Assembly (NCBI GenBank): GCA_022843175.1
Contig: JALHOE010000083.1
Location: 1-34,721, forward strand
Direction of reading: 5' to 3'
From: Deltaproteobacteria bacterium
Lineage (GTDB): Bacteria > Myxococcota_A > Polyangia > Polyangiales > JADJMO01
DNA: 34,721 nucleotides
Shown here: piece by piece, positions 1-34,721 of the stretch
How the letters are laid out: each line of letters begins with the position of its first letter
How positions within the stretch are numbered: the stretch's first letter is position 1
Made by a program: the position numbers and the translations under genes
The notes under the pieces: generated by a model
The model's database searches: none
What the model was told of the DNA's origin: nothing
Seen by the model: the letters and a program-made list of their open reading frames with translations, nothing else

Positions 1-1491
1 CCCGGCACGCAGATGCCCGCGCTGCCGCCCGCCGCGGGGCCGGTCACCGCGGTCTCGGGCGCGCCCGTGCGCCCGTTCGGTTCGCAGCCGCACCAGCCGG
101 CCGTGCCGCAGCCTCCGCAGCCGCTCGGTGTTCAGCCCACGGCCGCGCCCTTCAACGTCACGGGCGGCGGCAGCCGCATGGTCGAGGTGCAGAACGACCA
201 GAACCGCGCGATCGGCACCCAGATCGCCGCCGTGCAGAAGGGCTTCGCGCCGTTCGAGCAGATCGCGCACGAGCCGCAGACCATCCGCGACGACTACGAG
301 CGCCTGCGCATCGCCTACGAGGTCACCCGCGAGCTCGTCGGCGAGCGCGAGATCGACACGGTCATCAGCAAGATCCTCGCGGCGTGCTTCAAGTTCGTGC
401 GCGCCGACCGCGGCGTCATCTTCCTCATGGAGGAAGGCACCCTCGTCCCGCGCTGCAACCGCCGCCGCTCCGGCGGCGAGGCGCCGGTCGTGGTGTCGTC
501 CACGATCCTCGATCACGTGAAGGCGAACCGCACCGCCGTCCTCACCAACGACGCGGCGATGGACTTCGCCAACGCCAAGGGCAAGAGCATGATCCTCAAC
601 CGGATCAGCTCCGCGATGGTCGTCCCGCTCATCCACAACGAGACGCTGCTCGGCGTGCTGTGGCTCGACAGCGAGCAGCTCGCGGTCTTCAACCAGAAGG
701 AGCTCGAGCTCGTCACGTCGCTCGCCTACCAGGCGTCGATGTTCGTCGAGAACGCGCTCCTCGCGAAGAAGGTCGAGAGCGAGATCGTCACCCGCGAGCG
801 CTTCTCGCGCCTCTTGTCTCCGAACCTCGCGCAGCAGGTGATCGCCGGCAAGCTCGACGTGAAGCTCGGCGGCTCCCAGCTCAACGAGTGCACCGTGTTC
901 AACTCCGACATCCGCGGGTTCACCCGCATGTCCGACGGCGCGCAGCCGCAGGGCATCGTCGACATGTTGAACGAGTACTTCGAGCTGATGGTCGAGGTGC
1001 TCTTCAAATACGAGGGCACCCTCGACAAGTTCATGGGCGACGGCATCATGGCGCTCTTCGGCGCGCCCGTGAGCCACCCCGACGACCCGGTCCGCAGCGT
1101 GCAAACCGCGCTCGAGATGATGGACGTCCTCGGCCAGCTCAATCGCAAGCGCATGGCGCGCGGCGAGACGCCCCTCGCCATCGGCATCGGCATCCACACC
1201 GGTCCGCTCGTCGCCGGCTACGTCGGTTCCAGCAAGGCGCTCAGCTACACCGTCATCGGCGACACGGCGAACACCTCGGCGCGTCTCTGCGGCATCGCCG
1301 AAGCCGGTCAGGTCGTCGTCAGCGAGACGACGGCCGCGCGCCTCGGCAACCGCTTCGACCTCGCCGAGCTCCCGCCCGCGAAGCTCAAGGGCAAGGAGCG
1401 GCCGCTCCGCTGCTTCGACGTGAAGGGCGAGCGCGGCGTCGCCCGACAATCGCCCTCGCTACAGCCGCCCCCCCACGGCGCGACGGTCTGA
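1..1491 (+). CDS. GAF domain / class III adenylate cyclase (5' end outside window)
   Basis: The frame is open to the first base, so the first visible ATG at 13 is probably internal; an upstream sensory domain such as FHA would be typical but is not visible. A Pro/Ala/Gln-rich linker covers about residues 1-55 (counted from that ATG). A GAF domain follows at about 105-245, then a class III nucleotide cyclase domain at about 290-480. The two metal-binding aspartates are seen as FNSDIRGFT (Asp299) and KFMGDGIMALFG (Asp343). VIGDTANTSARL (Asp417) carries the Asp usual in adenylate rather than guanylate cyclases, so the product is probably cAMP from ATP. No membrane segment is visible, which suggests a soluble protein controlled by its GAF domain. 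The stop is followed by a 42-bp gap and a kinase gene in the same reading frame. Cyclase assignment is firm; the ligand is unknown. Confidence 0.9.
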   Translation, partial: PGTQMPALPPAAGPVTAVSGAPVRPFGSQPHQPAVPQPPQPLGVQPTAAPFNVTGGGSRMVEVQNDQNRAIGTQIAAVQKGFAPFEQIAHEPQTIRDDYERLRIAYEVTRELVGEREIDTVISKILAACFKFVRADRGVIFLMEEGTLVPRCNRRRSGGEAPVVVSSTILDHVKANRTAVLTNDAAMDFANAKGKSMILNRISSAMVVPLIHNETLLGVLWLDSEQLAVFNQKELELVTSLAYQASMFVENALLAKKVESEIVTRERFSRLLSPNLAQQVIAGKLDVKLGGSQLNECTVFNSDIRGFTRMSDGAQPQGIVDMLNEYFELMVEVLFKYEGTLDKFMGDGIMALFGAPVSHPDDPVRSVQTALEMMDVLGQLNRKRMARGETPLAIGIGIHTGPLVAGYVGSSKALSYTVIGDTANTSARLCGIAEAGQVVVSETTAARLGNRFDLAELPPAKLKGKERPLRCFDVKGERGVARQSPSLQPPPHGATV

Positions 1492-1514
1492 GCCGAGACT
1501 CCACGGCCGCTCCC

Positions 1515-1529
1515 GGGGCATGATGCCCC
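1515..1529. promoter_or_regulatory. short perfect inverted repeat before kinase start
   Basis: GGGGCAT-G-ATGCCCC has 7-bp arms around one central base. It lies between the cyclase stop (1491) and the TTG start of the kinase (1534), ending 4 bases before that start. It has no T-run, so it is not a standard terminator. It could be an operator or could mask the start region in mRNA. Function is inferred only from position. Confidence 0.3.
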
Positions 1530-1533
1530 CGGC

Positions 1534-3141
1534 TTGAGCACCGACTCCGCGATCCGCGTCGTCAACGACACCGAGGAGGGGCGCGCGTTCCTTCAGGAGC
1601 GGCTCGCGCTGTTCACGGCGGTGCTCGCGGCGGTGTCGTTCGCGTTCTGGGTGTTGCTCGTCGCGATGCAGCTCCCGATGCGGCCCGGCGGGCTCCCGAC
1701 GATGCAGTCGCTCGCCGGCACCATGCACGTCCTCCAGGTGGTCGTGCTCGTCGCGATCCGCGCGTCTCTCTCGCGGAGCCGGGGCACCACGACGCTGTAC
1801 GTCTTCGACGCGATCGCGATCGTGCTGTCGTCGGTCGCGTTCGGCGCGATGGCCGTGCTCGGACACGACGCTCCGCGCCCCGCCGCGCTCCGCGCGTATC
1901 CGCAGGCGATCAACATGATGCCCGCGATCACCGCGACGATCCTCATCTTCCTCGGTCGCGCCATCCTCGTGCCGAGCACCGCGAAGCGCACCGCGGCGCT
2001 CGCCGGGGCGATGACCGTGATCCTCTCGATCGCGAGCGCGATCGTCTTCAAGCGCCACCTGCCGCCGCCGGTGGCGAGCACGTGGCCGATGGGCGGCGTG
2101 TACTCGGCGATGTGGTGCGTCACCGCGGGCATCCTCGGCGTCGTGGCCTCGGCGGTGCTCTACAAGCTGCAGGCCCGCGCGCGCATCGCCGACGAGCTCG
2201 GGCAATACCGGCTCGAGGAGAAGATCGGCGAGGGCGGCATGGGCGTCGTGTATCGCGCGAGCCACGCGCTGCTGCGGCGGCCGACGGCGGTGAAGCTGCT
2301 CCCGCGCGACCGCGCCGGCGAGCACACCATCGCGCGCTTCGAGAAGGAGGTGCAGCTCACCTCGCGCCTCACCCACCCCAACACCATCGCGATCTACGAC
2401 TTCGGGCGCACCCCGGACGGCGTCTTCTACTACGCCATGGAGTACGTCGACGGGCTCGATCTCGAGGACCTCGTGCGGCGCGACGGACCGATGCCCGCGT
2501 CGCGCGTCGTGCACGTGCTCACCCAGGTGTGCGGCGCGCTCGACGAGGCGCACGCGGTGGGGCTCATTCACCGCGACATCAAGCCGGCGAACATCCTCTT
2601 GTGCGAGCGGGCGCGCGCGGCGGACGTGGTGAAGGTCGTCGACTTCGGCCTGGTCAAGGAGATCGAGGGGGCCAACGCGGACGCCAGGGTCAGCGCGCTC
2701 AACACGATCGTCGGCACGCCGCTCTACCTGTCCCCCGAGGCGATCCTCACGCCGGGAGACCTCGACGCGCGCAGCGATCTCTACGCGGTCGGCTGCGTCG
2801 CCTACTTCCTCCTCACCGGCGCGCCGCCCTTCGGCGGGACGACGGCCCTCGAGGTCTTCGCGAAGCACATGCACGGTGAGCCCGAGCCGCCGTCCCGCCG
2901 CTGCAGCGTGCCCGCCGCGCTCGAGGCGCTCATCCTCGAGTGCCTGGCCAAGGACCGCGAGCGGCGCCCCGACTCCGCCCGTACGCTGCGAAAGCGCCTC
3001 GACGCCTGCGGCCTCGACCCCTGGACGGACGACGACGCGCGAGGGTGGTGGTCGGAGCGCGGCACCGCGCTCCGCGAGTCCCGCGCCACCGTGAGCCCGT
3101 CCAACGAGACGCTCGCCGTCGACCTCAGCCAACGGGTGTAG
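1534..3141 (+). CDS. membrane-anchored Ser/Thr protein kinase (Pkn2/PknB type)
   Basis: This is a 535-residue eukaryotic-type Ser/Thr kinase with an N-terminal membrane domain. About six hydrophobic segments lie between residues 22 and 212. The kinase domain covers about 225-485: glycine loop IGEGGMGVV (231-239), ATP-binding Lys254 in TAVKLL, catalytic HRD (346-348) in HRDIKPANI, DFG (370-372) and SPEAI closing the activation segment. The TTG at 1534 is the first possible start after the in-frame stop of the cyclase, and the protein then begins like its paralogue at 19710 (RAFLQERLALF versus RAFYQERLALF). Both also share a P-S-T motif in the fourth membrane segment and a VDL tail, so they are recent paralogues. 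The kinase presumably senses an envelope signal; substrates are unknown. It converges on the next gene with only 8 bp between the stops. Confidence 0.93.
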   Translation: MSTDSAIRVVNDTEEGRAFLQERLALFTAVLAAVSFAFWVLLVAMQLPMRPGGLPTMQSLAGTMHVLQVVVLVAIRASLSRSRGTTTLYVFDAIAIVLSSVAFGAMAVLGHDAPRPAALRAYPQAINMMPAITATILIFLGRAILVPSTAKRTAALAGAMTVILSIASAIVFKRHLPPPVASTWPMGGVYSAMWCVTAGILGVVASAVLYKLQARARIADELGQYRLEEKIGEGGMGVVYRASHALLRRPTAVKLLPRDRAGEHTIARFEKEVQLTSRLTHPNTIAIYDFGRTPDGVFYYAMEYVDGLDLEDLVRRDGPMPASRVVHVLTQVCGALDEAHAVGLIHRDIKPANILLCERARAADVVKVVDFGLVKEIEGANADARVSALNTIVGTPLYLSPEAILTPGDLDARSDLYAVGCVAYFLLTGAPPFGGTTALEVFAKHMHGEPEPPSRRCSVPAALEALILECLAKDRERRPDSARTLRKRLDACGLDPWTDDDARGWWSERGTALRESRATVSPSNETLAVDLSQRV

Positions 3142-3149
3142 CTCAGCTC

Positions 3150-5078
3150 CTAGGCGGCGACGTAGGGCCAGAGGGCGGCGCGGATGGACTCCGGGAGCAC
3201 CGTCTCGAGGTACTCGAGGGCGGTGCCGCGGAGCTCGCGGTCCGTGGTGGAGAGCGCGCGCGACGCGAGGCGCACGGCCTCGTCGCCGTGAAGGAACGAC
3301 AACAGGGTGAACACGTGGTCGAGGCTCTGGCGCACGCGCGGCGACTGCACGCGCGTCTCCCAGATCGCGCGATCCGCCTCGATCTCGTGCTGCACGGCGG
3401 CGACCACTCTCCGTCGCGAGAGGTGCAGCGCGGGCACGCGGCGGCGGATCGCCACGATGGAGCGGCCGGCCTCGTAGCGGACCTCGAATTGCTCGTCGTG
3501 GAGCGCCTCGACCAGGCCGTCGAGCGCGCGCTGCGCGGTGCTGGTGCGGAGGGCGCGCGCGACGCGGCGGCGGATCGCGAGCGGCATCGCCGGGTCGAGG
3601 AGCGCGTCGACGAGCTGTCCGACGCCGCGGTCGAACCCTCGGCGCAGCGCGGCGGTCGCGAGCTCGGAGAGGTCGTCGCGCAACAAGAGCGGGATCACGT
3701 GGCCGATCAGAGCAGGCTCGAGCGGCTGCTCGCGGGTGAGGAACGCGGTGATTCGCTCGCGGTTGCCGGAGCGGAGCACGGTCGCGACCTCGATCAGCCG
3801 ATCCGCACGCGACGCGGGCGGCAGTGAGACGCGGGCGTTGAACAGCTCGTCGCGATCGAGCTCCTGCGAAGTGATGGTGCGCAGCATCTCGTCGCGCGCG
3901 GACACGCGCGAGCGCAGCTTGACCTCGAGCGACGACACGTACCCCAGGTGCAGTCGCCGCACGAGGACGAGCGAGACGAGCGAGAGCCCGACGAGCAGCA
4001 ACGTCGCGGTGAGGGCCATGGACCGAGGGGCGAGCGCGAGGAGCAAGAGGACGAGGCCGCCGCCGAGCGCCGAGCCGAAGCGCTCGAAGCCGACGTCGAT
4101 GAAGGTCTTCCACGCGCGGCGGCGCTCGCTCGGGATGGGGGTGAACAGAAGCTCGTAGGCGGAGCGAAACACCGAGCGGCTGATGACCGCGGTGCTGCCC
4201 CGGAGGAGCACCGCGCCGAACGGGCCGAGCGAGACCAGGCTCGCGAGCAGCGTCGTCGCCGGCAGCACCCCCACGCTGCAGGCGACGCCGAGGCGCGACA
4301 GCGCGGCGCGGGTGAGGAACGTCTGCGCGACGAGCGTGAGCACGCCGGTGATCGCGTGGAAGAGCGCGAAGAACGAGAGCAGCGCCGGCGAGCGACCGTG
4401 ACGCGCGCTGGCGTGCGCGCCGAGCAAGTAGTCCATCACCGCCTCGCTCATCGCGACCACCGTCACCAGCATCGCCAGGCTCACGAGGTAGCCGAGCCCG
4501 GCGTCCTTGCGCGACGGCTCGCTCGGGACGCGCGACGCGCGGAGCGTGCCGCGCAGGGGCCGAACGGTGTACGCGGCCACCAGGTGCAGGCCGGCCGAGA
4601 CGAGCAGCATGGTGCGCAGCGACGTCGCGCCGGCGAGCTGCCAAGCCACGAGGCCGCCGACGAGGCCGCCGAACGTCCCGCCCCCGGCGATCCACGCGAT
4701 GCGCCGCTTGGCGGTCGACGGATCGAAGGCCTCGTCGAGGAGCGACCAGAACGCCGAGATCAGCGTCGCGCCGAAGGCGGCCACGTGCAGGTAGGCGACG
4801 AGGGCCATCGCGCGCGGGCCGAGCGTCCACTCGAGCCCGAGCAGCGCGGCGCTGACGCCGAGCGCGATCGGCAACACCCGGGCCGGGGAGAACGCGGCCA
4901 TTGCCCGCGACATCGCGACCACCGCGACCAGCGACACCGCGGCCGCGGCGATCATCATCAGCGGCAGCCGGCGAACGTCGAACGAGCTGAGAAAGAGCGC
5001 GTCCCGCGTGGCCTTCGCGATCACCTGCTGGGCGACGAGGACCGCCGCCGTCAGCGTCGCCGCGCGCAGCGCGCTCAC
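3150..5078 (-). CDS. NTT/Tlc-like membrane carrier fused to HEAT-repeat domain
   Basis: This 642-residue protein has an N-terminal half (about 1-390) with 10-12 hydrophobic segments and a soluble C-terminal half of repeated Leu/Arg/Ala helices resembling HEAT repeats. WSLLDEAFDPSTAKR followed by glycine-rich IAGGGTFGGLVGG resembles the conserved loop of the ATP/ADP-translocase-like (Npt1/Npt2, Tlc) branch of MFS-like carriers. Transport of nucleotides by this copy is not shown. The start is GTG at 5078, inside a 4-base GTGA overlap with the stop of the related carrier upstream, so the two are probably translationally coupled. The HEAT fusion suggests a scaffold or regulatory surface on the cytoplasmic side. 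A plain MFS protein of unknown substrate is the alternative. Confidence 0.8.
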   Translation of the reverse strand: MSALRAATLTAAVLVAQQVIAKATRDALFLSSFDVRRLPLMMIAAAAVSLVAVVAMSRAMAAFSPARVLPIALGVSAALLGLEWTLGPRAMALVAYLHVAAFGATLISAFWSLLDEAFDPSTAKRRIAWIAGGGTFGGLVGGLVAWQLAGATSLRTMLLVSAGLHLVAAYTVRPLRGTLRASRVPSEPSRKDAGLGYLVSLAMLVTVVAMSEAVMDYLLGAHASARHGRSPALLSFFALFHAITGVLTLVAQTFLTRAALSRLGVACSVGVLPATTLLASLVSLGPFGAVLLRGSTAVISRSVFRSAYELLFTPIPSERRRAWKTFIDVGFERFGSALGGGLVLLLLALAPRSMALTATLLLVGLSLVSLVLVRRLHLGYVSSLEVKLRSRVSARDEMLRTITSQELDRDELFNARVSLPPASRADRLIEVATVLRSGNRERITAFLTREQPLEPALIGHVIPLLLRDDLSELATAALRRGFDRGVGQLVDALLDPAMPLAIRRRVARALRTSTAQRALDGLVEALHDEQFEVRYEAGRSIVAIRRRVPALHLSRRRVVAAVQHEIEADRAIWETRVQSPRVRQSLDHVFTLLSFLHGDEAVRLASRALSTTDRELRGTALEYLETVLPESIRAALWPYVAA

Positions 5079-6301
5079 GCCGTCACCGCCTCACGCGCGT
5101 GGTGCGCGCGGCCGAGGGCGAGCACGACGCCGAGCCAGACCAGCGTCAGCCCGACGTTGAGGAGCACGAAGTGCGCGGTCGCGAGGTGGAGCTGAGTGCC
5201 GACGAACACCGTCGCGGCCGCGAGCACGTCGCCGATCCGGACGACGAAGGTGTCGATCGCGGCCTTGGCCTGGTACTTCTCCTCCCGCGTCGTCACGAGG
5301 AACAGCGCGTGGCGCGCGGTGTTCTGCAGCGAGTAGTCGAGGCTGTTCTCGGCGACCTTGGCGACCGCGATCAGCGAGAGCACGGGCAGGAACGCGAGGG
5401 TGCCGTAGCCCCCGAGCGCGACGAGCGGCAGCACGAGGAGCGCGCCGCGCACGCCGACGCGGTTGAACACCCGCGACACCACGAACAGCTGGAGAACGAG
5501 CCCGATCACGTTCACCCAGGCGAAGTAGTCGGCCTTGAAGGCGCCGATCGCCGCCGGGTCGGCGACGCGCACCAGCGTGCGATCGAGGACGTACTCGCCC
5601 ATGGTGTTGACCCAGTTGAGGAGCAGCGTCAGCGCCGCGACGAGCAACAGGTAGCGATCGCGCAGGAGGAGCGCGAAGCCGTCCCTGGCGCTGCCCACCG
5701 GCTGCTCGCGCCGCTTCCCGCCGTCGATGCTGCGGACGAACACCAACGCCGCCGTGATGATCGCCGCCGCGAGGAGCATCAGCCCGTAGGGGCCGATGAC
5801 CACGAGCAGCCGCTTGGCGACCCGCGCGCCAGCGATCGCGCCGAGCGCGCTGCCGACGCCGATGAGCGGGAACAGGCGACGCCCCGCCTCCTCGTCGTAC
5901 ACGTCGCTCGCGAACGACCAGAACTGGGCGATCGCCGTGACGTTGAAGATGCCGACCCACAGGTAGAACGGGACGCCGAGGGGCACGTGGAGCCTGCCGA
6001 GCGCGAAGAACCCGACGAGGTTCGACGCGAAGAACAGCGTGGTCGCGGTGACGAGCTTCACCCGCCCGAACCGCCGGGAGAGCGCGCCGTAGGCTCGCAC
6101 CGTCGGGATGAGGAGCAGCGCCTGCGCGGCGGCGGCGTACGTCTTCACCTCGGCGCCCCCGCCGGCCAGAATGAGCGGCTCGCGCACCACCTTGAGCAGG
6201 TAGTACGCGAGCAGGAGGAAGAAGACGTTGGCGGTGAGGAGCAGGGCGACCCGCGCCTCGCCCCGGCGGACGTCGGCGAACAGGCGAAGGAGGCGTTCCA
6301 T
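5075..6301 (-). CDS. NTT/Tlc-like (Npt1/Npt2 family) membrane carrier
   Basis: This is a 408-residue polytopic membrane protein with roughly 11-12 hydrophobic segments. AQFWSFASDVYDEEAGRRLFPLIG matches the signature region of the bacterial nucleotide-translocase-like MFS family (FWSFAND...GKRLFPLIG). The family contains energy parasites' ATP/ADP exchangers but also many uncharacterised members in free-living bacteria, so the substrate is open. The ATG at 6301 is chosen because MERLLRLFADVRRGEARVALL gives the usual charged lead before the first membrane segment; the open frame upstream is antisense to the efflux gene. The gene sits 47 bp downstream of the RND pump stop, behind an inverted-repeat element at 6364-6400, and overlaps the next carrier by GTGA. 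Confidence 0.85.
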   Translation of the reverse strand: MERLLRLFADVRRGEARVALLLTANVFFLLLAYYLLKVVREPLILAGGGAEVKTYAAAAQALLLIPTVRAYGALSRRFGRVKLVTATTLFFASNLVGFFALGRLHVPLGVPFYLWVGIFNVTAIAQFWSFASDVYDEEAGRRLFPLIGVGSALGAIAGARVAKRLLVVIGPYGLMLLAAAIITAALVFVRSIDGGKRREQPVGSARDGFALLLRDRYLLLVAALTLLLNWVNTMGEYVLDRTLVRVADPAAIGAFKADYFAWVNVIGLVLQLFVVSRVFNRVGVRGALLVLPLVALGGYGTLAFLPVLSLIAVAKVAENSLDYSLQNTARHALFLVTTREEKYQAKAAIDTFVVRIGDVLAAATVFVGTQLHLATAHFVLLNVGLTLVWLGVVLALGRAHHAREAVTA

Positions 6302-6322
6302 GAGGCCGCCTGAAGCAGCCTC

Positions 6323-6352
6323 CGTACCAGCGCGATCCGTCGGGTTTTTCAG
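6323..6352 (-). promoter_or_regulatory. promoter-like pair of conserved blocks upstream of carrier genes
   Basis: On the minus strand CTGAAAA (6352-6346), then 16 bp, then TGGTACG (6329-6323). The same two blocks, with a 15-bp spacer, follow the element upstream of the efflux adaptor (10642-10614), in both cases exactly 11 bp after TGTCCGC/GCGGACA. The spacing resembles -35 and -10 boxes, though neither block is a good sigma-70 match. The block overlaps the stop codon of the RND gene. Promoter role is inferred. Confidence 0.4.
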
Positions 6353-9300
6353 CCGTTGGGGAGTGTCCGCGGCGCGGACGACAACCGGACAGTTGTCCGC
6401 GAGAGCCTCGCCTTGAGGTTCTCGACGGCGACGTACAGCGCCGGGACGACGAGGAGCGAGAGGAACGTCGAGCTGATGACCCCGCCGATGACCGCGATCG
6501 CCATCGGTGCGCGGAACTCGCTGCCCTCGCCCGTGCCGAGCGCCGTCGGGAGCATGCCGAGCACCATCGCCGCGCTCGTCATGAGGATCGGGCGGAGACG
6601 CTCCGGACCGGCCTCGAGGATCGCCTCGAGCGGCGTCTCGCCACGCTCGCGGACCCGCACGATCGCGCGGTCGACGAGGAGGATCGCGTTCTTGGTGACG
6701 AGCCCCATCAGCAGGATGATCCCGATGATCGCGCCCATCGCCATGGTGTTGCCGGTCACAAACAGCGCCACGATGGCGCCGACCAGCGCGAGGGGCAGGG
6801 TGACCATGATCGTCACCGGGTGCACGAAGCTCTCGAACTGCGAGGCGAGCACGATGTAGATGAAGAGCACCCCGAGCAACAGCGCGACGCCCATGTTGCC
6901 GTTGGTCTCGGTCATCATCTTCACCTGCCCGTCCCACATGAAGCTCACGCCCTTGGGACGCGCGAGGTTGTCGATCCGCGGCTTGATCTCGTTGACGATG
7001 TCGCCGAGCGGGCGCCCGCGAGGCACGGCCCACACCTGGATCTGGCGGTTTCGGTCCTCGCGCTCGATGACCTGCGGGCCGTCGGCGCGCACGAGTCGCG
7101 CCACGTCGAGGAGCCTCACCGGCCCCTTCGGGGTCTGAATGGTGAGCTGCGAGAGCGCGTCGATCGTCGAGCGGTCGTCCTTCTGCAGCCGCACCTTGAT
7201 CGGGACCTCCTCGGTGCCGAGTCGGAGCTTGCCGGCTTCGTCGCCCTCGGTCGCGGCGCGGAGGGCGAGGGCGACCCGGGCCGCCGGAACTCCGTAGCTC
7301 GCGGCCTTGAGACGGTCGACCTCCACGCGCACCTCGGGGCGCCCGGGGGAATACATCACGCGGACGTCCTGGATCCCCGGCGTCTGCGTGAGAATCTCCT
7401 CGACCTGCTGCGCCGTCTTCTCGAGCTCGTCGAGCTTCGGGCCGCGGATGTCGAGCACGATCGGGACCGGCTTCTCGCCGCCCTCGATGAAGGCCGGGTC
7501 GGTCACCGAGACCTTGGCGCCGGGGAGCTTCTTGACGATGTCGCGCGCGGCGTCCTTGACCGACGCGAGCGACACGGTGCGGTCGTTCTTCCCGGTGGTG
7601 ATCACCCGCCACGTCGCCTTGTTGGTGGAGCCCCCGGGCGCGATGGTGACGAACAGCGTGCGCACCTCCGGGTTCGCCCGCATGCGCTCCTCGGCCGCGA
7701 ACGACAGCTTGCTGGTCTCGGCGAGCGAGGTGCCGGCGGGGAGCTCGATGTCCACGTCGAACTGGCCGCGGTCCTCGGCGGCCATGAACTCGGCGCCGGT
7801 GAGCTTGGCGACGAAGACCATGCCGACGAGGCTCGCCACCGACGCGAGCCCGACGAGCGCCTTGTGGTTGACGACGAAGCGGAGCATGCCCCGGTAGCTG
7901 CGCTCGATCGCCGCGAAGACCGCGAGGAACGGGCGCTTGAGGCGCGCGAAGCGGTCGTGCTTCTCCGCGAGCTTGCCCGAGAACCGCGCCGAGAGCATCG
8001 GGTCGAGGGTGAACGCGACGAGCAGCGAGAGGATGACCGCCGCGGACACCGTGACGCCGAACTGGCGGAAGAACTGGCCGACCATGCCCTTCACGAAGGC
8101 GATCGGGAGGAACACGGCCACGATCGTCAGGGTGGTCGCGAGCACCGACAGCGCGATCTCCTTGGTGCCGTCGAGCGCGGCTTGCGCGGGTGATTTGCCC
8201 GCCTCGAGGTGCTTGAAGATGTTCTCGCGTACCACGACCGCGTCGTCGATGAGCAGGCCGATGGCGAGCGAGAGCCCGAGCAACGTCATCATGTTGAGCG
8301 TGTAGCCGAGCACGTACATCACGAAGAACGTGCCGATGACGCTCGTCGGGAGCGCGACCGCGCTGATGAGCGTGGACCGCAGATCGAGCATGAAGATGAG
8401 GATCACCAGGATCGCCATCGCGCCGCCGAAGACGATCGCGGTCTCGACCTCGTGCGCGTTCTCGCGGATGTACTTCGACTGGTCGACGATCGGAGCGATC
8501 GCCATCTCCTTCGGGAGGTCCTTCTCGAGGAGCGCGAGGCGCGCCTTGACCGCGTCGGCCACGGCCACGGTGTTGCTGCCCGACTGCTTGACGATCTCGA
8601 AGCCGACCGTGTCCACGCCGTTGGCGCGGACGATCGACACCACATCGGCGTAGCCGTCCTCGACCCGCGCCACATCGCGCAAGCGGACGACGCTGCCGTC
8701 GGCCGTGTTGGCGACGATCACGTCGCGAATCGCGTCGACGGTGCCGAGCGAGGCGGTCGTGCGGATGCTCACCTCCTTGTTGCCCTCGTCCACGTGACCG
8801 GCGGGCACGTCGAGGTTCGCGCCGCGGAGGCGCTCGATCACCGCCAGGGGGTCGAGGCCGAGCGCCTGGATCTTCTTGTGATCGAGCGCGACCTGCACCT
8901 CGCGCGGCGCTCCGCCGCGGACGTCGACGACCGCGACCCCCGAGACCTGCTCGAGGGCTGGCTTGAGGACGTCCTCGGCGTACTTGCGCGCCTCGCTCAG
9001 CGAACGCTTGCTGCTCAGCGTGTAGGTGAGCACCGGCGCGGCGGCGACGTCGAATCGCTGGACGGTGGGCTCCTTGACCTCGTTCGGCAGCTTGTAGCGG
9101 ATCCCGGCGACGCGCTCGCGCACCTGCGTCGCGGCGTCGGCGAGGTCGACGCCGAGCTTGAACTGCACGACGGTCATCGAGATGCCCTCGCGCGAGTAGG
9201 AGCGCACCCGCTCGATCCCGTTGAGGCCCACGACCGCCTCCTCGATCGGCTTGCTCACGAGCGTCTCGACCTCGCCGGGCCCCGCGCCGGGGTAGGGGAC

Positions 9301-9444
9301 GTTGACCGTCACGACCGGCATCGACACGTCGGGGAAGAGATCGGTGCCAAGGTTCTTCAGGCCCATGATGCCGAGGACCAGCAGCGCCACCGCGAGCATC
9401 ACGGTGAACACGGGCCTCTTGATCGCGATCGCGGAGATATTCAC
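6349..9444 (-). CDS. RND efflux pump, inner-membrane transporter (AcrB/MexB-like)
   Basis: A 1031-residue RND transporter of typical length. It starts with [20 protein letters not shown] and has the usual two sets of membrane segments separated by large periplasmic loops. The proton-relay pair is visible as [12 protein letters not shown] (Asp400, Asp401). Ring-forming and gating sequences such as [11 protein letters not shown] and the P-x-x-E-V-E-T region are in place. It drives proton-coupled export through the HlyD-like adaptor and TolC-like channel encoded just upstream. The start is GTG at 9444 in a GTGA overlap with the adaptor stop; the longer open frame upstream is out of register with the adaptor gene. 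The hydrophobe/amphiphile branch is more likely than the heavy-metal branch, but the substrate cannot be told. Its last residues are encoded by the inverted-repeat element at 6364-6400. Confidence 0.95.
6364..6400 (-). promoter_or_regulatory. TGTCCGC/GCGGACA operator-like element, copy D
   Basis: Plus-strand TGTCCGC-GGC-GCGGAC (6364-6379) is followed by CGGACA-GT-TGTCCG-C (6386-6400). The last 15 bases are identical to part of copy A at 16236-16250, and the first 16 are shared with copy C at 10654-10669. It ends 62 bp upstream of the carrier start codon and lies inside the last codons of the RND gene, extending its C-terminus. A TetR-type or similar dimeric repressor site is a reasonable guess; no regulator gene of that kind is in the window. 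Confidence 0.55.
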
Positions 9445-10580
9445 GGCGTGCCTCCTTGTTCCGGGGCGGGGGTGAGGACGACGTCGTCGCTTTCGGTGAC
9501 GCCGGCGCGAACGAGGACCGCGCCGTCGTCGGCGCGGACGAACGAGATGCGGCGCACGCGGGGGGCGCCGCTCTCCATCACCACGAGCTCGTCCTGCGAG
9601 CCGGGACGAATGACCGACGCGGGGTAGCGGAGGACGTCGCGCGCGCCGCCGCCGTCGATCGTGGCGTGGACGAACACCCCGGCGAGCAGGGTTCCGTCGT
9701 TGGCCAGCGTGGCCTCGATCGGCATCCTCCGCGTCGCCGGGTCGACCTTGGGGATGACGACGCTGATCCGCGCCGGCACGCTCCGACCCTCGAGCGCGAC
9801 GGTGACGGGCGCGCCGACCCTGACCAACGACGCCTCGTTCTCGCCGATGGTGCCGACCACGCGAAGCGTCGAGAGATCGTCGAGCGTGAAGAGCGGCGCG
9901 CCCGCGACCGCGAGGCCGCCCGCAGAGGTGGGCGCCGCGGTGATGACGCCGGCGAACGGCGCGCGCAGCGTGTGGTTCGCGAGGATCGCGCGGGAGAGAG
10001 CGAGCCCGGCGTTGGCGCCGTCGAGCGACGACCTCGCGACCGAGAGCTGCGCCTTGGCAGCCGTGACGCTCGACTCGGTCGCGGCGCCAAGCTTCGCGAG
10101 GGCGCTCGCGCGTCGCTCGCTGTCGCTCGCCAGCGCGAGGTTGGCCCTGGCCGTTTCGATCTGCGATGCGGCGACCTTGCTCTGCGCCCATGCCTCGCCG
10201 GCGTCGAGCGACGCGAGGAGAGCGCCGGCGTCGACGCGATCGCCGGTCTTCGCCCCGAGCGACGCCATCGTGCCCGTCGCCTTGAACGCGAGCGACACGC
10301 TGCGAGCTGGCATCAGCGTGCCGTTGAGCGTGACGGTGGGCTTCCATGTTACCCGGGTGCCGCGCACGAGCTCGACGGCCCTCGCGGGCGTCGGCGTCGG
10401 CTTCTGCGCCTGCATCGCGTGCTGTGCTCGGAGCGCGGTGCGGACGCGCATCCCGAAGGGGATCGCGAGCGCGGTCGCTGCGACGAGCGCGAGGATCATC
10501 CCCGTCCGCGAGCCGCGCTGCGGCGCCTCGTACGGCGGGAGCTCGGGCGAGCTGATCGTCACCATGTCCGGTTCGGTCAT
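9441..10580 (-). CDS. RND efflux periplasmic adaptor (HlyD/MFP family)
   Basis: A 379-residue membrane-fusion protein. A cytoplasmic lead of about 25 residues is followed by one membrane segment (about 27-44), so it is anchored in the inner membrane and projects into the periplasm. After that come a barrel-sandwich/lipoyl half (VSLAFKATGTMASLGAKTGDRVDAGALLASLD), a helical hairpin with Ala-rich coiled coil, a second lipoyl half (LRAPFAGVITAAPTSAGGLAVAG) and beta-barrel domains, in standard MFP order. The ATG at 10580 is preceded by GGAGG at a 7-base gap, which decides the start over an upstream alternative at 10616. It links the RND pump to the TolC protein. The stop overlaps the GTG of the pump gene. 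Confidence 0.93.
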   Translation of the reverse strand: MTEPDMVTISSPELPPYEAPQRGSRTGMILALVAATALAIPFGMRVRTALRAQHAMQAQKPTPTPARAVELVRGTRVTWKPTVTLNGTLMPARSVSLAFKATGTMASLGAKTGDRVDAGALLASLDAGEAWAQSKVAASQIETARANLALASDSERRASALAKLGAATESSVTAAKAQLSVARSSLDGANAGLALSRAILANHTLRAPFAGVITAAPTSAGGLAVAGAPLFTLDDLSTLRVVGTIGENEASLVRVGAPVTVALEGRSVPARISVVIPKVDPATRRMPIEATLANDGTLLAGVFVHATIDGGGARDVLRYPASVIRPGSQDELVVMESGAPRVRRISFVRADDGAVLVRAGVTESDDVVLTPAPEQGGTP

Positions 10581-10613
10581 CGGAGTGCCTCCAAGCGCGT
10601 GCTGAGCACCGCG

Positions 10614-10679
10614 CATACCAATCGAAAAACCTCTGTTTTCAGAACGATCGCGCTGTCCGCGGCGCGGACAGCTGTCCGG
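10614..10679 (-). promoter_or_regulatory. TGTCCGC/GCGGACA element, copy C, plus promoter-like blocks
   Basis: Plus-strand TGTCCGC-GGC-GCGGACA (10654-10670) is a perfect 7-bp inverted repeat; it overlaps a perfect 14-bp palindrome CGGACAGCTGTCCG (10665-10678). Downstream on the minus strand are CTGAAAA (10642-10636) and TGGTATG (10620-10614), matching the arrangement upstream of the carrier gene at 6301. The palindrome ends one base before the TolC stop codon, and TGTCCGC lies 73 bp upstream of the adaptor ATG. This is the likely control region of the adaptor-pump pair. Function is inferred from recurrence and position. Confidence 0.55.
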
Positions 10680-12059
10680 TCAGGCCTCGCCGGTCGCGCG
10701 TCGCAGCTCGGCGCGCGCGATGCGGAGGTCGACCCGGGCGTTGAGCTCGTTGAGGCGCGCGCGGGTCAGATCTGCCTCGGCGTCGATCAAGAGCGCGCTC
10801 GTCGTGGTGCCGGCGTCGAACTGCGCCTTGCGTGCGGCGTAGGCGATCTCGGCGGCGCGGCGCTCGGCCCCGGTCGCCACGATCGCCGCCTCCATCTCGC
10901 GGACCCTCGTCACCGCGGTCGTTACCTCGAGCGTGATCGCGTCGTCGAGCTGGTCGCGCGTGCTCTTGAGCGCAGCGGTGCTCGCCTTGCTCACCTTCTT
11001 CTGATCGCTCGCGATCAACGCTTCGGTCGGCGACCAGCTCAGGGTCAGGCCCACGTCCCAGGTGGTGTTCCAGGCGGAGGTCTGGGGGAAGATCCGCGGG
11101 TTGGGGTTTCCGTAGGTGAGGTTGGCCACTCCGTCGAGCCGCGGGAGCATCGCGGCCGACACCACCTCGGTCGACCACTCCGACGCAGCGATCTGCGCGT
11201 CGATCGCCTTGAGCTCGGGGCGCTTGGCGAGCGCTGCGGCGCGGTACGACTTGAGGTCTCCGGGCAGCTTCGGCAGCTCGGCGGCGAGATCCTCGGCGAG
11301 CTCGAACGCCGCGTCGTCGGCGACGTGCATCAGCTTGCGGAGGTTCGCCTCGGTGACGATCACCAGCGATTCGGACTGCACCACCGCGAGCTCGGCGGCC
11401 GCGTGTTGGGCGTTCACCCGCGCGACGTCGGCGGGCGTCGCCTCGCCCACGGCCGCGCGCGCCCTGAGCACGGCGAGGTGGGCGTCGGTCTGGGTCACCG
11501 CCGTCTTGGCCACCTGCACCGCGCCGTGCGCGCGGACGGCGTTGTAGTAGGCGACGCGGCCGTTGCTCGCGATCTGCAGGGTCGTGGCCCTGCCGCTCCA
11601 CTTCTCTGCCTCGAGGCCGGACAGAGACGCCTGGTGCGACTGGTAGATGCGGAACGCGTAGTCGCTGAGCGGGATCAGCAGCGACGCCTGCGCGACGTAT
11701 TGATTGAGCACCACCGGGAACGCGAGCGGCGGCGCGGCGAAGAGCGCGTTCGTCCCGACGAGCGTGCCGGGCGGCGCGTTGGTCACGACGAGCGAGCCGC
11801 CGCCTCCGATCGACGGCTGATCGATGGGCGAGAGCCGCGTGTACCGCCCGCTGAGCGTCAGCTTGGGGAGGTAGGCGTCCCACGCCGCGTCGACGCGCGC
11901 CGCCGCGGCTGCGAGCTTCGCCTGATCGGTCTTCACGACGTTCGACGTCGCCACCGCGCGCGATGCCGCGATGTCGGCGGTCAGGTCGTTCGGTTGTGCG
12001 TATGCGCTCTTCATCGTGAGGAGCGCCGCGAACGAGAGGATGGTGGAGAGCTGTTTCAT
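10680..12059 (-). CDS. TolC-like outer-membrane efflux channel
   Basis: A 459-residue outer-membrane factor. A signal peptide (about 1-21, ending SAYA) is followed by the duplicated long-helix OEP architecture. TLSGRYTRLSP and LPRLDGVANLTYGNPNP are the paired strand regions that enter the barrel, and the C-terminal helices are rich in Ala, Glu and Arg. It forms the trimeric outer-membrane exit of the pump encoded downstream. The ATG at 12059 is preceded by AAAGG about 10 bases upstream. The neighbours are the PAP2 gene upstream, separated by 90 bp that hold an inverted-repeat element, and the adaptor 99 bp downstream. The order TolC-adaptor-RND on one strand is a complete tripartite pump. Confidence 0.93.
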   Translation of the reverse strand: MKQLSTILSFAALLTMKSAYAQPNDLTADIAASRAVATSNVVKTDQAKLAAAAARVDAAWDAYLPKLTLSGRYTRLSPIDQPSIGGGGSLVVTNAPPGTLVGTNALFAAPPLAFPVVLNQYVAQASLLIPLSDYAFRIYQSHQASLSGLEAEKWSGRATTLQIASNGRVAYYNAVRAHGAVQVAKTAVTQTDAHLAVLRARAAVGEATPADVARVNAQHAAAELAVVQSESLVIVTEANLRKLMHVADDAAFELAEDLAAELPKLPGDLKSYRAAALAKRPELKAIDAQIAASEWSTEVVSAAMLPRLDGVANLTYGNPNPRIFPQTSAWNTTWDVGLTLSWSPTEALIASDQKKVSKASTAALKSTRDQLDDAITLEVTTAVTRVREMEAAIVATGAERRAAEIAYAARKAQFDAGTTTSALLIDAEADLTRARLNELNARVDLRIARAELRRATGEA

Positions 12060-12125
12060 GCGAGGAGCGCCTTTGCACTCTCCAAGCCACCGCGTTTGCC
12101 TGCGTGAAGCGCGGTTCGTCGCGGG

Positions 12126-12152
12126 TGTCCGCTGGACGACTGTCCGCGGTCA
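12126..12152 (-). promoter_or_regulatory. TGTCCGC element, copy B
   Basis: TGTCCGC (12126-12132), 8 bases, TGTCCGCGGTCA (12141-12152) on the plus strand. Copy A at 16244-16270 has exactly the same 7-base and 12-base blocks with the same 8-base spacer. The element lies 66 bp upstream of the TolC start, and its outer end contains the PAP2 stop codon. Confidence 0.5.
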
Positions 12153-12953
12153 CCACATGCCGGACAGCGCGAGGCCGGCGCTCGCCGCGTCGACGCGCGG
12201 GAGCACGAGCACGCTCGGCGCCGACCGATAGTGCAGCAGCGAGGGCAGCCCGTAGCCGACGCCGAACCCGAGCCCGAGCCCGAGCAGCGTGTCGGTCGTC
12301 CAGTGCTTGTCGGCGACGACACGGAGCAGTCCGACCGCGGTCGCTGCGACGACGCCCGACGCACACGCCACCGTGTCGGCCCCGCGGCCCCACAACGGCA
12401 GGTGTTGGTGGTGCGCGCAGTTCAGGCCCGCGGCGGTCGCGGCCATCGCGGCGTGTCCGCTGATGAAGCTCTGCGCGCGCCCGCCCTCGTTGCACGGGAA
12501 CCCGGCGTCGCCGGGCGCGCAGTGCGAGGTGAACGGTCGCTGTCTGCCGACGACGTTGGAGAGGACGCCCTGGACCAGGCCGGTGAGCGCGAAGGCCTCT
12601 GCGTTCATCAGCAGCATCTGTCCGGCGACGTCGGCCCGGCCGTGCGCCCACGCGGCGAGCGGCGCGCCGACCGCGCCCCAGGCGTACATGCCGAAGTACA
12701 GGCGGTCGCTCCACTGTTGGGCGCGGTAGCGCGTCGTCGCGTCGCCCCCCACGAGCCAGCCGCGGGTCCGCTCGTCGAACAGCACGCCGCCGCGCGTGCG
12801 GGCCTCGGTCTCCGGCATGGAGAGGAGGATCGCCACGTCGATCCCGAGCATCGTGGCGGTCGCCGCGTATTCGGTCGTGCGGAAGCGCTTCCAGTCGTCG
12901 CGCCACTCCACCGGCTGGGTGAGGAGCAACGACGCGGCCATGAGCGCGCTCAC
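12150..12953 (-). CDS. PAP2-superfamily phosphatase, probably envelope lipid phosphatase
   Basis: A 267-residue polytopic membrane protein of the type 2 phosphatidic acid phosphatase family. The conserved motifs are partly altered. Motif 1 ends VVGRQRPF, but the usual Lys seven residues before the RP pair is Ser. Motif 2 is FISGHA rather than PSGH, keeping the His. Motif 3 is complete as RVVADKHWTTD, with Arg, His and Asp at the standard spacing. The start is GTG at 12953 in a GTGA overlap with the lipoprotein stop; an ATG four codons later is the alternative. It sits in the barrel-lipoprotein-phosphatase unit. A role in lipid-carrier or lipid A dephosphorylation is possible but not shown; loss of the motif 1 Lys may mean altered activity. 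Confidence 0.85.
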   Translation of the reverse strand: MSALMAASLLLTQPVEWRDDWKRFRTTEYAATATMLGIDVAILLSMPETEARTRGGVLFDERTRGWLVGGDATTRYRAQQWSDRLYFGMYAWGAVGAPLAAWAHGRADVAGQMLLMNAEAFALTGLVQGVLSNVVGRQRPFTSHCAPGDAGFPCNEGGRAQSFISGHAAMAATAAGLNCAHHQHLPLWGRGADTVACASGVVAATAVGLLRVVADKHWTTDTLLGLGLGFGVGYGLPSLLHYRSAPSVLVLPRVDAASAGLALSGMW

Positions 12954-14473
12954 GGCCGCTCCAGGCCGACGATGCGCGCGCCCTCCGCGAGGTCGTAGAG
13001 GTGGACGTGCAGCACGCCCTTCGACGAGGCGGTGGTCATCGGGACCACGCGGTACGGATCGGAGCCGCCAGCGGGGATCGGGGCGCAGACCTGCTTCTTG
13101 CTCGCGAGATCGACGCCGCACACGCTCCGGCCGCGCACGACGACGTCGGCGATCGGCGAGAGCTTGGCGAACCAGCGGCGCGTGATCGCGTCGCGTCGCG
13201 CCACGAGCGTGTCGACGAGGTACTTGGTGTCCCGCTCGTCGGTGAAGTCGCCCGCGCGCACCGCGGCCTCGATCGCCGGGCGGTCGAAGCGCGCGAGGAT
13301 CCGCGCCGCCCACGCCGCGTCGTGCTCGGTCATCCGACCGAACGCCGGGTTGGGGTAGCCGCCGCGCCACGCCTCGGGATCGAAGTCCTTCGCGCTGAAG
13401 TACCCGAAGATGCTCGTGCGCTCCGCGCGCTCCCACGGCCGGGCGATCGCGCCGAACGTGACGAAGTCCTCGAGCAGGTAGGGGACGTCGAGGTAGTACG
13501 CGTGGCCGAGCCGGCGCGAGATCCCGTCCCAGGCCCACTGGCTGCCGAAGCAGTCGCCGAGGTCGAGGTAGTAGTGCCGCACGTACTTCTCAGGCATCCA
13601 CGTCGACATGGTGTTCTGCTCGCGCGAGTCGAAATGGTTGAGCCAAGCCGCGATGACCCGCGCGCCGCGGAGATCGCGCCGGTCCTCGTGGGGGATGACG
13701 TCCGCCGGATCGTCCTCGCGCACGCCCGCGTAGGTGAACGGCCCGAGCACCTTCCCGGGCAGCCACTTCGACGCGACCATCCGCACGCGGTCGCCGCGGT
13801 GGGAGGCGTTGGCGAGCAGCTTGTCGAGCGCGGCGCGGTCGAACGGCTTGGCGACGCCGCTGTTGTCGGTGACCGTGAGGCCGGGCTTCAGCTTCAGGAT
13901 CGCGGGACGGAAGTAGACGACCGAGTCGCAGGGGGAGTGCCAGCCGGCCGCGTGATAGAGCCGCGCGGCGATCGCGGCGGCGCCCGTGGCGCGCTCGGGC
14001 TCCTCCTTCGGATCGGCCTTGAGCATGAACTTGCCGACGCCCGGGATGTTCACGCGGAAGCCCGGGTTGGCGCCGTTGGGCTTGCCCCCGTCGACGATCC
14101 ACGTGCCGTCGGGCGCGGAGACGTCGAGCACCTTCTCGTCGCAGCTGCCGCGCGCGATCTCCGCCGTCGTCATGGCGCGTCGGCCGATCCGATTCTCGAA
14201 CCAGCTCGAGTCCGGCACCTCGTCGAGCGCGTTGACGTTGGTCGCCTCGGCGCCGGGGGACACCGCGAAGAAGCGCGAGACCGGCCGGAAGATCGTGTTG
14301 TCCGCCGCGTCCCACGCGAACGACGACTCGTACGCGGCGGGCGCCGCGGTGTTCTGCGGCTCGAGGTCGGTGTCGCGCCACATCGGCTCGCGGAGCGGGA
14401 AGCGACGCTCGCCCGCGGCGCACCCGACCAGCATCAGCAGCGACAGCACGAGGATCAGCGCTCTAGAGCCCAT
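12950..14473 (-). CDS. large lipoprotein of an outer-membrane gene cluster, function unknown
   Basis: A 507-residue protein with a lipoprotein signal (hydrophobic stretch to LMLVGC, lipid-anchored Cys at about 20). The ATG at 14473 has GGAGGG a few bases upstream, which decides it over the longer frame. I recognise no named family. The stretch VGKFMLKADPKEEPERATGAAAIAARLYHAAG, then DPADVIPHEDRRDLRGARVIAAWLNHFD and YYLDLGDCFGS, gives an impression of a kinase-like fold (Lys-x-Asp near a helix, later Asp-containing loops), but this is weak. It overlaps the barrel gene upstream by 11 bases and the PAP2 gene downstream by 4, so the three are very likely translated together and act at the outer membrane or in the periplasm. 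Confidence 0.75.
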   Translation of the reverse strand: MGSRALILVLSLLMLVGCAAGERRFPLREPMWRDTDLEPQNTAAPAAYESSFAWDAADNTIFRPVSRFFAVSPGAEATNVNALDEVPDSSWFENRIGRRAMTTAEIARGSCDEKVLDVSAPDGTWIVDGGKPNGANPGFRVNIPGVGKFMLKADPKEEPERATGAAAIAARLYHAAGWHSPCDSVVYFRPAILKLKPGLTVTDNSGVAKPFDRAALDKLLANASHRGDRVRMVASKWLPGKVLGPFTYAGVREDDPADVIPHEDRRDLRGARVIAAWLNHFDSREQNTMSTWMPEKYVRHYYLDLGDCFGSQWAWDGISRRLGHAYYLDVPYLLEDFVTFGAIARPWERAERTSIFGYFSAKDFDPEAWRGGYPNPAFGRMTEHDAAWAARILARFDRPAIEAAVRAGDFTDERDTKYLVDTLVARRDAITRRWFAKLSPIADVVVRGRSVCGVDLASKKQVCAPIPAGGSDPYRVVPMTTASSKGVLHVHLYDLAEGARIVGLERP

Positions 14474-15689
14474 GAGTCCCTCCGAACACGACGCGGGCCG
14501 ACGAGACGCGAAGGTTCTCCTCCAGCGTCTCGGTGCCCAAGCCCACCAACATCTCGAAGCGGTGATCGGGTGAGCCGATCGTCCGCACGCCGAGCGCAGC
14601 GGACATTCGCAACAGTCGTGCCGCGAGGCCGTCGAGGTGCGCGCCGAAGACATTGCCGCCTGCGATCTGCAGCGTCCCATCGAGGAACGTCCAGATCGGC
14701 CAGGTGTACTGCGCCGTCATCACCAGCGCGCTCCGGTCGACGAGGCGCCCCGGCAGATACCCGCGCATCAGCTGGAGCCCGCCGAGCGAGATGTGCTCGG
14801 GGATCGGCAGCTCTCCCGAGAGCGGATCGGCGAAGAGCGCGGTGACCGTCAGGCTCAGCACCCGGTGCGCGCCGTCGATCGCGACCGCGCCGCCGAGCGA
14901 GCCGCCGTAGCGCACGAAGCTGCGACGGCCGGCCACGTCGACGCCGTGCTCGGCCTCGAGCTCCACCCGCACGCCCGTCCCCGAGGCCGGCCGCGGCTTG
15001 CGGCTGTCGAGGGCGAGCTCCGCGCGCTGGAACGTCACCGCGTAGTCGTCGCAGCAGGGGCCTCCGCGGCCGCGAAACGCGCGCTCGCCGATCGCGGCCG
15101 AGAAGCCGCCGATTTGCAGCGTCGCGCGGGCGTCGAGCTTGTCGGCGGAGAAGCGAGTGCGATCCTCGTGCAGCGTGCGCGGACCGACGCCGTGGAACAC
15201 GAAGTCGGAGCGGCGGAGCCACTCGGCGCGGAGCGCGAACGTGGTGCGCGCGTCGATCGCGTAACGGTCCGTCAGCGTGAGCTTCAGCCAGTCCTTGCCC
15301 CAGGTGGCCGCGTGCGCGCGCACCGCGTTCTTCTTGCCGTCGAGGAAGAAGTACACGCCGACGCTCGGGCGCAGGCCGAAGTCGACGAGCCCGGTCGGGA
15401 CGAGGCCGGCGCGGTGCTCCCGATCGAAGGTGAAGAGGTCGAGCGCCTTCTCCGGCCAGTGGTTCTTCTCGGCCGTCATCACCAGCGCGCCGAGCGGCCG
15501 CCGCAGCACGTACTCGCTCACGACGTAGAGCGGCGCCGCGAGCGCCCGCGGCCCCCACAGCGCGACGTCCGACGCCGTCGTCGGCCGAGGGCCGCGGCCG
15601 TCGTAGTCGGGCAGGGGGCGTGCGTCGGCGGAGCCGGCGAGCAGCAGCGCGAGGACCGCCACGAGGAGCGCGAGCGCGCGGCGCATCAC
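14463..15689 (-). CDS. outer-membrane beta-barrel protein (BamA/surface-antigen-like)
   Basis: This 408-residue protein has a signal peptide (about 1-23, ending ADA) and then alternating amphipathic strands rich in aromatic and charged residues. Near the C-terminus, the LGGLQLMRGYLPGRLVDRSALVMTAQYTWPIW region resembles the RGY motif plus strand pairs of the BamA/Omp85 surface-antigen barrel. There are no POTRA domains. The start is GTG at 15689 (or the adjacent ATG at 15686), overlapping the methyltransferase stop. The following lipoprotein starts inside its last codons. Whether it is a porin, an assembly factor or a lipid transporter cannot be read from sequence. Confidence 0.8.
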   Translation of the reverse strand: MMRRALALLVAVLALLLAGSADARPLPDYDGRGPRPTTASDVALWGPRALAAPLYVVSEYVLRRPLGALVMTAEKNHWPEKALDLFTFDREHRAGLVPTGLVDFGLRPSVGVYFFLDGKKNAVRAHAATWGKDWLKLTLTDRYAIDARTTFALRAEWLRRSDFVFHGVGPRTLHEDRTRFSADKLDARATLQIGGFSAAIGERAFRGRGGPCCDDYAVTFQRAELALDSRKPRPASGTGVRVELEAEHGVDVAGRRSFVRYGGSLGGAVAIDGAHRVLSLTVTALFADPLSGELPIPEHISLGGLQLMRGYLPGRLVDRSALVMTAQYTWPIWTFLDGTLQIAGGNVFGAHLDGLAARLLRMSAALGVRTIGSPDHRFEMLVGLGTETLEENLRVSSARVVFGGTHGL

Positions 15690-16168
15690 CGCCCTCGCTT
15701 CGTCGCGACACCCGCGATCAGTGTGCGGGAGACCTGGTTGAGCTCGAGCGAGGCGAAGTCCGCGGCCACGAGCGCCGCGATGAGATCGCGCTCGCGGTTG
15801 CAGCCCCCGGGAAAAAGCGCGGCGCGCGCGCGCTCGAGCGCCCGAGCGAGCGTCCCGCGGGGCGCCGGGATGTGCTCGAAGAACACGAAGGTGCCGCCGT
15901 GGGAGAGCACGCGCTGGACGTCGGCGAGCGTCTCGGCGACGTCGCGCACGCAGCAGAGGGTGAAGTGCGACACCACGACGTCGGCGCTGTTCGTCGCGAG
16001 ACCGAGGGTCTGCTCTCGCGCGAGCTCGACCACCCGGCCGCCGAGCGGCTGGAGCAGCGCGGCGTGGTAGGGCGCGATCGCTTCGCGCACGTTCCTCGCG
16101 ATCGAACAGCGACTGCGCGGGCGACGGGGCGCCGGCACGATTCGACGCGGCGGGTCGGGGCGAGACAT
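15686..16168 (-). CDS. methyltransferase (UbiE/type 11-like) with deleted SAM-binding core
   Basis: This encodes 160 residues, about two thirds of the usual length. The N-terminus (REAIAPYHAALLQPLGGRVVEL) matches the start of small class I methyltransferases up to motif I. The C-terminal part is also normal: NSADVVVSHFTLCCVRDVAETLADVQRVLSHGGTFVFFEHI. Between them the glycine-rich motif I and the following strand and acidic residue that bind SAM are missing; about 45-60 residues are lost in frame at ELAREQTLGL. The join lies in a DNA palindrome CTCGCGCGAG. The protein is therefore unlikely to be an active methyltransferase and may be a pseudogene kept in frame. Its stop overlaps the GTG of the barrel gene, so it may persist as a coupled leader. 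Confidence 0.65.
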   Translation of the reverse strand: MSRPDPPRRIVPAPRRPRSRCSIARNVREAIAPYHAALLQPLGGRVVELAREQTLGLATNSADVVVSHFTLCCVRDVAETLADVQRVLSHGGTFVFFEHIPAPRGTLARALERARAALFPGGCNRERDLIAALVAADFASLELNQVSRTLIAGVATKRGR

Positions 16169-16212
16169 GGGGCCGCCCAGTGCACCCGGCGTTCCACCGG
16201 CGATCCCCCTGC

Positions 16213-17115
16213 TTATGCGCGGGCGGACGACGGATCGGACAGTTGTCCGCCGGTCATCTGTCCGCGGTCACGAAAGTCGACGTCCAGGGTCTTGCTCGAG
16301 GAGCGCGTGCTCTCGGCGACGCGACGGGCCCGCGCGGCCTCGCCGTTCTCGCGCCACCACGCCTGGCCGTCCCGCGCCGTCCACGGCGGCACCGCGAGCG
16401 CGTCGAGGCGTTCGAGCAACGCGTCGGCGCTGGCCGGGCGCCGCTCGACCTCCTTCGCCAGACACTCGCCGATCAGCGCGCCGAGCGCGCCCTCGAGCGT
16501 CGGCGCCGGATCGTGGAGGTGGCGCGCGTAGGTCTCGAGGAGCGTCTTGGCCTCGAACACCGGCTTGCCGGTGAGGAGAAAGTACGCCACGGCGCCCAGC
16601 GCGTAGAGATCGCTCCGCCCGTCGATCGCAGACGGATTCGCGATCGCCTCCGGCGACATGTAGAGCGGCGTCCCGACCAGCGTGTGGACGTTGCTCTGCG
16701 ACGCGCCGTGGCTCGGGTCGGTGTCCTTCACGAGGCCGAAGTCGACGACCTTCACGAAGTCCGCCACGCCGCCGCGCTCGCAGAGGATGATGTTCGCTGG
16801 CTTGACGTCGCGGTGAATGAGCCCCGCGCGGTGCGCCTCGCGCAGCGCCGCGGCGACCTGCTTGAGGATGTGGATCACCCGCGCCTCGGGGAGCGGCCCC
16901 GCCAGCGCGACCAGCGCCTCGAGGTCGAGGCCGTCGAGCAGCTCCATCGCGTAGTAGAACACCCCGTCGGGCGTCCTCCCGAAGTCGTAGATCGCGATGG
17001 TGTTGGGATGCGTGAGCCGCGCTGTCAGCTGCACCTCCCGCTCGAACCGCGCGAGCATGCGCGCGCCCGTTCGCTCGGGCGGCAGCAGCTTCACCGCCGT
17101 CGGGCGGCGCAGCAT
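16213..17115 (-). CDS. N-terminally truncated Ser/Thr protein kinase
   Basis: This 300-residue kinase is closely related to the one at 19710-21287 (shared ILCERGGVAD, VVDFGLVK, GTPLYMSPEAI). It begins at the residue pair ML just before the ATP-binding Lys (Lys9 in TAVKLL), so the membrane domain and the whole glycine-rich loop are absent. The rest is intact: HRD at 101-103, DFG at 125-127, APE-like SPEAI and a full C-lobe. Only 103 bp separate it from the divergent activator gene, and the frame upstream encodes nothing loop-like, so this is a real 5' deletion rather than a missed start. It could be an inactive remnant or a soluble pseudokinase. The C-terminal tail is lengthened by the inverted-repeat element. 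Confidence 0.7.
   Translation of the reverse strand: MLRRPTAVKLLPPERTGARMLARFEREVQLTARLTHPNTIAIYDFGRTPDGVFYYAMELLDGLDLEALVALAGPLPEARVIHILKQVAAALREAHRAGLIHRDVKPANIILCERGGVADFVKVVDFGLVKDTDPSHGASQSNVHTLVGTPLYMSPEAIANPSAIDGRSDLYALGAVAYFLLTGKPVFEAKTLLETYARHLHDPAPTLEGALGALIGECLAKEVERRPASADALLERLDALAVPPWTARDGQAWWRENGEAARARRVAESTRSSSKTLDVDFRDRGQMTGGQLSDPSSARA
16236..16270 (-). promoter_or_regulatory. TGTCCGC/GCGGACA operator-like element, copy A
   Basis: CGGACA-GT-TGTCCGC (16236-16250), 8 bases, TGTCCGCGGTCA (16259-16270) on the plus strand. The first 15 bases are identical to part of copy D, and the TGTCCGC-N8-TGTCCGCGGTCA layout is identical to copy B. It lies 67 bp upstream of the methyltransferase ATG and inside the last codons of the truncated kinase, whose C-terminal tail it encodes. 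Confidence 0.55.
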
Positions 17116-17218
17116 CGCGCTCGGTGCGTGCCCATTGCACCCCAGCTTCCCGTCATTCGGTGGACAGGATAATGCTCACGTTCAGCTGCCGACCATTCCG
17201 TTTCGCGCGGGGTATCCA

Positions 17219-18597
<1,379 letters not shown>

Positions 18598-18601
<4 letters not shown>

Positions 18602-19710
18602 GCTGGGTGCTCGCAGGGGTTTGCCTGGCGATCGCGCTCCTGCTCGCGATCGATCGTCGCCGTCTGCGCGCCGAGGCCGCGCGCACGAGCGACGGACGCG
18701 ACGTCCTCGTTCGCACCATCGTCGACGCGGCGCCGATGGCGATCGTGTTGTTCAGCGACGGCGGCCGCATCCTCGTCGCCAACGCCGCCGCGCGCGACCT
18801 GTTCTTCGAGGGCAAGTCGTCCGACGGCGCGAACTTCCTCTCGCTCCTCCCCACCGCGCCCGATCCGCTCGCCAAGGCCATCATCGGCGACCGGGACGAG
18901 CTGTTCACCGTGGAGCAGGACGGCGAGCGCGAGACCTATCACCTCGCCAAGCGCGTCCTCGACATCGGCGGCGCCCCGCACACGCTGCTCATGGTCAAGC
19001 ACCTCACCGGCGAGCTCACCCGCCAGGAAATCGAGGTGTGGAAGAAGCTCTTTCGCGTGATCTCCCACGAGCTCAACAACTCGCTCGCGCCGATCACCTC
19101 GCTCGCGCACTCCGGCCGCAAGCTCGCGAGCAGCGGCAACCTCGCCGCGCTCGATCGCGTGTTCGACACGATCGGCGAGCGCGCCGAGCACCTCAAGACG
19201 TTCCTCGACGGCTACGCGAAGTTCGCGCGCATCCCGGCCCCGCGCCCGGCCCGGGTGGAGTGGAGCCAGTTCCTCGCCGGGATCTCCGCGCTCCACCCGC
19301 GGGCGAAGATCTCCGAGCCGCCCGCGGAGCCCGGCTACTTCGACGTCGCGCAGGTGCAGCAGGTGCTCATCAACCTGCTCAAGAACGCCGAGGAGTCCGG
19401 GGGCCCGCCCGAGGACGTCACGGTAGAGGTGACGACCCAGCCCGACGGCGCGGCGCGCGTCGTCGTGGCAGACCGCGGTCGCGGCATGAGCAAAGAGGTG
19501 CTCGAGCACGCGCTCCTGCCGTTCTACTCCACCAAGGAGAAGGGCTCCGGCCTCGGCCTCGCGCTCTGTCGCGAGATCATCGAGGCGCACGGCGGAAGGA
19601 TTCGCCTCAAGAGCCGCGAGGGCGGCGGCACCGAGGTGTCCTTCCGGCTGCCCGGCGCGGCCGCGCGCGGCATGGCTCCGCGCGCGCTGCTCACCCTCAC
19701 GAGGGCGTGA
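18598..19710 (+). CDS. PAS-domain sensor histidine kinase (NtrY/NtrB-like)
   Basis: A 370-residue kinase with one N-terminal membrane segment (about 3-17). A PAS domain (about 36-130) is followed by a dimerisation/phosphoacceptor domain with His157 in VISHELNNSLAP and a HATPase domain: N box NLLKNAEES (259-267), G1 DRGRGM, F box PFYSTK and G2 GSGLGL (316-321). The HELNNSLAPI pattern is typical of NtrY/NtrB-like kinases that pair with NtrC-type regulators. It overlaps the regulator gene by ATGA (18598-18601), so it is the cognate partner. There is no large periplasmic domain, so the signal is probably cytoplasmic or membrane-near, read by the PAS domain. The stop overlaps the next kinase start. 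Confidence 0.94.
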
Positions 19711-21287
19711 TGGCGCCGTCGTCGCCGATCCCGACCGACACCGCCGCCGCCCGCGCCTTCTACCAGGAGCGCCTCGCCCTGTTCGCCAAGAACATGGCGC
19801 TCATCTACTTGATCACGTTCTGCGCGCTCAACTTGCTGCCGGCGCTGTATGGCTCGCCGCCGAGCTGGTTCTGGCTGCTCGGCTCGGTCACCAATCGCCT
19901 CCACCTCCTCGCCATCGCGATCCTCGCGGCGACGTGGTGGGTCGCGAGTCGCGGTGAGCGGACGCAGCCGCAGCTGACCGCGCTCGACCTCGCGAGCGCG
20001 CTCACGACGAGCACGGCGATCGCGTTCGTCGCGCCGGCGTTGCGGATGGCGACGAACGGTCGTCCCGAGCCCGTGCTGGTCCTGGCGATCTTCTGCTTCC
20101 ATACGCTTCGCGCCGTGTTCATTCCCTCGACGGTGCGCATGACCGCGGTGGTGGCGGTCGCCTCGTCGTTGCCGATGATCCTCGTGTCCGCGCTGCCCGC
20201 GGCGACCAACATCAACCGGGTGTCCGGCGCGACGGGGGCGTTCGTGTGGCTCGGCGTCATGACGATCATCTGCGTCCTCACCACGAGGGTGATCTACGGG
20301 CTGCGCGAGGAGGTGCGTGAAGCGCGGACGCTCGGGCAATACACGCTCGAGGAGGAGATCGGGGCCGGCGGCATGGGCGCGGTCTATCGCGCGCGTCACG
20401 CGATGCTGCGCCGGCCGACCGCGATCAAGTTGCTCCACCCCGATCAAGCGGGCGCGCAGAGCCTCGCGCGGTTCGAGCGCGAGGTGCGCATGACGAGTCG
20501 GCTGACCCACCCGAACACGGTCGCGATCTTCGACTACGGCCGCACGCCCGACGGGGTCTTCTACTACGCGATGGAGCTGCTCGACGGGCTCGACCTGCAA
20601 CGAATCGTCGAGCTCGACGGCCCGCAGGCCCCGTCGCGGGCGGTGCACATCCTCGTGCAGGTCTGCGGCGCGCTCGCCGAGGCGCACGCCATCGGCCTCG
20701 TGCATCGGGACATCAAGCCGGCGAACATCATCCTCTGCGAACGCGGCGGAGTGGCCGACGTCGCCAAGGTGGTCGACTTCGGCTTGGTGAAGCAGCTCGA
20801 GACCGTCTCCACCAGCGCCGACCAGACCGGCATCGGTGCGATCCTCGGGACGCCGCTCTACATGTCGCCAGAGGCGATCATGCACCCGGACACGGTCGAC
20901 GCTCGGAGCGACGTCTACGCCCTCGGCTGCGTTGGCTACTTCCTCCTCACGGGGACGCCAGTGTTCGACGGCGGTACCGTGATTGAGGTGTGTAGCAAGC
21001 ATATTCACGGCGAGCCCGAGCCGCCGTCCACGCGCCTCGGTCGCGCCCTGCCGGCCGCGCTCGAGGCCGCGATCTTGTCCGCGCTCGCCAAACGCCCCGA
21101 GGACCGTCCGGCCAACGTGCGTGCCCTGAGGGACGCGCTCGTGGCGAGCGGCGTGCCGGCCTGGGCCGAGGACGACGCGCGCGCGTGGTGGGAGCGCGCG
21201 CGAGCGATGAAGCGCACTGCACGTCTCAAGCGCAAAGGAGCGCACTCGATGGCGGTCGACCTCCGGGACCAGGGCCGACAAGCCTGA
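19710..21287 (+). CDS. membrane-anchored Ser/Thr protein kinase coupled to two-component system
   Basis: A 525-residue kinase. An N-terminal domain of about six membrane segments (25-200) resembles that of the kinase at 1534-3141, including the RAFYQERLALF lead and a shared V-F-I-P-S-T-V-R segment. The kinase domain starts at about 211: glycine loop IGAGGMGAV (217-225), Lys240, HRD (332-334), DFG (from 356) and SPEAI. ATG at 19710 shares its A with the TGA of the histidine kinase; GTG three bases earlier also fits. Such tight coupling to a regulator/sensor pair suggests the three respond to one signal, perhaps with the Ser/Thr kinase modifying the two-component proteins. That link is inferred from gene order only. 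Confidence 0.93.
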   Translation: MAPSSPIPTDTAAARAFYQERLALFAKNMALIYLITFCALNLLPALYGSPPSWFWLLGSVTNRLHLLAIAILAATWWVASRGERTQPQLTALDLASALTTSTAIAFVAPALRMATNGRPEPVLVLAIFCFHTLRAVFIPSTVRMTAVVAVASSLPMILVSALPAATNINRVSGATGAFVWLGVMTIICVLTTRVIYGLREEVREARTLGQYTLEEEIGAGGMGAVYRARHAMLRRPTAIKLLHPDQAGAQSLARFEREVRMTSRLTHPNTVAIFDYGRTPDGVFYYAMELLDGLDLQRIVELDGPQAPSRAVHILVQVCGALAEAHAIGLVHRDIKPANIILCERGGVADVAKVVDFGLVKQLETVSTSADQTGIGAILGTPLYMSPEAIMHPDTVDARSDVYALGCVGYFLLTGTPVFDGGTVIEVCSKHIHGEPEPPSTRLGRALPAALEAAILSALAKRPEDRPANVRALRDALVASGVPAWAEDDARAWWERARAMKRTARLKRKGAHSMAVDLRDQGRQA

Positions 21288-21320
21288 TCCCCCCGATAGC
21301 TTCCCAAAAGGATCGACGCG

Positions 21321-21965
21321 GTGGAAAACGCCATCGCGGCCGGAAGTCGGCCGGCGCGAGTTTGCCCGCATGACGCGCGGCGGCTAGCTCCACTGCCCGT
21401 GCGCACGACCGACTACGCCCCGCGGATCACCTACGTCGACGACGACGCGGCCACCCTGCCGCGCCGCGCGCTGACCGCCGCCCGCGCGCGCGAGCTCCTC
21501 GCCGAGGAGGATCCGACCCTGAAGGTGCCGGCCCTGTCGCGACGGACCACCACGCTCAACCCCGTGATGGCGGACGCGACACTCGAGCGCTTCCTCGCCT
21601 CGCCCACGGTCGACGACAGCGACGAGCTCTCGGTGATGTCCACCACGAGCCTGCGCGTGCGCCGGGTCGCCCGCTTCGCGGTGGCGGGCATCGTCGCGGC
21701 CTCTGCCGCGCTCCTCGCGAACGGCAACTACACCCGCGCGCAGTCGTTCACGCTCGGGATGGACCGACCGGGCGCGCCGGAGGCCGACGGTGTGCTCGTC
21801 GGGCCGGAGAGCCGCTCGGGCGAGACGATCTTCGTCGACGACCGCGCGGTCGGGACCGTGCCGGCGCCGGTCACCGTCGCCTGCGGCGTGCGCACCGTCC
21901 GCATCGGCAGGGCCGGCAGCGTCCGCGCGATCGACGTGCCGTGTGGCGGGCGCGTCACGCTGTAG
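21321..21965 (+). CDS. single-pass membrane protein with PEGA-like C-terminal domain
   Basis: This encodes 214 residues. A charged cytoplasmic N-terminal part of about 110 residues has many Thr, Asp and Arg. One membrane segment follows at about 115-135 (VAGIVAASAALLANG), then an external domain ending GETIFVDDRAVGTVPAPVTVACGVRTVRIG. That end resembles a PEGA beta-sandwich repeat (small domain found beside Pkn2-type kinases). The GTG at 21321 has AAGGA eight bases upstream; a GTG at 21399 is the alternative. The Thr-rich cytoplasmic part (ALSRRTTTLNP, STTSLRVRR) could be a phosphorylation target of the kinase upstream; this is speculation. The 3' end overlaps the convergent EamA gene by 11 bp. 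Confidence 0.75.
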   Translation: MENAIAAGSRPARVCPHDARRLAPLPVRTTDYAPRITYVDDDAATLPRRALTAARARELLAEEDPTLKVPALSRRTTTLNPVMADATLERFLASPTVDDSDELSVMSTTSLRVRRVARFAVAGIVAASAALLANGNYTRAQSFTLGMDRPGAPEADGVLVGPESRSGETIFVDDRAVGTVPAPVTVACGVRTVRIGRAGSVRAIDVPCGGRVTL

Positions 21966-22884
21966 TGCGCGAGATGAGCGCGACGCCGAGGAGCGAGACC
22001 GCGGCGGCGCCGATCGTGAGCGCGCCGACCGGCTCTCCGCCGAGGTACGCGCCGAGCGCCAGGGCGACGATCGGGTTCACGTAGGCGTAGCTCGTGGCCA
22101 GCGCGGGCCGCACGTTGCGGAGCAGCCAGTTGTAGGCGGTGAACGCCACGAGCGAGCCGAACACGGTGAGGTACGCGACCGCGACCAGGGACCGCGCGGA
22201 CGGCATGTGCGGCAGGCGCTCGCCGGTGGCCGCGGCGAGGACGAGCATCGCCGCGCCGCCCATGATCATCTGGGTGGCGGTGGCCATCACGCCCTCGGGC
22301 AGCGGCAGGCGCTTCATCCACACCGAGCCGAATGCCCACGCGATCGGCGCGGCGAGCAGGACGAGCGCGGCGCCGTTGAGGGTGAGCGCGCCGCCGAGCT
22401 TCAGCATCACGACGCCCGCGAACCCGAGGAGCAGGCCGATCCACTCGCGGCCCGTCGAACGGAGCCCGGACGCGCGCGCGAAGACGGCAGCCCAGATCGG
22501 CATCGACGCCACGACGACCGCGGAGGTCGAGGAGCTCACGTGCCCCTTCTGCGCGATCGCGACCGCGCCGTTGCCGACGACGAGGAGGAGTAGACCGATC
22601 TTCAGCGACGCGCCCCACTGCTCCCTCGTCGGCGGAGCGTGTCCGCGCCGCCGGAGCCACGCGTAGAGGAGGGCGCCCGCGAGCACGAACCGCGGGCCGG
22701 CCATGAGGAACGGCGGCAGGGACTCGAGCGCGACCTTCATCGCGTAGTAGGTCGAGCCCCAGATGACGTAGAGCGCGAGCAACGCGGCCACGACGACGAG
22801 ACGCCGATCGGCAGACACCTCGCCCTCGATGGCGCGTTCCGCGGTGCGCGTCGACAAGGGGACGGGTTGAAGCTTGGTGAACAT
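21955..22884 (-). CDS. EamA/DMT-family exporter (YedA-like)
   Basis: This 309-residue protein has ten hydrophobic segments in two EamA repeats. It begins ALYVIWGSTYYAMKVALESLPPFLMAGPRF, the signature of the YedA/RhaT-like branch of drug/metabolite exporters. Second-repeat motifs include VFGSLVAFTAYNWLLRNVRPALATSYAYVNPIVALALG. It probably exports an amino acid or small metabolite across the inner membrane. The ATG at 22884 is chosen over an earlier one at 22971, because the latter falls inside the inverted repeats shared with the divergent regulator; GTG before SADRRLVVV is a third possibility. Divergence from a MocR-type regulator is a common arrangement and implies control by that protein. 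Confidence 0.9.
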   Translation of the reverse strand: MFTKLQPVPLSTRTAERAIEGEVSADRRLVVVAALLALYVIWGSTYYAMKVALESLPPFLMAGPRFVLAGALLYAWLRRRGHAPPTREQWGASLKIGLLLLVVGNGAVAIAQKGHVSSSTSAVVVASMPIWAAVFARASGLRSTGREWIGLLLGFAGVVMLKLGGALTLNGAALVLLAAPIAWAFGSVWMKRLPLPEGVMATATQMIMGGAAMLVLAAATGERLPHMPSARSLVAVAYLTVFGSLVAFTAYNWLLRNVRPALATSYAYVNPIVALALGAYLGGEPVGALTIGAAAVSLLGVALISRTTA

Positions 22885-22923
22885 GGCGTGGGAGGTTGGG
22901 GCTTGGTCGGTCACCAGAACAGA

Positions 22924-22974
22924 TGCAGGCCCCGAACGGCTGCACCGATACAGTGCATTCCCGGCGGGCACTGT
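22924..22974. promoter_or_regulatory. two inverted repeats between EamA and MocR genes
   Basis: ACAGTGC-N11-GCACTGT (22950-22974) is a perfect 7-bp inverted repeat. Next to it TGCAG-N11-CTGCA (22924-22944) is a 5-bp inverted repeat with the same spacer; the centres are 28 bp apart. A further 12-bp palindrome GTGGCGCGCCAC lies at 22982-22993. These are good candidate binding sites for the MocR-type regulator. A -10-like TACACT at 23025-23030 would put transcription start near the GTG at 23037, giving a leaderless or nearly leaderless regulator mRNA. Confidence 0.5.
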
Positions 22975-23036
22975 GTTGGCGGTGGCGCGCCACGACTGTA
23001 CTGGTTCGATGGAATCGCGGCCGCTACACTTTGCCC

Positions 23037-24494
23037 GTGACCACCGAGCTCCTCTACGAGCGCGTCGCCGACCGGGTGGCGGATCTCATCGCCCGCGGCG
23101 TGCTCCGTCCGGGCGACCGCGTGCCGAGCGTGCGAAGGCTGAGCCGGCAGGAACGCGTGAGCGTGGCCACCGTAGTCCAGGCCTATCAGCAGCTCGAGGT
23201 GCGCGGGCTGGTCGAGGCGCGGCCGCAGTCCGGGCACTACGTCCGAGCGCGGTCGCGCGCTCCGATCGCGGAGCCTCGCCCCGCACGGCCGTCGACCACG
23301 CCCACCAAGCCGAGCACCGGCAACCTCATCAAGAAGGTATACGGCGCGATCCGCGATCCGCGGACGGTCGACCTCGGCGCGGCGGTCCCGAGCGCGGAGC
23401 TCCTGCCGACCGAGAAGCTGCAGCGCATCCTCGGCTCGATGGCGCGCGAGGTCGGCGGCGTCGGGGTGTCCTACGATCCGCCCCCCGGCTGTCCGGCGCT
23501 GCGGCGGCAGATCGCGCGTCGGGCGGTCGACGCCGGCTGCGCGATCCCCGCCGACGAGATCGTCACCACCGTCGGCGCGATGGAGGCGCTCCACCTCGCG
23601 CTCCGGGCGACGACCAAGCCCGGCGACACGATCGCGCTCGAGAGCCCCTGCTACTACGGGCTCCTGCAGCTGGTCGAGTCGCTCGGCATCCGCGCCCTCG
23701 AGATCCCCGGCCACCCGCGCACCGGGATGGACCTCGACGCGCTCGAGGTCGCGCTCGATTCACAGCGGATCTCCGCCGTCCTCTCCATCCCGAGCTTCGC
23801 CAACCCGCTCGGCAGCCGCATGCCCGACGAGGCCAAGAAGCGCATGGTCGCGCTGCTCGCGGCGCGCGAGGTGCCGCTGATCGAGGACGACATCTACGGC
23901 GACGTCCCGTTCCCCGGCACCGCGCCGCCCGGCGAGGAGGACCGGCCGAAGCCCGCCAAGTCGTGGGACCGCGACGGGGGTGTCATCCTGTGCTCGTCGT
24001 ATTCGAAGACCATCGCGCCGGGGTATCGCGTCGGGTACGTCGCGGGCGGCCGCTATCGCGATCGCATCGAGGCGCTGAAGTTCGCGCACACGATCTCCAC
24101 GCCCACGCTGCCCCAGCTCGCCATCGCCGAGTTCATCGAGGGCGGCGGCTACGATCACCACCTGCGCACCCTGCGCCGGCGGCTCGCCTCGCAGGTGGCG
24201 CACATGCGGGAGGCGATCGCGGCGTTCTTCCCCGAGGGCACGCGCGTCAGCGCGCCGACCGGTGGCTTCGTGCTGTGGGTCGAGCTGCCGGGCAACGCTT
24301 CCTCGATCGAGCTCCACGGCCGCGCGCTCGCGGAGGGCGTGAGCATCGCGCCGGGCCCCATCTTCAGCGCGAAGCCGCGGTTCTCCAGCTATCTCCGGAT
24401 CAGCTGCGGGTTGCCCTGGAGCACGGCGATCGAGCAGGCGCTCGCCACGCTCGGCCGGATTGCCTGCTCGCTCGCCGGCCGTCCGCCTGCGTAG
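23037..24494 (+). CDS. MocR/PdxR-type regulator: GntR HTH fused to PLP aminotransferase fold
   Basis: This is a 485-residue fusion. An N-terminal GntR winged helix (about 1-75; DLIARGVLRPGDRVPSVRRLSRQ, SVATVVQAYQQLEVRGLVEARPQSGHYV) joins a fold-type I aminotransferase domain (about 110-480). The PLP lysine is Lys324 in SYSKTIAPGYRVGYV. Such proteins use PLP or an amino-acid adduct as effector and usually do not act as enzymes. The GTG at 23037 gives VTTELLYERVADRV, the usual beginning of the family; there is no Shine-Dalgarno, consistent with a leaderless transcript. It is divergent from the EamA exporter, its probable target. The exact ligand is unknown. Confidence 0.92.
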   Translation: MTTELLYERVADRVADLIARGVLRPGDRVPSVRRLSRQERVSVATVVQAYQQLEVRGLVEARPQSGHYVRARSRAPIAEPRPARPSTTPTKPSTGNLIKKVYGAIRDPRTVDLGAAVPSAELLPTEKLQRILGSMAREVGGVGVSYDPPPGCPALRRQIARRAVDAGCAIPADEIVTTVGAMEALHLALRATTKPGDTIALESPCYYGLLQLVESLGIRALEIPGHPRTGMDLDALEVALDSQRISAVLSIPSFANPLGSRMPDEAKKRMVALLAAREVPLIEDDIYGDVPFPGTAPPGEEDRPKPAKSWDRDGGVILCSSYSKTIAPGYRVGYVAGGRYRDRIEALKFAHTISTPTLPQLAIAEFIEGGGYDHHLRTLRRRLASQVAHMREAIAAFFPEGTRVSAPTGGFVLWVELPGNASSIELHGRALAEGVSIAPGPIFSAKPRFSSYLRISCGLPWSTAIEQALATLGRIACSLAGRPPA

Positions 24495-24548
24495 CGGCTT
24501 ACGCATTGGTTGCCGCGGCCGCGCGATGGTACGCGTGAGCGACGGGGC

Positions 24549-25502
24549 ATGCTGCCGTTCGAGCAACCGATCGCCGAGCTCACCCAGCGCGTGCGCGACC
24601 TTCGCGCGCTCGCCCATGGCGACGCGCGCTACGCCACCGAGCTCCGCCGGCTCGAGGACAAGGTCGCAGCGCTCGCGCGTGAGCTGTTCCGCGATTTGAC
24701 GCCGTGGCAGCGCGTGCAGCTGTCGCGTCACCCGCGCCGGCCGCAGTTCGCCGACTACCTCGAGCGCATCTTCGACGACTTCATCGAGCTGCACGGCGAC
24801 CGCACGTTCGGCGACGACGCCGCGATCGTGGCGGGGCTCGCGCGCTACCCCCGCGGCCCGACGGGGCGGCCGGTGGTGGTCATCGGCCACCAAAAGGGCC
24901 GTGGGACCAAGGACGCGCTCAAGCGCAACTTCGGCATGCCCAACCCCGAGGGCTACCGCAAGGCACGCCGCCTCATGGAGCTCGCCGATCGCTTCGGCCG
25001 GCCGGTCATCACCTTCATCGACACCATGGGCGCCTATCCCGGCCTCGGCGCCGAGGAGCGCGGGCAGAGCGAGGCGATCGGGCAGTGTCTCTACACGCTG
25101 TCGCGTCTGCGGGTGCCGGTGGTCGCGTGCATCGTCGGCGAGGGCGGGTCGGGCGGCGCGCTCGCACTCGGCGTCGCCAACCGCGTGCTCGCGCTCGAGC
25201 ACATCTGGTACTCGGTGATCTCGCCCGAGGCGTGCGCGTCGATTCTGTGGAAGGACGGCACCAAGGGCGAGCGCGCGGCCGAGGTCCTCAAACCCACCGC
25301 GCAGATGGCCCTCGAGCTCGGGGTCGTCGACCAGATCATCGACGAGCCGCCCGGCGGAGCGCACCAGGACTGGGACGGCGCGGCCCGTCGGGTCGACTCC
25401 GCGCTGCGCGAGGCGCTCGCCTCGCTCGACGGCCTCGACGAGGACGAGCTGGTCGAGGACCGCTACCGCCGCTTCCGTAGTCTCGGCGCCGTGCGCGCCT
25501 GA
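24549..25502 (+). CDS. accA: acetyl-CoA carboxylase carboxyltransferase subunit alpha
   Basis: A 317-residue protein of normal AccA length. It contains LPFEQPIAELTQRV at the N-terminus, the coiled start of AccA. The crotonase-like core follows: HPRRPQFADYLERIFDDFIELHGDR, GHQKGRGTKDALKRNFGMPNPEGYRKARRLMELADRF, FIDTMGAYPGLGAEERGQSEAI, GEGGSGGALALGVAN and YSVISPEACASILWKD, all characteristic. With AccD it transfers carboxyl from carboxybiotin to acetyl-CoA, giving malonyl-CoA for fatty-acid synthesis in the cytoplasm. The ATG at 24549 gives the canonical N-terminus. accD is not nearby. It is the only clear core-metabolism gene in the window. Confidence 0.97.
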   Translation: MLPFEQPIAELTQRVRDLRALAHGDARYATELRRLEDKVAALARELFRDLTPWQRVQLSRHPRRPQFADYLERIFDDFIELHGDRTFGDDAAIVAGLARYPRGPTGRPVVVIGHQKGRGTKDALKRNFGMPNPEGYRKARRLMELADRFGRPVITFIDTMGAYPGLGAEERGQSEAIGQCLYTLSRLRVPVVACIVGEGGSGGALALGVANRVLALEHIWYSVISPEACASILWKDGTKGERAAEVLKPTAQMALELGVVDQIIDEPPGGAHQDWDGAARRVDSALREALASLDGLDEDELVEDRYRRFRSLGAVRA

Positions 25503-25541
25503 ACGCGCGAGATGTACGGGCGTGATGTAGTCTCCGGGGCC

Positions 25542-25991
25542 ATGAAATGCCCCCGCGACGGCGCAGCGCTCGCCACCAGCATCTACGAAGCGAAGATCGA
25601 GATCGACACCTGCGGTAAGTGCGGCGGGGTCTGGCTCGACGCCGGTGAGCTCGAGAGGATCCAGGAGACCGTCGAGCGCGACTACCGCGCGGCCCACCGC
25701 ACGGACGACGTCGCGGAGGCGATCGAGGCGGCCAAGCAGTCCCAGCGCGGCGAGATCGCGTGCCCGAAGTGCAACGGCGCGATGACCGCGCGTCGGTACG
25801 GCATGGGCTCGGCGATCGTGATCGACGTCTGCGACGCCGGCTGCGGCACGTGGCTCGACAAGGGCGAGCTCGAGGCGCTCGAGAAATTCTTCGAGGAGAG
25901 CCAGAGCGACACCGAAATCCCGGTCCATTGGCGGCTCTGGGCGTCGGTGGTTTCGGTGTTCAAGCGGAAGCCGCCGCATCACCACGCTTGA
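25542..25991 (+). CDS. double zinc-ribbon (zf-TFIIB type) protein
   Basis: A 149-residue soluble protein with two related zinc-ribbon modules. The first is MKCPRDG...DTCGKCGGVWLDAGELE (Cys3, Cys24, Cys27 region); the second is IACPKCNG...DVCDAGCGTWLDKGELE. The GTWLDKGELE ending is the signature of the zf-TFIIB family. Such proteins are widespread and of unknown role. The ATG at 25542 is chosen because it starts directly at the first CP motif; an ATG ten codons upstream is weaker. The last residues form an unusual basic/His tail (KRKPPHHHA). It follows accA by 39 bp and may share its transcript. Confidence 0.85.
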   Translation: MKCPRDGAALATSIYEAKIEIDTCGKCGGVWLDAGELERIQETVERDYRAAHRTDDVAEAIEAAKQSQRGEIACPKCNGAMTARRYGMGSAIVIDVCDAGCGTWLDKGELEALEKFFEESQSDTEIPVHWRLWASVVSVFKRKPPHHHA

Positions 25992-26015
25992 CTCTCGTTT
26001 GCCTGCTGGTAGAAG
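25988..26015 (+). promoter_or_regulatory. candidate sigma-70-type promoter
   Basis: TTGACT (25988-25993) and TAGAAG (26010-26015) with a 16-bp spacer, about 60 bp before the lipoprotein ATG at 26076. The -35 box matches five of six consensus bases and the -10 box four of six. It overlaps the stop codon region of the zinc-ribbon gene. Confidence 0.4.
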
Positions 26016-26075
26016 GCTCTCCCACACTCGCCCACACGGGCCCCGGGCCACGTTTCCTAGGGAGATCGCTTCACC

Positions 26076-27017
26076 ATGTCGCTTCGCTCGCTCTTCGCCG
26101 TCCTCGCTATTGGCACCCTCGCCGGCTGCGCGATCAACGCCGACCGCCCCGACTCGGAGGGCGACGTCGACGGCGACGAGGCCGCGGCCAGCAAGAACCC
26201 GGCGTACACGTTCTACCGAGTCCGTCGCGACTTCCGGAAGTGCATGTACCCGATGTGCGGCGGCGTCTTCTACCGCCAGGTCAACCTCGCGAAGACCAAC
26301 TGCGTCGGCGGCGGAAGCGCCGAGTGGTGCTACGCGGCCGAGTGGGACTTCAGCGCGGCCAAGGCGCCGGAGCTCGAGAACGCCGCGCTCTCCGACACCG
26401 CGATCGTGCGCGCGACCATCGGCAAGAAGACGATCAACGAGGGGCGCTGGGCGACGTTCAACGCCTACGAGGGCTGGAAGTCGATCACCCCGGTCTCCCC
26501 GGTCGAGACCTACGGCACCGACCCGCGCTTCTACCTCACCAGGGACAACGGCATTCGCTGCTTCACGACGCCGTGCTTCTCGACCGACGCGGCCCGCCTC
26601 AACACCTCGTTCAAGACGACGCTGAGCGGCGTCGATCTCTCGGGCATCAAGGACGCCTCGGCCGACCAGCTCGACGCGGTGAGCGGGATCATGGTCAACA
26701 CCGGCGTCGTGCTGTTCGGCTCGATCGCCGGCGGCACCATGAAGGCCAGCGCCGCGTACCTCAAGGTGTCGGCCGAGCCGAACTACTGCACCGACGACTC
26801 GCAGTGCACGCTGTCGAGGTACACGCAGCCCGTGGCCTCCAAGTCCGACTGCTACTGCCCGTTCTGCCCGCAGCCGGTCACCACGGCCAACGCGTCGTCC
26901 TACCAGGCCGGCTTCTCGAAGTACTGCTCCACCAAGGAGTGCCCGCTCGCGAAGTGCGCGGCGCCGCCGCCCGTCGCCTGCGTCGACAACGTCTGCCGCT
27001 ACGCGCCCGAGTTCTAG
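26076..27017 (+). CDS. cysteine-rich lipoprotein (DUF6748-like)
   Basis: A 313-residue secreted lipoprotein with signal MSLRSLFAVLAIGTLAGC (lipobox LAGC, Cys18). The body contains YTFYRVRRDFRKCMYPMCGGVFYRQVN, which I associate from memory with the DUF6748 domain of myxobacterial lipoproteins; this is unverified. The C-terminal quarter has many cysteines arranged as short C-x(2-6)-C pairs (YCTDDSQC, DCYCPFCP, YCSTKECPLAKC, CVDNVC), resembling disulphide-rich Kazal/EGF-like extracellular modules. The ATG at 26076 has GGGAG about 11 bases upstream and a promoter-like pair before it. It converges with the next gene, stops 4 bp apart. It is probably displayed on the outer membrane; function unknown. 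Confidence 0.82.
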   Translation: MSLRSLFAVLAIGTLAGCAINADRPDSEGDVDGDEAAASKNPAYTFYRVRRDFRKCMYPMCGGVFYRQVNLAKTNCVGGGSAEWCYAAEWDFSAAKAPELENAALSDTAIVRATIGKKTINEGRWATFNAYEGWKSITPVSPVETYGTDPRFYLTRDNGIRCFTTPCFSTDAARLNTSFKTTLSGVDLSGIKDASADQLDAVSGIMVNTGVVLFGSIAGGTMKASAAYLKVSAEPNYCTDDSQCTLSRYTQPVASKSDCYCPFCPQPVTTANASSYQAGFSKYCSTKECPLAKCAAPPPVACVDNVCRYAPEF

Positions 27018-27021
27018 TCGC

Positions 27022-27429
27022 TCAGTTCTTCTTGGCGGCGTCGGCGCAGCGCTCGCGGGCGCGGCGGAGCGCGTTGGCGAGCGTCGGCACACGGTCGGCG
27101 CTCGCGAGCTGACCGTCGAGCTCCTGGACGCACCCCGCCGGGTCGCCGAGACGGACGAGGCCGTCGGCCGCGTCGTCGACCGGGGCCTCGGCGTCGGTCG
27201 CCAGGCGGATCACTGCGCGGAACTCGCGCGCCGCCATCGCGGCGCGTCCCGCGGTCTCGAGGCTCTTCGCCCAGCGAATGCGGAGGCGTGGGTTTGCCGG
27301 ATCGCGCGCGACCTCAGCCGCGCAGTCGTCGACCGAGCTGCACGACGACTGGACCGGAGCCTCAGCCGGCCGAGACGCGGACCCACACGCGACGAGCACG
27401 ACGGAGACGACAGCCACTAAAAACCGCAT
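27022..27429 (-). CDS. small lipoprotein with TPR-like helices
   Basis: A 135-residue predicted lipoprotein. The signal MRFLVAVVSVVLVAC has its lipid-anchored Cys at 15 (LVAC). The rest is helical, Ala/Arg-rich, with a Cys pair (SSCSSVDDC) and the pattern ARDPANPRLRIRWAKSLETAGRAAMAAREFRAVIRL, reminiscent of a single TPR-like unit. A later Cys pair (GCVQEL, ERCADAA) may be oxidised. The ATG at 27429 is chosen since the longer frame upstream has no signal sequence. It is divergent from the small membrane protein at 27488 with 58 bp between them. Function unknown. Confidence 0.7.
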   Translation of the reverse strand: MRFLVAVVSVVLVACGSASRPAEAPVQSSCSSVDDCAAEVARDPANPRLRIRWAKSLETAGRAAMAAREFRAVIRLATDAEAPVDDAADGLVRLGDPAGCVQELDGQLASADRVPTLANALRRARERCADAAKKN

Positions 27430-27487
27430 GCTTCGTTGGTAGCGCGCGGATCGCCGCTCGTTCACCGCCGTGGTACTCAACCATGGC

Positions 27488-27829
27488 ATGGGTGTAGGGA
27501 GCGCCAGCGTCGCAGCACCGAGCGTGTCGATCGCCAAGGACTATCCGGTGCCCGCGCCGCCCGCGGTCACGGTGCTCACGCCACCGCCGCCCGCGGCGTC
27601 GGCGCCCGCGCCGCCCGCGGTTCCCTCGCAGCGCGTGCTCGTTCCCCCGCGCGGCACCCTCGCCGCCGGCAAGTGGGAGGCGAAGCCGGCGACGATCTGG
27701 ATCGTGGTCGCCCTCGGCGCCCTGGTGCTGCTCGGCTGGGCGCTCTTTCGCGTGCGCCGGGTGGTCAACGAGCGCAAGCGACGGCTCGAAGCGCTGACGC
27801 GCGTGCGCAACGTCTCCTCGCCTTCGTGA
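27488..27829 (+). CDS. small Pro/Ala-rich single-pass membrane protein
   Basis: A 113-residue hypothetical protein. The first 50 residues are Pro/Ala/Val-rich (PAPPAVTVLTPPPPAASAPAPP) and look like an extended periplasmic linker. One membrane segment (TIWIVVALGALVLLGWALF) is followed by a basic cytoplasmic tail (RVRRVVNERKRRLEAL). The ATG at 27488 is preferred; GTG at 27470 is also open. It lies 28 bp before the LPG-synthase-like gene and may be cotranscribed with it. No family is recognised. Confidence 0.6.
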   Translation: MGVGSASVAAPSVSIAKDYPVPAPPAVTVLTPPPPAASAPAPPAVPSQRVLVPPRGTLAAGKWEAKPATIWIVVALGALVLLGWALFRVRRVVNERKRRLEALTRVRNVSSPS

Positions 27830-27857
27830 CGGGCGTCTGCTAACGACGCCGCAGCAC

Positions 27858-28847
27858 GTGTCCGCCGAAGCTGCCAGGGAAGAGAAGGGCTCACTCAAGA
27901 GGACGACCCGCAAGGTGATCGTCGTGATGCTCGCCGCGGTCGCGGTCTACTTCGTGTTCGCCTTGGTCTCCGGGCTGCGCGAGCTCGGCGGGCGGCTCGC
28001 GGGCTACGCGTGGTGGACGTTCTTCGTGGCGCTCGCCCTCGCCTTCGGCAACTACGTGCTCCGCTTCCTCAAGTGGGAGTACTACCTCAAGGTCCTCGAT
28101 ATCCGCGGCATCAAGAAGAGCGACTCGTTCCTCACGTTCCTCTCCGGGTTCGTCCTCTCGGTCACGCCCGGCAAGGTCGGCGAGGTGTTCAAGTCGCTGG
28201 TGCTCTGGCAGACCTACGAGGTGCCCGGCGCGCGCACCGCGCCGATCGTGGTCGCCGAGCGGCTCACCGATCTCATCGGCGTCATCATCCTCATCGCCGC
28301 CGGCAGCACGCGCTTTCACGGCGGGCTCCTGTGGGCCGGCGCCGGCTCCGCGGTGGTGAGCATGATCCTCATCGTCGTCGCCTCGCGGCGGCTGTCGATG
28401 TGGTTCGTCGACCTGATCGCGTGGATGCCCGGCCCCGGCAAGCGCCTCGCGCCCAAGCTCCGCGAGGCCTACGAGTCGCTCTACGCCCTCACTCGCCCGA
28501 CCACGCTCATCCTGCCCACGCTGCTCTCGGTGGCTGCTTGGTTCCTGGAGTGCATGGCGCTGTGGGTGATCCTCTACGGCTTCGGCAAGGCCACGAGCGT
28601 GCTCGGCGCCTCATTCTTCTACGCGACGTCCACGCTGGCCGGCGCGCTCATCCCCGTGCCCGGCGGCCTCGGCGTGACCGAGACGGTGATGCGCACGCTG
28701 ATGCGCGAGCTCGGCGACGTCGACCGCGCGGGCGCGACGGGGGCGATGCTGCTGGTGCGGTTCGCGACGCTGTGGTTCGCGGTCATCGTCGGGTTCGTGG
28801 CGCTGTCGTTCCTCCGCAAGCGACACCCCAAGCTCCTCGCGGACTGA
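27858..28847 (+). CDS. lysylphosphatidylglycerol synthase TM-region (UPF0104) protein
   Basis: A 329-residue polytopic protein with about eight hydrophobic segments. SVTPGKVGEVFKSLVL, PIVVAERLTDLIGV and the C-terminal IPVPGGLGVTETVM are the conserved blocks of the LPG_synthase_TM/AglD2 family (PF03706). There is no fused aminoacyl-transferase domain, so it is not a complete MprF. Family members are thought to move or modify membrane lipids or glycolipids. The GTG at 27858 is the start, giving a hydrophilic 17-residue lead. A strong hairpin follows 17 bp after the stop. Confidence 0.88.
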   Translation: MSAEAAREEKGSLKRTTRKVIVVMLAAVAVYFVFALVSGLRELGGRLAGYAWWTFFVALALAFGNYVLRFLKWEYYLKVLDIRGIKKSDSFLTFLSGFVLSVTPGKVGEVFKSLVLWQTYEVPGARTAPIVVAERLTDLIGVIILIAAGSTRFHGGLLWAGAGSAVVSMILIVVASRRLSMWFVDLIAWMPGPGKRLAPKLREAYESLYALTRPTTLILPTLLSVAAWFLECMALWVILYGFGKATSVLGASFFYATSTLAGALIPVPGGLGVTETVMRTLMRELGDVDRAGATGAMLLVRFATLWFAVIVGFVALSFLRKRHPKLLAD

Positions 28848-28863
28848 CATCTCTCGGAGAATC

Positions 28864-28885
28864 CCCCCGGACTTCAGTCCGGGGG
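28864..28885. terminator. strong GC hairpin between convergent genes
   Basis: CCCCCGGACT, two bases (TC), AGTCCGGGGG: a perfect 10-bp stem, flanked by AAT/ATT that extends pairing with one mismatch. It sits between the stops of the LPG-synthase-like gene (28847) and the lysozyme-like lipoprotein (28908), so it probably ends transcription from both sides. There is no long T-run. Confidence 0.7.
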
Positions 28886-28907
28886 AATTCCCGGGAGCTC
28901 TCGAGCC

Positions 28908-30098
28908 TCAGAGCGAACCACACAGCGAGGGGTTCGCCTCGACCAGGGCCTGCACCTTCTGCAGCATCTGATCGCACTCCGGGCGCAGCTCGGCGTCCTT
29001 CCGTCGGAGCGGACCGTAGTGACCGACGCTCCCCCCGGAGAGGCGCAGCATCATCGCCGCGTACTCCGTGGCGAACGACGGACACTCCTTGGAGATCTTC
29101 TGGAAGTCGCGGCCGTCGGCGCCGGTGCCCCAGATCTCCCAGTCGGTCGCGCTGCACGTGACGCCATCCTTGAAGGCCTCGAGGAAACACTTGGGGGGCA
29201 TCTTGCGATAGCGATCGAAGAGCTTGTCGAGCTCGGTGCTGAACGAGTGCGAGTCGTAGCTCGTCTGCCACGCGCCCGCCTCGGCGCTCGACGACGACGT
29301 GTTGGTCGCCGTGGTGTCGCGACCGCAGCAGTGCTCGCCCGAGCTCTCGCGCATGCCGAGCCCGATGAGCAGCGTGTACACGTGTCGCATCGTGACCACG
29401 CCGGCGACGTCGTTGGCCATGCCGAGGGCGGCGTAGTTCGACGCGTACCACGAGAGCGCGTCGCGCACGTCGTCCGTCGTCTTTGGCTTCGACACGAGGA
29501 CGACGTCGGGGCGCATGGGCTGGCACACCGCGCGCGCGAAGGTCTCGGCGACGCCCTTGATGTAGCCCTTCGGCGCCTGCCCGCGGTCCTTCCAGGAGTA
29601 CTTGTAACAGCTCGAGCCCACGGCGATGGCGTCGAGGTCGGCGAGGGTGGCCGAGCCCGCCGGCACGTCGGGCGGCGCGGCGTCCGAGGTCGCGCAGGTC
29701 TTGTCGAAGTAGTCGCCGAACGCCCACCCCGTCTCGCCGCCGTGCTTCACGTTGTAGAAGCCGGCGCTGGGCGTCACGTCGACCAGCACTGCGGACTCAC
29801 CGGTGGGAATCACGTGCAGCACCGCGGTGCTCGTCGACGGTCCCTCGCGCAGGTTGACGTTGGTCGTCGCGCGAAAGGCGCAGCCGACCGCGAGCCCGCC
29901 GGCGTCGGTCACCGCCGGCGCGTCCTCGGTGATCGCGCTGTCGGTCGGCTCCGGCGTCCCGCTCTCGACGGGCAGGGTGCCCGCGTCGTCGCTCGCCGGC
30001 GTGAAGGGATCGGCGGGCGCCTCGTCGCTCGGCGCGGAGCCGCAACCCACGCTCGCGAGCGCCAGTGCACCGAGGAGCGCGGAGCGAAGCTGGATCAT
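28908..30098 (-). CDS. SH3b / lysozyme-like lipoprotein
   Basis: This 396-residue protein has a lipoprotein-type signal (LASVGC, Cys19), an acidic Pro/Thr linker to about 70 and a bacterial SH3 domain at about 72-135 (TTNVNLREGPSTSTAVLHVIPTG...GETGWAFGDYF). A C-terminal domain at about 155-396 contains GLGMRESSGEHCCGRD and EAGAWQTSYDS. The Glu251 in ReSSG and the later A-x-Q-T-S-Y block resemble the catalytic region of lysozyme/transglycosylase-like proteins. It probably binds and cuts, or only binds, peptidoglycan from an outer-membrane anchor. The many cysteines suggest disulphides. Its start lies only about 18 bp from a truncated gene on the other strand, leaving almost no native upstream region. 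Confidence 0.8.
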   Translation of the reverse strand: MIQLRSALLGALALASVGCGSAPSDEAPADPFTPASDDAGTLPVESGTPEPTDSAITEDAPAVTDAGGLAVGCAFRATTNVNLREGPSTSTAVLHVIPTGESAVLVDVTPSAGFYNVKHGGETGWAFGDYFDKTCATSDAAPPDVPAGSATLADLDAIAVGSSCYKYSWKDRGQAPKGYIKGVAETFARAVCQPMRPDVVLVSKPKTTDDVRDALSWYASNYAALGMANDVAGVVTMRHVYTLLIGLGMRESSGEHCCGRDTTATNTSSSSAEAGAWQTSYDSHSFSTELDKLFDRYRKMPPKCFLEAFKDGVTCSATDWEIWGTGADGRDFQKISKECPSFATEYAAMMLRLSGGSVGHYGPLRRKDAELRPECDQMLQKVQALVEANPSLCGSL

Positions 30099-30116
30099 GA
30101 AGAGAGGTTACGCCAA

Positions 30117-31085
30117 AATTCGAGCTTCATCGCCGTGCGCTCGCACGGCGGCGACGGGACGGCGGATCAGAACCCGTTCGTCGGCGGAAACCCCGCGCTC
30201 GGTCTCGACGCGAAGATCCTCGACCAATGGGAGCAGTGGTTCACCGCGCTCGACGACGCGGGCGTGATCATGCACTTCTTCCTGTACGACGACTCGGCCT
30301 CGATCTGGAGCACCGGCAACACGGTGGGCGCAGCGGAGCGCGCGTTCGTGAAGGGACTCGTCGGTCGCTTCAAGCACCATCGCGGCATCGTCTGGGTGGT
30401 CGCCGAGGAGTATGAGGAGCGCTTCAGCGCGGCGCGCGTCTCCGCGCTGGCCGCCGAGATCCGCGCGGCCGACGACCACCGCCACCCGATCGGCGTGCAC
30501 AAGCTCGACGGCCTCTCGTTCGCCGAGCTCGCGACCGACCCGAACGTCGATCAGTTCACCATCCAATACAACAAGGCCACCGCCGCGGAGCTCCACAGCG
30601 GCATGGTCACGGCCTTCCGAGACGCTGCGGGGCGCTACAACCTCAACCTGTCCGAGGCAGCGAGCCACGGCTCCGGCGCCGTCGCTCGACAGAAGAACTG
30701 GGCCGCGGCGACGGCCGGCGCGCACGTGATGGCGCTCGGGTGGGACATCGCGAGCACGCCGGTCTCCGATCTGCAGGACTGCGGGCGCCTCGTACGCTTC
30801 ATGAGGGCCGCGCGCTTCCACCGCATGGCCCCTCACGACGAGCTCCGCGCGGGCGGCACGCAGTACGTCCTCGCCGCTCCCGGCCAGGGCTACGTCGCCT
30901 ACGCGGCGTCCGCCGGCAACCTCGGGCTCAAGGCGCTCGCTGCCGGGAGCTACCAGCTCGAGTGGCTCGACGTCGCGAGCGGCGCCACGAGCTCGGCGAC
31001 GATCACCGTGGCCGCGGGCGATCGGACGTTTGCTCCGCCGGTGTCGTTCGGCAGCGAGCTGGCCCTGTGGGTGGAGCGCAAGTGA
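30117..31085 (+). pseudogene. C-terminal remnant of a DUF4038/apiosidase-like glycoside hydrolase
   Basis: About 320 codons are open, beginning abruptly at NSSFIAVRSHGGDG. The homologous part of intact proteins is the middle of a TIM barrel: DAKILDQWEQWFTALDDAGVIMHFFLYDD, GRFKHHRGIVWVVAEEYEE, then the barrel end and a beta-sandwich tail (YVLAAPGQGYVAYAASAGNLGL...YQLEWLDVASGATSS...FAPPVSFGSELALWVERK). The tail matches the putative collagen-binding domain that closes this group. The N-terminal barrel half, signal peptide and start codon are missing; only a GTG at 30135 could start it. The break lies within about 20 bp of the divergent lipoprotein start. Its TGA overlaps a GTG of the next decayed gene. 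Confidence 0.65.
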
Positions 31086-31454
31086 GCGCGCGTCCCCTCT
31101 CATGGGTGCTCGCGGCCGCGATCCTCCCTGCTGCCTGCGGCGGCTCCGAGGGGACAACGATCGAGGAGGCTCTGTCGGAGGTCGAGCCGGCCGACGCCGC
31201 GCTCGAGGTCGAGGTACGGCTTCAATTGGTGGTTCAACGGACGCCCCGGCAGCAGCGCCACGCGCGCGTGGCCCGATGCGCCGGCCGACACCTTCCAGGC
31301 CAACGGACACTGGGGCAAGGAGGTCGTCGTCGTCATCCCCAGCCTGCGGATGGTGGTGGCGGCGCGGGGCGACTTCGGCTCGTTCGCGCCGGGTAACGCC
31401 GCTTCCGGCATGAACCAGAACCTGAGGCTGCTCGCAGACGCGGCGAAGCCCTGA
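31082..31454 (+). pseudogene. gutted serine hydrolase (beta-lactamase family) gene
   Basis: A GTG at 31082 starts a lipoprotein signal (SWVLAAAILPAACGGSEG) and about 25 further codons ending near 31214. A different frame then carries YGFNWWFNGRPGSS...FQANGHWGKEVVVVIPSLRMVVAARGD to the stop at 31452-31454. That is the typical C-terminal end of class C beta-lactamase-like serine hydrolases, including the H-x-G block. The whole catalytic centre (S-x-x-K and Y-x-N boxes) is deleted and the frames disagree. The join lies at a short repeat GAGGTCGAGGT. It overlaps the glycoside-hydrolase remnant by GTGA, so the two were once an operon. Confidence 0.7.
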
Positions 31455-31483
31455 CGCGCGCCGAGCTGTACTCTCTCGAGTGG

Positions 31484-31804
31484 ATGGCGTCGCCGGTCTT
31501 CGCCGAGGTGTGGAAGCTCGTGCGGACGATCCCGCGCGGCAGGGTCGCGACCTACGGTCAGCTGTCGCAGATGATCGGCCGACGTCTGACGCCGGTCGGG
31601 ATCGGCTGGGCGATCCGAGCCTCCGAGGGGCTGCCCTGGCACCGGGTGATCAACGCGCGCGGGGGCATCTCGACCGACAACGACCATCCGGGGCTGCAGC
31701 GCGCGCTCCTCGAGGCCGAGGGCGTCCGCTTCGACCGCGACGGGCTCGTCGATCTCGAGACGTATCGGTGGAAGGGACCTCGCGGAGCGACGCGAGGCGC
31801 GTGA
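31484..31804 (+). CDS. alkyltransferase-like (ATL) DNA-lesion-binding protein
   Basis: This 106-residue protein has the fold of the C-terminal domain of O6-alkylguanine-DNA alkyltransferase: FAEVWKLVRTIPRGRVATYGQLSQMIG, with the Arg and Tyr used to flip the base. The active site that is PCHR in true transferases reads LPWHRVINARG here, with Trp replacing the acceptor Cys. That is the defining change of ATL proteins (E. coli YbaZ, yeast Atl1), which bind O6-alkylguanine and hand it to nucleotide-excision repair without removing the alkyl group. The ATG at 31484 is the start, with a weak ribosome site. It stands 47 bp before the next unit and may or may not be cotranscribed. Confidence 0.93.
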   Translation: MASPVFAEVWKLVRTIPRGRVATYGQLSQMIGRRLTPVGIGWAIRASEGLPWHRVINARGGISTDNDHPGLQRALLEAEGVRFDRDGLVDLETYRWKGPRGATRGA

Positions 31805-31851
31805 TGTCCGCCGGATCGAGGCGTTGCTATCGTACCGGGTAGGGACACCAC

Positions 31852-32307
31852 ATGGCCCAACCCCAGCTCGCGAGCTTCAAGTACAGCCACGACGACGAAG
31901 TGCCGCTCGAACCCGGTCGCCGCAACGCGTTTATCGTCACGCTCGCGATCGCGCTCGTCGTCGCGGTGCTCGGCTTCCCGGTGGGCCTCCTCGCGCTGAT
32001 CGTCCCGCTGATCGTCTACCTCTCCCGGCCGAAGAAGCTCTACGTCGGGCCGCGCTACCTGATCTGCGGCCGGCAGATTGTCTACTACGCGAACGTGGTG
32101 AGCCTCACGCTCGAGGGCAACGAGCTGCGCGTCCAGTTCCCCGGGGGCGCGTTCGTGCTCGAGCGCGAACGGTTCCCGACCAACGCGCGCAAGCCCGAGA
32201 AGATCGCCTTCAACAAGGACCAGAAGTTCTCGAAGGTGGCGAAGAAGATCATCAGCAAGGTGCAGGCCGCGGCGCCCGACGCCGAGCTGATCGGCATCGC
32301 GCCATGA
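31852..32307 (+). CDS. small membrane protein with PH-like domain
   Basis: This encodes 151 residues. A hydrophilic lead of about 25 residues is followed by a helical hairpin of two membrane segments (about 26-60). A cytoplasmic domain of about 90 residues then has strands typical of bacterial PH-like domains (KKLYVGPRYLICGRQIVYYANVVSLTLEGNELRVQFPGGAFVLERERF). AGGGA lies six bases before the ATG at 31852, a good ribosome site, so this is probably the first gene of its operon. The stop overlaps the radical SAM start by ATGA. It may tether or recruit the enzyme at the membrane; the role is not known. Confidence 0.8.
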   Translation: MAQPQLASFKYSHDDEVPLEPGRRNAFIVTLAIALVVAVLGFPVGLLALIVPLIVYLSRPKKLYVGPRYLICGRQIVYYANVVSLTLEGNELRVQFPGGAFVLERERFPTNARKPEKIAFNKDQKFSKVAKKIISKVQAAAPDAELIGIAP

Positions 32308-34157
32308 GCGCGCTCGTCACGCTGTCGAAGAAGCCGGCCGCGGCGCCCGCGCTCGCGCGCAACATTCACCTCCTCTACGTGCCGACGCTCGCCTGCAACC
32401 TGAGCTGTACGTACTGCTACCTCGGCGTGCAGACCACCACGGCCGCGATCAAGCGGGACGCCGCGCGCGCCGTCGACACCCTTCGCTTCGCGCTCGACGC
32501 GCTCCGCTCGGCGGGCGTGCTCGCCTTCAACGTCTCGCTCCACGGCGGAGAGGTCACCACGCTGCCGCCACCGGTGCTCGACGGCCTCTTCACCCTCATC
32601 CGGCAGCACTACCTCACCCATTTCGACGACATCACCGCGCTCGGTCACCGCAAGTCGTCGCCGCACATCAAGACGAACCTCTTTGCGTTCGCGCCGCTCT
32701 ACGAGCTGTTCGATCGCCACAAGGTGTCGATCAGCGCGAGCATCGACCTACCGCTCCGCCTCCACGCGCTCCACCGGCGCACGCGCGGCGGCAAGGACTG
32801 GCTCGAGCGCACCCACGACAACCTCCGGCTCCTCAGCCGCTACCCCCACGCCCGCAAGATCTCCGCGACGCTCTCGAGCGAGCACCTCGCGGACATCCCC
32901 GCGATCATCGAGGACATCTGGTTCATCCACCGCGAGCTCGGCTTCGACATGAACCAGCTCAACTTCATGTTCGCCTTCGCCTCCGAGCTCAACCGGGCGA
33001 ACAAGGGCGAGGCCGTGCTCACGCCGGCCACGCCGGAGCAGCAGCTCGCGTTCTACCGCGCAGTCACCGCCGCCTTCACCGGCACCGAGCTCGAAGAGGG
33101 TCTGCGTCGAAACTGGTTCGACGAGTTCAAGCCGAGCTACTGCACCAACGCCCAGAACTGCGGCGAGCGCTTCTACCTGCTCCAGAGCGACGGCTCGGTC
33201 TACTCCTGCGTGCGCGGTCAGGGCATCGCAGAGTTCCGCTACGGCAACGTGTTCGAGGATCGGGTGGACGACATCCTCGCGGCCGGCGCCCGCAAGATCA
33301 GCGCGATCCACCAATCGCACGGCTTCGACGAGGGCTGCCAGAGCTGCAACCACCTGTCGCGCTGCCACACCGGGTGCGCGGTCGTGAAGCACCAGAGCGC
33401 CCGGGCGAGCTCCTACACGTGCGCGCTGCAGAAGACGATCTACGCAGACAACCCGCGCACCTATCCGGCGGCGAGCCCCGAGCAGCAGCGCGAGGACGCG
33501 GCGCAATACGCGCGAGACGTGCACCCCGACCTCGCCTTCGCGCAGCCCACGCCGCGCCGCGCGGAGACCGTCGTGCTGCCGGAGGAGGTCTACGAGAAGA
33601 AGAACGCGCTCCAGCCGCTCATCGACGAGGACCCGCTGCTCCGAGCGCTCTACAGCGACGACGCCTTCCTGCTCGAGCTCGGCGACGAGCTCGTGCCGCT
33701 CACCTCGCAAATCCTCAAGACGCGCTCCAACTGGTACGTGCTCGCGCCAGGGGATCGCGCGCGCCTGCACGTGCGCAGGAGCCTCTTCGAGGCGAACTGC
33801 AGCGAGCCCATCCGCAACACGCTCTACCTCCAGATGCTGCGCGACACGCCCGTGGTCTACGGCGACGAGCGGCGCACCAAGCAGGAGCACCTCTTCACCT
33901 ACCAGCTGCACACGCACTGCCTCGAGGAGAGCGCTCGCCTCGGCGCGGACTTCGTGTCGGCGGACCTGACCGGCATCGTCGATCTGCACGCCCGTCTCTA
34001 CCGCGAGGGGGTGCGCAACAACCTGCTCGTCACCACGCTCTTCCTGCGCGAGTACCACTACCAAAAGCAGCGAAACAATGCCTTCTATCACCTGCAGGCG
34101 ATGAACCTCCCGTTCCAGAACTTCGAGTTCTTCTACCTGCCGAAGGGCCGCGCGTGA
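32304..34157 (+). CDS. radical SAM/SPASM-like maturase with extra C-terminal domain
   Basis: A 617-residue enzyme. CNLSCTYC (Cys31, Cys35, Cys38) binds the SAM-cleaving 4Fe-4S cluster, and HGGE (80-83) is the SAM-contact motif. Further cysteines at 280, 286, 302, 345, 348, 354, 358 and 373 (SYCTNAQNCG, SVYSCVRG, CQSCNHLSRCHTGC, YTC) form a SPASM-like auxiliary cluster region, as in peptide-modifying radical SAM enzymes. Residues from about 400 to 617 form a further domain that I do not recognise. Start and stop are both shared with neighbours by 4-base overlaps, so it is translated with the PH-like protein and with the poly-Asn protein, the latter being a plausible substrate or partner. A sulfatase-type maturase is an alternative, but no sulfatase is nearby. 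Confidence 0.9.
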   Translation: MSALVTLSKKPAAAPALARNIHLLYVPTLACNLSCTYCYLGVQTTTAAIKRDAARAVDTLRFALDALRSAGVLAFNVSLHGGEVTTLPPPVLDGLFTLIRQHYLTHFDDITALGHRKSSPHIKTNLFAFAPLYELFDRHKVSISASIDLPLRLHALHRRTRGGKDWLERTHDNLRLLSRYPHARKISATLSSEHLADIPAIIEDIWFIHRELGFDMNQLNFMFAFASELNRANKGEAVLTPATPEQQLAFYRAVTAAFTGTELEEGLRRNWFDEFKPSYCTNAQNCGERFYLLQSDGSVYSCVRGQGIAEFRYGNVFEDRVDDILAAGARKISAIHQSHGFDEGCQSCNHLSRCHTGCAVVKHQSARASSYTCALQKTIYADNPRTYPAASPEQQREDAAQYARDVHPDLAFAQPTPRRAETVVLPEEVYEKKNALQPLIDEDPLLRALYSDDAFLLELGDELVPLTSQILKTRSNWYVLAPGDRARLHVRRSLFEANCSEPIRNTLYLQMLRDTPVVYGDERRTKQEHLFTYQLHTHCLEESARLGADFVSADLTGIVDLHARLYREGVRNNLLVTTLFLREYHYQKQRNNAFYHLQAMNLPFQNFEFFYLPKGRA

Positions 34158-34612
34158 GCGCCCCGGATCTGGCGCGCACCGCTTACACGGTGCAGTGCTT
34201 CCTCAACGCGCTGAGACTCCCCGACGGCCGCGCCCGCACCGAGCTCGAGGAGCGCCTCGTGTCGTGGCTGGGCGAGCCGGGTGGCGGCGACCGACGCGCC
34301 ATCTTCAGGGACGCAACGCTCTTCTGCTACGAGCAGCGCGCGGTGGCGTTCAGCGTATCGCTGCCCCTCGCCCGGCAAACGCGCGCCGTCTTCTGCGACG
34401 GCCGGAAGATCTCGATGATCGACGAGCGGGCGTTCCTCGACGGCGGCAAGCTCGTCATGCTGGGGACCGCGGGACTGATTCTCACGCTGCCCGGGCCCTC
34501 GGCCGGTCGACGCCCGCCGAGCCCCGACGGCACCACGAGCAGCAACAACAATAACAACAACAATAACAACAACAATAACAACAATAACAACAACAATAAC
34601 AACAACGGGTAG
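34154..34612 (+). CDS. poly-asparagine-tailed protein next to radical SAM enzyme
   Basis: This encodes 152 residues. The first 112 look like a small folded domain (TVQCFLNALRLPDGRARTELEERLVSWLG, AIFRDATLFCYEQRAVAFSVSLP, FCDGRKISMIDERAFLDGGKLVMLGTAGLILTLPG) with Cys15, Cys58 and Cys81. A Pro/Arg/Gly linker (113-128, PSAGRRPPSPDGTT) leads to two Ser, 21 consecutive Asn (131-151) and a final Gly. No family is recognised. The start is GTG at 34154 in a GTGA overlap with the radical SAM stop. The domain-linker-repeat layout resembles a leader and core, so a modified peptide is possible. A plain low-complexity tail is the cautious alternative. Confidence 0.78.
   Translation: MSAPDLARTAYTVQCFLNALRLPDGRARTELEERLVSWLGEPGGGDRRAIFRDATLFCYEQRAVAFSVSLPLARQTRAVFCDGRKISMIDERAFLDGGKLVMLGTAGLILTLPGPSAGRRPPSPDGTTSSNNNNNNNNNNNNNNNNNNNNNG
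34544..34606 (+). repeat. AAC/AAT trinucleotide tract encoding 21 Asn
   Basis: This is 63 bp built from AAC and AAT codons only, in a 12-base unit AACAACAACAAT with two shorter (9-base) units, so 16 AAC and 5 AAT. It is extremely AT-rich against a background near 70 percent GC, where AAC is otherwise favoured over AAT. Any gain or loss of units keeps the frame, so length should vary without inactivating the gene. Confidence 0.95.
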
Positions 34613-34721
34613 CGCGCCATCCCCTCCGAGCTCGTCGGCGCGGAACGAGGCCCGGGCCGTTCCCGAGCTGGCTAGGCGCTCGCTGACGCGCGCGCCTGCT
34701 CGGATAGCCCCGCCCCGCAGC
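34613..34721. other. right edge, nothing recognised
   Basis: The last 109 bases after the poly-Asn gene hold no start with a convincing ribosome site and no clear hairpin with a T-run. Whether the radical SAM operon continues cannot be seen. Confidence 0.5.

What the first reader, a model, noticed from the sequence alone, without database searches (positions are those of the whole stretch)
31852..34612. Candidate new modification system: PH-like membrane protein, radical SAM/SPASM enzyme, poly-Asn protein
Three genes share start/stop overlaps (ATGA at 32304, GTGA at 34154). The middle gene is a radical SAM enzyme with a SPASM-like cysteine set and an unrecognised domain of about 200 residues at its C-terminus. 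The last is a small protein with a domain, a proline-rich linker and 21 Asn before a terminal Gly. Radical SAM/SPASM enzymes often modify repetitive core peptides encoded next door, and Asn is a known target of epimerisation or methylation in other ribosomal peptides. I do not know a described system with this composition. Substrate role is inference.
Basis: partly seen in the sequence, partly recalled or inferred. Interest (0 to 1): 0.8.

Follow-up and report, generated by a model that had tools for sequence, protein, structure and literature searches.

The report
Radical enzyme paired with poly-asparagine protein tails
A small, rarely seen gene cassette couples a radical-chemistry enzyme to a partner protein that always ends in a run of asparagines, and relatives of the same enzyme sit next to phage tail fibres that also end in asparagines, so the enzyme probably makes an undescribed chemical change on asparagine tails, including at the tip of a virus's host-binding fibre.

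Summary
Window 31852-34612 is a three-gene cassette: membrane protein (A), radical SAM/SPASM enzyme with an unassigned ~190-residue C-terminal domain (B), small protein ending in Asn21-Gly (C). I found nine further bacterial cassettes; 10/10 carry a C ending in Asn runs (6-21, closing with Gly), in three gene orders. In 349 genomes of one order, the enzyme, the C core and the DNA pattern Asn6-Gly-stop each pick out the same 3 genomes. Unexpectedly, full-length B homologues lie in Campylobacter-type Mu-like prophages just after a tail fibre gene, and those fibres also end in Asn runs (NNNNY, NNNNN, GNNF, GNNS; 14/14 loci). Fibres with the same anchor but no B never do (0/19, versus 7/7 with B). 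Two unrelated carriers thus share only a C-terminal Asn run beside this enzyme: the run is very probably its target. The chemistry is not shown: type II C proteins lack Cys and bacterial tails lack aromatics, so thioether or cyclophane chemistry is unlikely; eight conserved SPASM cysteines favour an oxidative change. No described system was found. One distant phage (L099) is an exception.

The parts
31852..32307 (+). Gene A: 151-aa membrane protein (hydrophobic N-terminal part, then a conserved part, consensus GPRYLICG...YYANV...FPTxARKxxKI). Conserved member of the type I cassette; the role in anchoring or partnering C is inference.
   Evidence: 39-45% identical homologues directly upstream of B in L003, L004, L005, L006, L106; similar A genes in L105 and L153. 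No Pfam match.
32304..34157 (+). Gene B: 617-aa radical SAM/SPASM enzyme; residues ~19-389 have the anaerobic sulfatase maturase fold, residues ~425-617 are a family-specific domain with the motif YHYxKxxNAFYHxQxxNxPF
   Evidence: all eight SPASM cysteines align with 4k36; Z 26.5 over 333 residues to 4k39; C-terminal domain without sequence match.
34154..34612 (+). Gene C: 152-aa candidate substrate: folded core (~1-100), disordered linker, Asn21-Gly C-terminus
   Evidence: core pLDDT ~80-94, tail 35-55; no fold match, best E 1.3.
34544..34609 (+). Codons for the Asn21-Gly tail (AAC/AAT mixture, GGG), proposed target of B
   Evidence: (only such run in the genome).

Best explanation
B belongs to an unnamed family of radical SAM/SPASM protein maturases whose target is a run of asparagines at the C-terminus of a partner protein encoded next door. 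Proposed working: the folded part of the partner (the C core in bacteria, the tail fibre in phages) presents a disordered Asn tail to the barrel of B; the 5'-deoxyadenosyl radical takes a hydrogen (C-beta or C-alpha) from successive Asn residues, and the two SPASM clusters accept the remaining electron, so each modified Asn is net oxidised (desaturation, a bond to a neighbouring amide, or similar). The C-terminal domain of B, found only in this family, would hold the carrier or tail. Because the cassettes carry no peptidase or exporter, and because in phages the carrier is the receptor-binding fibre itself, the altered tail most likely stays on the protein rather than being cut off as a free peptide. 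In bacteria gene A would place C or the enzyme at the membrane. Shown: gene pairing, tail conservation, phage pairing, cluster cysteines, predicted fold. Inferred: that the tail is modified, the oxidative chemistry, that the tail stays attached, the role of A.
For: Bacterial cassettes: 10/10 place a protein ending in Asn runs directly beside B or within the same three-gene cassette: Asn 21 (window), 7+4 (L002), 6 (L003), 13 (L004), 14 (L005), 12 (L006), 14 (L105), 9 (L106), 16 (L153), 15+2+2 (L154), all ending NG, in three gene orders (A-B-C, C-A'-B, B-C-A'). In the same 349 genomes, B, the C core and Asn6-Gly-stop (reversed-pattern control 0) select the identical 3 genomes (chance 1/C(349,3), about 1.4e-7). 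Phages: PHROG 1802 matches B over 26-609 (E 3e-45); in 14/14 Campylobacter-type Mu-like phage or prophage loci the tail fibre just upstream ends in an Asn run. Control: among fibres with the same anchor (87-100% identical), 7/7 with B end in an Asn run, 0/19 without. The NNNNY end is kept between fibres whose receptor regions are only 25-29% identical. Type II C proteins (L002, L154) have no Cys yet keep the Asn tail. Eleven invariant Cys = 3 radical SAM + 8 SPASM, aligned with the AnSME cysteines; fully ligated SPASM clusters are proposed electron sinks (PMC8326336).
Against: No mass or structural data. L099, a metagenomic phage with a 38% identical enzyme, has no Asn run in its neighbours. 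Some phage fibres have only two Asn (GNNF/GNNS), and in two of those loci (L097, L098) the enzyme gene is interrupted. Fibre end and enzyme could travel as one module without the run being the target. Prophage loci are partly near-identical, so counts overstate independence. Asn6-Gly-stop alone also occurs in two other viral proteins with no enzyme in the stretch read.
Confidence: 0.75

Rival explanations
1. Classical RiPP: C is a precursor with a long folded leader; B modifies the Asn core, which is then cut off by an unlinked protease and released as a small molecule.
For: Small protein beside a radical SAM/SPASM enzyme, disordered C-terminal repeat; repeat-modifying SPASM enzymes exist, e.g. 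TvgB on TVGG repeats (PMC9062424); Asn can be a SPASM target, e.g. the Cys-Asn bridge of NxxcA (PMC8326336).
Against: No peptidase or exporter gene conserved with any of the 10 cassettes; in phages the carrier is a structural fibre that must stay whole.
Confidence: 0.2
2. B modifies another residue of C or the fibre (for example a Cys, as in sulfatase maturation), and the Asn run is only a docking handle.
For: B is nearest in fold and sequence to anaerobic sulfatase maturases; type I C proteins share a conserved Cys (C58) and usually a second.
Against: Type II C proteins have no Cys; no other motif shared by C cores and fibres was seen; in the alignment the position after the third SPASM Cys (AnSME catalytic Asp) is V, P or H.
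Confidence: 0.12
3. B epimerises alternate Asn to D-Asn, giving a beta-helical tail as in polytheonamide-type proteusins.
For: Long Asn-only runs suit a repeated intra-residue reaction; proteusin epimerases act on successive positions of long cores (PMC8326336).
Against: Proteusin epimerases carry only the radical SAM cluster, and peptide epimerases need a critical Cys; B has no invariant Cys beyond the 11 cluster ligands. Phage tails of 2-5 Asn are too short for a pore.
Confidence: 0.12
4. The Asn run is a neutral microsatellite or linker and the pairing reflects operon inheritance only; B acts on something unrelated.
For: The window tail is a 21-bp tandem repeat, and lengths vary as by slippage.
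Against: Mixed AAC/AAT codons in every locus, persistence in two unrelated carriers, and absence of the run in fibres that lack B.
Confidence: 0.05

Closest known systems
Anaerobic sulfatase-maturating enzymes (AnSME, TIGR03942; PDB 4k36-4k39)
   Same: Fold of residues 19-389 (Z 26.5, 333 residues), radical SAM motif and all eight SPASM cysteines
   Different: Far below the family cut-off (66 of 349 bits); extra C-terminal domain; no sulfatase in the cassette; catalytic Asp position not conserved
TvgB poly-cyclopropylglycine system (PMC9062424)
   Same: SPASM-type enzyme acting many times on a repeated residue of an adjacent peptide
   Different: Target is Val in TVGG repeats of a small peptide; that paper's text names no Asn-run system and no phage
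Ranthipeptide NxxcA and WxN-type cyclophanes
   Same: Asn side-chain carbon can be the site of attack by a SPASM enzyme (PMC8326336 for NxxcA)
   Different: They need a Cys or an aromatic partner; the bacterial tails here contain only Asn and Gly, and type II proteins have no Cys
Polytheonamide-type proteusins (PoyD)
   Same: Long leader, Asn-containing repetitive core, radical SAM maturation
   Different: No SPASM domain in proteusin epimerases (PMC8326336); different leader; multi-enzyme clusters
CJIE1-like H-fibre with its chaperone in Campylobacter prophages (PMC7882524)
   Same: Same fibre anchor family and position; the fibre is the receptor-binding protein and needs the gene next door
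   Different: The described system has no radical SAM gene reported ('radical' absent from the text); the type found here adds B and an Asn-run end

Membership tests
Radical SAM superfamily with SPASM domain | CxxxCxxC motif and SPASM cysteines | tested here: met
   Invariant C31, C35, C38 and C280, C286, C302, C345, C348, C354, C358, C373; TIGR04085 39.7 bits against cut-off 27. Pfam scores are just below gathering (22.8/29.5 and 20.2/21.5).
Anaerobic sulfatase maturase (TIGR03942) | Score above the curated cut-off | tested here: not met
   66.4 bits against 349.45.
Anaerobic sulfatase maturase (TIGR03942) | Catalytic Asp following the third SPASM cysteine | tested here: not met
   V, P or H there in all seven rows of A1 aligned to 4k36; that this Asp is the AnSME base is from memory.
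Sactipeptide/ranthipeptide maturases | Cysteines in the substrate as thioether donors | tested here: not met
   Type II C proteins (L002, L154) contain no Cys; in type I the Cys lie in the folded core, not in the tail.
Cyclophane-forming (3-CyFE) maturases | Aromatic residue in the modified core | tested here: not met
   Bacterial tails are Asn and Gly only; phage tails may end in Tyr/Phe but also in Ser or Asn.
Proteusin epimerases | Single cluster, no SPASM domain, dedicated Cys | tested here: not met
   Full SPASM Cys set and no further invariant Cys; definition from PMC8326336.
Any named NCBIfam radical SAM peptide maturase | Equivalog score above cut-off | tested here: not met
   Among the 25 families shown no equivalog comes near its cut-off; best 66 of 349 bits.
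RiPP biosynthetic clusters in general | Adjacent precursor with a modifiable core | tested here: met
   10/10 cassettes.
RiPP biosynthetic clusters in general | Leader removal and release of a modified peptide | tested here: inconclusive
   No protease or exporter conserved in the cassettes; unlinked genes cannot be excluded.
RiPP biosynthetic clusters in general | A chemical modification is present | not testable with these tools
   Needs mass spectrometry or NMR.

The most novel reading that the evidence does not exclude
A radical SAM enzyme family specific for C-terminal asparagine runs, working on two unrelated carriers: a stand-alone bacterial protein cassette and the receptor-binding tail fibres of temperate phages. 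The phage case would be radical-enzyme modification of a virion's host-binding tip, with a new Asn-derived chemistry.
Probability: 0.6. Interest if true: 0.92.

Novelty: new variant of a known kind. Interest (0 to 1): 0.82.

Why it matters
If true, it adds a target (poly-Asn) and probably a new reaction to radical SAM chemistry, shows that such enzymes can finish structural proteins rather than only small peptides, and makes phage tail-fibre tips carry a modification that no recombinantly expressed fibre would show. It offers a ready two-protein test system and a natural control: fibres with and without the enzyme on the same anchor.

Tried and rejected
Mobile element or prophage setting for the bacterial cassettes: flanking genes are ordinary and not conserved. 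Defence system: no PADLOC match beyond a marginal viperin hit on B. PH domain for gene A: no library match. Known fold for C: Foldseek best E 1.3; PDB sequence profile best E 0.17. The 23-32% hits L007-L082 are probably other SPASM enzymes: comparable plasmid genes are annotated peaB, amine dehydrogenase maturation, so they were not counted as family. The viral-contig scan for Asn6-Gly-stop gave only chance or low-complexity hits without B, so the pattern is specific in the bacterial genomes tested but not in AT-rich viral DNA. The EED-insertion Pfam hit on C is an Asn-run artefact. Literature searches for poly-asparagine with radical SAM, and for radical SAM with tail fibre modification, found no description; most subscription papers are not held.

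Full report
Observation. Gene C ends in 21 asparagines, one glycine and a stop. A scan of the window's own 9.75-Mb genome for seven successive AAY codons found this tail and nothing else.

Bacterial family. A protein search of 84,980 species genomes returned four close full-length relatives of B (63-72% identical: Burkholderiales, Rhodoferax, Fluviicoccus, Rhodocyclaceae); the next hits were 23-32% and covered only the SAM/SPASM part. Genome searches added L002 (another genome of the window's order, 45%), L105 and L106 (order of L003), L153 and L154 (class of L005). All ten loci have a small protein with a C-terminal Asn run in the same cassette as B: 21, 7+4, 6, 13, 14, 12, 14, 9, 16 and 15+2+2 Asn, every one ending Asn-Gly. 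Eight loci have order A-B-C; L002 is C-A'-B and L154 is B-C-A' (its contig begins inside B), and these two form their own branch in the tree (93/91), with a different membrane protein A' and a C core that the type I profile does not detect. Flanking genes differ everywhere. The window's B sits inside the branch of the Pseudomonadota cassettes, while only 2 of 145 genomes of the window's own order have B: the cassette has probably moved horizontally.

Test of the pairing. In 349 genomes of the order of L003, B occurs in three. The DNA pattern Asn6-Gly-stop occurs in the same three and nowhere else, with zero for the reversed control. The C core without its tail occurs in the same three; a fourth hit at E 0.006 contains four stop codons.

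Phage branch. PHROG family 1802 matches B from residue 26 to 609, so the C-terminal domain is included. Campylobacter phage CAM-P21 and a C. coli plasmid prophage carry it at 33% identity, two genes after a tail fibre. That fibre ends ...SGSTNNNNY. A profile search of viral contigs gave 13 more loci, L088-L100. In the 14 Campylobacter-type loci (L086-L098 and L100) the gene order is fibre - ~211-aa protein - B, and the fibre ends in an Asn run: NNNNY (nine loci), NNNNN (L095), GNNF (L096, L098, L100), GNNS (L097). Campylobacter is recorded as host only for L086/L087; for the others it is inferred from similarity. The ~211-aa protein was found only in loci with B; that it is a fibre chaperone is inferred from its position, since the CJIE1-like fibre needs the gene next door (PMC7882524).

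Natural control. Twenty-eight viral loci share the same fibre anchor (87-100% identical). Of the complete fibres, 7 of 7 with B downstream end in an Asn run and 0 of 19 without B do; Fisher's exact probability from these counts is 1/C(26,7), about 1.5e-6, though related strains are not independent. By distinct fibre ends I count about eight with B (all Asn) against seven without (none). The receptor region just before the run is only 25-29% identical between L087/L088 and L093/L094 while the NNNNY end is identical. So the Asn end follows the enzyme, not the fibre.

Enzyme. The predicted model (mean pLDDT 75.8) matches anaerobic sulfatase maturase over residues 19-389 (Z 26.5, 333 aligned, rmsd 3.6). 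The eleven invariant cysteines are the three of the SAM cluster and eight that align with the SPASM cysteines of 4k36. Such fully ligated clusters are thought to act as electron sinks, which suggests a net oxidation; peptide epimerases use a critical Cys and proteusin epimerases have no auxiliary cluster (PMC8326336). No spare invariant Cys exists in B. The C-terminal domain is marked by YHYxKxxNAFYHxQxxNxPF, kept from phage to bacterium, and has no Pfam or PDB-sequence match.

Chemistry. What is excluded or disfavoured: Cys thioethers (type II proteins have no Cys), aromatic cyclophanes in the bacterial branch (tail has only Asn and Gly), sulfatase-type oxidation as a family member (score and Asp position). 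What remains: an intra-residue or Asn-Asn oxidative change, or another undescribed reaction. TvgB, which acts repeatedly on Val in TVGG repeats (PMC9062424), shows that SPASM-type enzymes can work repetitively on one kind of residue.

Weak points. L099 has an enzyme 38% identical to the prophage one and no Asn run in its neighbourhood; it lies on a long branch. Fibres with only two Asn would be minimal targets, and two of those four loci have an interrupted B gene. No measurement exists that any tail is modified. Literature coverage is limited to open-licence papers.

Verdict. Pairing of this enzyme family with C-terminal Asn runs is well established by sequence; that the run is the target is the best explanation (about 0.75); the reaction and biological purpose are open.

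Noticed in passing
window 31484-31804 (+): 106-aa protein of the O6-methylguanine methyltransferase DNA-binding family with PWHRV in place of the usual PCHRV, so an alkyltransferase-like protein; not part of the other cassettes.
   Followed up: partly
L099:6743-7261 and 7971-9800: A metagenomic phage contig (96.8 kb) carries a distant B homologue near a short tail-like protein with a repeated KKVYRxIAxxWT motif and a Cys-rich C-terminus (CALCASCSGCPC); perhaps a different substrate for the same enzyme family.
   Followed up: partly
L112-L139: Campylobacter-type Mu-like prophages swap the fibre C-terminal region on one conserved anchor; the type with the Asn-run end always comes with the ~211-aa gene and the radical SAM gene.
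   Followed up: yes
L097:7968-9757; L098:7953-9742: The radical SAM gene is interrupted in these two prophages, whose fibres have only two Asn before the last residue.
   Followed up: no
L154:2232-3038 and L002:708-1427: Type II cassettes carry a different membrane protein (marginal GIDE-like match, E 0.064, for L002) in place of gene A.
   Followed up: partly
L158, L159, L160, L163-L167, L169: Nine viral contigs share the same short reading-frame fragment KNNNNNNG-stop, probably one common sequence of related phages.
   Followed up: no
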